Source of the DNA: an uncultured Verrucomicrobiota bacterium
GTDB lineage: Bacteria; Verrucomicrobiota; Verrucomicrobiia; Limisphaerales; UBA9464
Assembly: GCA_903939515.1 (NCBI GenBank)
Contig: CAJAHH010000125.1
Coordinates: 1-64,000, forward strand
DNA: 64,000 nt
Reading direction: 5' to 3'
Shown here: in pieces, positions 1 to 64,000 of the stretch
Layout: each line of letters begins with the position of its first letter
Numbering within the stretch: the stretch's first letter is position 1
Position numbers and translations under genes: made by a program
The notes under the pieces: generated by a model
Databases searched by the model: none
What the model was told of the DNA's origin: nothing
What the model saw: the letters and a program-made list of their open reading frames with translations, nothing else

Positions 1-122
1 CTGGGTAGGGACCCATCTCTAAAGCGGTCCGTGTCTGCGGACGCGGCGCTTTCGGAGAAATCGCCCTACCTCGGAAGTGCTTGGGTGAGGTTGGGTCCCA
101 CCACTCGCCCGTACCAGCGGCA

Positions 123-233
123 GCGGGATCGGGCCGGAGCGAGCCTTGGAGGCGATCACCATCACCCCTCGCGCAACGCGCGAAAGCTTCTCCTCTCCCT
201 GAGCCTCATCAGCGAGCGGAGGACCGATCCCGC
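123..233 (+). repeat. Dispersed repeat family A, copy 1 (TIR-flanked ~110 bp)
   Basis: gcgggatcggGCCGGAGCGAGCCTTGGAGGCGATCAcc...CCTCGCGCAACGCGCGAAAGC...CAGCGAGCGGAGGAccgatcccgc; perfect terminal inverted repeats; same order of blocks as copies at 259, 16000 and 35485(rc). Confidence 0.85.
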
Positions 234-258
234 GTAGCGCCAAAATACGCCAAGCGGA

Positions 259-368
259 GCGGGATCGGGCTGGAGCGAGCCTTGGAGGCGATCACCAAAA
301 AACCTCGCGCACAGCGCGAAAGCTCCTCCTCCCCCGAGTCTCCTCAGCGAGCGCAGGACCGATCCCGC
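259..368 (+). repeat. Dispersed repeat family A, copy 2 (tandem to copy 1)
   Basis: gcgggatcgggctGGAGCGAGCCTTGGAGGCGATCAcc...CCTCGCGCACAGCGCGAAAGC...CAGCGAGCGCAGGACCGATCCCGC. Confidence 0.87.
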
Positions 369-533
369 GGAGCGCCCCCCCTTGCACTAACCCACACCAA
401 CGAGAGTCTTACAGGCTCTTAACAATTCTCCTGATTCCGCCCATCAACGCTTAACACAGCGGGTGTTTATTGAGGTCGAAACAAGGGCAGACCCACTGCC
501 CGAAACAACAAAAAACAACAAACAGACACACCT

Positions 534-962
534 ATGAAACTCATCCACAAGTCCCTCCTCCTGGCCGCCGCTGCAGCCGCCCTAAGCCTCGCCGCAGCCG
601 ACACCAACTCCAACCCTCCGGCCCGGCCCGAAGGTCACGGACGCCCCGTGCCCCCCATCATCGCCGCCCTCGACGCCAACGGCGACGGCATCATCGACCC
701 GGTAGAGATTTCCAATGCGGTCGCAGCCCTCACAAAGCTGGACGTCAACGGCGACGGAAACCTCAGCATGGATGAACTCCGCCCAGCCCGGCCCGAAGGC
801 GGACCTGGCGCCCGTGGCGATCGCGAACACCGCGGCGGACCGGGTGGACCCGGCGGCAAAGACGCTAGCAAGCGCCGCGGCCCAGGCGGACCCGGCGGTC
901 CGAATGGTGGCCCTGAAGGCCATGGCCGTGGACCTCGCCCGGAAGCCAACGCCGCCGAGTGA
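534..962 (+). CDS. Secreted EF-hand domain protein with Gly/Pro/Arg-rich tail
   Basis: N-terminal signal peptide ([22 protein letters not shown]); two EF-hand loops [13 protein letters not shown] and [13 protein letters not shown]. Confidence 0.8.
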
Positions 963-1023
963 CCCACCACCGCAGACCCGCAGAGGGCAGGACCCTCACC
1001 AACACGCAAACTCTAATCGCAAC

Positions 1024-1063
1024 GAGCGTGGCCACCAAAACCAGGTGACCACGCTTCTTTTTT
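1024..1063 (+). terminator. Rho-independent terminator-like hairpin
   Basis: gcgtggccacc-aaaacca-ggtgaccacgc followed by ttctttttt, downstream of the EF-hand gene. Confidence 0.75.
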
Positions 1064-1198
1064 GATAATTAATACCCACGATTAAACAGTTGAACCCCCC
1101 TAGATAAATGCAAAATTAATTTTATTTGAGTGTTTAAAATTAACTAAATAACTATAAATCATCAAAGACCAACTACCAGCGATTCCTTGATTAATTAT

Positions 1199-1777
1199 AT
1201 GTGTTTCTGGATCAAAAGCGCAGACACCGGGGCGATCTTCGGACCCTTCACCCTCGACGAAATCCGCTCGCAAATCCAGGCGGGCACACTTAACTGGAAA
1301 GATCAAGTCCACGAAGACACAGGTTCGGAAGGAAAATTGCTTAACAGCAGCGCCGATTGGATCCCGATCTCCACATTGTGTCCCCCCGACAGCCTCCACC
1401 GGCCACCCACCCAGCCCCAGCACTCCAAGCCCGGACCGAAATTATCGGGCCCAGAATACCTCAAAGCCTTGAGGCGGAACACCTGTTATCCTCTGGCCCG
1501 AAGGCTCATCCAACTCATGACCACGGCAGCCCTCACCCTCAACGCGCTAGTCCTTGTGTTTAGCGTTTTTGCAGCCCTCTCTCAAACGAACCGAATGATG
1601 GCTAGTGGCGTGCCCTTGTTCGACACAGTGTTCAACACTGGTTTTTTCTACAGTCTCCTTCTAATTGGCGCTGCATGGATACCGATCCTACTGCTGCGGG
1701 AAGGACTCCTAATCCTGGTGGACATCGTAGATACGATCATCCGACAGAACCCTCGCTCTCGAGACGGTTTGCGATAA
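1199..1777 (+). CDS. GYF_2-like (DUF4339-type) domain membrane protein
   Basis: N-terminal CFWIKSADTGAIFGPFTLDEIRSQIQAGTL...W pattern and two predicted TM stretches in the C-terminal half; ATG at 1199 preferred over TTG at 1187. Confidence 0.6.
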   Translation: MCFWIKSADTGAIFGPFTLDEIRSQIQAGTLNWKDQVHEDTGSEGKLLNSSADWIPISTLCPPDSLHRPPTQPQHSKPGPKLSGPEYLKALRRNTCYPLARRLIQLMTTAALTLNALVLVFSVFAALSQTNRMMASGVPLFDTVFNTGFFYSLLLIGAAWIPILLLREGLLILVDIVDTIIRQNPRSRDGLR

Positions 1778-1983
1778 GCACACACCCTTTCCCCTCCTGC
1801 CACCCAACCCGACCCTGCTTCAGGAATTCCCCAGACTTTATTTGCAGGCAAACCGGACCGCTCCGAGTTGAACACCATCTAGGGAGGAGTCGACGACGGG
1901 GACTTCAACCTGGGGCTGCAGCCATTCATTCTAGATTCCATGGCGCAACCAAACCCCGGAAAACAGGGTCCAATGGAATCTCT

Positions 1984-4764
1984 TCAACCCGTCGTCCGAA
2001 GTCCGCTGGCGATGGCGTTAATGGTCAGTAGGAGTTCGGGCAATCGAGCTTGAGCCCCCTCGGTGTCGCTCGACTTGATCAACGCACGCCACTGCCGCAA
2101 CAAGGTGATTTGCTGACGGTGGAGGGTCCGCAACGGGCCCACCCGCAGCGCGAGCGTTCGACCCAACCGAGGCCGATGCCGTGCAAACTCGGTGCCCAAC
2201 ACCCGGGACAAGTTGCGCTGCGTGCGATGCCACTCCGATTCGATGCGCTGCCAAATTCGTTCGCGCAGGACGACATCCTCCACGAGGAAGCTGTATTCGC
2301 GCATCACCTCCAAATCACTGCTGGCCAGCGACGTCTCGATGTTGGTGATGAGGTAGCGAAGGAAGGGCACCGTCCGCACCTGCTCCCGCAGCACATCCAA
2401 ATCGGTCTCCGACAAGGCCGCGAGGGCGCTGCCCGCACCATACCATCCGGTCAGGTAAAATCGCGCCTGGGTCCAAGAAAACACCCAAGGAATAGCCCGC
2501 AAATCGGTGAGGCTTGCCTGACCGGTTCGGCGCGAAGGGCGGGATCCGATGCGGGTGTTCTCCAATGCATCCAGCGGGGTTGCCTGACGGTGGAATGTGA
2601 GAAACCCGTCGGTCTCCAAGAGCGAGCGGTACTCCCGGGTGGACTCCACGGCCAAGCGATCCATCAGCGGAATAAGCACCTCGGGGAAGTGTCCTCCACG
2701 GCGGTGGTGCCAGGTGGTGGCAGTGACACCGGCCAACAACAGCTCGAGGTTGTAGCGTGCGGTGCCCGGATTGCCGTACTTCTGGGCGATGGTTTCGCCT
2801 TGCTCGGTCAGGCGGATGGCTCCGCCCAGGGATCCCGGTGGCAATGCTTCCAGGAAACGGTGCGTCGGCCCCGCCCCACGGCTAATGGTGCCGCCCCGGC
2901 CATGAAAGAACTGCACCTGCACCCCAGCCTGTTCACCGATCTTGGCCAAACGAGCCTGGCCGCGTTGCAGGGCCCACTGGCTGGCCACAATGCCGGCATC
3001 CTTGTTCGAATCGGAGTAGCCCACCATCACCTGCTGCAACAACCGACCCGGACGTCCGGCCCGAAGCGCATGGTGCGAAAGACTGGCCCGGGTCACCGGG
3101 AATTCCAAGAAGGCCCGCAGCATCTCCGGACCCCGCTCCAAATCTTCGACCGTTTCCAGCAACGGCACCACCGGCAACAAACACACCATGCCCTCGGGAT
3201 ACAATCGCAGCAGCCCGGCCTCGCGGGCCAAGACATAGACGCCCAGCAAGTCCGAAAGCCGACGGGTCATGCTCACGATCAAGGCCCCCAATCCATGCAC
3301 GCCATGAATTTTGAGATGTTCGGCCAGAACCCGATAAGTGCCCAGGACCGCATCGGCCTCTGGGCCCGCCGAAGCCGACGGATGCAAAAACGGGCGCGGT
3401 GATCGGATCTCGCGCTCGAGCAACCGCAACCGTTCGGTTTCGGTCCATTCTTCCCACTGCGAGGCGTCAATGCCGGCCGTGCACAACAACTGCCGCAGGG
3501 CCCGATCGTGGAAGGCTGAGTTCTGTCGGATGTCGAGATGGGCCAGGTGGAAACCCACGGTGGCGAGCACCCGGCGAACCGGGCTCACGTCGTGGTCGGC
3601 CAATCGACGCGCACCGGACTCGACCAATGAGGTCTGGAGAGTTTGAAGATCGGCATCTAACTCGGCGGGCTGACAGTAGCATCCGGGTGCATCGCGCACT
3701 TGGGCCAACAAACCCGGGTGAACCTCCACCGGAAGTCGGGCAGCCATGAGCTCGACGGTTTGCCGCCAGGGCTCTCCCGGATGCATTCGCAAGACCGGTC
3801 GAGCCGCCTCCCCCAGCAGCGCCACCATCCGGTCCCGCAAGGCGCACAAACTCGCAGGCGCTGGCTGGATCCATTCAGACAACGGCAGCCGATCGGCCAG
3901 TGTATTCAACTGGCGGTGCAGGACCACCAGCGCATTGGCCCGAAGGCGTTCCAAGGTCTCGGCCGTCACCTCCGCCGTCACCCCGGGATGGCCATCGCGG
4001 TCACCGCCTACCCAAGTCCCGAACCGCAAGGCGGGCACGCCGGGACCGGTTTCGAGCGCTGCAATCGGAAGACCCGCACATACCCAAGCGTTGCGGAGTC
4101 GACGGTCTAACTCAGGCACCACTCCCGGCAACACATCGCGCAAGTAGTTGAGCATGTTGCGGCGCTCATCGGCCACGGTGGGCTTTTCGATGAGGATCTC
4201 GCCCGTGCGCCACAATCGCTCGAGGAGCGCGGTCAATTCGACCCGCTGGGCTCTGCGGTTGCCAGATCGACCAGCACTCTGAAGCAACTGCATGAGCATG
4301 CGGTGCTGCTCAAGCACAGAGGCGCGCTTGGCCTCAGTCGGGTGGGCTGTGAAGACTGGCTCCACCTCGACGCGTTGCAGGGTCTCCAGGATGGTTTCGG
4401 CCGTGCCACCCGCCCGAACCAGCTCCACCAACTGGTCGGCCCAAAGCCCTCGTTCGGCCTCTGGCGATCCCGACTCCTCACGCCGCTCTCGTAAGGTCTC
4501 CGAAACCCGCTCTTCGACGGTGTTGAGGAGTTGGAAGGCCATAGCCAGTGCCAGACCCAATCGGGCCGGCGGTTCACCGCCCGCGGCGAGGGCCGGATCG
4601 GCCTGGGACGCCCACGGAATCCAGCGCGCCAGTTCGTCTTCTCCCAAGCCGGAAAGCACTTCTGCCAGCGAATCGGCCAACCATCGGATGTCCTGATCAA
4701 TTTGTCGGAATCCCCACTCGATGGAATCGAGGGGCACGGAGGTCTCGGGCGGATTCATGGTCAT
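1984..4764 (-). CDS. ppc: Phosphoenolpyruvate carboxylase
   Basis: VFTAHPTEAKRASVL, VGGDRDGHPGVT, GYSDSNKDAGI, FHGRGGTISRGAGP, C-terminal ...NAIASGLRTTG; full length 926 aa. Confidence 0.95.
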   Translation of the reverse strand: MTMNPPETSVPLDSIEWGFRQIDQDIRWLADSLAEVLSGLGEDELARWIPWASQADPALAAGGEPPARLGLALAMAFQLLNTVEERVSETLRERREESGSPEAERGLWADQLVELVRAGGTAETILETLQRVEVEPVFTAHPTEAKRASVLEQHRMLMQLLQSAGRSGNRRAQRVELTALLERLWRTGEILIEKPTVADERRNMLNYLRDVLPGVVPELDRRLRNAWVCAGLPIAALETGPGVPALRFGTWVGGDRDGHPGVTAEVTAETLERLRANALVVLHRQLNTLADRLPLSEWIQPAPASLCALRDRMVALLGEAARPVLRMHPGEPWRQTVELMAARLPVEVHPGLLAQVRDAPGCYCQPAELDADLQTLQTSLVESGARRLADHDVSPVRRVLATVGFHLAHLDIRQNSAFHDRALRQLLCTAGIDASQWEEWTETERLRLLEREIRSPRPFLHPSASAGPEADAVLGTYRVLAEHLKIHGVHGLGALIVSMTRRLSDLLGVYVLAREAGLLRLYPEGMVCLLPVVPLLETVEDLERGPEMLRAFLEFPVTRASLSHHALRAGRPGRLLQQVMVGYSDSNKDAGIVASQWALQRGQARLAKIGEQAGVQVQFFHGRGGTISRGAGPTHRFLEALPPGSLGGAIRLTEQGETIAQKYGNPGTARYNLELLLAGVTATTWHHRRGGHFPEVLIPLMDRLAVESTREYRSLLETDGFLTFHRQATPLDALENTRIGSRPSRRTGQASLTDLRAIPWVFSWTQARFYLTGWYGAGSALAALSETDLDVLREQVRTVPFLRYLITNIETSLASSDLEVMREYSFLVEDVVLRERIWQRIESEWHRTQRNLSRVLGTEFARHRPRLGRTLALRVGPLRTLHRQQITLLRQWRALIKSSDTEGAQARLPELLLTINAIASGLRTTG

Positions 4765-5015
4765 GGGAGATCAGTGGAGGTCCGGGTGTTTGGGTTACCG
4801 AACTGCCCTGCCTTCTGCCACCAGTTGTGCCATCCGTCAAACGCGAGGCTCAAGAGCACCAAATCGAACCAAAGTCTCGCCAGGAAGGAAATCCCGGTTG
4901 CCGACTCCGGCCTCCAGGGAGTATCGCCAAGGCATCGGCCCCATTGGTTTTCTCGATGCCCGAATCCAGTTTATCAATTGGCTCTGCAAATCGCAGACCT
5001 TCAAAGTCCAACACC

Positions 5016-8000
5016 ATGAACTCCGTGACAGGCTTCCTGCTATTCCTCTTGGCTTTTCTGTCGCTCGAGCTCTCCGCGACCGCTCAGGAACCCCGCTCCA
5101 TCCCTCCGGCCTTGCGCGAGTGGGAATCCTGGGCCACCTGGAACGACCCACACCGCTTCTGCCCGACACCCTATTCGGATCCGAAAACCCACCGATGCTT
5201 CTGGCCCTCCCGATTGGACCTTCAGGTGACCAACTCGGGCGGGAGTTTTTCCCTGTCGGTGATGGCCTTCCATGAAACGTGGATCCCCCTGCCCGGAAGT
5301 TCCGAGGTCTGGCCGCAAGACGTTCAGGCCGGCGGCAGACCGATCGTCGTGGTCGAACGGGACGGAGTTCCTTCGGTGCGCGTTGTGGCGGGCGACACCC
5401 GGCTCGAGGGGCGCTACCGGTGGACCGAACTGCCCCAGAACCTCCGGATTCCCGCCTCGCTCGGAATCCTCGCACTCAGTCGAGATGGCAAGGTGGTGGA
5501 GAACCCTGCCTGGGATGCCCAAGGACTGCTCTGGCTCCGGCGTGATGGCACGACCGAAACCACTGAGCGCAATTTTCTGGGCGTGAAACTCTTCTCGGTC
5601 CTCGAGGACGGGATTCCCCTGTGGTGGCGCCAGGAGGTGGAATTGACCGTCGCGGGCAAGAGCCGTGAGGAAGACCTGGGGGCCTTGCTGCCCGAAGGAT
5701 GGAAACTGGCGGCGATCCAGTCGCCCATTCCCGTGAGCGTGGATGATTCAGGACACGCCAAAGTCCAGGTGCGGGCCGGCACGTGGACCTTCCGCCTCGA
5801 CGCCTTCCGTTTGGACAACCCCCGGGAGATCCAGTTCGCCCGCGGGACCCGCAAGCCGGTGGCCGACGAGTTGGTTGCTTTTCGAGCTCGGCCTGAGTTC
5901 CGAGTCATGGAGTTCGTCGGCCCCCCGGCCATCGATCCGTCCCAGAGCTATTTTCCCAAAGCCTGGCAGGGCCTGCCGGTGTACCGCTGGGATGTCGCCA
6001 CGACCCTCAAACTGGTGGAACGCATGCGCGGCATGGGAACCCAGAAGCCTGCGGGCCTGAGCATTGTGCGAGAGCTATGGCTCGACGAAGGCGGACAAGG
6101 CCTGACCTTTCAGGACCATATTTCTGGCCAAATGCAGCAGGTCTGGCGTCTCGATGCGGCCGAAGGCCAGGAGTTAGGATCCGTACGCAGCGGTGGCGAA
6201 GGTCAACTCATCACCCGCAATCCGGAGAACGGGGCCATCGGTGTCGAACTCCGCTCCCGAACTGTCGACGTGGAAGCCATCGGTCGGTTGTCGCACCCGA
6301 CTTCCTTGCCGGCGACGGGTTGGCGCTCCGATGCGGAATCGGTCCGAGTGCATTTGAACCTGCCACCCGGCTGGAGACTCTTCGCTCTCTTCGGGGCCGA
6401 TTGGGTCCACGGTGACTGGCTCACCGCGTGGACGTTGCTCGATTTGTTCCTGCTGCTCATCTTCACCTTGGCGGTCTTCCGGATCCGGGGTTGGGCCACC
6501 GCACTCTTGGCCTTTGTGGCCTTCGGTCTCTCGTACCATGAGTACGGCGCACCCAAGTTCTTGTGGCTCATCCTCTTGGTGCCCATCGCCCTCGAACCCC
6601 ATATCCCTCAAGGTCTGGGACGGCGTTTGCTGCGAATCGCACAAGTGCTTTCCGTCGGCACATTGCTCTTCTTCCTCGTTCCCTTCCTAACGCGGCAAAT
6701 CCAGCAGGCCTTGTACCCGCAACTCGAACAGACCGAAGTCACACCCACGCCCATCCCCGGCGAAACGGTCGACGGCCTCAACGCTGCAGCGGTGTCGAAC
6801 AACGCTGAGTTGCCCCGGCGTGCGGGGGCTTCATCGAAGGAGCTGATGCAACGCTACGGATTAACCACAACGGCTTCGAGCTTGTCCGATTCCCCGGCCG
6901 CCCCGGCCCAGTCGCAGGGGGCCTTCGAGAACCTCCGACAAGACGTCAAGGCACGGATCCAAACGGGCCCCGGGTTGCCGGAATGGACCTGGCGCTCGGT
7001 GAGCTTTGGCTGGAATGGCCCAGTCCAAGGTTCGCAGCGGTTGCACCCGGTGCTCATCCCGCAATCGATCGAACGGCTGCTCACCCTCCTTCGAACCGCC
7101 CTGCTGCTGGCCCTCGGTGTCACACTGTTGAGGCACGGTGGATCGGGGCGATCGGAGGCTCGTCCCACGAATCCGCCGGTTCCCATGGCCACAACAGCGG
7201 CTACAACAGTAGCCATCACCGCTGCCTTGTGGCTGGCCTCGACGCTTTTCACCGGCACGTCCTTGCAGGCGGCCGAGGCTCCGGTGCGGGTGAACCCACC
7301 GAGCCGGGCACCGGTCCAGGCACCTATCCAGCAATTGGCCGCTGCTCCGGTGGCGGCACCAACGACCCCTGCCGGGATTCCGGACGCGACCACCCTGGAA
7401 ACCCTCCGACAGCGGTTGTTGGAGAAATCGGACGCCTTCCCGAATGCGGCCAGCATTTCGGCCGTCGCCATGAAACTCAGCGGCCAACAACTCCTGATGG
7501 ACGTCGAAGTCCACTGCGCCGCCGAGACGGCCGTCCCACTGCCTGGACGCCTTCCGGCCTACTCCCCGCTCTCGGTGGTGGTCAACGGGCGGTGGGCTGC
7601 CGCACTGCGTCGGGACGATGGCTACCTGTGGACCGTGCTGCCTCCTGGTGTCCATCGGGTCCGCGTGGAGGCGTTGCTGTCCAACACCGGCGACTGGGAA
7701 TGGAGTTACCTGCTCAAGCCGCGTCAGGTGTCCATCGATGCCCCGGACTGGACCGTGGTCGGAGTCCGTGCCGATGGGGTCCCAGAACAACAAGTCTTCT
7801 TCTCACCGAAACAGAAAGTGGCTGCAGCGGCCGCCACGTATGATCGCCAAGATCTCCAGCCAATCGTGGCCGTGCAGCGCCGTCTGGAGCTGGGCCTGCA
7901 GTGGCAACTCCAAACCGTGATCCAACGTCTTTCGCCCGTGGGCAAGGCGGTGTCGATGCGCATCCCTCTGTTGCCCGGCGAGAATGTCTTGTCGCAAGGA

Positions 8001-9308
8001 CGGGTCGTGCAAGACGGCGGCATGGAGGTCCGCCTCGGGGCGCAAGACACTGCGTTTTCGTGGGAGAGCAGCCTGGCCCCGGTGGAGACGCTTACCTTAA
8101 CCACCCACCCCACCGACACTTGGATCGAACGCTGGCACCTGGTCGCCTCGCCGGTGTGGAACGTGTCGCTGTCTGGCTTGGCTCCGGTCTTTGAATCCGG
8201 CAACACCCAACTAGAGCCCGTCTGGCAACCGTGGCCCGGAGAGACGGTGAACCTGAAGGTCCACCGTCCGGAAGGCATCGCTGGGGCCACAGTGACCCTG
8301 AATCGAGCGATTCACGAAGTGACTCTCGGGCAACGCCAACGCCTTTCCACCCTCCATCTGTCCATCCGCTGCAGCCTCGGCGAAGATTTTCTCATCGAGC
8401 TGCCCGCCGAGGCCGATATCACACGGCTCACCCACTTGGGCCGAGAAATCCCCGTCCGTCGGGAGGGCTCCAAGTTGGTGATTCCACTGCGGCCCGGCGA
8501 GCAGCTGCTTTCGGTCGGTTGGAAAGAAAACCTGCCACTGGGTTTCCAAGCCAATAATGGCGCCGTGCGCTTGCCGGTCGAGAGCGCCAACATCCAGAGT
8601 TCACTGGGTGTCGGTGAAGATCGCTGGGTCTTGTGGGCCTCGGGTCCCCGACGCGGACCCGCCGTGCGTTTCTGGGTGATTTTACTAACCTCGCTCCTCA
8701 CGGCTCTCGCACTGGGTCGCATCCCAAAGTCTCCGCTGCGCTCGTTGCAGTGGATGCTTCTGATGATCGGTCTGACCCAGGTTCCGCTTTGGGCTGCCTT
8801 CACGGTGATTGGCTGGTTCTTCCTGCTGCAATGGCGCGGTCACGAGCGGTTCCAGACGTTGCCCTGGCTGGGGTACAATGCCTCCCAGTTGGGACTGGTG
8901 GCGCTGACGGCCACGGCTCTGGGCATCCTCCTCTTTGCGGTCAGTGCCGGACTCTTGGGTAACCCGAAGATGTTCATCCTCGGCAACGGTTCCACCAGCA
9001 CCCTCCTCCGCTGGTTCCAAGCCCGAAGCGAAGGCACCTCCCTGCCGATGTGCAGCTGTGTCTCGGTGTCCATCTGGTGGTACCGCTTCGCGATGCTGCT
9101 CTGGGCGCTGTGGTTGGCGATCTCCGTGTTGGGTTGGTTAGGTTCAGCCTGGAAGAGCTTCGCCTCCGGAGGATTCTTCCGACAACCGACTCACCCAGCC
9201 CTCACGGCAACCATTCTGGCGCCCCCGACGATCCCGCCGCTCGAGACGTCGCCACTCGAAAAGGCCTCGCCGGTTCCTGCGCCTCCTTCGAAGGGTTCTG
9301 AGAATTGA
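5016..9308 (+). CDS. Large (~1430 aa) conserved-type hypothetical membrane protein with signal peptide and several TM blocks
   Basis: In-frame ATG at 5016 begins a signal peptide (MNSVTGFLLFLLAFLSLELSATAQ); TM-rich blocks around LLDLFLLLIFTLAVFRIRGWATALLAFVAFGLSYHE and near the C-terminus; no recognised enzyme motif. Confidence 0.8.
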   Translation: MNSVTGFLLFLLAFLSLELSATAQEPRSIPPALREWESWATWNDPHRFCPTPYSDPKTHRCFWPSRLDLQVTNSGGSFSLSVMAFHETWIPLPGSSEVWPQDVQAGGRPIVVVERDGVPSVRVVAGDTRLEGRYRWTELPQNLRIPASLGILALSRDGKVVENPAWDAQGLLWLRRDGTTETTERNFLGVKLFSVLEDGIPLWWRQEVELTVAGKSREEDLGALLPEGWKLAAIQSPIPVSVDDSGHAKVQVRAGTWTFRLDAFRLDNPREIQFARGTRKPVADELVAFRARPEFRVMEFVGPPAIDPSQSYFPKAWQGLPVYRWDVATTLKLVERMRGMGTQKPAGLSIVRELWLDEGGQGLTFQDHISGQMQQVWRLDAAEGQELGSVRSGGEGQLITRNPENGAIGVELRSRTVDVEAIGRLSHPTSLPATGWRSDAESVRVHLNLPPGWRLFALFGADWVHGDWLTAWTLLDLFLLLIFTLAVFRIRGWATALLAFVAFGLSYHEYGAPKFLWLILLVPIALEPHIPQGLGRRLLRIAQVLSVGTLLFFLVPFLTRQIQQALYPQLEQTEVTPTPIPGETVDGLNAAAVSNNAELPRRAGASSKELMQRYGLTTTASSLSDSPAAPAQSQGAFENLRQDVKARIQTGPGLPEWTWRSVSFGWNGPVQGSQRLHPVLIPQSIERLLTLLRTALLLALGVTLLRHGGSGRSEARPTNPPVPMATTAATTVAITAALWLASTLFTGTSLQAAEAPVRVNPPSRAPVQAPIQQLAAAPVAAPTTPAGIPDATTLETLRQRLLEKSDAFPNAASISAVAMKLSGQQLLMDVEVHCAAETAVPLPGRLPAYSPLSVVVNGRWAAALRRDDGYLWTVLPPGVHRVRVEALLSNTGDWEWSYLLKPRQVSIDAPDWTVVGVRADGVPEQQVFFSPKQKVAAAAATYDRQDLQPIVAVQRRLELGLQWQLQTVIQRLSPVGKAVSMRIPLLPGENVLSQGRVVQDGGMEVRLGAQDTAFSWESSLAPVETLTLTTHPTDTWIERWHLVASPVWNVSLSGLAPVFESGNTQLEPVWQPWPGETVNLKVHRPEGIAGATVTLNRAIHEVTLGQRQRLSTLHLSIRCSLGEDFLIELPAEADITRLTHLGREIPVRREGSKLVIPLRPGEQLLSVGWKENLPLGFQANNGAVRLPVESANIQSSLGVGEDRWVLWASGPRRGPAVRFWVILLTSLLTALALGRIPKSPLRSLQWMLLMIGLTQVPLWAAFTVIGWFFLLQWRGHERFQTLPWLGYNASQLGLVALTATALGILLFAVSAGLLGNPKMFILGNGSTSTLLRWFQARSEGTSLPMCSCVSVSIWWYRFAMLLWALWLAISVLGWLGSAWKSFASGGFFRQPTHPALTATILAPPTIPPLETSPLEKASPVPAPPSKGSEN

Positions 9309-9489
9309 AGCGGACAACGAACTCTCCATCGAATCGACCCCATCACGGCTCAAGATTGAAAGCGGCCGCCACTGAAACGTTCCAAGGCGAGGCCCGTCGT
9401 CAGTGCCAGAGATCGCCACCAGTCTCCCACTGTTCAAAGTTCAAATTGCCCTTCATTCTCAGACACACCCTGTGACTGGTTTTCGATAC

Positions 9490-12400
9490 ATGCCGAAGAA
9501 TGGTCCTTCACCAAAAATGCTCGTCGTCTGGGTCCTCGCCTGGGCTATGGCCTGCGTCCTTCACGCGGCCCCTCGACCCGCGCTGGAACCGGGTTTCGAT
9601 CAAGTGGTGCGCCCCTTCCTGAAGCAGTATTGCAACGACTGTCATGACGGGGTCACCCGCAAGGCGGAGTTGGATCTCGAGCGTTTTCGCTCCGTGCCCG
9701 AAGTGCTCGGCGAATTTGCTACTTGGGATGGAGTGCTGGACCGGCTCCGCGCCGGCGATATGCCACCGGTCAAATCCAAGACCCAGCCATCGAGCCTGGA
9801 GCGCCAAGCAATGGTGGCCTGGATCGAGGCCCTTCGGGAACGAGAGGCCCGACATCAAGCGGGGGATCCTGGCCCGTTGCCCGCGCGCCGCCTGAATAAT
9901 GCTGAGTACGACCACTCCATTGCTGAGCTCACCGGCGTCGATTTGCGGCCGACGCGCAACTTTCCGCTGGATCCCGCCAACCAGGCCGGATTCGACAATT
10001 CGGCCGAGTCGTTGGCCCTGTCGCCGGCGCTCGTAAAGAAGTACCTCGAGGCGGCCCGGGAAGTGGCTAATCATCTGGTGCTCCAGCCCGAGGGTTTCAC
10101 CTTCGCCGCCCATCCGGTCATCGCCGATACTGACCGCGACAAATGGGCGGTGTTCCGCATCGTCGATTTCTACCGGCGCCAACCCACCGACTTGGCTGAC
10201 TACCTCGAGGCCGCTTGGCGATTCCGATACCGCACGCGGCTGGGCCTCGGCAACGCCTCGCTCGAACGGATCGCCTCCGACGCAAAAATTAGCCCGAAGT
10301 ACCTCGCTCGAATTTGGAGCGCTCTGCAGCACCCCGGCGAGACGGTCGGCCCCATGGCCTGGGTTCAAGCCGAATGGCGAGCCCTGCCAGAACCGGGGCC
10401 ACGATCAACGATCGGAAGCACGATTGAAGGGGGTGTTCGTCCGGCCTGCGAACGTCTTCGCAGCGAAGTGAATGCTCTGCGCTCACGACTGGTGCCCGAT
10501 GTGGCCAACTTGCGCGCCCCACCCATCCACGACGGCTCACAAACGCTGGTGCTCTGGAAGAACCGTCAAATGGCCGCCAACCGACGGCGCTGGGATCCCG
10601 GTGCTTTGTGGTCGATGGACGGACAGACTCATGGAACGAAGCTGGCCGCCCAGATTGCAGTAAAGACCAACACCCCGGCTCAGGCTCCCCGGCAAAAGCC
10701 CGGCGCCCATATCCAAGCGCCCACGCCCAATATCGTGCAGCGAGGCGGCGTCTCTCTGGCGCCCACCTTGGTGACCCGTGAATCGTCAGCACTCACGCAA
10801 ATGGTGGCGGCAAAGAAACGGGAGCGGCTGCCGCAATTGGAGGTCCCGGCTGACGCGGTGGATCGTGCAGAATACGAGGCGGCCTTCGCTCGTTTCGCCG
10901 ACCTCTTCCCGGACGCCTTCTACATCACTGAACGCGGCCGTGTGTACCTCGACGCGGAGAAGGAGCAAGAAAACGCCGGCCGACTGCTCAGCGCAGGCCT
11001 GCACAGCATGACCGGCTACTTCCGCGACGACCAACCCCTCTACGACCTCATTCTGAGCGATGCCGGTCAGCGCGAGTTGGACAAACTGTGGGACCAATTC
11101 TGGTTCCTGGCGTCCGTTCCGCATCGCATGCTGACGAGTCTCGTGTGGTTTGAGCGAACCGACTCGGCTTTCCTGCGTGACCCAGAGTTCGACCCATTTC
11201 GGCCCGAAGACCAGTCGATCCATTCCACCGAAAAAATCCGACAACTTGGGGAACTCTACGAGGCCAAAGCCGCTCGAAATAACGCCAGTGACACCGCGCG
11301 GCAGGCCATTAGGGATCACTTCGCGGACACCGCGCGGCAAATCACCCGACTGCAGCTGCTGCACGAAACGGCAGAACAGAGCCACCGGGCATTCCTGGAT
11401 GGCTTCGCCGAGCGGGCCTACCGACGCCCCCTGCGGGCGCCCGAGCGGGAAGCACTCCAAAATTTTTATCAGGATTCTCGAAGAAAGAACGGCCTCAGCC
11501 ATGAGGAGGCGATGCGGGACTGCGTGGTACGGGTGCTCATGTCGCCCCAGTTCTCCTTCCGCCTAGACCTGGTCGAAGGGAGCGGTCGCACGATTTCAGG
11601 CCGTCGTGACGCATCAACTGCCGCGTCAGTGCCTCTCTCCGATGCGGCTTTGGCCAGTCGCCTCAGTTATTTTCTCTGGGCGGGTCCGCCGGATACCGAG
11701 CTGCGAGCCCGCGCAGCGGCCGGCGAGCTTCACCGCCCCCGGGAGCTGCGGGCTCAAGTTCGTCGTATGGTCCAGGATCCCCGCATTGTCTACTTTGCCG
11801 AGGCATTCGCCGGCCACTGGCTCGAATTCCATCGCTTCCAAGAGCACAACGGCGTGGACCGGGAACACTTTCCCGCCTTCAACAACGCGCTGCGCAGCGC
11901 GATGTACCAAGAACCGCTGCACTTTGTCGTCGATGTGATCCAGAAGGATCGATCGGTCCTCGATTTACTCGAGGCCCGGGACACCTTTGTGAATGGCCCG
12001 CTGGCCCGCCACTATGGCATCACCCCGGAGCCCGCGGGTTCGGACACCTGGGTCCATGTGGCGAACGCCCGCGAGCACGGCCGCGGCGGACTCCTGCCCA
12101 TGGCCGTCTTCCTCACGGCCAATTCGCCGGGCCTGCGCACCAGTCCGGTGAAGCGTGGCTACTGGGTGGTCCGAAGGGTTCTCGGTGAACGGATCCCGCC
12201 GCCACCGCCCACTGTCCCCGAGCTCCCGAAGGACGAACGCAGCCTCGGCCAACTCACGCTACGCGAAGCCCTTGTAGCCCATCGAAAACAATCCGGCTGC
12301 GCCGAATGCCATGCCCGTTTTGATTCCATGGGTTTGGTTTTTGAAGGCTACGGCCCTGTGGGTGAGCGGCGGGCCGTGGACCTGGCCGGACATCCGATCG

Positions 12401-12696
12401 ATGCGCGAGCTGAGTTTCCCGGCGGCGCTCAAGGCGAGGGGCTCGACGGATTGGTGGGTTATCTCCGACAACACCGCCGCGATGATTTCCTCGACACCGT
12501 GTGCCGCAAACTCCTGGCCTATGGATTGGGTCGGACACTCATCCTGGGTGATGAACCCCTCATCGCAGAAATGAAGTCCCACCTGAGCGCCAACCACCAC
12601 CCCTTCAGTGGCCTGTTGGAAAGCGTTGTCACTAGCCGACAGTTCCTCCACAAACGCCTACAGACAGGCCCTCAGGATCCCGTGACTCGAAACTAA
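9490..12696 (+). CDS. DUF1592-family (PSCyt/DUF1587-1588-1592-1585 type) secreted c-type-cytochrome-like protein
   Basis: CNDCH haem-binding motif near N-terminus, LNNAEYDHSIAELTGVDL, RLSYFLWAGPPDTELRARA, GLRTSPVKRGYWVVRRVLG.PPPPP, CAECHARFDSMGLVFEGY; start refined to the ATG before a signal-like segment. Confidence 0.9.
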   Translation: MPKNGPSPKMLVVWVLAWAMACVLHAAPRPALEPGFDQVVRPFLKQYCNDCHDGVTRKAELDLERFRSVPEVLGEFATWDGVLDRLRAGDMPPVKSKTQPSSLERQAMVAWIEALREREARHQAGDPGPLPARRLNNAEYDHSIAELTGVDLRPTRNFPLDPANQAGFDNSAESLALSPALVKKYLEAAREVANHLVLQPEGFTFAAHPVIADTDRDKWAVFRIVDFYRRQPTDLADYLEAAWRFRYRTRLGLGNASLERIASDAKISPKYLARIWSALQHPGETVGPMAWVQAEWRALPEPGPRSTIGSTIEGGVRPACERLRSEVNALRSRLVPDVANLRAPPIHDGSQTLVLWKNRQMAANRRRWDPGALWSMDGQTHGTKLAAQIAVKTNTPAQAPRQKPGAHIQAPTPNIVQRGGVSLAPTLVTRESSALTQMVAAKKRERLPQLEVPADAVDRAEYEAAFARFADLFPDAFYITERGRVYLDAEKEQENAGRLLSAGLHSMTGYFRDDQPLYDLILSDAGQRELDKLWDQFWFLASVPHRMLTSLVWFERTDSAFLRDPEFDPFRPEDQSIHSTEKIRQLGELYEAKAARNNASDTARQAIRDHFADTARQITRLQLLHETAEQSHRAFLDGFAERAYRRPLRAPEREALQNFYQDSRRKNGLSHEEAMRDCVVRVLMSPQFSFRLDLVEGSGRTISGRRDASTAASVPLSDAALASRLSYFLWAGPPDTELRARAAAGELHRPRELRAQVRRMVQDPRIVYFAEAFAGHWLEFHRFQEHNGVDREHFPAFNNALRSAMYQEPLHFVVDVIQKDRSVLDLLEARDTFVNGPLARHYGITPEPAGSDTWVHVANAREHGRGGLLPMAVFLTANSPGLRTSPVKRGYWVVRRVLGERIPPPPPTVPELPKDERSLGQLTLREALVAHRKQSGCAECHARFDSMGLVFEGYGPVGERRAVDLAGHPIDARAEFPGGAQGEGLDGLVGYLRQHRRDDFLDTVCRKLLAYGLGRTLILGDEPLIAEMKSHLSANHHPFSGLLESVVTSRQFLHKRLQTGPQDPVTRN

Positions 12697-12703
12697 ACGA
12701 ACC

Positions 12704-14044
12704 ATGTCTTCATCCTCACGAGAACAGCGGTTGAATCGCCGAACCTTCCTCCGTGGCACGGGCGTTACCATGACCCTGCCCTGGCTAGAATCGGTCCGGG
12801 TCTGGGGCGCGGCCACACCGACCGGGGAGGCTGCTGCGACGGCCTATCCACAGCGCTTCGCAGCCCTGTTTGTTGGAAACGGAATTAATGGGGACCACTG
12901 GTGGGCCAAGGGGTCCGGAGCCCAGATGGAACTGAGCAAGACCCTCGAACCGCTGGCGCCCTTCCGGAGCCGTCTCAACGTCATCCAGGGTCTCTTCAAC
13001 CGGCCCGCCGTGGGAGTGGGCATCCATCCTGGGCAGACCGGCAACATCCTCTCAGGCATGCCTCTCATGAAGGGCGCGGTACTCCGGGGCGGCATTAGCA
13101 TGGATCAAGTCCTGGCGAATCAAATTGGGCAGGACACGGTCCAACCCAGCCTCGTGCTGGGCTGTGAGCAACCCATCACTGGATACCACGAGAGCAATTT
13201 CTCGATGGCCTACAGCTCTCATATCTCCTGGCAAAGCGCCGACTCGCCGGTGCCGATGGAAGTGTACCCATCGCTGGCGTTCGACGCCCTCTTCGAGAAC
13301 CGCGGCGACCAGCGCACCCGGAGTATCCTCGACCGAGTCCGGGACGACCTGTCGTCACTGAGTCGCTCGGTCAGTGCCGAAGACAACCGTCGCCTCGACG
13401 AATACCTCTCGAGCGTCCGCGAGGTGGAGAAGCGCGTGGACCGCATGCGCGGAGACACCGCCAAGGCGGCGGATCGCGCCCGTGACAAGGGTCGACCGAT
13501 GGTAACCATGAAGCGTCCTGACAACGGTCTACCGGAGGACATCCGCGAGCACATGCGACTCATGTGCGACATCGTCGCCCTGGCCTTCCAGACCGACAAA
13601 ACGCGCGTGGCTACCCTGGTTCTCTGCCGCGATCTCTCGGGCCTCTTCTACCCCTTCCTCAACGTCCGCGATGCGCATCACTCGGCCTCGCACAACGACC
13701 TATCCGAGTCCTACGAGCGCATCTGCCGCTACTACGTCGGCAACCTCGCCTATCTGGCGGGCCGCCTCGATGCGATGCCGGAGGGGGACGGAACCGTGCT
13801 CGACAACTCCTGCCTCCTGTATTTGTCCAACATGTGGTCGGGCGAACGACACGACAACACCCGGCTCCCGGTGCTCACGGTCGGAGGCCTTGGAGGTGCA
13901 CTCCAAGGCGGGCGGGTTCTCGACTATTCCAAGGCGGGCGACGGCCACCGCAAGCTGTGCTCACTGCACCTGTCGCTGCTCGACAAGATGGGAGTCCGAC
14001 TTCCGCGCTTTGGTGACGCCGACGCACCGCTTCAGGGCATCTGA
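12704..14044 (+). CDS. DUF1552 domain-containing protein
   Basis: RRTFLRGTGVTMTLPWLES Tat-like N-terminus; directly downstream of the DUF1592 gene, the usual pairing in PVC bacteria. Confidence 0.9.
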   Translation: MSSSSREQRLNRRTFLRGTGVTMTLPWLESVRVWGAATPTGEAAATAYPQRFAALFVGNGINGDHWWAKGSGAQMELSKTLEPLAPFRSRLNVIQGLFNRPAVGVGIHPGQTGNILSGMPLMKGAVLRGGISMDQVLANQIGQDTVQPSLVLGCEQPITGYHESNFSMAYSSHISWQSADSPVPMEVYPSLAFDALFENRGDQRTRSILDRVRDDLSSLSRSVSAEDNRRLDEYLSSVREVEKRVDRMRGDTAKAADRARDKGRPMVTMKRPDNGLPEDIREHMRLMCDIVALAFQTDKTRVATLVLCRDLSGLFYPFLNVRDAHHSASHNDLSESYERICRYYVGNLAYLAGRLDAMPEGDGTVLDNSCLLYLSNMWSGERHDNTRLPVLTVGGLGGALQGGRVLDYSKAGDGHRKLCSLHLSLLDKMGVRLPRFGDADAPLQGI

Positions 14045-14072
14045 CCCGTCGGCAACTCCAGAGATTCGATGC

Positions 14073-14093
14073 GGCGGTGGGCCGCCTTTATTT
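14073..14093. terminator. Short terminator-like hairpin at convergent gene ends
   Basis: ggcgg-tggg-ccgcc followed by tttatttta; overlaps the stop region of the convergent M28 gene. Confidence 0.5.
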
Positions 14094-15767
14094 TAGCGTG
14101 GCCTTGGAGACTTTTGAAGCCTCACGGGCCGCCTTGAATTCACTGCCCACATTCCACTGCGGGGTGCGACGGTCTTCAGCCAGGCGCCAGAGAATGTCGT
14201 AATACAAGCGCAAGTCCTCGGCAGCCCCGCTGAGGTCCCAGTCGGGTTTCACCTGATCGCTGACCTTGTGGTAATCGCGCTCGATGTACTCATTGACCTT
14301 GGCCTCGCCATATCCGGTCGGCTTGCCGAGGTAGTCATCACCGGCCTTGATGTACAACGCCGGCACACCGCCCTTCATGAGCTCGAAATGATCGCTGCGG
14401 TAGAAGCCACCGCGTTCGGGATGCGCATCTGGCAAGACCACCCGACCGCGGGACTTGGCCACGGAATCCAGGACGGCATCAATCGTTGAAGCACCCCGGC
14501 CGATTTGGCGAAGGTCACGAGTCCGGCCCCACTGGTTGGCTCCATCCATGTTGAGATTGGCCACCGTCTTGGCCAATGGGTAGACCGGCTGCGCCACATA
14601 ATGCGCCGCGCCCAAGAGCCCCTGCTCCTCGGCCGTCACCGAGAGAAAGAGCATGGAACGTTTGGGTGCCTTGGAGGCGGTTCCAAACGCCTCGGCCAGT
14701 TCGAGGAGTCCAGCCGTGCCGATGGCGTTGTCGGCGGCCCCGTTAAAGATCTGGTCGCCCTCGAGGCTCGCGTTGCGGCCTAAGTGATCCCAGTGCGCGG
14801 TGACCACGACCCACTCGTCGCGGAGCTTCGGATCGCGCCCCCGAACCATCCCGAGCACGTTCTTGGATTTCAGCGAGCGGGACTCATTGTGTGCCGTGAA
14901 CGCCGCCTTTTGCTTCAAGGTCACCGGCCGAAAACCGGGCTTCCTGGCAGCCTCCTTCATGGCCTCATAGGTGGTGCCATTGGCTGCGAAGAGCTTTTGT
15001 GCCCGCTCCAGGCTCATCCAGCCCGCGATGTCGCTCCGAGGGGAGTCATTGGACTCCAAATCGAAGCGCTCACGACCCCAAGAGTTGATCACCACGAACC
15101 ACGGATACGCCGCCGGAGCCGTCTCATGGATAATTAACACCGCAGCCGCACCCCGGCGACCCGCCTCCTCGAACTTGTAAGTCCAACGGCCATAATAAGT
15201 CATGGCCTTGCCACCGAACCACTTCGGATCGAGCTGGTCAGGCTTGGCCGGATCAGGAATCGGCGGATCATTAATGAGGACGATGATCGTCTTGCCCCGC
15301 ACATCCACATCACGAAAGTCATTCCATCCGTACTCCGGAGCGTGGATCCCGTAACCCATGAAGAGCACATCGCTTTCCGGCACCGCCACATCGCCACCCA
15401 GACGAGGGCTCCAGGCCACATAATCCTGAGGCCCCACCAGCGCTTCTCCCCCGAGAGTAAAGCCCACCGAAGACTTCACCCCCACGATGGGAACATCCTG
15501 AGTCCAAGATCCGTCAGGCATCCCTGGCTGAAGTCCCGCACGGCGAAATTGCTGCACCAGATAACCCACAGTCTTGGCCTCACCCGGAGTGCCCGGACCG
15601 CGCCCCTCGAACTCATCACTCGCCAGGACCCGTGTGTGTTCGAGGATTTGTGCCGATTGGATAGAAGCCACTCCCCGCGGATTGGCCGCACGACCCGGAC
15701 TGGCCAACAATACCCACAGCGGCAACGTCATCACCGCCACCCGAAGTCTCCATAGAATCGACAGCAT
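14088..15767 (-). CDS. M28 family metallopeptidase (secreted)
   Basis: WVVVTAHWDHLG, NGAADNAIGTAGLLELAEAF, LFLSVTAEEQGLLGAAHYV, signal peptide after ATG at 15767. Confidence 0.9.
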   Translation of the reverse strand: MLSILWRLRVAVMTLPLWVLLASPGRAANPRGVASIQSAQILEHTRVLASDEFEGRGPGTPGEAKTVGYLVQQFRRAGLQPGMPDGSWTQDVPIVGVKSSVGFTLGGEALVGPQDYVAWSPRLGGDVAVPESDVLFMGYGIHAPEYGWNDFRDVDVRGKTIIVLINDPPIPDPAKPDQLDPKWFGGKAMTYYGRWTYKFEEAGRRGAAAVLIIHETAPAAYPWFVVINSWGRERFDLESNDSPRSDIAGWMSLERAQKLFAANGTTYEAMKEAARKPGFRPVTLKQKAAFTAHNESRSLKSKNVLGMVRGRDPKLRDEWVVVTAHWDHLGRNASLEGDQIFNGAADNAIGTAGLLELAEAFGTASKAPKRSMLFLSVTAEEQGLLGAAHYVAQPVYPLAKTVANLNMDGANQWGRTRDLRQIGRGASTIDAVLDSVAKSRGRVVLPDAHPERGGFYRSDHFELMKGGVPALYIKAGDDYLGKPTGYGEAKVNEYIERDYHKVSDQVKPDWDLSGAAEDLRLYYDILWRLAEDRRTPQWNVGSEFKAAREASKVSKATLK

Positions 15768-15999
15768 GGTCGTGTCATGGAAATCACAACTCGCCCCTGA
15801 AGCAACCTTCCCTGCAACGAATGTCCTGACTCGTTTGAAAATGCCCCGAGGTGGACTCGACAAGAATGACCCCTCGGAGCCGATCCCAAGGAGCCCCACC
15901 ACCCGCACACCGCCATCACCCTCCGACGACCACACACAATCAACCAACACCCCTTTGGACCGACCGCGCCCCTGAGACTTCGCCCAGCCGCAGCGGCAG

Positions 16000-16107
16000 T
16001 GGGACCGGGCCGGAGCGAGCATTGGAAGCGATCAAGCAACCCCTCGCGCACAGCGCGAAAGCCCCATCCTTTCCAGAGCTTCCCTGCGAGCGCAGGACCG
16101 TTCCCGC
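16000..16107 (+). repeat. Dispersed repeat family A, copy 3
   Basis: tgggaccgggCCGGAGCGAGCATTGGAAGCGATCA...CCCCTCGCGCACAGCGCGAAAGC...CTGCGAGCGCAGGACCGTTCCCGC. Confidence 0.82.
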
Positions 16108-16180
16108 AGAGCCCTTACAACAACAGTAGAGTATAGAGTGTCCCCTTTTGTGTAAATAGGTGGGACCGACCCTTTCTGTG
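16108..16180 (+). repeat. Conserved module downstream of family A copy 3 (second copy at ~55644-55717)
   Basis: ccccttttgtgtaaataggtgggaccgaccc, matched by gcaccttttgtgtaaatatgcgggaccgacccc at 55680. Confidence 0.7.
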
Positions 16181-16278
16181 AATTTGACAATCTAGGCCCG
16201 GCGGTTCGGTATTTATTATGAGAGAGGGATTGCACGAGCCCTCCTTCATCGGAAATTCAAACCCTCCTCGAAGGTATC

Positions 16279-17124
16279 ATGACTTTGAACGAAGATCCCC
16301 TTTGGAAACGGTTGGTCGCCTTTGAATTGGATAACATCGGCGACGCGCTGAGCTTCACTCAACGACTGGCCCGTGAGAACGGTTGGCAGCTCGGATTCGC
16401 CCAACGGGTCGTCGAAGAATACCGACGCTTTCTCTTCCTCGCCTTGCGAGCCGGCCACTCGGTCACCCCATCCGATGAGGTCGACCAGGCTTGGCACCTG
16501 CATCTGGTCTATAGCCGCTCCTACTGGGACGAACTTTGCACCCAGGTGCTGCAACATCGGTTGCACCACGGACCCACCCGGGGCGGCCCCGCCGAAGACG
16601 ACCGATTCCTAGAAAATTATGAGGCCACCCGCGCCAGCTATCGCCGGTGTTTCAACTCTGAACCCCCGGCCGACATCTGGCCGGAACCTTCCGTGCGTTT
16701 CGCTCCTCAGGCCCGCTGGCAACGGATCGATCGTGCCTCTCACTGGTGCCTGCCCAAGCGCGCTCTGCGACGAACAGGCTTCGGCCTGCTAGGGATTCTC
16801 GGACTCTCCGGCGCGGCGGTCGGCTGTTCGGAGGTCAATGGCGAGGCACTCATCGGCAATGGTCTGTTCGTCATGGCCTCTGTCGTCGTGGTGGCCGCAG
16901 GGTTGGGTTGGCTCATGTTCCGCACCGCCCGCGGCAGCGGCTCCGGCAGCAATTCCGCCTCCAAGCACGGTTCAAACGGTTGCGGAAGCGGAGGCATCGG
17001 GAGCGGTTGCGCAGCAGATTCGAGCGGCGGACATCACGGCCATTCGGACGGGTCCTCGGGCTGCGGATCCTCAGGGTGTGGGTCTGCAGGTTGCGGTGGT
17101 GGCGGAGGGTGTGGCGGCGATTGA
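16279..17124 (+). CDS. TIGR04222/glycine-rich-domain-like membrane protein with Gly/Ser/Cys-rich C-terminus
   Basis: FLFLALRAGHSVTPSDEVDQAWHLHLVYSRSYWDELC, TM segment, tail GCGSSGCGSAGCGGGGGCGGD. Confidence 0.75.
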   Translation: MTLNEDPLWKRLVAFELDNIGDALSFTQRLARENGWQLGFAQRVVEEYRRFLFLALRAGHSVTPSDEVDQAWHLHLVYSRSYWDELCTQVLQHRLHHGPTRGGPAEDDRFLENYEATRASYRRCFNSEPPADIWPEPSVRFAPQARWQRIDRASHWCLPKRALRRTGFGLLGILGLSGAAVGCSEVNGEALIGNGLFVMASVVVVAAGLGWLMFRTARGSGSGSNSASKHGSNGCGSGGIGSGCAADSSGGHHGHSDGSSGCGSSGCGSAGCGGGGGCGGD

Positions 17125-17156
17125 AACCTAACCCTTCCACGGCACTTCCCCCCACG

Positions 17157-18608
17157 ATGCCCAGCGAATCCCCAGACGAGCAACGCCTGCGCGAACTCGG
17201 CTACCGCCAAGAACTTGCCCGCCGGATGAGCGGCTTCTCCAACTTCGCCCTGTCGCTGGCCATCATTTGCATCCTTTCCGGCGGCATCACCTCATTCCAT
17301 GTAGGCTTCAACAGTGCCGGAGGCGCCAGCCTTGGAATCGGATGGCCGCTGGTCAGTCTCTTCTCCCTGTGCGTGGCAGCCACCATGGCCCAGGTGGCCA
17401 GCGCCTTCCCGACAGCCGGCGGCTTGTACCACTGGGGCAGCCTGCTGGGCGGACGCGCCTGCGGCTGGGTCACCGCTTGGTTCAACCTCGCTGGTCTGAT
17501 CACCGTGCTGGCGGCGATCAACACCGGCACCTTCGACTTCGCTACCGCAGCCTTCGGATGGACTCCGGCCGCGGAATCCGCTGGAACCGTCCGCGTCATC
17601 TCCGTGTCGGTGATGACCTTGTCTCAAGCCCTGCTCAACCATTACGGCAATCGCTGGACCACCCGACTCACCGACTTCAGTGGCTGGCTCATCCTGGGGA
17701 TCGCTTCGGTGATGACGGTCGCCCTGCTGGTGGCCACACCGCACTGGGAATGGTCGCGCCTGTGGACCTTCACCAACTTCAGCGGTTTGCCGGAAGGTTC
17801 GCCCGTCTTCCCCAAACAAGACTCCCTACCCTGGCTCTTCTGCCTCGGATTCTTGTTACCCGCCTACACTCTCACGGGCTTCGATGCCTCGGCCCACACC
17901 TCGGAGGAAACGCTGGACGCCACCCGCAACGTACCCAAGGGCATCGTGCGTTCGGTGGCCGTGTCGGCCGGTTTCGGCTGGGTGATGATCGTGGCCCTGC
18001 TGCTGGCCATGCCCGACCTCAAGACCGGGGCCGCCAAGGGAATCGAAATCGTCCCCTGGATCCTTCGATCGGTCCTGGGAGAAGGGTTTGCCCTTGCGCT
18101 GCTGGCCGGCGTGGTGACCGCCCAGTACCTTTGCGGATTGGCCGCGCTGACTTCGGCCTCGCGGATGACCTACGCCTTCGCCCGGGACAATGGCCTCCCG
18201 GGCTCCCGTTGGCTAAAACGGGTCGACCCCACCACGCACTCGCCCTCAGCGGCCGTGTGGAGCAGCGCCCTAGCCTCGGTGGCTCTAGTGATTCTGCTGC
18301 GCTATGAAACCATCGCGGCGGTGTGCGCGGTGTTCCTCTACCTCAGCTACGTGCTGCCGGTAGCCGCGGGAGCCTGGGCCCACGGACGCACCTGGACCCG
18401 CTTCGGCCCTTTCCAGCTTGGACGCGCCTTCAAACCGCTCGCCGTCTTGGCCAGCCTGGGCTGCCTCTTTCTGCTGGTGATCGGCGTGCAACCGCCCAAT
18501 CAACAGGCACTGCCTATCCTGCTGGGCAGCGCAGCGGTCATGGCCCTCATCTGGTTCGGCTCCGAGCGCCGACGCTTCAAGGGCCCACCGGGCGGGCGGC
18601 TATCCTAA
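17157..18608 (+). CDS. APC-superfamily amino acid permease
   Basis: ~12 hydrophobic segments; FSNFALSLAIICILSGGITSF, GGLYHWGSLLGG, LPWLFCLGFLLPAYTLTGFDASAHTSEET; ATG at 17157. Confidence 0.9.
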   Translation: MPSESPDEQRLRELGYRQELARRMSGFSNFALSLAIICILSGGITSFHVGFNSAGGASLGIGWPLVSLFSLCVAATMAQVASAFPTAGGLYHWGSLLGGRACGWVTAWFNLAGLITVLAAINTGTFDFATAAFGWTPAAESAGTVRVISVSVMTLSQALLNHYGNRWTTRLTDFSGWLILGIASVMTVALLVATPHWEWSRLWTFTNFSGLPEGSPVFPKQDSLPWLFCLGFLLPAYTLTGFDASAHTSEETLDATRNVPKGIVRSVAVSAGFGWVMIVALLLAMPDLKTGAAKGIEIVPWILRSVLGEGFALALLAGVVTAQYLCGLAALTSASRMTYAFARDNGLPGSRWLKRVDPTTHSPSAAVWSSALASVALVILLRYETIAAVCAVFLYLSYVLPVAAGAWAHGRTWTRFGPFQLGRAFKPLAVLASLGCLFLLVIGVQPPNQQALPILLGSAAVMALIWFGSERRRFKGPPGGRLS

Positions 18609-18627
18609 ATTGTTCCGGCTGAACGCC

Positions 18628-20946
18628 TCAATTCCCATCGCGCTGTTGGGCCTGATCAAAGGCGTCGGCCAAGGCGTTCCAACCGCCGGAATTGGGTTCG
18701 ATGGAAGGCCGCGATGCCGGCCGATGAGGAGGACGCCCACCACCGGATTGGGGAGCCCGCGGGGCATTGGGTGCGGTGCGCTGCTCGCGCTGAACACCAA
18801 TTTGCGGATTGGCCTTCATCGAGAGAGCGATGCGTTTACGGGGCAGGTCTACCTCGGTCACCGTCACCCGAACCTTCTGACCCACCTTCACCATCTCGGA
18901 CGGATCCTTCACGAAGCGGTCTGCCAACTGACTGACGTGAACTAGCCCATCCTGATGCACACCGATATCCACAAACGCTCCGAAGGCCGTCACATTAGTC
19001 ACGATACCCGGCAGCTTCATACCTGGCTGAAGGTGTTCAATTTTTTCAACACCCTCCTGAAAGGCGAACACCTCGAAGCCTTGGCGCGGATCGCGTCCAG
19101 GTCTGGCCAACTCCTCCAGAATATCCTTCAGCGTCGGTAGACCCACTTCGCTGGTGACGTACTTCTCCGGACGGATCTTGCCGCGAAGCCCCCCGTCACG
19201 CACCAGATCGCTCACAGCGCACCCGAGATCACTGGCCATGGCATCGACCAATTCGTAGCGCTCCGGATGAACAGCGCTGGAATCCAGAGGGTTTTCAGCC
19301 TCATGAATGCGGAGAAATCCGGCGCATTGCTCGAAGGCCTTCGGGCCCAGGCGGGATACCTTGAGCAATTCCTTGCGGGAGCGAAACGGCCCGTGCTCGT
19401 TGCGATGGCTGACAATGTTGGCGGCCAGCGATGGACCCAGACCGGACACATAGCTGAGCAATTGCTTGCTGGCGGTGTTCAGTTCGACACCCACCCGATT
19501 CACACACGACACGACGACGTCATCCAGACCGCGCTGGAGGGCATTGGGATCCACATCGTGCTGGTACTGGCCGACACCAATGGACTTCGGATCGAGCTTC
19601 ACCAATTCGGCCAGCGGGTCCATTAGGCGACGACCAATGCTCACCGAACCCCGGACAGTCAGGTCTTGATCGGGGAATTCTTCACGGGCCACCTCGCTCG
19701 CCGAATAAATCGAGGCGCCGCTTTCGTTCACAAGCACCACAGGGATGTTCGCTGCCAGGTGCAGGGATCGAATGAACTGCTCGGTCTCACGGCTGGCAGT
19801 GCCGTTGCCGATGGCAATGGCCTCGATACCAAACCGAGTCACGAACTCTCGAACCTTCTCTCCCGCCTGCGCTACCTGCTGTGCTCCACCCGCGGTGGCG
19901 TAAATGACATCCTGATGCAGGAGCTTGCCCTGACGATCGAGCACCACCGTCTTGCAGCCCGTCCGGAATCCGGGGTCCAGAGCGAGCACGTTCTTCTGTC
20001 CGAGAGCCGGTGCCAGCAGCAGTTCCCGGAGGTTCTCGGAGAACACTCGGATGGCTTCTAAATCGGCCCGTTTCTTGGACTCAATGCGCACCTCGGCCTC
20101 GATGGAGAATCCCACCAGGCGCTTAAAGCTGTCCACGGCCGCCAGGCGTACCTGCTCGGCTCCGGGTGTGCCACGGGCCTTGACGAAGAGCCCCTCGAGG
20201 ATGGCGATCGCCGACTCTTCTAGGGGCGTGATGCGAACGAGCAGAACCCCCTCCTCTTCACCTCGGCGCATGGCCAGCATCCGGTGACTGGGAATCTTGG
20301 CGACGGGCTCGGTCCAGTCGAAGTAGTCCTTAAATTTGGCCCCTTCGGTTTCCTTGCCCGTCATCACCTTGGATCGCACCTGGGCCGATTCCCAGTAGAG
20401 CTCCCGCAGACGCGACCGGGTTGCGGCATCCTCACTGAAACGCTCGGCCAAGATATCCCGGGCACCGGCCAGAGCTGCGACCACGTCGGGCACCAACTTC
20501 TCGGCATTCACAAAACCCGCTGCGACCGCCAACGGATCGACCGTGGCCTGTTCGTTGAAAAGCTGCTCGGCCAACGGTTCCAAGCCCGCCTCCTTGGCAA
20601 TAGTCGCACGAGTACGGCGCTTCGGGCGGAACGGCGCGTACAAGTCTTCGAGGGCGGAGAGGGTATCGGCCGCTTCCACGGAGGCTTTTAACGTCTCGGT
20701 GAGGAGTTGGCGCTCGACCAACGATTTCAGGATAGCCTCGCGGCGTTGCTCCAATTCAGTGAGTTGGGCCAACCGGTCGCGAATGGATGTGATGGCCACC
20801 TCATCCAGGCTTCCAGTCACTTCCTTTCGATATCGGGCGATAAAGGGCACGGTCGCACTCTCACCCAGCAGGCGAGCGGTGGCCGAAACCTTAGTGGCCG
20901 GCAGGTTCAACTCGGCAGCAATGCGGGTGATGAATTGATCAAGCAT
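18628..20946 (-). CDS. tex: Tex family S1 RNA-binding transcriptional accessory protein
   Basis: ALDPGFRTGCKTVVLD, SSVGRRL-like SVSIGRRLMDPLAELVKLDPKSIGVGQYQHDV, GLGPSLAANIVSHRNEHGPFRSRKEL, C-terminal S1 domain. Confidence 0.96.
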   Translation of the reverse strand: MLDQFITRIAAELNLPATKVSATARLLGESATVPFIARYRKEVTGSLDEVAITSIRDRLAQLTELEQRREAILKSLVERQLLTETLKASVEAADTLSALEDLYAPFRPKRRTRATIAKEAGLEPLAEQLFNEQATVDPLAVAAGFVNAEKLVPDVVAALAGARDILAERFSEDAATRSRLRELYWESAQVRSKVMTGKETEGAKFKDYFDWTEPVAKIPSHRMLAMRRGEEEGVLLVRITPLEESAIAILEGLFVKARGTPGAEQVRLAAVDSFKRLVGFSIEAEVRIESKKRADLEAIRVFSENLRELLLAPALGQKNVLALDPGFRTGCKTVVLDRQGKLLHQDVIYATAGGAQQVAQAGEKVREFVTRFGIEAIAIGNGTASRETEQFIRSLHLAANIPVVLVNESGASIYSASEVAREEFPDQDLTVRGSVSIGRRLMDPLAELVKLDPKSIGVGQYQHDVDPNALQRGLDDVVVSCVNRVGVELNTASKQLLSYVSGLGPSLAANIVSHRNEHGPFRSRKELLKVSRLGPKAFEQCAGFLRIHEAENPLDSSAVHPERYELVDAMASDLGCAVSDLVRDGGLRGKIRPEKYVTSEVGLPTLKDILEELARPGRDPRQGFEVFAFQEGVEKIEHLQPGMKLPGIVTNVTAFGAFVDIGVHQDGLVHVSQLADRFVKDPSEMVKVGQKVRVTVTEVDLPRKRIALSMKANPQIGVQREQRTAPNAPRAPQSGGGRPPHRPASRPSIEPNSGGWNALADAFDQAQQRDGN

Positions 20947-21053
20947 GACGTCAGCGGGGGGCGCTGTTTAGAGCCTCCCCTCATTTCAGGAAAGCTCCGT
21001 GTTCTCCCAATTTCGTTATTCCTTCGTTTTCCGTTGCTGGTCTTCTCGTCGGC

Positions 21054-22157
21054 ATGACTCGTCTGCGGAAACCCTTGGGTCGATGTGCGAAGTTCTCAGC
21101 CATCCTTGTTCTGGCTTTGCTGGGGGCACTGCCGGTGCCTGCCCTCGAACGGGAACGACTCTTCGGGCCCGAGATCAAGACCGGCGACTACAAGCACCCG
21201 GCGAGCTTCACCGAACTGCACAACGGCGACCTCTTCGTGGTCTTTTTTAGCGGTCGGGGTGAATACAAAGACAACCAGGCGGCTGTCTTCGGTTCGCGCC
21301 TGAAAGCAGGCACGCGGCGGTGGTCGAAACCGGTGTCCATCGCCAGCAACCCCTTCCACGCGCTGGGCAATGCGGTGGTCTGGGAGGCTCCCGACCATGT
21401 GGTTTGGCTCTTTTACGTCACCCGCTACGGCGAGCTTTGGAGCGACTCGCGCATCACCGCCAAGGTCTCGCGCGATGAGGCCAAGACCTGGTCCGAACCC
21501 TTCCAGGTGACCTTCGAGGCCGGCACCATGGTTCGCAACCGACCTGTCCTGCTGACAGACGGCCAGTGGTTGCTGCCGGTGTATCAAGAAATCGGTACCG
21601 ACCCGGAGCTGGATGACCCGCGCAACCGTTCCTTCTTCCTCCGATACGATCCGACCAAAAGGACTTGGACTGAAAGCAACCGCATTGGTTCTCGCCTGGG
21701 CAACATCCAGCCCGCACCGGCAGTCCTCCAAGGCGATCACCTGCTGGCCTTCTGCCGGCGAGGCGGGGATTACGAGGGTCGTCCGGACGGTTGGATGGTG
21801 CGCACCGAGTCGCGGGACGGCGGACGCACTTGGAGCGAGGGCACCGACAGCGCGCTGCCCAATCCCAATGCCGCAGTGGATTTCTTGAGGCTGAACTCCG
21901 GACATCACCTGCTGGTCTACAATCACAGCTTCACGAACCGGACCCCACTGACAGCCGCCGTATCGGTGGATGGCGCGAAGACCTTTTCACGACGCCTCGA
22001 CTTGGAGACCGATCCGAAGGGCGACTTCGGCTATCCCACCGCCCTTCAGACGCGGGATGGAAAAATTCATGTCCTTTATACCAGCGACGAGCGGACGGTG
22101 GTGCGCCGGATCGTGCTAACGGAGGCCGATTTAAAATCGGAAGAAACGGCACGCTAA
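21054..22157 (+). CDS. Sialidase-like BNR/Asp-box secreted protein
   Basis: signal peptide; Asp-box-like SRDEAKTWSEP, SRDGGRTWSEG, SVDGAKTFSRR. Confidence 0.8.
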   Translation: MTRLRKPLGRCAKFSAILVLALLGALPVPALERERLFGPEIKTGDYKHPASFTELHNGDLFVVFFSGRGEYKDNQAAVFGSRLKAGTRRWSKPVSIASNPFHALGNAVVWEAPDHVVWLFYVTRYGELWSDSRITAKVSRDEAKTWSEPFQVTFEAGTMVRNRPVLLTDGQWLLPVYQEIGTDPELDDPRNRSFFLRYDPTKRTWTESNRIGSRLGNIQPAPAVLQGDHLLAFCRRGGDYEGRPDGWMVRTESRDGGRTWSEGTDSALPNPNAAVDFLRLNSGHHLLVYNHSFTNRTPLTAAVSVDGAKTFSRRLDLETDPKGDFGYPTALQTRDGKIHVLYTSDERTVVRRIVLTEADLKSEETAR

Positions 22158-22230
22158 AAGGGGCGGACTGTGCAGACCACCCGCCGTGTCCCAGGGGGGA
22201 GGTAAACGGTCTGAAATGGTTTAAGCCCGT

Positions 22231-23076
22231 TCACGGTGACGGGTCCGGCTCACGGATCGCCTGCGATTGGATCGACGACAGCGCAATGATTACGGCATGA
22301 GCCAACTCCGGCCGTTCCGCATTGACCACCAACCGAACCAAGGCATGTGAGGCCTCCGGATTTCGGATGCGTTCAATGGCCCACCCCAGCGCGGCTTGGG
22401 CCGTGACTGACGTGGTTGATGTGGCTGCCTCGTCATGAAGCCGAACCAACTGTTCGACCGTGGACGAACGAGCGCCGCGGGCGAGGGTGTCCACCACCGC
22501 TTCGATGAGGTCGATGTCTTGGGTTTGCACCAAGCTCATCGCCAGGGCCGCCATTTCATCTTCGGTGGAGAACCCTTTGAAGGCCTCCCGAAGGACTTCG
22601 GCTTCTTCAGGAGACTTCGGGTTAAGACTGGCTCGAGTCACGGCTTGGATGAGGGCTTCGACAGCAGCCGTTCCGCCCGAAGCGGCGATGCGGTCGGCCC
22701 ACAGACCCTGCTGCTCAGGCGTGGCTGCCATTTCGAAGCCCTGAACCAGCGATGACAGGTCCTGCAGTGAAAAGTCCTGCAATGACAGGTCCTGGGATTC
22801 TGCATCCATCACCGATCCGGTGGATGGAGGCTCGGAAATCGGAGAAGGCGCCCACCGGGAACCGTGGCCTCGGCTTCGCGCATCAAATCTCTCGCTTGAA
22901 AAATTCGATGTGCGAACCGAATCGGATGGATGGCTTTCCATCGCATCCCCGGAGCGGTCCACATCGGCTGAATCACTCCGATCTGACCCCACTTCCGGAC
23001 CCCAAGAGCGGCGCAGTCCGAGGTTCAGTCCCACGATTAGACCCAACAAAATGAAAATGGCTTTGGTGGAGTTCAT
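22231..23076 (-). CDS. Hypothetical membrane-anchored protein with HEAT-like helical C-terminus
   Basis: ATG at 23076 with N-terminal TM (MNSTKAIFILLGLIVGLNLGL); helical repeats in the C-terminal half; no recognised family. Confidence 0.6.
   Translation of the reverse strand: MNSTKAIFILLGLIVGLNLGLRRSWGPEVGSDRSDSADVDRSGDAMESHPSDSVRTSNFSSERFDARSRGHGSRWAPSPISEPPSTGSVMDAESQDLSLQDFSLQDLSSLVQGFEMAATPEQQGLWADRIAASGGTAAVEALIQAVTRASLNPKSPEEAEVLREAFKGFSTEDEMAALAMSLVQTQDIDLIEAVVDTLARGARSSTVEQLVRLHDEAATSTTSVTAQAALGWAIERIRNPEASHALVRLVVNAERPELAHAVIIALSSIQSQAIREPDPSP
22751..22795. repeat. Three 15-bp in-frame tandem repeats
   Basis: gatgacaggtcctgc / agtgaaaagtcctgc / aatgacaggtcctgg; encodes S.QDLSLQDFSLQDLSS on minus strand. 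Confidence 0.8.
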
Positions 23077-23113
23077 GGCATTCGAGGCAGAGCGGTCGGT
23101 GTGACACTCAGAA

Positions 23114-25042
23114 TTACTGGGTGATCTGGAGTCCGTAGGCGCCCGTCTCGGTGCCCGAAGAGCCCCGAACGAAGATATAGTAGGTCCCCGCCGACAACTT
23201 GCGGCGGATGCGGAAGTTGGAGCCGACACCCAGGTCGTCGTCTTCGGCTACCGTCTGGCCAATGGCATCCCACAAGGTTCCCCGGGTATTCAGCGAACCG
23301 GTGCTGGTCAGCGACACGGTGGCGGCCTGGGTCAAAACGAATCGGAAGACGTCTTGATCTTGGGCGACGTCGAGTCGAGCCGGGGTCGTCGAGGGTACCG
23401 CCACGCGCGTGGCCGTCCCCGGGGTGTTCCCCACATCATCGGTGCTAGAGGTTCCAGAGCCGACGATCACGAAGTCATACGGAGACTCGTTGGCATCATT
23501 GTTGGAGAGGCTGACCGACGCCTGGTGGCGGCCTACCGTCGTCGGATCGTAGGTGATTTGGAATGCGGCCGAACGACCGGCGGCGACCGTAGACGGCACC
23601 TGGGTGGTCACTCGGAATTGAGCCGCGCCCGAACCGCTGAGCTGCACAGTCCCCAGGGTGAGCGTGGCCTTGCCGGTGTTGCGAACGGAGAAGGAGGTTG
23701 AGCGGGAGCCGTTACTCAGATCGACCTCCCCAAAGTCGGTGCCATCGGTGGTCTTGGCTATCAGGGCCCCATCGGGGATGGGTGTTGAATTTAAACCGAG
23801 CAACCCGATTTCCGGAGCCCCGACTGTCACTGGCGCCGCCGTCCACTTGGCGAGGACTGTATAGGCGCCCTTCGATAAACCCGTGCCCGTCACTTTCAAG
23901 AAGTAGGTGCCTGCGGCCACATTGGTAACGATGAGGAAGTTGGGAGCCCCGGCGCTGTTGTTATCTTGGGCCAGGACGGCTCCCGAAGCGTTGATTAAGG
24001 TGCCTTGGACATCATTGGTCCCAGAACTAACAAGGTTCAGTGTCACCGATCCACTGGCTTCGAGGCGAAACCAGTCTTGGTCGCTGGTGGTTTCTAGAAC
24101 GCCGCGGGTGGGTGCATTCCATACCACCGCAGTGGCCGTGGCGGCGGTGTTGCCGTGATCGTCGGTGGCTACCGAGACCGAGGTCTCGATTTGCTGCAAG
24201 ATCCACGACCGGTAGTTAATCGTGTTGCCGTAAATGCCCGGGGTGCCATCGCGACCACAACCGTCTCCGAAACTCACCGTGCCGGCATGGCGCCAACCGC
24301 CCCGCCCATCGGAGACCACCAGTGGCCCGCCGCTGTCGCCCTGGCAGGTGTCCCGGCCGCCTCCGGGAACTCCGGCCGCGAGGTGGGCTTGTGACAACCC
24401 GGGATAAACCTGGGAAGCATCGGCCAGGCTGACGAGGTTCATGTCGACCTCCAACAAGATCGCCGACTGCCGGCCAGCCTCCGAGGTGGTGCCCCATCCC
24501 ATGCCCTTCACCGGGGTTCCGGGAGCAACTTGGCTGGCGGCGTCCACCAGCGACAGCACTGGCACTCCGGTGAGCGGTTTAGAAAGCTTGAGCAAGGCAA
24601 AGTCGTTGACCAGAGCGCCCTTCACCGTGCTGAAGCGAGGGTGAATGATAATCTGGGAAACCGAGACCCGGGTGCCATCGCTGGATGACTGCAAGTCATA
24701 GCCACCCACCAGCACATCGACCGAAGAGGCCGACATGTCTTCGACACAGTGTGCCGCCGACAACACCCACTGGGGATGAATGAGCGCACCGCCGCAAAAT
24801 TGCCCTTTGACCGGGGTTTGCCCTCGTAGAACTAGAGCGCTCATCCAGGGATACGCGCCTTTGGGTGCCGAGTGGCCACCGACAATTTTTGGCAGCGGCG
24901 AGGTGGTTGAAGAAGCGGCCATGAGGCGGCCACCGACCGGAGTTGCGTTGCTCGCCATTAAGGCCAACCCGAGAATAATCAGGCGGTGGCGAAGGTGGAG
25001 TGTGGAAGTCAGGAGTCTTCGAACGAGACCTTGGAGTTTCAT
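23114..25042 (-). CDS. Secreted trypsin-like (S1) serine protease with PPC - choice-of-anchor-D-like - PPC tail
   Basis: VGGHSAPKGAYPW, VLSAAHCVED, NDFALLKL, CQGDSGGPLVV; two similar pre-peptidase-C blocks (DQDWFRLEASGSVTLNLVSSGTNDVQGTLINASGAVLAQDNN and DQDVFRFVLTQAATVSLTSTGSLNTRGTLWDAIGQTVAEDDD). Confidence 0.9.
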   Translation of the reverse strand: MKLQGLVRRLLTSTLHLRHRLIILGLALMASNATPVGGRLMAASSTTSPLPKIVGGHSAPKGAYPWMSALVLRGQTPVKGQFCGGALIHPQWVLSAAHCVEDMSASSVDVLVGGYDLQSSSDGTRVSVSQIIIHPRFSTVKGALVNDFALLKLSKPLTGVPVLSLVDAASQVAPGTPVKGMGWGTTSEAGRQSAILLEVDMNLVSLADASQVYPGLSQAHLAAGVPGGGRDTCQGDSGGPLVVSDGRGGWRHAGTVSFGDGCGRDGTPGIYGNTINYRSWILQQIETSVSVATDDHGNTAATATAVVWNAPTRGVLETTSDQDWFRLEASGSVTLNLVSSGTNDVQGTLINASGAVLAQDNNSAGAPNFLIVTNVAAGTYFLKVTGTGLSKGAYTVLAKWTAAPVTVGAPEIGLLGLNSTPIPDGALIAKTTDGTDFGEVDLSNGSRSTSFSVRNTGKATLTLGTVQLSGSGAAQFRVTTQVPSTVAAGRSAAFQITYDPTTVGRHQASVSLSNNDANESPYDFVIVGSGTSSTDDVGNTPGTATRVAVPSTTPARLDVAQDQDVFRFVLTQAATVSLTSTGSLNTRGTLWDAIGQTVAEDDDLGVGSNFRIRRKLSAGTYYIFVRGSSGTETGAYGLQITQ

Positions 25043-25140
25043 AACACCTCCAGCATCGGACTCCGTTGTTACCACCTGATGACGCTCAAAGCGTTTTATC
25101 GGACCGGGTATTAATCTTCAAAGCGTTCGCCTTCGACGTG

Positions 25141-25821
25141 TTAGCTTTCGAAACGATATCCCACCTGAGGCACGGTCTGAATAAGGGTCGGACGATTGGG
25201 ATTCTCTTCAATCTTGGAACGCAATGTGGTGACGGCGCGATCGACGCTGCGGTCGGTGACGGCGGCAGAGTCTCCCCAAACGGCATCGAGAATTTGCTCA
25301 CGCGTGAGCGCCCGGCCGGACTTGCGGGTGAAGAATTCCAGCAGTCCGTATTCCTTGGGGGTCAATTCGATCTCCACACCCTCCCGGCTCACCCGCCGCG
25401 CTCCGCGGTCTACTTCGAGCGAACCGATGGTCACGACATCGGGGGTGACCCGACGGTGACGGCGCAACAGTGCGGCGATCCGCGCCATCAATTCACCGAT
25501 CCCAAAGGGCTTGGTGACGTAATCGTCAGCCCCGAGATTCAGCCCCCGAACCACTTGGGCTTCTTCACCTAAAGCCGTCAGCATGACCACTGGCATCTCG
25601 AGCCCATCGACACGAATCCGGCGGCAGACCTCATGACCCGACAAGCCGGGCAGCATGAGATCTAGCAGCACCAGGTCGGGCCGCACGGTCCGCGCCAATT
25701 CCAACCCTTGATGGCCGTCGCCCGCCGAGCGCACCTCGTAGCCGGCGCGCTGAAGATTATCGCGCAGGCCAAAGAGGATGGCGGCGTCATCTTCGATCAC
25801 CAAAATGAGTTCAGGTTTCAT
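25141..25821 (-). CDS. OmpR/PhoB-family response regulator
   Basis: LVIEDDAAILFGLRDNL, DLVLLDLMLPGLSGHEVCRRIR, winged-helix LTPKEYGLLEFFTRKSGRALTREQILDAVWG; ATG at 25821. Confidence 0.95.
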   Translation of the reverse strand: MKPELILVIEDDAAILFGLRDNLQRAGYEVRSAGDGHQGLELARTVRPDLVLLDLMLPGLSGHEVCRRIRVDGLEMPVVMLTALGEEAQVVRGLNLGADDYVTKPFGIGELMARIAALLRRHRRVTPDVVTIGSLEVDRGARRVSREGVEIELTPKEYGLLEFFTRKSGRALTREQILDAVWGDSAAVTDRSVDRAVTTLRSKIEENPNRPTLIQTVPQVGYRFES

Positions 25822-27736
25822 GGTGCCTTTCTGTGTCCGCAGCAACCACCGGGATATGGATGGCGAAGCGGCTTCCCTCGCCCGGCGTCGTCTCCACTTC
25901 CACCTGGCCTCCATGGGCCTCGACGATGGACTTCACGATATGGAGACCCAGACCCGCACCGGTGACAGGACTACCAGGCCCTTCAGCGCGGTAGAATTTT
26001 TCGAAGATTCGAGACCGCTGCCGAGGGTCGAAGCCGCGACCGTTGTCAGTGACCGCAAAACAGAGGGTGGAACCGGAGCGGGTAACGGTGAGCAGAATAC
26101 GCTTATCGGCACCGGTGTATTTGTAGGCGTTCTCAAGCAAGTTCAACAGCGCGGTGGTGAGCGACGGAACATCGGCCTGAATCATGGGTAGCTCACGAGC
26201 GATCTCGGTGCGGAAGTCGCAGCCCGGAGACGCAAATCGTGGCTCGACGCTGCGCACCGCGGCCTCAACCACGGTTTCCGGAGCCGTGGGCTGGAAATCA
26301 TAATTCATGCCGCCGCGTTCTAGTCGAGCGAAGGTGAGGTAGTCATCGACCAAGCGGCCCAGTCGAAGTGTTTCACGGGAGACGACTTCCAAATAGGCCC
26401 GGGTTCGATCGGGTTGAAGATCCGGGTCAGCCACCAGGGTATCGATGAGCATCCGAATGGAAGTCATGGGGGTGCGCAGTTCGTGAGAGACAGTGGTCAG
26501 GAAGTCATGGCGTACCTCAGTCAGGCGGACACGCTGCAGAAAACGGCGCACCGCCAGGATGCTCAAAACCGCTCCCAAGATCACCGCGCTGGCCGCCGAG
26601 GCGATTTGGAGGGCGGCTTGTCTGCGGGCCGATCCGGCCAGTTCGGCCGTCGCCACCGAGGTATCGAGTCGCAGCGCCCAACCGGGTAACGCCACACCCA
26701 TGGACGCTTGAAGATTCTCCACTCCCGAAACCGGATCGCGCTGGGATACCAATTGCGCTCGGTATCCTTGCGGCCCCAGCGAGCGATTGACCCGGGCTTC
26801 CAATTCTCCATGAAGGCGCTCCCGTTTGTACAACCAGATCACACCGCCACCGGGTGCAGGGATCAGCCAAACCTCTGGTCCAAGACCATCGGCAGAAAGA
26901 TGCACCGTCTTCGCGGTGGGATGTTCTCGGTCGGGCTTGCCTGCCAATTCCTGAACAACCGCCAACCCGAGCACCTCGGCCGATTCGGTGGGCAAGGTGG
27001 CGCGGGTCCCGAGTCGCTGGAGTTCACGCCAAAGAAATAATCGCTGACTGGCGGGCATGAGCGGGGCCGTATGCCGCGACACACGACGAGCCAGCGACTC
27101 GAGGGTGGGCTCGAACCGTGCATCGTCTCGGGACAGTTGCTGGAGCGCGGCCAACTCAATGGAGGGGAGGTACAAACGACCGGAGGGGGACCGGCTTCCT
27201 TCGAGCCCTTGCTCGACCCACTGGGCCGCCAATCCCAAATAAGCATCGCCCATCGACTGCGTCAGGAGGCGTTGGTGGAACGCTCCCATCAGAGTCTCTC
27301 CCCGAAGGTCGACCTCCGGCGGATTAATCACGCCGATGGCCATCGCGGGATATAATGGCGTCCCATCGGCAGCCAAGACCAACAACCCGTCTGGAGCCCC
27401 CTCTTGGAGCACCGCTTCTCCAGCATCACCCAGGAGATCCCGGAACAACACTCCCGCCTCTGAAACCTGGGGCGGAGTCTGGTGGCCCGCGCGGGACCCG
27501 CGTGCATTCAATTCGACGTCGAGCGTCCGAATGGCTTCCTCGAGCCGGAACCGGTGCAAGGTTTGCAGTTCTTGAGTCCAATCCCGGCGATCACGATCGA
27601 GGGTGCGGACTGTGGTCCAGACCCAGGCCACCGCCGGAAGAGCGACAGCCAATCCGATGCCCAGCAACGAGACGAACAGTTCGCCCCGCGGCTTAAGGCG
27701 GAGGCCCAAAGAGGATGGAAACAATCGCGACAACAC
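25811..27736 (-). CDS. Membrane sensor histidine kinase
   Basis: HDFLTTVSHELRTPMTSIRMLIDTL (HisKA), NLLENAYKYTG and GRGFDPRQRSRIFEKFYRAEGPGSPVTGAGLGLHIVKSIVEAHGG (HATPase); overlaps the response regulator start by 11 bp. Confidence 0.95.
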   Translation of the reverse strand: MLSRLFPSSLGLRLKPRGELFVSLLGIGLAVALPAVAWVWTTVRTLDRDRRDWTQELQTLHRFRLEEAIRTLDVELNARGSRAGHQTPPQVSEAGVLFRDLLGDAGEAVLQEGAPDGLLVLAADGTPLYPAMAIGVINPPEVDLRGETLMGAFHQRLLTQSMGDAYLGLAAQWVEQGLEGSRSPSGRLYLPSIELAALQQLSRDDARFEPTLESLARRVSRHTAPLMPASQRLFLWRELQRLGTRATLPTESAEVLGLAVVQELAGKPDREHPTAKTVHLSADGLGPEVWLIPAPGGGVIWLYKRERLHGELEARVNRSLGPQGYRAQLVSQRDPVSGVENLQASMGVALPGWALRLDTSVATAELAGSARRQAALQIASAASAVILGAVLSILAVRRFLQRVRLTEVRHDFLTTVSHELRTPMTSIRMLIDTLVADPDLQPDRTRAYLEVVSRETLRLGRLVDDYLTFARLERGGMNYDFQPTAPETVVEAAVRSVEPRFASPGCDFRTEIARELPMIQADVPSLTTALLNLLENAYKYTGADKRILLTVTRSGSTLCFAVTDNGRGFDPRQRSRIFEKFYRAEGPGSPVTGAGLGLHIVKSIVEAHGGQVEVETTPGEGSRFAIHIPVVAADTERHHET

Positions 27737-27763
27737 GAGTTCAGGATTCCAGCGGAAGGGTGT

Positions 27764-29086
27764 TCACAGCTCGTAGGGCTTGAGCAACTGACGCGCCCTC
27801 AGGAGATCTCCGGCACCTAACGTGGTGCGGACGGCGGCCCAATCGTCTGCCCAACGCCGGAGTCGCTGAGCACTCGGGGAATTGAGGGCGACGGGGTTGA
27901 CAGGATCGACAGACTGCTTGCTTTGAGACTTCGGATCCGAAGGTTGGATCAACCGAGCCTCAATCGCACGAACCTGCTCAATGGCCGCAGACAACAAAAC
28001 CATCGGATCGTGAGAGGCGTCGGTGGACTCGATGGCCTGAAGGGCCTCATCGACCCCGGTGAGGACCGCCACTAATTGTGGTCGGATCTCCTCCGGAAAA
28101 TCAGACAACCCCGACACATGCAGGGTGAAGGCACCAAAGGCACGGTTCAGCGTCCGGGAGGATTGCAACCAAACGGCCCGGGCTTCCCGAAAGCGCCCGT
28201 CCGAAGCCCTCAACGCCACGGCGGCGGTCGATTCCTGGATCAACTTCAAGTAACCCGCTGTTAGCGATTCCTCACCCGCACGCACGACCGGATCGGCCCA
28301 CCGAGCCGCCCGACCGGCCTGCCTACGAATCTCGGCTGCATCCTCCGCAACCAAGGCTCTGGACAGCCGATCGCGACACTCCACCACGGCCGCATTGGCG
28401 TCGTCCGGCGCAAACAGAGAATCCCGGTCGAGCATCCAGGACCGGCCCGGGCTTTGCATCCACCCGGCGCGTATTCCGGCGGTTCTGGGACTCGCCAAGG
28501 ACGCCTCGAGCAACTCCATCGCCCGAAGCGTGCGGTCGACCGATTGCAAGTCTTGGCCCAAGAGCTGTCGGCGCATCATGCGCAAGGCACCCATTATTTC
28601 GTTGGCGACCTCGGTCGCGCTGTGGATCTCCGAATGCGCTAGGGCTCCATCCAGCACCAGGGCTAAGTCGCCCAAGAATAGGCGCTCATCCTGAAACCAG
28701 CTGCGGTCCGACGGATTGGACTCCGGCGACAAGAGCAGGAGGTTGTGAGAGGCCTTCTGGGAAAACGGTTCGGTATCCGGAAACTCTCGAAGCAACTTAA
28801 GGAAGAGATTCACCGCCGGAATCAGGTTGCCTTTCATTGTGTAGCAAATGCCCAAACGGTGCATCGCCTCCACCCGGATCCGGTCCGGAACATTGGGTTG
28901 TTCTAGCAGTTGCTCGTGAATGCGGATGGCACCGTTGTAATGGCCCAAGACCTCTTCCCTCCACGCACCCTCTTCCAGGGACAGTTGCAGCGGCAGCGGC
29001 GGCGGCCCGGCCTGGAGTGAGCAAACAACCGCCCACCCCAGCAGGATCCATCCGAAAATCTTTCGATAGCCACATCGGTTCTTCAT
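27764..29086 (-). CDS. Secreted TPR-like hypothetical protein, upstream of HK/RR on the same strand
   Basis: N-terminal signal; EEVLGHYNGAIRIHEQLLEQPNVPDRIRVEAMHRLGICYTMKGNLIPAVNLFLKLLREFPDTEPFSQKA TPR-like spacing. Confidence 0.65.
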   Translation of the reverse strand: MKNRCGYRKIFGWILLGWAVVCSLQAGPPPLPLQLSLEEGAWREEVLGHYNGAIRIHEQLLEQPNVPDRIRVEAMHRLGICYTMKGNLIPAVNLFLKLLREFPDTEPFSQKASHNLLLLSPESNPSDRSWFQDERLFLGDLALVLDGALAHSEIHSATEVANEIMGALRMMRRQLLGQDLQSVDRTLRAMELLEASLASPRTAGIRAGWMQSPGRSWMLDRDSLFAPDDANAAVVECRDRLSRALVAEDAAEIRRQAGRAARWADPVVRAGEESLTAGYLKLIQESTAAVALRASDGRFREARAVWLQSSRTLNRAFGAFTLHVSGLSDFPEEIRPQLVAVLTGVDEALQAIESTDASHDPMVLLSAAIEQVRAIEARLIQPSDPKSQSKQSVDPVNPVALNSPSAQRLRRWADDWAAVRTTLGAGDLLRARQLLKPYEL

Positions 29087-29213
29087 TCGACTGAGGAATC
29101 CCTGCCACGGCCCTGTTACCGCGCTATGACGGCCACGCTATTTCTCTACGGGCGATGGATTCAAGCGTTCCCGCTGGCCAGCCGGCATCCGGCTCTTCAA
29201 TCATGCACCTACG

Positions 29214-30365
29214 ATGACCCCTTGGAGATGCCTGACCGCCTGCGTGTGGAGCCTGTCGTTGGGACTGACAGCGGCCGAACTGCACTTGTCCGCGCCACTC
29301 GATTATCAGGTCGTTCAACGACAAAGCATGAACCGAGGCACGGTCACTTTGATCGGGACCGATGGCTCGCTGGTCGATGGAGCGATTAGCCTGGAGACCC
29401 GATTTGTGGCCGACGGCCGTCCGAGCCCTTGGATCCGCCTAGATGCCCCTACAACGAAGGGACAATTCCGGTGCTCCGTGGAACTGCCCGCGGGCGGCTG
29501 GTTCCGGCTCGAGGTGCGCCAGCGGAGGGGCGACTCCGTGGTGGCCCAGACCCACATTGAACACTTGGGCATCGGCGAGGTGTTCGTGGTGACCGGACAG
29601 TCTAATTCGGCCAACCATGGCGAAGAACTCCAGCAACCCCAGTCCGGCCTAGTGACCACCTTCGACGGCACCCGCTGGCGTCTAGCCTTGGACCCCCAAC
29701 CCGGTGCCAGCGGCGGCGGCGGCAGCTTCCTGCCCCCCTTCGGCGATGCGCTGTCCCGACGGTTGGGCGTCCCGATCGGCGTCGTCTCCTGCGGCATCGG
29801 AGCCACCAGCGTTCGCGAGTGGCTGCCGAAGGGCTCCCGCTTTCCCAATCCACCGACCCTGACAAGCCGGGTCCGCCGGCTCGACTCCGGTGAGTGGGAA
29901 AGCGACGGCGCAGCCTTCGAAGGTCTGGTGGCTCGCATGACTCCTTTAGGTCCCGGCGGGTTCCGTGCGGTGCTCTGGCATCAGGGTGAGAGCGATGCCA
30001 ACCAGGCGGATGCCTCACGAACCCTCGCCGGCGGCCGCTACCGGGAATACCTGAGCACCGTGATCCAAGAATCCCGACGACGCATTGGCTGGGAGCCGCC
30101 GTGGTTCGTCGCGCAAGTCAGCTACCATGTGCCGGGCGATGAGGCCTCGGCCGACATCCGAGCGGCACAAGCTTCTCTTTGGCAGGAAGGCATCGCCCTC
30201 GAGGGGCCAGACTCCGACGCCCTCAAGGGCCCCCTGCGAGACTCGGGCGGCAAGGGTGTGCATTTCAGCGGGCCCGGCCTTCGCGAGCACGGCAAGCGCT
30301 GGGCCGACAAGGTGGGTGCCTGGATCGCTTCACCGGCGGCGCACCGGACCTCCACGACTCAATAG
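29214..30365 (+). CDS. Sialate O-acetylesterase-like SGNH/GDSL hydrolase
   Basis: VFVVTGQSNSANHGEE and AVLWHQGESDANQ catalytic blocks; signal peptide. Confidence 0.82.
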   Translation: MTPWRCLTACVWSLSLGLTAAELHLSAPLDYQVVQRQSMNRGTVTLIGTDGSLVDGAISLETRFVADGRPSPWIRLDAPTTKGQFRCSVELPAGGWFRLEVRQRRGDSVVAQTHIEHLGIGEVFVVTGQSNSANHGEELQQPQSGLVTTFDGTRWRLALDPQPGASGGGGSFLPPFGDALSRRLGVPIGVVSCGIGATSVREWLPKGSRFPNPPTLTSRVRRLDSGEWESDGAAFEGLVARMTPLGPGGFRAVLWHQGESDANQADASRTLAGGRYREYLSTVIQESRRRIGWEPPWFVAQVSYHVPGDEASADIRAAQASLWQEGIALEGPDSDALKGPLRDSGGKGVHFSGPGLREHGKRWADKVGAWIASPAAHRTSTTQ

Positions 30366-30648
30366 GCGATGGCTCAGCGCCAACATGAGCTAACCATGAG
30401 CCAACCCAGAGGCGACAGGCTTCACCGCCTGAAGTTTCGAAGACTCCTCGTCACCCCGAAAACGCGGCTCGAGGGTGTGGATATCCCGGTTGTTGGCCTG
30501 CTCCACACGCGGGACAGCATTGGGCGTCATCCGCAGCGCTACGAACTGCGAGGACCCTATTCCGCGACCGGAAGCTGGATTTTCCCAACGCGGGGGCCGG
30601 GAAGTTTTACTTGATGCTCAGGCAAACGCCTTGGGACAGTAACATCTC

Positions 30649-32262
<1,614 letters not shown>

Positions 32263-32424
32263 GGGCCCGCCCGAAAATTCCAAGAGGCTCTGTTTTCGCT
32301 AAAAATAGTCCCGGGCGAAGCCCGAGGAGGGAACCCTTCCCTTTCTCGGGCCTTGATCACCCAGCGACCAAAGAATTAGCAACCAAGGCCGTCGGCTAAG
32401 ACGCGGATCGGGTTTGGCCTGACT

Positions 32425-32500
32425 GGCCGGGGTGTGCTCTCGCGGAAGAAGAAACAGCCAGCACGACTCCTCCAATTGCATCGTTTCGGCTGAGGCATTT
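32425..32500 (-). repeat. Dispersed repeat family B, copy 1
   Basis: Minus strand gatgcaattggaggagtcgtgctggctgtttcttcttccgcgagagca, matched by gatgcgatgggatgaatcctgctttctgcatcttctttcgcgagagca near 40165-40215. Confidence 0.6.
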
Positions 32501-32577
32501 TGGGCACGTCTTGGGCACCTCTTGGGCACGACCCCGTACCTTCTGGACACAACCTCGTACCTCTTGGGCACGACCGC
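32498..32577 (-). repeat. Degenerate tandem repeat (21-bp and 11-bp units)
   Basis: Minus strand gtcgtgcccaagaggtacgag / gttgtgtccagaaggtacggg / gtcgtgcccaagaggt / gcccaagacgt / gcccaaaatgc. Confidence 0.7.
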
Positions 32578-32603
32578 GTTGGAGGAAACCCCAATCTGGA
32601 ATC

Positions 32604-33380
32604 TTAGAATCGGGTGTCTGCCTTCTTGAGGTTCAGTTCCCGGATCCAAATGTTGCGGTAGCGCACGTCGTGGCCTTCGTTCTGAAGCTTGAGCCCGCCG
32701 GGGGAATCGGTGATCCCCTTGCCGCCATCATTGCCGCCATCGATTCCGGAGTTAGCCCCGCCCCAGATTTGCTGGATGGTAATATTGGTGTGGACGAGTT
32801 GACCGTTGAAATACATGGAGACCAAGGGCTTCTCGACGAGCTTGCCCTCCTTGAAGCGGGCGGCTCGAAAGTTGATATCGTAGGCGTTCCACTTTCCGGT
32901 GCCATTGTAGGCGTGATAAGGTGAGGGCGTTTCGTTAATCACTGCGGCCATGCCGTGCGGGGTCTTGTCGCCATCGAGCACCTGAATCTCGTAACGGTTC
33001 TGCAAGTACACGCCGCTGTTTCCGTTGGGTTTTGCGATCCGGAACTCCACGTGCAGTCGGAAATCACGAAATTCTTGAACGGTCACCAGATCGGCCGTGC
33101 CGAACTTGCCGCCGTCGGAGACCCGGTCATCGGTCATCATCACTGTGCCGCCATCCACGGGGTCTTCGACGATGGGCCACTTGATCGGCAGCGAGGACTT
33201 GAAGCCGGGTCCCTTCCAGTAGGTCCACTTGGAATGGAGCATTTCCTTGGACCCATCAAAAAGCACTTGCGCGCCCTTCTCAGGTTTGGCTCCCACGCCG
33301 ACATGGGGCGAAGCAGCCCAGGCACCTGCGGCCGAGGCGAAGGTGAGGGCGAGGACGGTAAGGGTTTTTAGGGCATTCAT
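32604..33380 (-). CDS. DUF1080 (3-keto-disaccharide hydrolase-type) secreted protein
   Basis: LFDGSKEMLHSKWTYWKG, FRDFRLHVEFRIAKPNGNSGVYLQNRYEIQVLD, NIWIREL; signal peptide after ATG at 33380. Confidence 0.9.
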   Translation of the reverse strand: MNALKTLTVLALTFASAAGAWAASPHVGVGAKPEKGAQVLFDGSKEMLHSKWTYWKGPGFKSSLPIKWPIVEDPVDGGTVMMTDDRVSDGGKFGTADLVTVQEFRDFRLHVEFRIAKPNGNSGVYLQNRYEIQVLDGDKTPHGMAAVINETPSPYHAYNGTGKWNAYDINFRAARFKEGKLVEKPLVSMYFNGQLVHTNITIQQIWGGANSGIDGGNDGGKGITDSPGGLKLQNEGHDVRYRNIWIRELNLKKADTRF

Positions 33381-33510
33381 GGTGGGAGAAATCAGTACGA
33401 AACCCTCTGCCGCAGAATGGGCCAGAGTCAACCGAACGATTACTGGACACGCCGCAAGAAACCGACCGCGCCTTGCGTGCGGCCCGGTTGGTCGCACACT
33501 AAGTCTTGTT

Positions 33511-34350
33511 ATGGGTGATTTTTCGGAGGCTGCACTGGTGCTGCTAGGACATGGATCAACGGTGAACGCCGACTCGGCGGCCCCGACTCATCAACATGCC
33601 GAGGAGTTGCGTCGGCGCGGGGTCTTCGCCCAGGTGCTGACTGGCTTCTGGAAGGAGCACCCGGCTTTTTCCGGGGTGCTGCGCGGAGTCTATGCTCCGC
33701 GGGTGTTCGTGGTTCCGTTATTCATCAGCGAGGGCTACTTCACCGAAGAGGTGATTCCGCGCGAACTCGGTTTGGCTGAGCGCGGTCAGACGCTCTTTCC
33801 GAAGGTCCAAGAGAGGAATGGTCGCCAGATTCATTACTGTGGCCCCGTGGGTACCCACGCTCGCATGACGGAGGTGATCTTGGCTCGGGCCCAAGAGGCG
33901 GTGGGTTCCGGCCCGGAGGTGCCCTCCCTGTCCGAGAGTTCTCTGTTCATCGCCGGGCATGGCACGAGCAATAACGAGAACTCGCGACGCGCGATCGAGG
34001 ACCAGGTGCTGCTTATACGGAAACGAGGGCTCTACCGGGATGTCCATCCGATCTTCATGGAAGAAGATCCCCGCATCGCTGATGCCTACACTCTGGGCGA
34101 GACAGATAATCTCATCGTGGTGCCCTTCTTCATCAGCGATGGCCTGCACAGTTACGAGGACATCCCGGTCATGCTGGGGGCCTCGGCCGAATCGGTGCAG
34201 GAACGCTTCCGGCGCGGAGAGCCCACGTGGATCAATCCCACCACTATCCACGGCAAGCGGGTCTGGTACGGTCGTAGCATCGGAACTGCCCCCATGCTGG
34301 CCGACGTGGTGATGGACCGGGTACGCGAGAGTGCTGCAACGGTGTTGTGA
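33511..34350 (+). CDS. CbiX/sirohydrochlorin-chelatase-like protein with two CbiX-type halves
   Basis: ALVLLGHGSTVNADSAAPTHQHAEELRRRG...VFVVPLFISEGYFTEEVIPRELG and LFIAGHGTSNNENSRRAIEDQVLLIRKRG...LIVVPFFISDGLHSYEDIP; ATG at 33511. Confidence 0.8.
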   Translation: MGDFSEAALVLLGHGSTVNADSAAPTHQHAEELRRRGVFAQVLTGFWKEHPAFSGVLRGVYAPRVFVVPLFISEGYFTEEVIPRELGLAERGQTLFPKVQERNGRQIHYCGPVGTHARMTEVILARAQEAVGSGPEVPSLSESSLFIAGHGTSNNENSRRAIEDQVLLIRKRGLYRDVHPIFMEEDPRIADAYTLGETDNLIVVPFFISDGLHSYEDIPVMLGASAESVQERFRRGEPTWINPTTIHGKRVWYGRSIGTAPMLADVVMDRVRESAATVL

Positions 34351-34427
34351 GGCTCGCAATTTGGGGGATTGCCCGATGGGTCTTCCCCTTTTGCCTAGTG
34401 CAGCGAGTAGATTACCTTCAAGCCCGC

Positions 34428-35366
34428 ATGAAGAGGTTTCCTTGGTTAAGGTCGGTATTCCTCGCTGCAGCCCTCGCTCTTGGCGGGGTTGGCTGCACGC
34501 CGGCGGCCCCCGCCACGGCGGGCGGTGGTTCTGCGGCTGAAGAAACACCGCGTGAGTATTCCGTCCGCGGGGTAATACGGCGGGTGGAGCCTGAGCGGCG
34601 TTCGGTGGTGGTGAAGCACGAGGAGATTCCCGGGTTCATGCCGGCCATGACTATGCCCTTCGATGTGAAGGAGCCGAAGGAACTCAACGGGCTCAAACCC
34701 GGTGACCGGATCGCCTTCCGCATGCTAGTTACCACCAATGATGGGTGGATCGACCGCATCCACGTCGTGGGCTCCGACACCAATGCCGTGGCCACTCCCT
34801 CGCCGGTGCGCATTACCTCTTCCGTGCCTTTGTTGGAGGCGGGATCGCTGTTGCCGGACTACACGCTCACCAATGAGTTGGGGAGGGTAATCCGTTTGTC
34901 AGAGTTTCGGGGGCAAGTGTTGGCCTTCACGTTCATTTTCACTCGTTGCCCTTATCCTGATTTCTGCCCGCGGATGACGGACCTTTTTGCTCAAGCGCAG
35001 AAGAGCCTAGCGGGCCAGCCCGACGCGCCGAAGAACGTGAAGTTTCTGTCTATCTCGTTCGATCCGGAGCACGACACTCCGGAACTCCTGCGAGCTTATG
35101 CGGAGCGCCACAATTACAATCCATCCCATTGGACGTTGGCGACGGGTGCCTGGGATCAGCTCGAGCCGCTGACCGGCCATTTTGGTCTGCTCTTCGGGCG
35201 TGATGTGCCGCCCGAGAAGATGGAGCATAATTTGCGCACTGTGGTGGTTCGGCCTTCAGGGAAGATCCAGGCGATCCTTCCGAGCAATGAGTGGCAGTCG
35301 GAAGATCTGATCCGGGAAATTCGGGCCGCGGCCGCGGAACCGACGACGCCGGCCCAGGGACGGTAA
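34428..35366 (+). CDS. SCO1/SenC-family protein fused to an N-terminal CusF-like copper-binding domain
   Basis: YSVRGVIRRVEPERRSVVVKHEEIPGFMPAMTMPFDVKE (CusF_Ec-like); SCO domain FTFIFTRCPYPDFCPRMTDLF...FLSISFDPEHDTPELLRAYAERH; lipoprotein-like signal GGVGC. Confidence 0.85.
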   Translation: MKRFPWLRSVFLAAALALGGVGCTPAAPATAGGGSAAEETPREYSVRGVIRRVEPERRSVVVKHEEIPGFMPAMTMPFDVKEPKELNGLKPGDRIAFRMLVTTNDGWIDRIHVVGSDTNAVATPSPVRITSSVPLLEAGSLLPDYTLTNELGRVIRLSEFRGQVLAFTFIFTRCPYPDFCPRMTDLFAQAQKSLAGQPDAPKNVKFLSISFDPEHDTPELLRAYAERHNYNPSHWTLATGAWDQLEPLTGHFGLLFGRDVPPEKMEHNLRTVVVRPSGKIQAILPSNEWQSEDLIREIRAAAAEPTTPAQGR

Positions 35367-35484
35367 GCCCTTGATGCGCCAGGGTGCGGTTAAACTTCCG
35401 CTGAAGCCGGGACGGGATTGGGAGCCGGGGAGGTCGTGGGCCGGGTGGTTTCAGGCGGTAGGCTGGCTCTTCGGTGGATGCTCC

Positions 35485-35591
35485 GCGGGATCAATCCTGC
35501 GCTCGCAGGGAGACTCGTTGACTGATGACTTCGCGCTGCGCGCGAGGGGCTTTGTTGTTCGCCTCCTACGCTCGCTCCAGATCGGTCCCGC
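35485..35591 (-). repeat. Dispersed repeat family A, copy 4 (reverse orientation)
   Basis: Reverse complement reads gcgggaccgatctGGAGCGAGCGTAGGAGGCGaacaacaaagCCCCTCGCGCGCAGCGCGAAgtc...CTGCGAGCGCAGGATTGATCCCGC. Confidence 0.82.
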
Positions 35592-35614
35592 TGTGCATCG
35601 GTTTACTCTGCAGT

Positions 35615-35712
35615 CCTCTGATCCCTGACTTCTAACTTCTGAACCCTAACCTCTAACCCCTGACCCCTGACCCCTGACCCCTGACACCTGATCTCTGTCC
35701 CCTGACCTCTGT
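35615..35712. repeat. Heptanucleotide tandem array, 14 in-phase units, consensus CCCCTGA (TCAGGGG on minus)
   Basis: CCTCTGA TCCCTGA CTTCTAA CTTCTGA ACCCTAA CCTCTAA CCCCTGA x4 CACCTGA TCTCTGT CCCCTGA CCTCTGT; no phase slip over 98 bp. Confidence 0.93.
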
Positions 35713-35806
35713 CACTGGCGCTATTGGGGCGAATCCGTCTGGGGAGTTCGGGAGGGCTCCGATTTGGAACCCTCCCGGGAGAACGATTTCAACCGATGAT
35801 GGTGGA

Positions 35807-36694
35807 CTACTTTTTCTTGCCGAACTTCTTGGCGGCAGGGGCCTTGAGGCGCTTGAACTCTTTTGTGAGGTTGGTCAACGAGGACTCAATTCCCATTCGC
35901 TCCAGGGAACTGGCTCCGACGAAGCCTACGACATCGGTGTTCTTCATCACGCGATCGGCGTCGGCGGGTGTGTTAATGGGGCCGCCATGGCACAGGAAGA
36001 AGATGTCTTTCCGGACTCGGGAGGCGGCGTCGATGATTTCCTGGGTCCGCTGGAGGGTGAAGTCCCAACTCACTACGGCGTTCTGGACGCCGATGCTGCC
36101 GCCGACGGTCGTTCCGACGTGGGCGATGATGGCGTCAGCCCCGGACTTGGCCATTTCCACGGCTTCTTCAGGGGTGCCGACATAGACGATGGAAAAGAGG
36201 TCCATTTTCCGGGCGAGGGCGACCATTTCATATTCCTTCTTCACGCTCATGCCGGTCTCTTCGAGCACGCCCCGAAAATGGCCATCGATGATGGTGTGGG
36301 TGGGGAAGTTGTTCACGCCGCTGAAACCCATCTCTTTGACCTTGCCCAACCAGTGCCACATGCGGCGGCGGGGATCGGTGGCGTGGACGCCGCAGATGAC
36401 GGGCACTTCTTCGACGACTGGAAGCACTTCGTACTCTCCGATCTCCATGGCGATGGCATTGGCGTCGCCGTAAGCCATCATGCCGCAGGTGGATCCGTGG
36501 CCCATCATGCGGAAGCGGCCGGAGTTATAGATGATGATGAGGTCGGCGCCGCCCTTCTCGATGAATTTGGCGCTAATGCCCGCGCCAGCGCCGGCGGCGA
36601 TGACGGCGTCGCCTTTCTTGATGGTGTCCATCAAGCGCTCGCGGACTTCTTTGCGGGTGTAAGGATTTCCTTTGCCGGTCCAGGGATTGGGCAT
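35807..36694 (-). CDS. Phosphoenolpyruvate hydrolase-family TIM-barrel protein (PF09370-type)
   Basis: GDAVIAAGAGAGISAKFIEKGGADLIIIYNSGRFRMMGHGSTCGMMAYGDANAI, FSGVNNFPTHTIIDGHFRGVLEETGM, GADAIIAHVGTTVGGSIG; ATG at 36694. Confidence 0.88.
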   Translation of the reverse strand: MPNPWTGKGNPYTRKEVRERLMDTIKKGDAVIAAGAGAGISAKFIEKGGADLIIIYNSGRFRMMGHGSTCGMMAYGDANAIAMEIGEYEVLPVVEEVPVICGVHATDPRRRMWHWLGKVKEMGFSGVNNFPTHTIIDGHFRGVLEETGMSVKKEYEMVALARKMDLFSIVYVGTPEEAVEMAKSGADAIIAHVGTTVGGSIGVQNAVVSWDFTLQRTQEIIDAASRVRKDIFFLCHGGPINTPADADRVMKNTDVVGFVGASSLERMGIESSLTNLTKEFKRLKAPAAKKFGKKK

Positions 36695-36841
36695 GTTCTT
36701 AAAACGAAAACAGTTGGAACTTAACGAAGCCATTGAAGCGCTCCAGCGTCAATCTTGGCCATGCTGCGGAGGCACGCTTGCCTACTCCGAAACCAACGAT
36801 GCGCTCGCGCTCGAGGCCGGCCCGGTCCAGGGTTTCCAACG

Positions 36842-37303
36842 ATGAGCCGCATCGAATCCAAACTGGCCGAACTCGGCATTGCCCTACCCACTCCGCCGCC
36901 ACCAGGCGGGAACTACCTGCCCTTTCGTATCGAGGGCAAGACGTTGTATTTACCCGGGGCGATCGCTAGCCGGGAAGGGAAGGTTCAATACGCCGGCAAG
37001 GTGGGTGAGAATCTCACGATCGAAGAGGGCTATGAGGCGGCCAAGTTGTGCGCGCTCAATTTGCTGGCCTGCGCAAAACTAGGCCTGGGCGATCTAGATC
37101 GCATCGACCACGTGATTTCCGTCAGCGGCTACGTCAATTGCGTGGCCGGATTCCCGGACAGCCCCAAGGTGATTAACGGGGCCAGCGATTTACTGGTGGC
37201 CTTGCTCGGAGACGATGGGCGGCATGTTCGGGCCGCGGTCGGCGTGGCGGGTCTGCCGGTCAACTCCGCGACCGAGGTGCAAATGATCGTGGCCCTGAGG
37301 TGA
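36842..37303 (+). CDS. RidA/YjgF family protein
   Basis: GNYLPFRIEGKTLYLPGAIASREG...VSVSGYVNCVAGFPDSPKVINGASDLLVALLGDDGRHVRAAVGVAGLPVNSATEVQMIVAL. Confidence 0.9.
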   Translation: MSRIESKLAELGIALPTPPPPGGNYLPFRIEGKTLYLPGAIASREGKVQYAGKVGENLTIEEGYEAAKLCALNLLACAKLGLGDLDRIDHVISVSGYVNCVAGFPDSPKVINGASDLLVALLGDDGRHVRAAVGVAGLPVNSATEVQMIVALR

Positions 37304-37382
37304 AGGGGGCGGGCTCAGAAAGAGGTAACTCCTCTCTGTGGGTGCGCAGACTTCCCGGGTCGATGGATCTGCGCAGAACCAT

Positions 37383-38906
37383 TTAGCGCGGGAAGTGTTC
37401 GGCCAGCGAGATGGCCTTCCGCATGGCCTTCGACTTGTTGATCGTTTCGTCGAATTCAGCCTCGGGATCGGAGTCGTTGACCCAACCGCCACCGGCTTGG
37501 ACATAGGCCATTCCGTCCTTCACTAGTGCCGTGCGAATGGTGATGCAGTGGTCGGCATTGCCATTGAACCCGAAGTAGCCCACGCAGCCGCCATAGGGCC
37601 CACGGGTGGTGCCTTCGAGTTCTGAGATGATTTGCATGGCCCGGACCTTGGGTGCGCCGCTGAGGGTGCCGGCCGGGAAGGTGGTTCGCATCAAGTCGAA
37701 GGCCGTGCGCTCGGGCGAGAGTTGGCCGTTCACCTGAGAGACGATGTGCATCACGTGGCTGTAGCGCTCGATGACCATCAGGTCTCGGACGGCCACGCTG
37801 CCATACTCGCAGACTCGACCAATGTCGTTACGGGCCAAGTCTACAAGCATTACGTGCTCGGCGCGCTCCTTGGGATCGGCCAGAAGCTCCTGCTCCAAGG
37901 CCAGGTCTTCCGCCTCATTGGCCCCGCGGCGGCGCGTGCCAGCGATGGGTCGGATTTCCACGGCACGCTCTTCGCAACGCACATGCAATTCGGGCGAGGC
38001 CCCGACCAATGCGAAGCCCTCTAGCTCCAAAAGGAACATGTAGGGCGAGGGATTGATGGAGCGCACGGCTCGATAAATCTCCATGGGCGAGGCTTTTACC
38101 GGGGCGCTGAACCGCTGGGAGCCCACGATCTGGATGATGTCGCCAGAACGGATAAACTCTTTGGATCGGACCACGTTGGCCAGGAACTGCTCACGCGGGG
38201 TGTTGGAAACAAAGGGAGCGTCGGGAACTTGGGTCTCCAGGGTCACCGGGCGGCTCGGGAGGGGTTGCTCCAGCAGGGCCACCAGGCGATCGATCTCGGA
38301 GACCGCATCCTCATAGGCGACGTCCGGATCACCGCCAGGGGGCACCACGGCATGCACAATCACTGTCAACGTCTGAGCCACGCGATCAAACACGAGGACC
38401 TGGTCGGCGATCAAAAAATACAGCGTGGGAGTCCCTAACTCATCTTTCGCCGGGCGCGGCACCACCGGTTCCACATCATGGATGAACTCGTAGCCCAAGA
38501 ATCCCACCGCACCGCCAGTGAAGCGGGGCATGCCGGGAACCGGCACGGGAACGAAGCCTGAAAGCACTGCCTCAACCACCTGAAGCCCGTCGCGAACGAC
38601 CTTCTCGCCGGGTTGACCCGGAGTGGGCGAGACGCGGTAGGTTTCGATCACCCGACCGTGTTCCAGGATCTCTACCCGAGCACCAATTTGGCGGATCACC
38701 GAACGGGGACCACAGCCAACAAAGGAATAGCGGCCCAAGTGCTCACCCCCCTCGACGGACTCGAAGAGGAACGATTCTCCCTGCCCTCGCAGTTTCTGGT
38801 AGGCGGACAAGGGTGTTTCAAAATCCGCGAGCAGGCGACGGGCCACCGGGATGCAATTGCCCCGGCGGGCCAGCACCGCGAACTCTTCTCGGGTCGGCGT
38901 GTCCAT
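37383..38906 (-). CDS. trpE: Anthranilate synthase component I
   Basis: IQIVGSQRFSAPV, EIRPIAGTRRRG, HVMLVDLARNDIGRVCEYGSV, TFPAGTLSGAPKVRAMQIISELE, GPYGGCVGYFGFNG. Confidence 0.95.
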   Translation of the reverse strand: MDTPTREEFAVLARRGNCIPVARRLLADFETPLSAYQKLRGQGESFLFESVEGGEHLGRYSFVGCGPRSVIRQIGARVEILEHGRVIETYRVSPTPGQPGEKVVRDGLQVVEAVLSGFVPVPVPGMPRFTGGAVGFLGYEFIHDVEPVVPRPAKDELGTPTLYFLIADQVLVFDRVAQTLTVIVHAVVPPGGDPDVAYEDAVSEIDRLVALLEQPLPSRPVTLETQVPDAPFVSNTPREQFLANVVRSKEFIRSGDIIQIVGSQRFSAPVKASPMEIYRAVRSINPSPYMFLLELEGFALVGASPELHVRCEERAVEIRPIAGTRRRGANEAEDLALEQELLADPKERAEHVMLVDLARNDIGRVCEYGSVAVRDLMVIERYSHVMHIVSQVNGQLSPERTAFDLMRTTFPAGTLSGAPKVRAMQIISELEGTTRGPYGGCVGYFGFNGNADHCITIRTALVKDGMAYVQAGGGWVNDSDPEAEFDETINKSKAMRKAISLAEHFPR

Positions 38907-39071
38907 GACGGAACCGATGATAAGCCGAAACCCCGGTAGACCAGAAGCCCGAAGCGCGGGCGTCCAGCAGGTCGAGCGGGCGTCCTCATCGGAGATTTAG
39001 AAGCGGAGTTTCGCTGGCCTTGGAGCGGGTGACGGGCACTGGGCTAGGTGGGATCGAATAGAGAAGGGATC

Positions 39072-39089
39072 TCCGTCCCGCCGGACGGA
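39072..39089. promoter_or_regulatory. Perfect inverted repeat in the trpE/wecG divergent intergenic region (role unknown)
   Basis: tccgtcc-cgcc-ggacgga, 7-bp perfect stem, 4-nt loop. Confidence 0.4.
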
Positions 39090-39142
39090 ACTCACCGAAA
39101 CTGCTCGCGCTGGGCAAAAACCTTGGATTGGCTCAGTCGCAC

Positions 39143-39994
39143 ATGCCCTTAAACAACACCCTTCCTCCCGGCAACTTCCCGGCACCGCGAGAGATTGGAT
39201 GCTTGGGGACTGTGCTGACCGTGACCGATCATCCGGGAGCGATGGACCTGTGCTGCCAACTGACACAGCAGTCCTTCCCGTCAGCCATCGAGTTTTGCAA
39301 CACGCAGATCGTCACCCTGCGCCGATCCGATCGGGAATACCGCCAGACCTCCGAGTGCTTCGATCGCTTCATCCCCGATAGTTCCCCGCTGCTCTGGCTG
39401 CTCAATGCGGCCGGGGCCGGCATGAAGGATCGTGTCTACGGTCCGGCGTTCTTCCGGCATGCGCTAATTCATTCACCGCCCACCCTCACACACTACCTCT
39501 TGGGCGGATCGGAGGCCTGTGGTCGGGCGTTGGCTGAACGATTCACGCTCCTGAATCCAGGTTTACGCATAGTAGGCTCCTTCCATGGCCGCTGCGATAC
39601 GGGTGGAGTTCTTGGGGCCGACGAGGACCGAGTCTTGGAAGAGTTGCGGCGTCTCAAACCCGACTTCATTTGGGTGGGTCTGGGCACCCCGAAGCAGCAG
39701 CGCTGGATTGCCCGGGTCAAACCTCTGCTCGAACACGGGGTGCTGCTCTCGGTGGGTCAGGCCTTCGACGTGAATGCCGGGCTGCGGGCCGATGCCCCAG
39801 GCTGGATGCAACGCTGCGGCCTGACTTGGCTCTATCGGATGGCCTCGGAACCGCGCCGTCTGGTCGGGCGCTACCTGCACCACAACTCGCTGTTTCTCGG
39901 CTACCTGCTCTGGGACGCCGTGCGGGGAGTGGTCTTCCGCCCCAAACCCAACATCCGAGGCGAACTGCGGGGCCAAGGTACACCCCGGCGCTGA
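39143..39994 (+). CDS. WecG/TagA/CpsF family glycosyltransferase
   Basis: DSSPLLWLLNAAGAGMKDRVYGPAF, LRIVGSFHGRCD, LKPDFIWVGLGTPKQQRWIARVKPLL, VGQAFDVNAGLRADAPGWMQRCGLTWLYRMASEPRRLVGRYL. Confidence 0.92.
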   Translation: MPLNNTLPPGNFPAPREIGCLGTVLTVTDHPGAMDLCCQLTQQSFPSAIEFCNTQIVTLRRSDREYRQTSECFDRFIPDSSPLLWLLNAAGAGMKDRVYGPAFFRHALIHSPPTLTHYLLGGSEACGRALAERFTLLNPGLRIVGSFHGRCDTGGVLGADEDRVLEELRRLKPDFIWVGLGTPKQQRWIARVKPLLEHGVLLSVGQAFDVNAGLRADAPGWMQRCGLTWLYRMASEPRRLVGRYLHHNSLFLGYLLWDAVRGVVFRPKPNIRGELRGQGTPRR

Positions 39995-40164
39995 CTCCGA
40001 ATTTGCCAACTCCGGCTCGCCTCATCAACGACGGCGGTGAGCCGGCCGGTTTCGCACACACCGGGACGATGCAGTTGGGAGGAACGCAGTGGCGCAGCAA
40101 ATTCAGTCGCACGAGGAGGCGAGAGTGAGGCGCAAGCCGTGCTAAGGGCCGTGACGAACCAACA

Positions 40165-40215
40165 ACCTTGCTCTCGCGAAAGAAGATGCAGAAAGCAGGA
40201 TTCATCCCATCGCAT
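40165..40215 (-). repeat. Dispersed repeat family B, copy 2
   Basis: Minus strand gatgcgatgggatgaatcctgctttctgcatcttctttcgcgagagca; see copy 1 at 32425. Confidence 0.6.
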
Positions 40216-40222
40216 CGTGGGC

Positions 40223-41152
40223 TCAGGCGACCGAAGCCACCTCGGCTTGAAACAAGTCTTCGGAGGCCGTTCGGCACAGGCCCAGAAATGTTTCCTCGGC
40301 CAAAGTCAGGCGGCGCGTGCGCCAGTGGAGGGCTCCCCAATCCCGGCGGGCCTTGCGACGTCCCAACGGCAGTGCCACCAGTGATCCATTGCGCAATTCG
40401 GGCGCGGCGACCCAAGGTGCCAAAATGCCCACTCCGAGGTTGAGTTTTGCTAGTTCTTTCAGGGCCTCGAAGCTGCCCATCTCGATGACCGTGTGGAGCA
40501 CGATGCCCTCCTCCCGGAAATAGGCATCGAGGATGCGCCAGGAGAGGCTGCGCTTGCCATAGACGACCACGCTCTGCCGGGAGATCTCCGCCCGAGGCAC
40601 CGAGCCGGATAGGGCCCAAGGATGCTTGGGTGAGGCGATGAACGACAACTCATCTGAGAAGAGCGGCACGAACTGGAAGCGTTCCTCGGACCTGGGCTCG
40701 AGCGTGAGGGCCAAGTCGGCCCGGTTCGATTCGATCATCGCCACGGCCGAGGCCGAATCGCCGGCTTCCACGCTGATGAGGCTCTGGGGGAAGCTTTCCT
40801 TGAACTCCCGCAATACCGCCGGCAGCAAGTAGGCGCATAGGGCGGCCGGAGCCACGATTCTCAGACGCCCCACCCCCCATTTGCCCAGTCGCTCGATGCC
40901 AGACCGGGCGCTGGACATTTCCTGAAGCACCCGATCGGCATGGACCAAAAGCTGTTCGCCCGCTTGGGTTAGTAAGACTTTCTTGCCCAACCTGTCCAAA
41001 AGACGACAACCCACATCGGTTTCCAAGGCTTTCATGGAATGACTGACCGCCGACTGGGTGAGGAACAGTTCGCGGGCCGTCTGCGTGAAACTTCCCGTTC
41101 GAGCCAGGATGACAAACGCGTGGAGCTGACGACTGTCGAGGGGCGCATTCAT
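40223..41152 (-). CDS. LysR-family transcriptional regulator
   Basis: LHAFVILARTGSFTQTARELFLTQSAVSHSMKALETDVGCRLLDRLGKKVLLTQAGEQLL. Confidence 0.95.
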   Translation of the reverse strand: MNAPLDSRQLHAFVILARTGSFTQTARELFLTQSAVSHSMKALETDVGCRLLDRLGKKVLLTQAGEQLLVHADRVLQEMSSARSGIERLGKWGVGRLRIVAPAALCAYLLPAVLREFKESFPQSLISVEAGDSASAVAMIESNRADLALTLEPRSEERFQFVPLFSDELSFIASPKHPWALSGSVPRAEISRQSVVVYGKRSLSWRILDAYFREEGIVLHTVIEMGSFEALKELAKLNLGVGILAPWVAAPELRNGSLVALPLGRRKARRDWGALHWRTRRLTLAEETFLGLCRTASEDLFQAEVASVA

Positions 41153-41566
41153 TCATGAAACGGGTTCATCCAAAACTTCAAAACTCAGAGAAGCAGATGA
41201 CAGGCCGATCGCCCTCATCGACTTGAGGATGATCCAAGAAATGCAGCAACCACCTGATCTAGGTGATGCCGGAAACGCCCTGACCTCGGCCGGAGTCCGA
41301 ACTATTCCGCGGGGAGATCGGGGATGACGTGGCGTCTTCGTTCGCTCGACGAGGAGCGAGCGAGGGTCAGGCCATCTGAGGCCGGCCTGGCCTGTGCTCA
41401 TCGGGCCCGTTGAAGCTAAAGCTGGAGCTTTATTCCCGGCGCGGGTTGTCGGTCTCCTGGCGCCGCAGGCTGGGGTGTTGAGAAGCTCGGGGACCGATTC
41501 TTTCGTTGGGAGCCAGCAGGCCAGGGATGTCCCCTGCGGTTTGCCACTAGCCCCATTGATAATCTC

Positions 41567-41594
41567 ACCGCCACCGCCACCGCCACCGCCGCCG
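41567..41594. repeat. (CCACCG)n microsatellite
   Basis: accgccaccgccaccgccaccgccgccgg in a non-coding spacer. Confidence 0.85.
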
Positions 41595-41745
41595 GCCTCG
41601 GCCCGAGATGCCGAAGCCGTGTTTTCAGAGAGATCTGGGTGAACCGGCGAACCGGAGCCCCAGCTGTCCAACCCTTCTAGCCCCCGCGGGCGAGGCCTCC
41701 AAACCCCAAACCAAAACCCGCGGCGCTCAACGCGATTCCACCGAC

Positions 41746-43293
41746 TTAGTTTTGCGTGATGCCCCGGAAGTGATCGGTCCGGAAGGGTGAGGCCGGCAAA
41801 CCGCTGCCATTGATCAAATTCACAACAGGGAAATCATCCCAGCCGTAGCGGACATGGAGCGGGTGCGGCACCTGCGAAGCATGCAACCGAACACTGGACC
41901 CAGAGATTTCCGCCGTGGCCCAGTGCCAGACGCCGTCCTTGCCGGCCAGAGCAAAGCCTTTAGGCGCCGCACCATCCGAGGTCTTGAGACCCCGGGCGTG
42001 GTTCAGGTTCAGGATCAAGGTCGATCCAGAATGCCCCTGCGACGCATAGGTCGGTCCACTCGACTCTACCGATTTTCCATTGGCAATGGTCTGGGCCAGC
42101 AACGCGAGACGGGCACCGACCAGAGCTTTGCGGGTGGGATGGATGTCATCCTTGTCGCCCACGTCAGTGATGACCGCGATACCCACGTGGGGCAGGGTCT
42201 CGGCGACGTGGTTCTGGGCCTCGCGCAGTTCAGCCCAGTCGCTCTGGACAGGCTTTGCAGTAATGTCGGCGATCGAGCGCTTGCGGTTTTTATCCCAAGG
42301 CGCCAACTGGACGGCCAAGAAGGGGAAATCGCCCTGATTCCAATCGGAGCGCCAATTACGAATCATGTCAGCGAAGAGGCTGCGATACTGCCAGGCCCGA
42401 CCCGCGTTGGACTCACCCTGGTACCAAATGGCACCGGCAATTGCGTAGGGCATGAGCGGGCGCAGCATGCCGTTATAGAGTTCGGCTGGGCACCACGGGG
42501 CTCCCGGAGCTCCTTGACTGAACTTCTCCCCCTTGGCTTCGGCTGCGGCCTTGGCGGCGCGCCACTTCGACAACGCTGCTTCATGGGCACGATGGATCGG
42601 GACGTACGGGTCGAGGATATCCCGGGTGTAGAAATGGTTGTCCTTGATCGACTCCTCGCTCATCCACACCTCGGCCGGGGATCCGCCCCAACTGGTGTGG
42701 ATCAAGCCCACGGGAACCCCCAGAGCCGGCTGCAAATCTCGGCCGAAATAGTAGCCGACGGCGGAAAAGCGCCGGACCGCCTCGGGCGAGGCCGTGCCCC
42801 AGGCGTGCGCGGCATGATTGAGTTCAGTCTGCGGAACCGAGGAACGCCGCTTGGTGACGGTGAAGAGGCGTAAGTTCGAGTTGGCACTGGAGGCGATATC
42901 CGCCGCCGGCTCAAAACTGGCCGACAGGGGCCACTCCATGTTGGACTGTCCCGAACAAATCCAAACCTCGCCGACAACCACATCGCTCAGAATAACAGTA
43001 TTGTGGCCGCGGACCTGGAGGTTGCGCCCCTCGGCGGTGGCTTTCAGTGCCTTGAGCCGCACCGACCATCGACCATTTTGGGCCACGGTCGAGACGCTCT
43101 GACCCGCGAACTCCACGGTCACCGTCTCACCGTCGGCCGCACGCCCCCAGACCGGCACCGGCCTGCCCTGTTGCAGCACTGCGTGATCGGTAAAGAGCGA
43201 ATGAAGGGACACGTCGGCCCGAACAAGGCCCAGGCCCAAGGTCAGACCAGTGAACGCCATGAACGCGCCACGGAGGATGTTTGCGGGATGCAC
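41746..43293 (-). CDS. Sialate O-acetylesterase
   Basis: LFTDHAVLQQGRPVPVWGRA, VWICSGQSNMEWPL, GLIHTSWGGSPAEVWMS, GAIWYQGESNAGRAWQYRSLFADMIRNWR, VGDKDDIHPTRK. Confidence 0.94.
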   Translation of the reverse strand: MHPANILRGAFMAFTGLTLGLGLVRADVSLHSLFTDHAVLQQGRPVPVWGRAADGETVTVEFAGQSVSTVAQNGRWSVRLKALKATAEGRNLQVRGHNTVILSDVVVGEVWICSGQSNMEWPLSASFEPAADIASSANSNLRLFTVTKRRSSVPQTELNHAAHAWGTASPEAVRRFSAVGYYFGRDLQPALGVPVGLIHTSWGGSPAEVWMSEESIKDNHFYTRDILDPYVPIHRAHEAALSKWRAAKAAAEAKGEKFSQGAPGAPWCPAELYNGMLRPLMPYAIAGAIWYQGESNAGRAWQYRSLFADMIRNWRSDWNQGDFPFLAVQLAPWDKNRKRSIADITAKPVQSDWAELREAQNHVAETLPHVGIAVITDVGDKDDIHPTRKALVGARLALLAQTIANGKSVESSGPTYASQGHSGSTLILNLNHARGLKTSDGAAPKGFALAGKDGVWHWATAEISGSSVRLHASQVPHPLHVRYGWDDFPVVNLINGSGLPASPFRTDHFRGITQN

Positions 43294-43393
43294 GAAGGCA
43301 GTTGAACCGCAGCCAGGGCACCACGGTCAACGCGGGATTTTGCTCTCGGAGGACCCACGACAGAAGCCGAAGGCGCGGTCAGGAGTCTGCTCG

Positions 43394-43621
43394 ATGAGGT
43401 TCCGGGTGCTCCATCGCACCCGCTCCACCGACGAGACGCCGGTGACGGAGAGCTTCAACGAAATCCACTTCAAGTCCTTCAACAACGAGTCACAGAGCAT
43501 GGGCCGCTTTGTGCTGAAGGGGCTCCCAACGCCGCGCTTGTGGCACTACTCCGACGTCTCCCTCGAGCGGGCGGGCGCAAGAAACGACTCCGACGCTCGG
43601 CCGATCCAGGGCCTCCTGTAA
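43394..43621 (+). CDS. Short orphan ORF or 3' gene remnant of unknown affiliation
   Basis: Strong G/C third-position pattern in-frame ([58 protein letters not shown]...), no recognised family. Confidence 0.35.
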
Positions 43622-43713
43622 GAGCCTTAATGAACGCACGTTGCCCGTGGAGATCCGGACCGATGACTCCCCGGGGTGCGATTCCAGGATTGCGAAACGT
43701 TCACGTCACCGCG

Positions 43714-44541
43714 ATGACCTCCGGTGTGAGCGATTCCATCCTCCCGCTATGGCGGGTCCTGAACCGTCGCAAGGGGCTCTTCCTGATCTCGGGCCCCTGC
43801 GTCATCGAGAGTGAACCCCTCTGCCTGGAGATCGCACGCACACTCAAGTCGGTGTGCGGCCGCCTCAAGATTCCGTATATTTTTAAGGCCAGCTTCGACA
43901 AGGCCAACCGCTCGTCGGGAAAGTCCTTCCGTGGCCCGGGAATGACCGAGGGTTTGGAAATTCTGCGACGCATTCGCACCGAGGTGGGCGTGCCGGTCTT
44001 AACGGATGTCCACACCGAGGAGCAGACGATCGCCGCGGCCAAGGTCTGCGACATCCTACAAATCCCGGCCTTTCTCTGCCGTCAAACCGACCTGGTCCAG
44101 GCCGCTGCCGCCACCGGCAAAATCATCAACATCAAGAAGGGACAGTTCTTGGCGCCGCAGGACATGAAAAACGTGGTGGCCAAAGCGGCCGAAACGGGTA
44201 ATCGCCATCTCATGCTCACCGAGCGGGGCACCACCTTCGGATACCACAACCTTGTCACAGATATGCGCTCGCTGCCCATCTTGGCTGGGTTCGGCTATCC
44301 CACGGTCTTCGATGTTACCCATTCGGTCCAACTGCCCGGTGGTCAGGGAGATTCCTCCGGAGGGCAGCGGGAGTTTGGCCCGGTCTTGGCCCGGTGTGCC
44401 GTGGCGGCCGGAGTTCACGGACTTTTTATTGAGACGCATCCGGACCCAGAGAGCGCTCTGAGCGACGGCCCAAACATGATCCCCCTCGATCAGATGGCAG
44501 CACTGCTTCGGCAACTCCAGCGGCTCCAGCAGGCGCTGTGA
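43714..44541 (+). CDS. kdsA: 3-deoxy-8-phosphooctulonate synthase
   Basis: [93 protein letters not shown]. Confidence 0.96.
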
Positions 44542-45412
44542 CCCGCAAGCCGGTCTCGCCGAGAAACGGGGGCCTGAAGAAGCGCATCCAGTTGGCCTCG
44601 CAGTGTGCGGCCAACTCTTCGATCGGAACTCCCAGGAGGCCAGACACCCCCTCAGCGATCCGGACCAAATTGACCGGTGAGTTCACCGGCCGTCCCCGCG
44701 TATCGGTCGCGGGATGAGAAACCCAGTCGTCGGGAGGAAGCTGATCGGGGGCGTCGGTCTCGATGAGCAGTCGGTCCGAGGGAATGGCCCGAAAGACCTC
44801 TGCTTGCCAAGCCTTCCGCGGATGGAGGGAGTGGCCCGAAATGCTGAAGTGGGCACCCAATCGAACCAACTCAGGCACCAATTCTACCGAGCCTCCATAG
44901 CTGTGCAGCAAGAAGCCCCGGGGAAGCCGCGGTCGCCCTCGGAGGCAGTCCATCAAGGGGCCCCAAGCCTGCAAGCAATGCACGGTGACCGGAAGGCCGC
45001 GTTCAGAAGCCAGCACGAGCTGCCGGTCGAACACTTCCAGTTGAAACTCCAGGGGGGCCGGACCCCGCGGGCCGATTCCCAGTTCGACGCACCGTTCGAG
45101 CGATTGATCGAGGATCCAACGGTCTAATCCGACCTCCCCCAATACGGCGTGAGGCGCCGAGTCCAAACACTCGATCAATGCGTCGCGCCACCGGGGGGAT
45201 CGGGCCGAGACACGCCAGGGATGCAAGCCGAAGGCAGGAATCACCGAGGGGCAAAGATCCGCCAACCGCCGAACCTCCGGCCAGTCGCCCTCGCACGTTC
45301 CATGGACCACCATGCCAGCAATGCCCCGAGCGGCGGCGGCAGACACCCATTCCAGCGGGTCGTTGCCCAACCGGGGATCTTGCAAGTGATTATGGGCATC
45401 AAACCAACGCAT
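44426..45412 (-). CDS. TatD-family hydrolase
   Basis: [64 protein letters not shown]. Confidence 0.9.
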
Positions 45413-45513
45413 GGAGACCTGCTGTGGGACCAGAATGCTCCAGAATGCTCGTCGGGGAAATCTTTGGATATCGGGGTCGTTTGAGTTTCAAAAGAATTGT
45501 GACATTCTGGTGT

Positions 45514-45993
45514 GTGCCGTTTTCGAAACTCAGTCGGACAACGGAGGCCGCAGTAGGTTACTTCGAACTCGGAATGAGCCAGTCGGCCTTGCAAGAACTA
45601 GATCAACTCCCCTCCGGAGACCAACTGGAGCCGGAGGTGCTCGAGTTGCGTGCCGTCATCCACCAGCAGACGGGGAATTGGGCCGAAGCGGCCAAGGCCT
45701 TCATGGCTTTGTGCGCACGTCGGGATGCCGATGTGGAGCACTTCATTGGGTGGGGCTGCTGCCTCTACGAACTCGGTACCTATGAAGAAGCCCGACAAGC
45801 CTTGCTCACGGCCCCGAAGGCCCTCCAGCACAATGGGCTTTGGAATTTCCATCTAGCCTGTTACGAGGCCTTAGTCGGCCTCCCGGAAGCCGCTCGAGAA
45901 CGGGTCCAATTGGCCATACTCATCGACCCCTGCCTCAAGCACATGGCCCAACAGAATACCCGACTGGGTCCATTGCTGCGGCCGATTTCTTGA
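45514..45993 (+). CDS. Small TPR-repeat protein
   Basis: TEAAVGYFELGMSQSALQELDQLPSGDQLEPEVLELRAVIHQQTGNWAEAAKAFMALCARR...GWGCCLYELGTYEEARQALLTAPKAL; start uncertain (GTG 45514 or ATG 45574). Confidence 0.7.
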   Translation: MPFSKLSRTTEAAVGYFELGMSQSALQELDQLPSGDQLEPEVLELRAVIHQQTGNWAEAAKAFMALCARRDADVEHFIGWGCCLYELGTYEEARQALLTAPKALQHNGLWNFHLACYEALVGLPEAARERVQLAILIDPCLKHMAQQNTRLGPLLRPIS

Positions 45994-46155
45994 GTTCCCA
46001 GCGAGATGGGTGCCTTCGGCTCGCACGCGCTGGGGACAATTTCTGCGGTCGCTCCGGCCACGCTGCCTCAAGGAAAGCGGATCCACCCTCCAGAAGCGGG
46101 CGCATAAAACTCCGTGAATGAAAACTCTCTAACCAGATCCTGACTCAACGACGGC

Positions 46156-47610
46156 TCACAAGGGAGGCGGTGAAACCACGTTGGTGACCGCGGGAACAGC
46201 AGCAGCAGTGGCCGGCACACCCAAAGGCAGTGAAGCTTTTACCGCATTGGTGGCTGCCGCTGCAGGCACCGTGAGCGCGGTCGCCGTGGTCCTCGGAACC
46301 TCGCCCTCCACCCGCACAGTAAGACCCGGCCAGGCCATCCGGCGCAGCAACTCCGCATTCCAATTGGCCAAACGGAAACACCCATGGCTCTCGGTGCGAC
46401 CGACCTCTTCGGGCTTAGGGGTTCCATGGATGCCATAGCCCGCACGATTAAGTCCGATCCAGGCGACACCCACCGGGTTATTGGGCCCCGGCGGAATGCG
46501 CAATTTGCGGCCTACGGTGAGCGCTTCCGGCGATTCGGGAAATACCTCAGGATCCCAAGTATAGTCGGGGTTGGGCACGGTCACTAGCACCTGAAGATCT
46601 CCCACCGGACGTTTCTCGACCCGGCGCGCAATACTGCAGGGGAAATGCGCGATCAATTCGCCGCCGGTGTCGAACACCCGCAGGAACCGCCCGGCAAGGT
46701 TAATGCGAATGAGACCCGCACGACGGGCGGGGATCGGCACAATGGCGGGCAAGGTCAATTCTAGACCTTCAGTCGGCTGAGCCCAGTCCACAGCAGGGTT
46801 GAGACGGCGCAGCAATCCCGGATGGGCTTGAAACCTCTCAGCCAAACGCTCCAACAAAGTCTCATGTTCTAAACCGGGCACCTGAGATTTGCCCACCCAG
46901 GTCTCCGGCAACGGGGCCAGACGCAGCAAGTCTTCGGCGCTGACACGGTAGGGAGCCCCTGGAGCCCGCTTGAGCATGAGAGCCTTGCGGGTGTTACGGT
47001 CTAGCCAACCGGTCTGTTCCAAGCCTTGCTGCGATTGAAAGGCTTTCAATGCGGCCGCGGTTTGCGCGCCTCCCACGCCATCGATGGAGCCGGAGGAAAT
47101 TCCCAGGCCGGCCAGCGCGATTTGAGCCTCCAGATAATTGGTGGCCCCGCGAGGCACCCAGGCGGCCCCGCTGTTGGTCATCGACAACTCGGGCAGTGCC
47201 ACCGCCGCGCGGAGGAGCTGAGTGGAAAGAACCACCGGAGCCGACGTGAGCCCCAACAGCGCAGGTGCGGCGTTGGAAATCGCGAGCAACGGGGACAGTG
47301 GGATAGCCGGAGCCGGAACCGGCGGAGCAGCCGGAGGCACCGGAACCACCGTTGGAACCACGGGCGCCTGCATTGGCTGAGCCGAGGTCGGAGTAAGAGC
47401 TGCAGCCGGAGTCGGAACTGGCTCAACGGGAACCCTGGGGGCTTCGTTGGCTATTCCGGAACCGGGCTTAGAGGCGGCGCTCCCTTCTGGCCCCAGCACC
47501 CGCCATACCCCCCAGGCCAACACCCCAACCAGCGCCAACAACAGCACCTTCGGCGCGAGAGCCTTACGGGGATGCGCTCGTGAAGATTGGGTTCGAGACT
47601 TCGAGGCCAT
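46156..47610 (-). CDS. L,D-transpeptidase (YkuD) with peptidoglycan-binding domain and Pro/Ala-rich linker
   Basis: AALKAFQSQQGLEQTGWLDRNTRKAL; GVAWIGLNRAGYGIHGTPKPEEVGRTESHGCFRLANWNAELL (HxxxxxxxxxSHGCxR). Confidence 0.93.
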   Translation of the reverse strand: MASKSRTQSSRAHPRKALAPKVLLLALVGVLAWGVWRVLGPEGSAASKPGSGIANEAPRVPVEPVPTPAAALTPTSAQPMQAPVVPTVVPVPPAAPPVPAPAIPLSPLLAISNAAPALLGLTSAPVVLSTQLLRAAVALPELSMTNSGAAWVPRGATNYLEAQIALAGLGISSGSIDGVGGAQTAAALKAFQSQQGLEQTGWLDRNTRKALMLKRAPGAPYRVSAEDLLRLAPLPETWVGKSQVPGLEHETLLERLAERFQAHPGLLRRLNPAVDWAQPTEGLELTLPAIVPIPARRAGLIRINLAGRFLRVFDTGGELIAHFPCSIARRVEKRPVGDLQVLVTVPNPDYTWDPEVFPESPEALTVGRKLRIPPGPNNPVGVAWIGLNRAGYGIHGTPKPEEVGRTESHGCFRLANWNAELLRRMAWPGLTVRVEGEVPRTTATALTVPAAAATNAVKASLPLGVPATAAAVPAVTNVVSPPPL

Positions 47611-47630
47611 GGATCCAGATCAAGATGGGG

Positions 47631-48086
47631 TCACACATCGATGAGCGGGCCGCCGCCGTCCTCATCTTTTTTCTTCGGCGGACGGCGTCCGGTCGATCCG
47701 CGGACACTGCCCTGGAACTGCACCTTGGCTCGACCTCCGAGGAATCCATTCACCACCAGCGAAACCAGGCTGATAATCACTCCACCCCAGAAGGCGGACC
47801 CAAATCCGTCCACGACAAATCCAGGTTGAAGCATGCCGCCGACGAGGCTCAGGAGCACCGCGTTAATAACCATCACGAACAGTCCGAGGCTGAAGATCAA
47901 CAGCGGGAGCGAAATCACCATGAGCAGTGGGCGCACAAACGCATTGAGCAAGCCCAGCAACAGCGAGGCCTCCAACAACGCTCCGAAGGTCTGGTGACGG
48001 ATCCCGTCCACCCAGACATCGGCTAACAAAACGCCAATGGTTGTGACCAACCAGCGTTGCAGGAACTTCACCAAACCCTCCGGCAT
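47631..48086 (-). CDS. Phage holin family / PF04020-type membrane protein
   Basis: Four TM segments; LLLGLLNAFVRPLLMVISLPLLIFSLGLFVMVINAVLLSLVG. Confidence 0.85.
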   Translation of the reverse strand: MPEGLVKFLQRWLVTTIGVLLADVWVDGIRHQTFGALLEASLLLGLLNAFVRPLLMVISLPLLIFSLGLFVMVINAVLLSLVGGMLQPGFVVDGFGSAFWGGVIISLVSLVVNGFLGGRAKVQFQGSVRGSTGRRPPKKKDEDGGGPLIDV

Positions 48087-48117
48087 GCGATTGATTATAG
48101 ACCAAAACCCTCCCGAG

Positions 48118-49674
48118 TCAGTCGCCTTTCTTGCCGTTCCGAAGGGGAGCCTCCCCCGCCATCAACTCGAAGAAGTCCGTAGCGGTGACCACTCGGACCC
48201 GAGGTGGCAGCGCTTCAATCGTCCGGCCGATGGCCCCCATTGGTCCCCCCGAATCACGGAAGGACCACGCGTGGACATTGATCAACGCATAGGCCTCGGA
48301 ACCGGCCTCCGCTCCAGACGCTTGTCTTTCGACGGCCTCAGCAACACCCGCCGGAAGCCAATCCGGCCGCAGCCCCCCAGAACGGTCTTTCTGTTCCCAA
48401 AGCAAATAGCGGTACGAGACACTGGGCTTGCCTTGATGCCAGTACACCGCACCTCGCCCGCGGTTGTAGGGCGCATAGTCCTTATAAAGGACTCCACGGA
48501 TTTCTGGCTGCTCCAACCAGTCTATAGATGAGTCCTGAACTCCCCCGGCATTGAGCAGCGTTACCAGCGGCCAATTCACTCGGGCCACAGCCCGTGCCGT
48601 CTCGGCGGCCGCAGCCGGTCGATCCGGCAAGTGACCCGGGAACTGGTATCCATAGCCACTGGGCCCGGCGATGAAGTCATCTAAGGGTGTGGCCGTTCCG
48701 AGAATCTTCCCGAGGATTCGAGGGGCCATCACCCAGGCCTCCGGCGGCATCTCCCAGGTCACCGCAAAGCGACCCCGAAGCGGGCTGGCCCAAAAACCCG
48801 GATTATCGACAAAGCGCCCACCCACCCATTGCAAGTTGTCCCCGTCGCTCACCACAAAGGCCACCACCCGTTCGCCCGATGAACGAGCCCGCGGTATCGG
48901 CGGCCGGGAGCGGACCGGCCCCGTCGCCGGAAGATGACGGAGCGCCGACAAGTTCAGTGACCAGTCGGCCGGGATAACAGCTCCACCTCCCTGACTCACC
49001 TCGCGAACAAATTCCAACTCATCGCGCCCCCAGCCATAGACGCGGGTATGCGGACCGAGCGCCTGAACTTGACGGGTCCGCTCAGCGGCCGGTTCCTCGT
49101 AAACCGTCCAAGCGCCCAGACTAATGGCCAAATCGCGAAGGTGCAGCGCCTTCGATGGGTCCTGATGAATCATCACACCGCGAGCCACCCGGGCTCGGGT
49201 CTCGGCCCACACGGTGGCCATCGAACGGGAGCGGGCGTCGGTCAAAACAGGCCAACCCTCGGCCACCAATCGCTCGACCAGCGACGGGTCAGCCACCACC
49301 GCATTAGTCAAACCCGCCAGTGTGGTCGCGCCATTGAGTGATTCCGTGCCCACTTGACCGATGACTAGGCCTGAAAACGCCGCCCGATGTTCCCGCAAGA
49401 GCGGCCAAGGACCCCGTACCTCGCGCAAGACCCAACCCTCGTTGCGCAACTCGTCGAGGAGGCGCGCATTCATGCCCGGGCCCTTCACCCACACCACCGC
49501 ACCAGTGCGGTTGAGGACTCCCTGGATCGATGCCAACAGGGCATTCTCCGGACCGTTCAAGCCTTGCGGATCGACCACCCACAATTCTCGGGCCCAGGCC
49601 GGACCCATTTGCAGGAGGAGAGCAAAGATCCCGCACACGAATCGACTCAGCGGAAGAATTCCAGGGTCCTTCAT
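48118..49674 (-). CDS. GxGYxYP-type secreted putative glycoside hydrolase
   Basis: FIAGPSGYGYQFPGHLPD signature-like segment, VAFVVSDGDNLQW, signal peptide. Confidence 0.78.
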   Translation of the reverse strand: MKDPGILPLSRFVCGIFALLLQMGPAWARELWVVDPQGLNGPENALLASIQGVLNRTGAVVWVKGPGMNARLLDELRNEGWVLREVRGPWPLLREHRAAFSGLVIGQVGTESLNGATTLAGLTNAVVADPSLVERLVAEGWPVLTDARSRSMATVWAETRARVARGVMIHQDPSKALHLRDLAISLGAWTVYEEPAAERTRQVQALGPHTRVYGWGRDELEFVREVSQGGGAVIPADWSLNLSALRHLPATGPVRSRPPIPRARSSGERVVAFVVSDGDNLQWVGGRFVDNPGFWASPLRGRFAVTWEMPPEAWVMAPRILGKILGTATPLDDFIAGPSGYGYQFPGHLPDRPAAAAETARAVARVNWPLVTLLNAGGVQDSSIDWLEQPEIRGVLYKDYAPYNRGRGAVYWHQGKPSVSYRYLLWEQKDRSGGLRPDWLPAGVAEAVERQASGAEAGSEAYALINVHAWSFRDSGGPMGAIGRTIEALPPRVRVVTATDFFELMAGEAPLRNGKKGD

Positions 49675-52600
49675 GCTTTGGGTGAATCACCGGCCAACGA
49701 GAGCAACAGGCGTCGAATTTCTTGCAGGCGCCCCTTGGCGTCGCGTTTGGACAGCCGAGGAAACTGACCACCCACCGTGACCAGAGTGCCTCGGTGCATG
49801 AGCTTCACCTTGCCCTCGGTAACCTCCACCGAAGTGACCCGACATTCGGCCGCGAGAAGCCGCAGCTCATGCGTCTGGAGCAACAAATCCACCGGCCCTG
49901 GCAACGGTCCGAAGCGATCCCGCAGTTCCTGACGCAACACTTCGACACCGGCCTTTTCGGTAACCTGGGCCAGCTTGCGGTAGACCTCGACTCGCTGGGA
50001 CGGTTCCCGCACGTAGTCGAGCGGCAGGTACGCCGGAAACTTTCGCCCGTCGTCTTCGTCCAACGGACGCCGAGAGCCCGAAGACCTTCCCCGGGAGGGC
50101 TCTTCATCCGGATCGTCCCAGTAGGTGGCGACACAGCCGTCCCTGGGGATGGATATGTTCAGGGCAGGCTCACTGTCGGACTTAGAACGACGAGAGTCAC
50201 TCTTAGCGGACCCTTCTTCACCCGGATTGGTGGCCAGGAAATCCAGCGATACTCGGACCTCGATCCGAGTTCGAACCGTTTCACCCTTCAACACCGAAAT
50301 ACTCTGACCGAGCAACTGACAATACAGGTCGAAGCCCACCGCAGTGATGTGGCCACTCTGCTGGGAACCGAGCAAATTGCCCGCACCGCGGATCTCCAAG
50401 TCGCGCATGGCGATCTTGAAACCGCTACCCAGCGCACTGTACTGCTTAATGGCACTCATCCGTTTGCGGGCCTCGGTCAGCAATTGGGCGTGGCGTGGCA
50501 ACATCAGGTAGCAATAGGCTTGGTGCTTGTAGCGACCCACACGGCCGCGGAGCTGGTACAGTTCGCTCAGACCAAAACGATCCGCCCGATCGATGATTAT
50601 CGTGTTGGCATTGGGAATGTCTAAACCGCTCTCGATGATGGTGGTGCTCACCAACACATCGGCCTCGCCGTTGACGAAGCGCGTCATGACCTTCTCCAGC
50701 TCGTCGTCGGCCATTTGCCCGTGCCCCACCAGAATCCGAGCATCGGGCACCAGTGCCTTCAACTTGAGAGCCACGTCCTCGATGGTGGAGACCCGATTGT
50801 GCAGGAAGTACACCTGACCGCCCCGATTCAATTCCCGCTGGATGGCGTCGCGGATGACCCTTTCATCGTAATTGCCCACGATGGTCTCCACCGGCAGGCG
50901 ATCTTGCGGCGGCGTTTCCAGAGTACTGAGGTCCCGCGCCCCCGTGAGGGCCAGGTACAGCGTCCGTGGAATGGGAGTCGCACTGAGGGTCAGTACATCG
51001 ACGGTCCGGCGCAGCAGTTTGAACTGCTCTTTGTGCTTCACGCCAAACTTCTGCTCCTCGTCCACGATCACCAGGCCCAGATCCTTGAAGATCATATCCG
51101 CGGAGACGATCCGGTGGGTTCCGATGACGATATCCACCGCACCAACAGCCGCTGCCTCCATCACTCCTTTCTGCTGCTTGGCCGTCCGGAAACGGCTCAT
51201 CAATTCGATGCGCACCGGATACTCCGCCATGCGCTCGCGGAAATGGTTGTAGTGCTGCTGGGCTAGGACCGTGGTGGGCACCAGCAACGCCACCTGCTTG
51301 CCTCCCATGACCGCTTTGAACGCGGCCCGGATGGCCACCTCGGTCTTACCAAAGCCCACGTCACCACAAATCAGACGGTCCATCGGCTTAGGGAGCTCCA
51401 TGTCGACCTTGGAGGCCGCGATGGCCTTCACTTGGTCGATTGTCTCCTCGAATTCGAAGCTCGCCTCAAACTCCCGCTGCCACGGGGTGTCGACCGAGAA
51501 CGGATGACCCGGCTGAGTGGCCCGCGCCGCCTGCACAGAAAGCAGTTCAGCCGCCAAGTCCCGCACCGACCGCTGGGCCTGCTCCTTGGCCTTGGTCCAA
51601 CGAGTACCACCGATGTTGCTCAACTGCGGACGCGCCTTGCCCGCGCCCACGTACTTGCTCACCAGGTGCGCCTCAGTCACCGGAACGTAGAGCTTGGGTG
51701 CCTCATCGTGGCTGGAGCTCGCGGCATATTCGATCACCAGGCATTCCTGACCACCGCCGGAGGTGCCGGCTTGCCGAGGCGGCAGCGTCTTGAGGCCCCG
51801 GTAAATGCCAATGCCGTACTGGAGGTGCACCACGAAGTCCCCGAGGTCGAAGTCGGTGAAATCTACCTCGAAGGCGTTGCGCACCGACTGAGCATGATGG
51901 GACTTCAACCGCCGCGGCCGAGACACTTTGTAGCGCCCGTAAATCTCCGCGTCCGAGACCACGACTCGGCGGGAGAGTTGGCACAGAAATCCTCGAGAAA
52001 GCGCACCAGTCAGGACTTCCGGGACCGCTGAGGGCATGGAACCCTCAGCGGCCTCGCTTCCGTTGGAGGGCAGGAGTTCGCGCCAGAGCTCACCGAAGCG
52101 TTGAAGCTCGCCGGAATTGTTGCAGAAAACCTGAAGGTGGTAGCCTTGTCTCAACCACCGCTGCATTTGTTGGAAAAACGTCCGTCGCTGCTCCTCGGCG
52201 ACCTGAGTCGCGGGCAGGGTTGCTCCGATGGGACGGAACGCATCGAGGGATTCAATGAGCAGATCATTCGGATCGCCCACAAATTCCGAGACAGAATCCT
52301 CGACCCGGACCCAGACGCCTCCGGAGGTCTGAACCCGCAGTTGCAAGGCCTCCCAGGGCTCATGAAACACATCCCCCTCTCGGACCTGACTAGCGTGGTG
52401 TTCTGCTTGGAGAGCCAGCGCCTGCGGCCCGCAAAGCACCACCAGTGCATCTTGGCCCCAGTGCGCATCGAGAGCGCTCACCGGGGGTGACGGCGCTTCG
52501 GACCCAGCCTTGGGGCGCAGGAGGCTCAGCTCACCGGCCGGTGGAACCACGCACGAGTCGATGGCTTCTAAACGGGTCTGGCGGTGGGGATCAAATTCAC

Positions 52601-53240
52601 GAAGCGACTCCAACTCATCCCCGAAGAACTCCAACCGAACCGGCCAGGGGCGATTGAGGGGCCACAAATCCACAATGCCACCGCGCCAAGATAGCTCCCC
52701 TTTATGGGAGACTTGGGCCTCGGGCTCATAACCCTGCGATTCAAGCCATTCGATGAGGTCCAGCGGGTTGACCGTTTCTCCCCGACAGAAGGTCCGAGTC
52801 CTCGAGTTGAACTCGTCCGGGGTAAAAGTGGGCTGCTGCAAGGCCGTCACCGAAGTGATCACCAGTCGGCTTTTCGGAGGAACACCTTCTACCCGCCGCA
52901 GGGCAATAAGCGTTTCGAGCCGTTCGCTAATAATGTCGGCATGGGGCAATCGGGAATCCTGGGGCAATGTCTCCCAAGCCGGAAAAAACTGCGGACGCTC
53001 CCCATCCAGCCAAGTGGCGGCATCGGCGTGCAACTGTTCTTGGGTTTTCAGCGTGTCCGTGATGGCCACGACGTGGCGGTCCGGATAAATCCGATGCAGC
53101 ACGGCCACCAGCCATGCCTGCGCCGCCGGAGCCACACTCTCCAAACTCACGACCCCGCCGGCCTCGACCTTTTGGCGCAACGACTCAACGACCGGCGATT
53201 TCAGCCAGCCTTGCAACACGGTGGGAGATGCGGGATCCAA
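49671..53240 (-). CDS. mfd: Transcription-repair coupling factor
   Basis: DFVVHLQYGIGIYRGL, DRLICGDVGFGKTEVAIRAAFKAV, VDEEQKFGVKHKE, LSATPIPRTLYLALTGARDLS; 1189 aa. Confidence 0.97.
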   Translation of the reverse strand: MDPASPTVLQGWLKSPVVESLRQKVEAGGVVSLESVAPAAQAWLVAVLHRIYPDRHVVAITDTLKTQEQLHADAATWLDGERPQFFPAWETLPQDSRLPHADIISERLETLIALRRVEGVPPKSRLVITSVTALQQPTFTPDEFNSRTRTFCRGETVNPLDLIEWLESQGYEPEAQVSHKGELSWRGGIVDLWPLNRPWPVRLEFFGDELESLREFDPHRQTRLEAIDSCVVPPAGELSLLRPKAGSEAPSPPVSALDAHWGQDALVVLCGPQALALQAEHHASQVREGDVFHEPWEALQLRVQTSGGVWVRVEDSVSEFVGDPNDLLIESLDAFRPIGATLPATQVAEEQRRTFFQQMQRWLRQGYHLQVFCNNSGELQRFGELWRELLPSNGSEAAEGSMPSAVPEVLTGALSRGFLCQLSRRVVVSDAEIYGRYKVSRPRRLKSHHAQSVRNAFEVDFTDFDLGDFVVHLQYGIGIYRGLKTLPPRQAGTSGGGQECLVIEYAASSSHDEAPKLYVPVTEAHLVSKYVGAGKARPQLSNIGGTRWTKAKEQAQRSVRDLAAELLSVQAARATQPGHPFSVDTPWQREFEASFEFEETIDQVKAIAASKVDMELPKPMDRLICGDVGFGKTEVAIRAAFKAVMGGKQVALLVPTTVLAQQHYNHFRERMAEYPVRIELMSRFRTAKQQKGVMEAAAVGAVDIVIGTHRIVSADMIFKDLGLVIVDEEQKFGVKHKEQFKLLRRTVDVLTLSATPIPRTLYLALTGARDLSTLETPPQDRLPVETIVGNYDERVIRDAIQRELNRGGQVYFLHNRVSTIEDVALKLKALVPDARILVGHGQMADDELEKVMTRFVNGEADVLVSTTIIESGLDIPNANTIIIDRADRFGLSELYQLRGRVGRYKHQAYCYLMLPRHAQLLTEARKRMSAIKQYSALGSGFKIAMRDLEIRGAGNLLGSQQSGHITAVGFDLYCQLLGQSISVLKGETVRTRIEVRVSLDFLATNPGEEGSAKSDSRRSKSDSEPALNISIPRDGCVATYWDDPDEEPSRGRSSGSRRPLDEDDGRKFPAYLPLDYVREPSQRVEVYRKLAQVTEKAGVEVLRQELRDRFGPLPGPVDLLLQTHELRLLAAECRVTSVEVTEGKVKLMHRGTLVTVGGQFPRLSKRDAKGRLQEIRRLLLSLAGDSPKA

Positions 53241-53319
53241 GCCCGCAAAGAATGCCCTGAAATTGTCGAATGGCGATTTTGGAATTGAGCCGTCGGTCGA
53301 TGCGTTGCCCGATTGCCTG

Positions 53320-54231
53320 ATGTCATCGACTGCTTGTGTAGAAATCCGGGATCAAACCGGAGCCATGGCCCAAGTGCTGCCCGAGTTGGGTGGGTGGCTC
53401 GTCCGGTATCAGAGACCCCTCCCCGGCCATGGCCTCGTGGAAGCACTGCATCATGACGACGCGGTCATTGCTCGATATCCCCGCGAGATGTGGGCGGGCA
53501 ACCCCCTGCTCTTTCCAATCGTGAGCTACAACCACGTCCCCGGCGCCGACCACCATTATCCCTGGGCCGGTCAAAACTATCCGATGCCAGCGCATGGATT
53601 TGCCCGAAAAACTCCCTGGAAAGTCACGGCCCAAGAAACCGATCAAGTCCAACTCGAACTCACCGACAGCGACGCCACCCGGGCGGTGTTCCCCTTCGCC
53701 TTTCGTTATCGCCTGACCTACCGGCTTCAAGAAGGTCGCCTGCATTGGCAGCAAGTTATCGAGAATCTCTCCTCTGAACCCATGCCCTTCGGCGTCGGGT
53801 TTCACCCCTATTTGCCGATGCCGCTGAGCGCAGGATCCAAGCGGAGCGACTGCGTTATCCGTATTCCCCGAGCCACCCGCTTCAATCCGATCGGACGCGG
53901 CGACGCCTATTTTTCCGAACCGTTCTCCGAACAGGAGTTACCAGCCACCGTGGACACCGGAGCCACTCTGCTCTTAGGAAACCTCCGGAGCCAAGAACTG
54001 GCCCTGGTGGACCGGGCAGCCCGCCTAGAAGTGGTCGTCAACTGGGAAGGGGCACCGGCCTATCGCTTCTGCGCGCTCTGGTCGCGGACGCCCTCGGAAA
54101 ATTTCTACTGCCTAGAACCCTGGACTTGTCTGCCCAACGCCTTCAGCCGACCGGAGGATCATGAGCTTCAAATCCTGGCGCCCGGTCAATCGTTTGAAGC
54201 ATCGATGTGGATGGAAGTCCGTCCCTGCTGA
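53320..54231 (+). CDS. Aldose 1-epimerase-family protein
   Basis: GNPLLFPIVSYNHVPG, YPMPAHGFARKTPWKV, FGVGFHPYLPMP; internal ATG at 53320 preferred to avoid overlap with mfd. Confidence 0.82.
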   Translation: MSSTACVEIRDQTGAMAQVLPELGGWLVRYQRPLPGHGLVEALHHDDAVIARYPREMWAGNPLLFPIVSYNHVPGADHHYPWAGQNYPMPAHGFARKTPWKVTAQETDQVQLELTDSDATRAVFPFAFRYRLTYRLQEGRLHWQQVIENLSSEPMPFGVGFHPYLPMPLSAGSKRSDCVIRIPRATRFNPIGRGDAYFSEPFSEQELPATVDTGATLLLGNLRSQELALVDRAARLEVVVNWEGAPAYRFCALWSRTPSENFYCLEPWTCLPNAFSRPEDHELQILAPGQSFEASMWMEVRPC

Positions 54232-54251
54232 CGCACCCTCTCCTCTGACCA

Positions 54252-54288
54252 AAACGCCCGGAACGGCACAAAGCCATTCCGGGCGTTT
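54252..54288. terminator. Bidirectional terminator hairpin between convergent genes
   Basis: aaacgcccggaacggc-acaaa-gccattccgggcgttt. Confidence 0.85.
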
Positions 54289-54312
54289 CTAATATTCCCG
54301 ATCCGGAATCGT

Positions 54313-55425
54313 TTAGATCCCGTGGAAGTTCGGCAGGTGCAGCTTCTCACCGCCGCGCATCGCACTCTCGTGCGCCAGAATGCCCACGAGCGTCCAATTC
54401 ACCGACTGATGCAAGTCCGGGAAGCTCGGGCGGTCCTCGATCACACTCATCACAAACTCGTGGACCAAATGCGGATGGCTGCCGCCGTGGCCGCTGCCTT
54501 GAACGAAGCTCAAGTGGACATTCTCACTCATGTCATAGACGCCCTTCGTCGTGAACGGACGAATGGCCTCAGGCAGCAAGTGGGCATAATCCGGAATCTT
54601 TACCTTTTCCACCGTCTCACCACCGAGGTGCAACACCGGGTCATCGTGCTCGGTGAGCTGCCACTCGAAGGAAGTCTTGGAACCATAGCAGTCGAAGCTC
54701 TCCTGATACTGGCGTGCAGAATCGAACAAGTACCGGGTGACCTCACCGGCCACATCCTGGCTGCGCACCTTGAACTGGGCCGTCTCAAAGGAGAACGGTG
54801 AACCATACTTGGCGATGCGGGACTCGGCGATACGGCCCGAACCCAGACACGACACGAACTCTGCCTCACCGTTGACGATGCCCAAGCAGGGGCTGACGCA
54901 GTGCGTGGCATAATGCATCGGAGGCAATCCCTCCCAGTAGCCGGGCCACCCATCCATGTTCTGAAGGTGGCTGCCGCGAACAAACTGGATACGTCCCAAA
55001 CGACCGGTATCCCGCAGTTCCCGCACATACAAATACTCCCGGCTCCAGACCACCGTCTCCATCATCATGTACTTCTTCCCGCTCTCACGGGCCGCCTTCA
55101 CGATCTCACGGGCTTCCTCCACGGTGGTACAAGCGGGCACCGTGCAAGCCACATGCTTGCCCGCGCGCAGAGCGGCGATGGCCTGCGGCGCGTGCAAGTG
55201 AATGGGCGAATTAATATGCACCGCATCCACCAATGGATCGCGGATCAAGTCCTCAAAGGACGTGTAGCGCTTCTCCACTCCGAAGGCATTGCCCACCGCA
55301 TCCAGCTTGTCCTGGGAGCGCTGGCAAATGGCGTACATCTCCGCATGGGGATGGCGTTGATAAATGGGGATAAACTCGGAACCGAATCCGAGACCGACAA
55401 TGGCGATATTGAGTTTGCGGCTCAT
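54313..55425 (-). CDS. Gfo/Idh/MocA-family oxidoreductase
   Basis: KLNIAIVGLGFGSEFIPIYQRHPHAEMYAICQRSQDKLDAVG...DAVHINSPIHLHAPQAIAALRAGKHVACTVP. Confidence 0.92.
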   Translation of the reverse strand: MSRKLNIAIVGLGFGSEFIPIYQRHPHAEMYAICQRSQDKLDAVGNAFGVEKRYTSFEDLIRDPLVDAVHINSPIHLHAPQAIAALRAGKHVACTVPACTTVEEAREIVKAARESGKKYMMMETVVWSREYLYVRELRDTGRLGRIQFVRGSHLQNMDGWPGYWEGLPPMHYATHCVSPCLGIVNGEAEFVSCLGSGRIAESRIAKYGSPFSFETAQFKVRSQDVAGEVTRYLFDSARQYQESFDCYGSKTSFEWQLTEHDDPVLHLGGETVEKVKIPDYAHLLPEAIRPFTTKGVYDMSENVHLSFVQGSGHGGSHPHLVHEFVMSVIEDRPSFPDLHQSVNWTLVGILAHESAMRGGEKLHLPNFHGI

Positions 55426-55625
55426 GATAGGGAGAGGGTGAGGCACGGCGTGTCGCTGATGAAAACCGCGCTGAGAACTGCCTCAAATCAAACGCACCCA
55501 CCCCCCGCCCGGCAACGCGAAACTAGATCCTAGATTTTAGATCCAACCGAAACCTCCCCGTCGGATCCGATCCAATTCAAACCCTGGAACGACCTGTCCC
55601 ACCCAACCGATCACCCCGGGCGGCC

Positions 55626-55717
55626 GCGGGACCGTTCCCGCGCAGCCCCCCCGAAGGACACCACTACAGTTTGAGGTGGCACCTTTTGTGTAAATATGCG
55701 GGACCGACCCCCTCACC
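55626..55717 (+). repeat. Truncated family A element plus the conserved downstream module
   Basis: gcgggaccgttcccgcgcagccc...ccttttgtgtaaatatgcgggaccgacccc; parallels 16092-16180. Confidence 0.7.
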
Positions 55718-55752
55718 GACCCCCTCAACTCCGCAACCACCTCGAGACCCAC

Positions 55753-57060
55753 TCAACGTCGATAAGCCTCGGCCAGCAGAGTCACCGGATGAGCCACCCG
55801 CAACTCAAGCCCCCGATCCCGACACCCGTTGATGAGTTGGAGCAAACAACCAGGATTACCCGTGGCGACCACCTGAGCCCGCGTAGTGACAATGTGATTC
55901 ACCTTCCGCTGCAGCAACTGGCCCGCCATTTCGGGCTGCGTCAGGTTGTAGATACCGGCACTGCCACAACACCACGCAGCCTCGGGCAGTTCCACCAAAC
56001 GCACCCCAGGAATCGCCCTCAACAATGACCGAGGCTGCGCAGAGATCTTCTGACCATGACAGAGGTGGCAAGATTCGTGGTAGGTCACCACTTGCTGCGG
56101 AGCACCCGCCGCCACCGGAGTCTCGATACCCGTGAATGCCAACCATTCGTGAATATCCTTCACCTTCGCATCCCAAAGCTTGGCCCTTTGCACGTAGCGG
56201 GCGTCATCGGCCAAGAGTCGCGCATAGTGCTTGAGATGAGACCCGCAGCCTCCGGCGTTGCTAATAATCGCATCGAAGGATTCGGGCGGGAATTGGTCGA
56301 TATTCCGCCGGGCCAATTCCTGCGCCAACTCCCACTCGCCATTGTGCGCGTGGAGCGATCCGCAGCAATGCTGGTCGGGCGGAGTGATCACCTCGCAACC
56401 ATTGCGGGCAAGGACTTCGGCCGTGTCGCGATTGACGTCACTGAAGATCAAGTCCTGAGCGCAGCCGGCGAGCAGCGCGACTCGGTAACGACGAACCCCC
56501 TGAGCACGAGTCACAGGCGCAACCAGGTCCTCGGTCCACTGGGCTTGCACCGGTGGAGTCATGGCTTCCAGTTCCCGCAGACGCCGCGGCAGCAACCGAG
56601 TCAGGCCCAGAGCCCGTACCGCCGACTGAAGCCCCAGGCCCTGCCAAAGTTGCATCACTCGGCCCAAGAGCTTCAACCGGTTCAAGTCCATGAAGAGCCC
56701 CCGAAGACTCAGGGCCCGGATCAACGACCGACCAGGTGTGGCCAACACCCGAGAGGCCTCCGCCTCAGCCCGCGCCCGCTCGAAGAGTTCCGCATAGTCC
56801 ACCCCCGCCGGACAGGCCGTCATGCAAGCCAGACATCCGAGACAATAATACATCTCGTCGGCAAAGGTCTTGGTGGGCTCTAAACGATCATCGGCGATCG
56901 CGCGCATCAAGGCGATCCGCCCTCGCGGCGAATGCCGTTCGAGCTTCGTCACGTCGTAGGTCGGACACGTCGGAAGGCACAGCCCGCAATGCATGCATTG
57001 CTGGACGACCGAGTAATCCAAAGCTTTGAGGTGCGAGGACGACGACGGTGAGGAAGCCAT
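55753..57060 (-). CDS. Glycolate oxidase iron-sulfur subunit-like (Fe-S)-binding protein
   Basis: CMHCGLCLPTCPTYDVTKLERHSPRGRIALMRA, CLGCLACMTACPAGVDY, two CCG-type domains (HCCGSLHAHNGE, WCCGSAGIYNLTQPEMA). Confidence 0.92.
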   Translation of the reverse strand: MASSPSSSSHLKALDYSVVQQCMHCGLCLPTCPTYDVTKLERHSPRGRIALMRAIADDRLEPTKTFADEMYYCLGCLACMTACPAGVDYAELFERARAEAEASRVLATPGRSLIRALSLRGLFMDLNRLKLLGRVMQLWQGLGLQSAVRALGLTRLLPRRLRELEAMTPPVQAQWTEDLVAPVTRAQGVRRYRVALLAGCAQDLIFSDVNRDTAEVLARNGCEVITPPDQHCCGSLHAHNGEWELAQELARRNIDQFPPESFDAIISNAGGCGSHLKHYARLLADDARYVQRAKLWDAKVKDIHEWLAFTGIETPVAAGAPQQVVTYHESCHLCHGQKISAQPRSLLRAIPGVRLVELPEAAWCCGSAGIYNLTQPEMAGQLLQRKVNHIVTTRAQVVATGNPGCLLQLINGCRDRGLELRVAHPVTLLAEAYRR

Positions 57061-57088
57061 GAGAACGGTGGTTTAGGATTGGGCTGTT

Positions 57089-58975
57089 TCAGGATTGCGC
57101 GGCAGCGGCTCGAACCGCCTCCAATTCTTCCCAGCGGGAATAGAGCGTGGCCACCCCGGCCTTGGCTGTCTCCAGCTCGGCCATAAGCGTCTGCATCCGG
57201 GCTCCATTCTTACGGATGAAGTCCGGATCCAAGAACTGCGCCTCACGCTCAGTCACCTGAGCCTCGGCCACTTGGATCACCGCTTCGATCCCCTCCAACT
57301 CCCGCTGTTCCTTGAAGCTGAGCTTTCGGATCTTACCCGCCTTCGGTGTCGAGGCCGACCCCGCAAGCTTGAATTCACGACCACCGGAACTCGAAGCGAC
57401 CCGACGCCGTTTCTCCAAATAGTAGTCGTAGTTGCCCTCACTGAAGACAACCCGACCCTCGCCCTCGAACGCCAATATACCGGTACACACCCGGTTGAGG
57501 AAATAACGGTCATGGCTCACCACCAGCACGCACCCGGGAAAGAACGTCAGCGCCTCCTCCAGAATTCGCATGGTCTGCAAATCCAGGTCATTGGTTGGCT
57601 CGTCCAGGACCAGGAAATTGCCGCCCCGCTTGAGCACTCGCGCCAATAACAGCCGGCTGCGCTCGCCCCCGCTGAGGTGCTTTACCTGGGTGGTGATGCG
57701 ATCATCAGTAAAGAGGAACCGCTTGAGGTAGCCACGCAGGGAGAGTTTTTCCTCACCCCATTGGACCCATTCGGTGCCGTCGCTGACCTCTTCCAGAACG
57801 GTCCGTTCTTCGTTCACCCGAAGTCGGCCTTGATCGACGTAGTTAAACCGCGTCAGGGATCCGATGCGCACTTCCCCCTCGGTCGGCGGCATCTCACCCA
57901 GCAGGATTCGCAGCAACGTCGTCTTGCCCAATCCATTGCGGCCGGTCACTCCAATGCGAGTACCACCGGCGAAATTCAGGCTGAGATCGGAGAAGAGACG
58001 ACGTCCCCCGAACTGCATGCCGACGCCCTCTATTTCCACGACCCGGTTACCCAGCGGCGGCGGCGGTGGGATGACCAATTCCATCTCGGATTCGGTGGGC
58101 GGCGGACCCGCACTGTCGGCGGCGGAAAACCGATCCAGACGCGCCTGACTCTTGCTCGTCTGGGCCTTAGGACGACGACGCACCCACTCAATCTCGCGTC
58201 GCAGGAACATTTGACGCTTGTGTTCGGTGACCTCCTCGGTGGCCAGCTTCTCGGCCCGCTGGAGCAAGTATTCCGAGTAGTTGCCATCGTAGCGTTCAAA
58301 CTTGCCGTTGCGCAGTTCGACAATGGTCGTAGCCACGGAGTCGAGAAAATGCCGGTCATGGGTCACCACCAACAGGCCGCCCGGATAGCCCGCCAGAAAC
58401 TCCGTGATCCATTCCACCGATTCGGTGTCCAAATGGTTGGTCGGCTCATCGAGCATCAGGAAGTCCGGCCGGGCGATCAGGGCCCGGGCCAGAGCCACAC
58501 GACGCCGTTCTCCACCGGACAATTCGCCAATTCGCCGATCATCCGGCGGGCAGCCCAACTGATTGAGGGCCGTGCGAACCCGCGAATCGACCGTCCAGCC
58601 CTCGAGTTGCTGGATACGCTCTTCCAAATGGTCATGCCGACTCGAGTGACCCGGGAGATTCTCAAACTCATGGATGAGGGAAACGACATGCCGTGCCCCA
58701 TCGCGCGCGGCCTCGAGGACTGTGATGTTGGAATCCAGTTCAAAGGCCTGGGGCAAATAACCGGTGACCAGGTCCCTGCGCCGGGTGATCACACCGTCAT
58801 CCACCTCGGCTTCACTGGCCAGGATTCGCATGAAGGTCGATTTGCCAGCACCGTTGCGACCCACAAGCCCGATGCGATCCCCCGCCGACAAGGCCAGTGA
58901 GGCCCGGTCCAATAGGGCTCGGTCGTTGATGTTCAGGACCAAGTCCTGAGCGGAAATAAGCACGCCTTCGTTCAC
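57089..58975 (-). CDS. ABC-F family ATPase (Uup-like)
   Basis: two Walker A motifs (GLVGRNGAGKST, GVTGRNGLGKTT), LSGGERRRVALARAL, LSGGERSRLLLARVL, coiled-coil C-terminus. Confidence 0.95.
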   Translation of the reverse strand: MNEGVLISAQDLVLNINDRALLDRASLALSAGDRIGLVGRNGAGKSTFMRILASEAEVDDGVITRRRDLVTGYLPQAFELDSNITVLEAARDGARHVVSLIHEFENLPGHSSRHDHLEERIQQLEGWTVDSRVRTALNQLGCPPDDRRIGELSGGERRRVALARALIARPDFLMLDEPTNHLDTESVEWITEFLAGYPGGLLVVTHDRHFLDSVATTIVELRNGKFERYDGNYSEYLLQRAEKLATEEVTEHKRQMFLRREIEWVRRRPKAQTSKSQARLDRFSAADSAGPPPTESEMELVIPPPPPLGNRVVEIEGVGMQFGGRRLFSDLSLNFAGGTRIGVTGRNGLGKTTLLRILLGEMPPTEGEVRIGSLTRFNYVDQGRLRVNEERTVLEEVSDGTEWVQWGEEKLSLRGYLKRFLFTDDRITTQVKHLSGGERSRLLLARVLKRGGNFLVLDEPTNDLDLQTMRILEEALTFFPGCVLVVSHDRYFLNRVCTGILAFEGEGRVVFSEGNYDYYLEKRRRVASSSGGREFKLAGSASTPKAGKIRKLSFKEQRELEGIEAVIQVAEAQVTEREAQFLDPDFIRKNGARMQTLMAELETAKAGVATLYSRWEELEAVRAAAAQS

Positions 58976-59134
58976 AATGAGGAATCGAAGCTACACGAGA
59001 ACGGGCCGCGGAGCCATGCACGCTTTCAGCTTTCCCGCCGTCCGGATCTGATCGGTCCCAATTGGGTTCCAAGGAATGAGTCCACTCCACCGCCTCGACA
59101 TTGAACGAGGCGGTGCGACGCTTGGTCTTTAAGC

Positions 59135-60064
59135 ATGGCTCACCGCCCCACCACCGACGATGCTCCGCTTCGCTCCTGCCTCTATGAGGCCCGAGTGATG
59201 CATCATCGTCTGGAGCCCCGCGCGCACCATTTCGAGTACGGGATCTTCCTCGCGTGCCTCGACCTCGACGAATTGGACACCCTCGATGCTCGCCTGCGGT
59301 TCTTCAGCCGCAACCGGCGCAATTGGTTGGAGTTCCGAGATTCCGACCACCTTCCCAATCCGGAGGAGTCTGGACCCAAGAACCAAGAAAATGAGCAACA
59401 GAAGCCCAACATCAAACGCGCCCTTCAGGCTTGGCTCAGGCAACAGGGAGTGAGCCTCGCGGACAACGACCGCGTCCTGCTGCTCACCCTGCCCCGGATC
59501 GCTGGCTACGTGTTCAACCCAGTCAGCTTCTATTTTTGCACCAAGGCCTCGGGCCAAGCGCTCTGCGCCGTGGCCGAGGTGGGCAACACTTTTGGCGAAT
59601 TGAAGCCTTACCTGGTGCCCCTGAGTGCCGCCCCAGACGGCCACAACGACCAAGACGGCCCCGGATTCCGCTGCGTGGTGCCCAAGCATTACTACGTCTC
59701 GCCCTTCACACCGCTGGATGTCTGCTTCGATTTCCAGCTCCAGACTCCAGGACCCCGCCTGCGCATCGCCGTCAACGACGTGAGCCAGGGGCGTAACTTG
59801 CTGCTCACCACCTTGACCGGATCCCAGCGGCCGATCACCGACCGAGAGATCCTCCGCTTAAGCCTCCGCTACCCGCTGGTGACCCTCAAGGTGATTGGCG
59901 CGATTCACTGGCAGGCCCTCCGACTCTGGTTGAAAGGGGTTCCTTGGTACGCCAAGTCTCAGGGCACCCACTTGCAACGGGGAGTCTTTCGGGCCCACTC
60001 GTCGATTGCCCAGACTCAGGCTGATTCTGGTTCCGGACCCAACCCATCGACCGATCCGAGATAA
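59135..60064 (+). CDS. DUF1365 domain-containing protein
   Basis: SCLYEARVMHHRLEPRAHHFEYGIFLACLDLDEL, VLLLTLPRIAGYVFNPVSFYFC, VPKHYYVSPFTPLDVCFDFQL. Confidence 0.92.
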   Translation: MAHRPTTDDAPLRSCLYEARVMHHRLEPRAHHFEYGIFLACLDLDELDTLDARLRFFSRNRRNWLEFRDSDHLPNPEESGPKNQENEQQKPNIKRALQAWLRQQGVSLADNDRVLLLTLPRIAGYVFNPVSFYFCTKASGQALCAVAEVGNTFGELKPYLVPLSAAPDGHNDQDGPGFRCVVPKHYYVSPFTPLDVCFDFQLQTPGPRLRIAVNDVSQGRNLLLTTLTGSQRPITDREILRLSLRYPLVTLKVIGAIHWQALRLWLKGVPWYAKSQGTHLQRGVFRAHSSIAQTQADSGSGPNPSTDPR

Positions 60065-60146
60065 CGCAAATCCTAAGGGGCCTACCGCAAATCCTGCGGT
60101 TGTGGTTCTGACAATTGAGTCCAACGTTAGAAGTTACAATTTCACC

Positions 60147-61484
60147 ATGAGCCGCACCCATCCCGAGTCGATCCTTCCGACGATTGCCACCGCGTCCGGC
60201 GGAACCCCCTCCGGCGGTATCTCGGAGGCTGCTCTGAACCTGACGACCACACCGCCGCGGTGGGTGGAGTCCATCGCCCAGAATCTGGTAACTTCGCTCT
60301 TCCAGCCCATGTCCGAGGGGCATCTGCGGATAGTGTGCCCGGACGGATCGACCCGCGAATTTGGAACTCCTGGCCAGACTCCGTCCGCAGAAATTCACCT
60401 GCGGCGTTGGTGTTTCTTCACCCGCTGTGCCATCGGCGGTGACATGGGCTTCGGTGAGTCCTATCAAGACGGGGACTGGGAGACGCCCGACTTGGCCGCA
60501 GTGATCGCCTGGTTCTGCGCTAATGTGGAGCAGGCCCCTTCGATGTCGGGCTCAGCCCAAAAGCGACTGCGCTTCACACTCCTGAATGCCGCCAATCACT
60601 TGCGGCACTTCTTTAACCGCAACTCCCTCACGGGTTCCCGCTCCAACATTGCGGCCCACTACGATCTCGGGAATGCGTTCTACTCGCAGTGGCTCGACGC
60701 CACCATGACCTACTCGGCGGCCTTGTTCGAATCACCCGATCAATCGTTGGAGGCCGCCCAGACCGCCAAGTACGAGCGGCTGGCAAAAGAACTGAGGCTC
60801 AAGGCGGGGGATCATTTGCTGGAAATCGGCTCCGGGTGGGGCGGAATGGCCAGCCATGCGGTGCACCGTCACGGGGTTCGAGTCACCACAATCACATTGT
60901 CCGAGGCACAAGCCGCCTACTGTCGGGAACGCTTTGAGAGAGAGGGGATCGCCGACCGGGCAGAAGTGAAGGTCATCGACTATCGTTTACTGACCGGCCA
61001 GTTCGACAAGATCGTCAGCATCGAGATGATGGAGGCCATCGGCGATCAGTACCTCGAGACGTACTGCCAAAGCGTCCAACGCCTGCTCAAGCCCAACGGA
61101 ATTTTTGCTGCCCAATTCATCACCTATCCTGACTCGCGCCATGCCGAGTTACGCCGCAGCGTGGACTGGATCCAGAAGCACATTTTTCCAGGCTCCCTCT
61201 TGCTCTCGCTCAACCGCGTGAACCAATCGATGCAGCGGACCGGCAGTCTCCACCTGCACAGTCTGCACGACATGGGGCTCGATTATGGCCGCACGCTGCG
61301 CCAGTGGCGCGGGCGCTTCAACCAAGGCCTCCACGAAGTGCGCGCTCAGGGTTTCGATGATCATTTCATCCGCACCTGGAACTACTATCTGGCCTACTGC
61401 GAGTCGGCCTTTCTTTGGCGGAATATTACCGTGGTGCAGGCCACCTGGACGGCCCCCAATAACCGTAACCTAATGTCGGCGTGA
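60147..61484 (+). CDS. Cyclopropane-fatty-acyl-phospholipid synthase-like SAM methyltransferase
   Basis: GFGESYQDGDWETPDLAAVI, NIAAHYDLGNAFYSQWLDATMTYSAALF, LEIGSGWGGMASHAVHRHGVRVTTITLSEAQ. Confidence 0.93.
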   Translation: MSRTHPESILPTIATASGGTPSGGISEAALNLTTTPPRWVESIAQNLVTSLFQPMSEGHLRIVCPDGSTREFGTPGQTPSAEIHLRRWCFFTRCAIGGDMGFGESYQDGDWETPDLAAVIAWFCANVEQAPSMSGSAQKRLRFTLLNAANHLRHFFNRNSLTGSRSNIAAHYDLGNAFYSQWLDATMTYSAALFESPDQSLEAAQTAKYERLAKELRLKAGDHLLEIGSGWGGMASHAVHRHGVRVTTITLSEAQAAYCRERFEREGIADRAEVKVIDYRLLTGQFDKIVSIEMMEAIGDQYLETYCQSVQRLLKPNGIFAAQFITYPDSRHAELRRSVDWIQKHIFPGSLLLSLNRVNQSMQRTGSLHLHSLHDMGLDYGRTLRQWRGRFNQGLHEVRAQGFDDHFIRTWNYYLAYCESAFLWRNITVVQATWTAPNNRNLMSA

Positions 61485-61503
61485 ATCGGGAAGGGCTCAC
61501 TGC

Positions 61504-62355
61504 ATGAACCTACCCACCCCACTAATTCTGATCCTTCTCGGATTGGCATTTGTGGTGGCAGAGATGCTGGTGACCTTCCAAGTCGCCCGTCGTCTTCGGA
61601 ACTTCGGGATTGTGGACATCGTGTGGTCTGCGGGTTTCACCCCATTGGTACTCCTCTACCTGCTGGCCACGGCTTGGCAGGAACACGCGGCGACCGCCAG
61701 AGGGAGCGATTTGCGTGAGGCACTCATTTCCCGACTGCCCCTGACCCTGATGGTCACCCTCTGGAGCCTGCGCCTCGGCCTGCACCTCCTCATCCGAGTC
61801 CGGGCACACCATCCGGTGGAAGATGTCCGCTACGCCCAACTTCGGAAGGAATGGGGAGCACAAACTGACCAAAAAATGCTCGGGTTCTTTCTGCTTCAAG
61901 GTGGCCTGCAAGTGGTCCTGTCGACGCCCTGGCTTATTAGCAGCCTTCGACCGCCCACAGCGTTAACTGGATGGGTCGGCGGTTGCTTGTGGCTTGGCCT
62001 CCTGCTCTGGGCCGTGGGCATCTTGGGTGAGTCCCTGGCAGACCACCAATTAGCACGATTCCGTGCCGATCCCGCTCGTCGCGGGCAAGTCTGCCAAGAA
62101 GGGTTTTGGCGGTACTCCCGGCATCCCAACTACTTCTGCGAATGGCTGGTCTGGCTGGGCTATGGCGTCTTTGCACTCGGCAGCCCCTGGGGCTGGATCG
62201 GACTCTTGGCACCGGCGCTAATGTATCACTTCTTGGTGAACGTCACCGGCGTCCCCATGACCGAGGCATTGTCGGTGAAGTCCAAGGGTGATGCCTACCG
62301 TCGATATCAGCAGACCACCAACGCGTTTTTCCCAGGACCGCCCCGCCGCGGATGA
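61504..62355 (+). CDS. DUF1295 (steroid 5-alpha reductase-like) membrane protein
   Basis: NFGIVDIVWSAGF, RLGLHLLIRV, CQEGFWRYSRHPNYFCEWLVWLGYG, TGVPMTEALSVKSKGDAYRRYQQTTNAFFPGPPR. Confidence 0.93.
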   Translation: MNLPTPLILILLGLAFVVAEMLVTFQVARRLRNFGIVDIVWSAGFTPLVLLYLLATAWQEHAATARGSDLREALISRLPLTLMVTLWSLRLGLHLLIRVRAHHPVEDVRYAQLRKEWGAQTDQKMLGFFLLQGGLQVVLSTPWLISSLRPPTALTGWVGGCLWLGLLLWAVGILGESLADHQLARFRADPARRGQVCQEGFWRYSRHPNYFCEWLVWLGYGVFALGSPWGWIGLLAPALMYHFLVNVTGVPMTEALSVKSKGDAYRRYQQTTNAFFPGPPRRG

Positions 62356-62432
62356 CCTCCGTCTGCCACCTCTTTGGAAGAACCCGCGACCCGGGTGGGC
62401 ATCAAGTTGAGTGAAACCAATGCTCTGCCCCA

Positions 62433-63833
62433 TTGACGACCGTCCCCATGGGCCGAAGCTTCGGACTTACCTACAGCGCGACCATGAGCACCGTCACCAT
62501 TGCCCCGCCGCCCACAACCTCGGGACCGCCCATGCAGCGGGAGACCACCGCCGGGAATTACTTCGTTGCCAATTATCCCCCGTTTGCCTTCTGGAATGCT
62601 GAGGCCGTTCCAGCCTTCCATCAGACTCTGGATCAGGCCCCTCAACCCGGAGTACCGCTGGGACTCTACGTCCACATTCCCTTCTGCCGGAAGCGATGTC
62701 ACTTCTGCTACTTCCGCGTTTACACCGACAAGAACGCCGATGACATCAAGGCCTACCTGGATGCCTTGCTCAAAGACCTCGCTTCCTTTGCCCCCAAGGC
62801 AGTGATCGGCGGGCGAAAACCCCGCTTCATCTACTTCGGTGGAGGGACTCCGAGCTACTTGTCTCCGGACCAGCTCCGCTATCTGACCGAGGGCATGAAG
62901 CGTTTGCTTCCGTGGGATGAGGCGACAGAAATCACCTTCGAAGCCGAACCTGGAACGCTCACCGACCACAAGCTCCGAGCCATCCGAGAAATGGGTGTCA
63001 CTCGACTCAGCCTGGGCATCGAGCATTTCGATGACGCCATTCTGGAGATCAACGGTCGGGCTCATCGCTCCAAGGAAGTCGAGAGGGCCTACGGCTATGC
63101 CCGAGAAATTGGTTTCCCCCAAATCAATATCGACCTCATCGCTGGCATGGTGGAGGAGACGCCCGAGAAGTGGCAGGAAACCGTCGCCAAGGCAGTGGCC
63201 ATGGAACCCGACTCCGTGACCATCTACCAGATGGAGGTGCCCTACAACACGGGCATTTACCGGCAAATGAAAGCCGAGGGGAAGCTGGTGGCACCCGTGG
63301 CCGACTGGGACACCAAACGGCGTTGGGTGGACGAGGCATTCCGAGCCTTCGAGGCGCGTGGCTACACCGTGACCAGCACCACGACCGTCGTGAAAGATCC
63401 CGCGCGGGTGAAGTTCGAGTACAGACACGGGCTCTTCAGTGGAGCCGACCTCTTGAGCATCGGTGTGGCGAGCTTCGGCCACCTCAACCAGATGCACTAT
63501 CAGAACCACCACGACTTCCAACCGTACGTCGATGCGGTCAATGCGGGGCAGCTTCCCACCCATCGCGCCTATGTCCTTCCGGACGACGAGCGCTACCTGC
63601 GTGAGTTCATTCTCCAACTAAAACTAGGCCGCGTCAGCACCGATGCCTTCACCGAGAAATTCGGAGAAGATCCCCGGACTCGATTCGCTGTTCCCTTGGC
63701 GATCCTCAAAGGTTGGGGGTTCTTGATGGAATCGAGTACCCACCTGGAATTGACCCGCGATGGGTTGCTGCAAGTCGATCGTCTGCTCCAGGAATTCTTC
63801 AAGCCCGAGCACCGCACTGGCCGCTATGCCTGA
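62433..63833 (+). CDS. HemN/HemW-like radical SAM protein (coproporphyrinogen III oxidase family)
   Basis: [24 protein letters not shown] (CxxxCxxC), [56 protein letters not shown]; start may be internal at 62484. Confidence 0.9.
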
Positions 63834-64000
63834 GTCCGATTCCACGATCACCCCCTCAACCCCACCGACCAACACGGGCGCGCGCCTGAGCCATCTGGAC
63901 GAGCGCGGCGAGGCTCGCATGGTGGATGTCTCGGCCAAGCCCGCCCTGTTCCGGGAAGCGGTGGCCAGCGGGGAGATTCGCGTGTCTTCCACCACGCTCG
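63826..64000 (+). CDS. moaC: Cyclic pyranopterin monophosphate synthase MoaC, truncated by window edge
   Basis: ATG at 63826 overlaps the radical SAM stop by 8 bp; MPESDSTIT...[39 protein letters not shown] is the MoaC N-terminal signature. Confidence 0.85.

Follow-up and report, generated by a model that had tools for sequence, protein, structure and literature searches.

A heptanucleotide tandem array between two convergent genes of a Limisphaerales bacterium is probably a slippage-type repeat

In the 64,000-nucleotide stretch of DNA analysed here (the window), which comes from an uncultured Verrucomicrobiota bacterium of the order Limisphaerales, a tandem array of heptamers lies in a non-coding gap downstream of two convergent genes, and we consider it likely that this array is a slippage-type heptanucleotide VNTR. 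The length differences between related species are slippage-like, and a G-quadruplex (G4) signal in the array is not kept among them. Thus, the array is a repeat of an ordinary kind that has been described before, and what is new is a further genome lineage that carries one. The features discussed below are collected in Table 1.

Table 1. Coordinates of the array and of the features around it in the window.
Feature	Position	Strand	Remarks
CusF_Ec + SCO1/SenC protein gene	34347..35366	+	Upstream neighbour of the array, convergent
Dispersed palindromic repeat member, about 115 bp	35480..35593	+	Directly adjoins the array on its 5' side without belonging to it
14-unit heptamer array	35615..35712	.	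Consensus CCCCTGA (+ strand); fourth and fifth letters, CT, invariant
Predicted G-quadruplex motif, (GGGGTCA)3GGGG	35657..35681	-	GGGGTCAGGGGTCAGGGGTCAGGGG; read from the sequence
GC-rich 12-bp hairpin	35749..35777	-	Stands between the array and the PEP_hydrolase stop codon; 8 genomes share its stem
Phosphoenolpyruvate hydrolase-like (PEP_hydrolase) gene	35807..36733	-	Downstream neighbour of the array, convergent; PF09370, 1.8e-103

Read directly on the plus strand, the units run CCTCTGA, TCCCTGA, CTTCTAA, CTTCTGA, ACCCTAA, CCTCTAA, four times CCCCTGA, CACCTGA, TCTCTGT, CCCCTGA and CCTCTGT, for a total of 98 bp (14 x 7 nt) with zero phase slips. TRF detects the array at periods of 7, 14 and 21. 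Its period-7 self-match score was 30, whereas 60 first-order Markov sequences of window length reached 12 at most, and a 20-mer derived from it matched six times within the window, against no match in 100 shuffles. The repetition is far above chance expectation, and the in-phase CCCCTGA array of the original prediction was borne out by the unit reading, by TRF and by both controls. The array also has the attributes of a heptanucleotide simple sequence repeat (LSSR/VNTR): its tandem 7-nt units extend further than chance would allow, it is non-coding, with the SCO1 stop at 35366 on one side and the PEP_hydrolase stop at 35807 on the other, and its unit number varies among relatives.

The intergenic gap that holds the array is 440 bp long, and both flanking genes turn their stop codons toward the array. 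The minus-strand neighbour had been taken for a PEP-hydrolase gene, and the Pfam match in Table 1 confirms this. The hairpin that precedes the array on this strand folds at −27.2 kcal/mol (z −2.5; 61-nt segment), and its stem is retained in eight genus genomes. Because the stem is mostly invariant, this is evidence of conservation and not of covariation. No T-run follows the hairpin, so we infer a terminator here rather than recognise one; the hairpin is possibly a terminator or a 3'-end stabiliser. As the hairpin comes ahead of the array in the PEP_hydrolase transcript, transcription may well terminate there and the mRNA stop short of the array. Ordinary RNA folding of the array on the minus strand is unremarkable (z −0.87). 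Between 35300 and 35900 no promoter-like sites were found, and the one terminator-like match there is located within the adjoining palindrome. An Rfam search of the window gave no family reaching its gathering score.

To follow the site across the genus, we searched its 19 genomes with the PEP_hydrolase protein, and 18 of them have the gene. An array occupies the same site in five of them: our own genome (G000), G017, G014, G005 and G001. The 5' units CCTCTGA, TCCCTGA, CTTCTAA and CTTCTGA are common to all five arrays, with a one-base difference in G001 and with G017, whose contig starts within the array, compared only where the contig covers these units. The outer units are near-identical throughout, and the interior units differ in both number and sequence: CCTCTAA followed by four CCCCTGA in our genome; CCCCTGA, CACCTGT and CCCCTGA in G014; CCCCTAA, CCCCTGA, CCTCTGT and CCTCTGA in G005. 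The G001 array contains one single-base slip. A comparison of repeat number had been proposed with the original prediction, and unit number does differ between related species. Degenerate heptamer-like tracts stand at the array site in G018, G002, G007 and G015; in G010 and G016, which are more distant, there is no array, and the gap between the two genes is only about 30-50 bp. One branch of the PEP_hydrolase gene tree (93/99; 1 change) separates the five array genomes from those with degenerate tracts and from G010 and G016.

On the slippage reading, a degenerate heptamer tract would have been the ancestor, with its remnants visible in the sister species. Slipped-strand replication in 7-nt steps could then have expanded it, and partial homogenisation of the middle would have left near-identical CCCCTGA units between older, diverged ones. 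Both slippage as the mechanism and the neutrality of the array are our inferences from this pattern. The array would be tolerated because it lies downstream of both genes and, on the minus-strand side, beyond the hairpin.

Could the array instead form an RNA or DNA G-quadruplex that ends transcription of the PEP-hydrolase gene or shields its mRNA at the 3' end? The perfect minus-strand GGGG-TCA motif of the original prediction is present, no other four-tract G4+ motif occurs in the window (which also has five looser G3+ motifs), and it sits on the strand expected in that transcript. G4 folding in vitro has been shown for the intergenic repeats GGGAATC of Xanthomonas and GGGGA(C/T)T of Nostoc (Rehm et al. 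2015, PMC4692102). In K+, the G4 of the sister repeat (GGGGACT)3GGGG melts with a midpoint above 95 °C, and in Xanthomonas most G-rich heptamer repeats of this sort are transcribed (PMC4692102). By analogy, GGGGTCAGGGGTCAGGGGTCAGGGG would probably fold in vitro. However, a four-tract G3+ motif occurs in three of the five orthologous arrays (G000, G017 and G001) and is absent in G014 and G005, so we rejected G4 as a conserved feature of the array. The conserved hairpin comes before the array on the PEP_hydrolase strand, sister species without a clean array retain both the gene and the hairpin, and CTGA-core arrays elsewhere in the order frequently have no G-tracts. An RNA G4 or terminator role is not supported by the data, nor is the suggested anti-decay role; we regard a G4-based function as unlikely, and the motif looks like a by-product of the C-rich unit that is not maintained. 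Of the earlier interpretation overall, the heptanucleotide-repeat kind and the variable unit number stood, and the G4, terminator or anti-decay role found no support.

The palindrome raises another alternative, that the array is the 3' tail of this dispersed element and spread together with it. The element lies directly 5' of the array, and in G005 the element and the heptamer tract are duplicated jointly. Yet none of the 29 other listed copies in our genome has a CTGA-type heptamer array downstream, on which ground we rejected the heptamers as a palindrome tail; this origin strikes us as very improbable. The palindromic family is itself large. Our genome has at least 55 matches, most of them 71-84% identical and frequently arranged in tandem at a spacing of about 135 bp; at least 39 more occur in nine other genus members, and none in G004, G006, G008, G009 and G012. 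An alignment of 23 copies contains 32 pairs, nine of which have pair-preserving changes on both sides. Copies occur in the loci L095-L124, several of them at contig ends. Y1 transposases of the family PF01797 are linked to REP-type palindromes in other bacteria, and our genome has 11 matches to this family. Other repeats were seen as well. The flanks of L095, L103, L104, L112, L122 and L124 carry the dispersed short repeats GGGACAGGCTGCTGG (in tandem in L095) and GGGGTCGGTCCCACCTATTTACACAAAAGGGGACACTC, and in two species (G001 and G007; L053 and L054) the PEP_hydrolase-adjoining intergenic region contains a MITE-like insert with the inverted ends GAGCCTGTCTGAAAATGGGGAGGGG and CCCTCCCCATTTTCAGACAGGCTC.

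Within our own genome, the array is essentially the sole one of its kind. A relaxed 25-nt pattern with up to three mismatches, run over the 4.71 Mb of the genome, recovered the array, one weak match on C50 and one on C61, and a motif-free scan of 1.37 Mb turned up no second period-7 array and one related period-14 tract. There is therefore no regulon of such elements: the genome search proposed with the original prediction did recover the array and the two weak matches, but no set of similar elements. Three further arrays were noted in this genome: this period-14 tract, which alternates the two heptamers CCCTGAG and TTTAGAA (L279, 19168-19232), a period-11 array of CTAGCCTGTCC with about six copies (L346, 187-254), and 13 forward matches to AGTCNNNN repeated at period 8, probably one octamer array.

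Across 245 genomes of the order, CTGANNN arrays of period 7 were found in 120 genomes, compared with 32 for the period-8 arrays CTGANNNN. This was also true for an unrelated core, with GCATNNN period-7 arrays in 61 genomes and the period-8 arrays GCATNNNN in seven. Thus, period 7 is favoured for both cores tried, and this excess fits the published excess of heptanucleotide repeats. Compared with a control with the reversed core, CTGA at period 7 occurred at 2512 vs. 955 places and in 100 vs. 35 genomes, the genome counts being the better measure because places within one array overlap. Each lineage has its own units, and G-tracts are frequently missing from them (CTGAATT, CTGACTC, CTGACTT, CTGAAGG, GCATCAC). 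Among the matches listed, CTRACYY arrays occur in named cyanobacteria, Bacteroidota, Verrucomicrobiota, Planctomycetota, Acidobacteria and Proteobacteria. By a crude ORF call, 209 motif-selected arrays divide into 87 between co-directional, 32 between convergent and 14 between divergent genes; a further 48 fall within an ORF, and 28 are at an edge.

Some of these data run counter to purely neutral slippage, namely the excess of CTGA over its reversed core and the recurrence of the heptamer core across phyla. In addition, none of 17 departures from consensus in the window array, counted by hand, falls on unit positions 4-5 (CT), for which the chance is about 0.003 before allowing for the choice of position; this invariance hints at a constraint that neutral slippage alone would not lead one to expect. 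When the right-hand extension units of arrays in other genomes were counted, mismatches at C, T, R, A, N, N and N numbered 10, 13, 58, 31, 37, 65 and 56 (total 270), with C and T again varying least, a count biased by selection of the arrays through the CTRA core itself, and we therefore treat the CT constraint as a lead only. One way to account for it would be an array of binding sites, in which a DNA- or RNA-binding protein recognises the heptamer core, as proposed for the TAACTGA repeats of Beggiatoaceae, which lie directly upstream of start codons (PMC4679880). The invariant CT, the CTRA core recurring in arrays of many phyla and the surplus over the reversed control would agree with this; against it, our genome has a single array, placed downstream of both genes and away from start codons, the core statistic from other genomes is affected by motif-based selection, and the unrelated core GCAT likewise forms abundant period-7 arrays. 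We hold a binding-site function to be improbable. Broader still is the idea that a shared mechanism other than generic slippage, working at a 7-bp step and preferring this core (through a specific binder or a polymerase activity), makes or keeps the CTRA-core arrays of many phyla, with the window array as a young, single-locus example, and this we think quite doubtful.

Slippage-type repeats of this unit length have precedents. Heptanucleotides were the commonest long-unit class in most genomes surveyed, and a 7-nt polymerase contact was proposed as favouring slippage (Mrazek et al. 2007, as cited in PMC4679880 and PMC4692102). As far as these citing papers describe them, such long simple sequence repeats agree with our array in being non-coding tandem heptanucleotides with a 7-nt excess; the array is the same in kind, in a further genome lineage. 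The kinship with cyanobacterial heptanucleotide repeats suggested earlier thus holds at the level of kind. Like the Xanthomonas and Nostoc repeats (PMC4692102), the array has a 7-nt unit with a G-tract and a short loop, a mainly intergenic position, a unit number variable among relatives and a four-tract G4 motif. In contrast, those repeats occupy about 90-190 loci, mainly between co-directional genes, whereas our array has one locus, convergent genes and another unit (GGGGTCA). It is likewise set apart from the genome-wide G-rich heptamer class (Rehm et al. 2015; cyanobacterial STRR) by its one locus plus two weak matches, where that class is dispersed over many loci, and by the retention of four G-tracts in only three of five orthologs. 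With the TAACTGA repeats of Beggiatoaceae, Cyanobacteria and Bacteroidetes (PMC4679880) it shares intergenic heptamer direct repeats, a CTGA core and length variation between close relatives, which for TAACTGA is mostly in 7-nt steps, as seen between close Cyanothece strains (MacGregor 2015, PMC4679880). These repeats come in numerous sets per genome, most of which in Beggiatoaceae directly precede a start codon, whereas the one set here lies downstream of both genes.

Comparison of the orthologous arrays thus removes a tempting story of G-quadruplex regulation. The order-wide data on period 7 against period 8 supplement what has been published in favour of a preference of bacterial genomes for 7-nt units, and the comparison within Limisphaerales offers a lineage in which the preference for 7-nt units could be tested.
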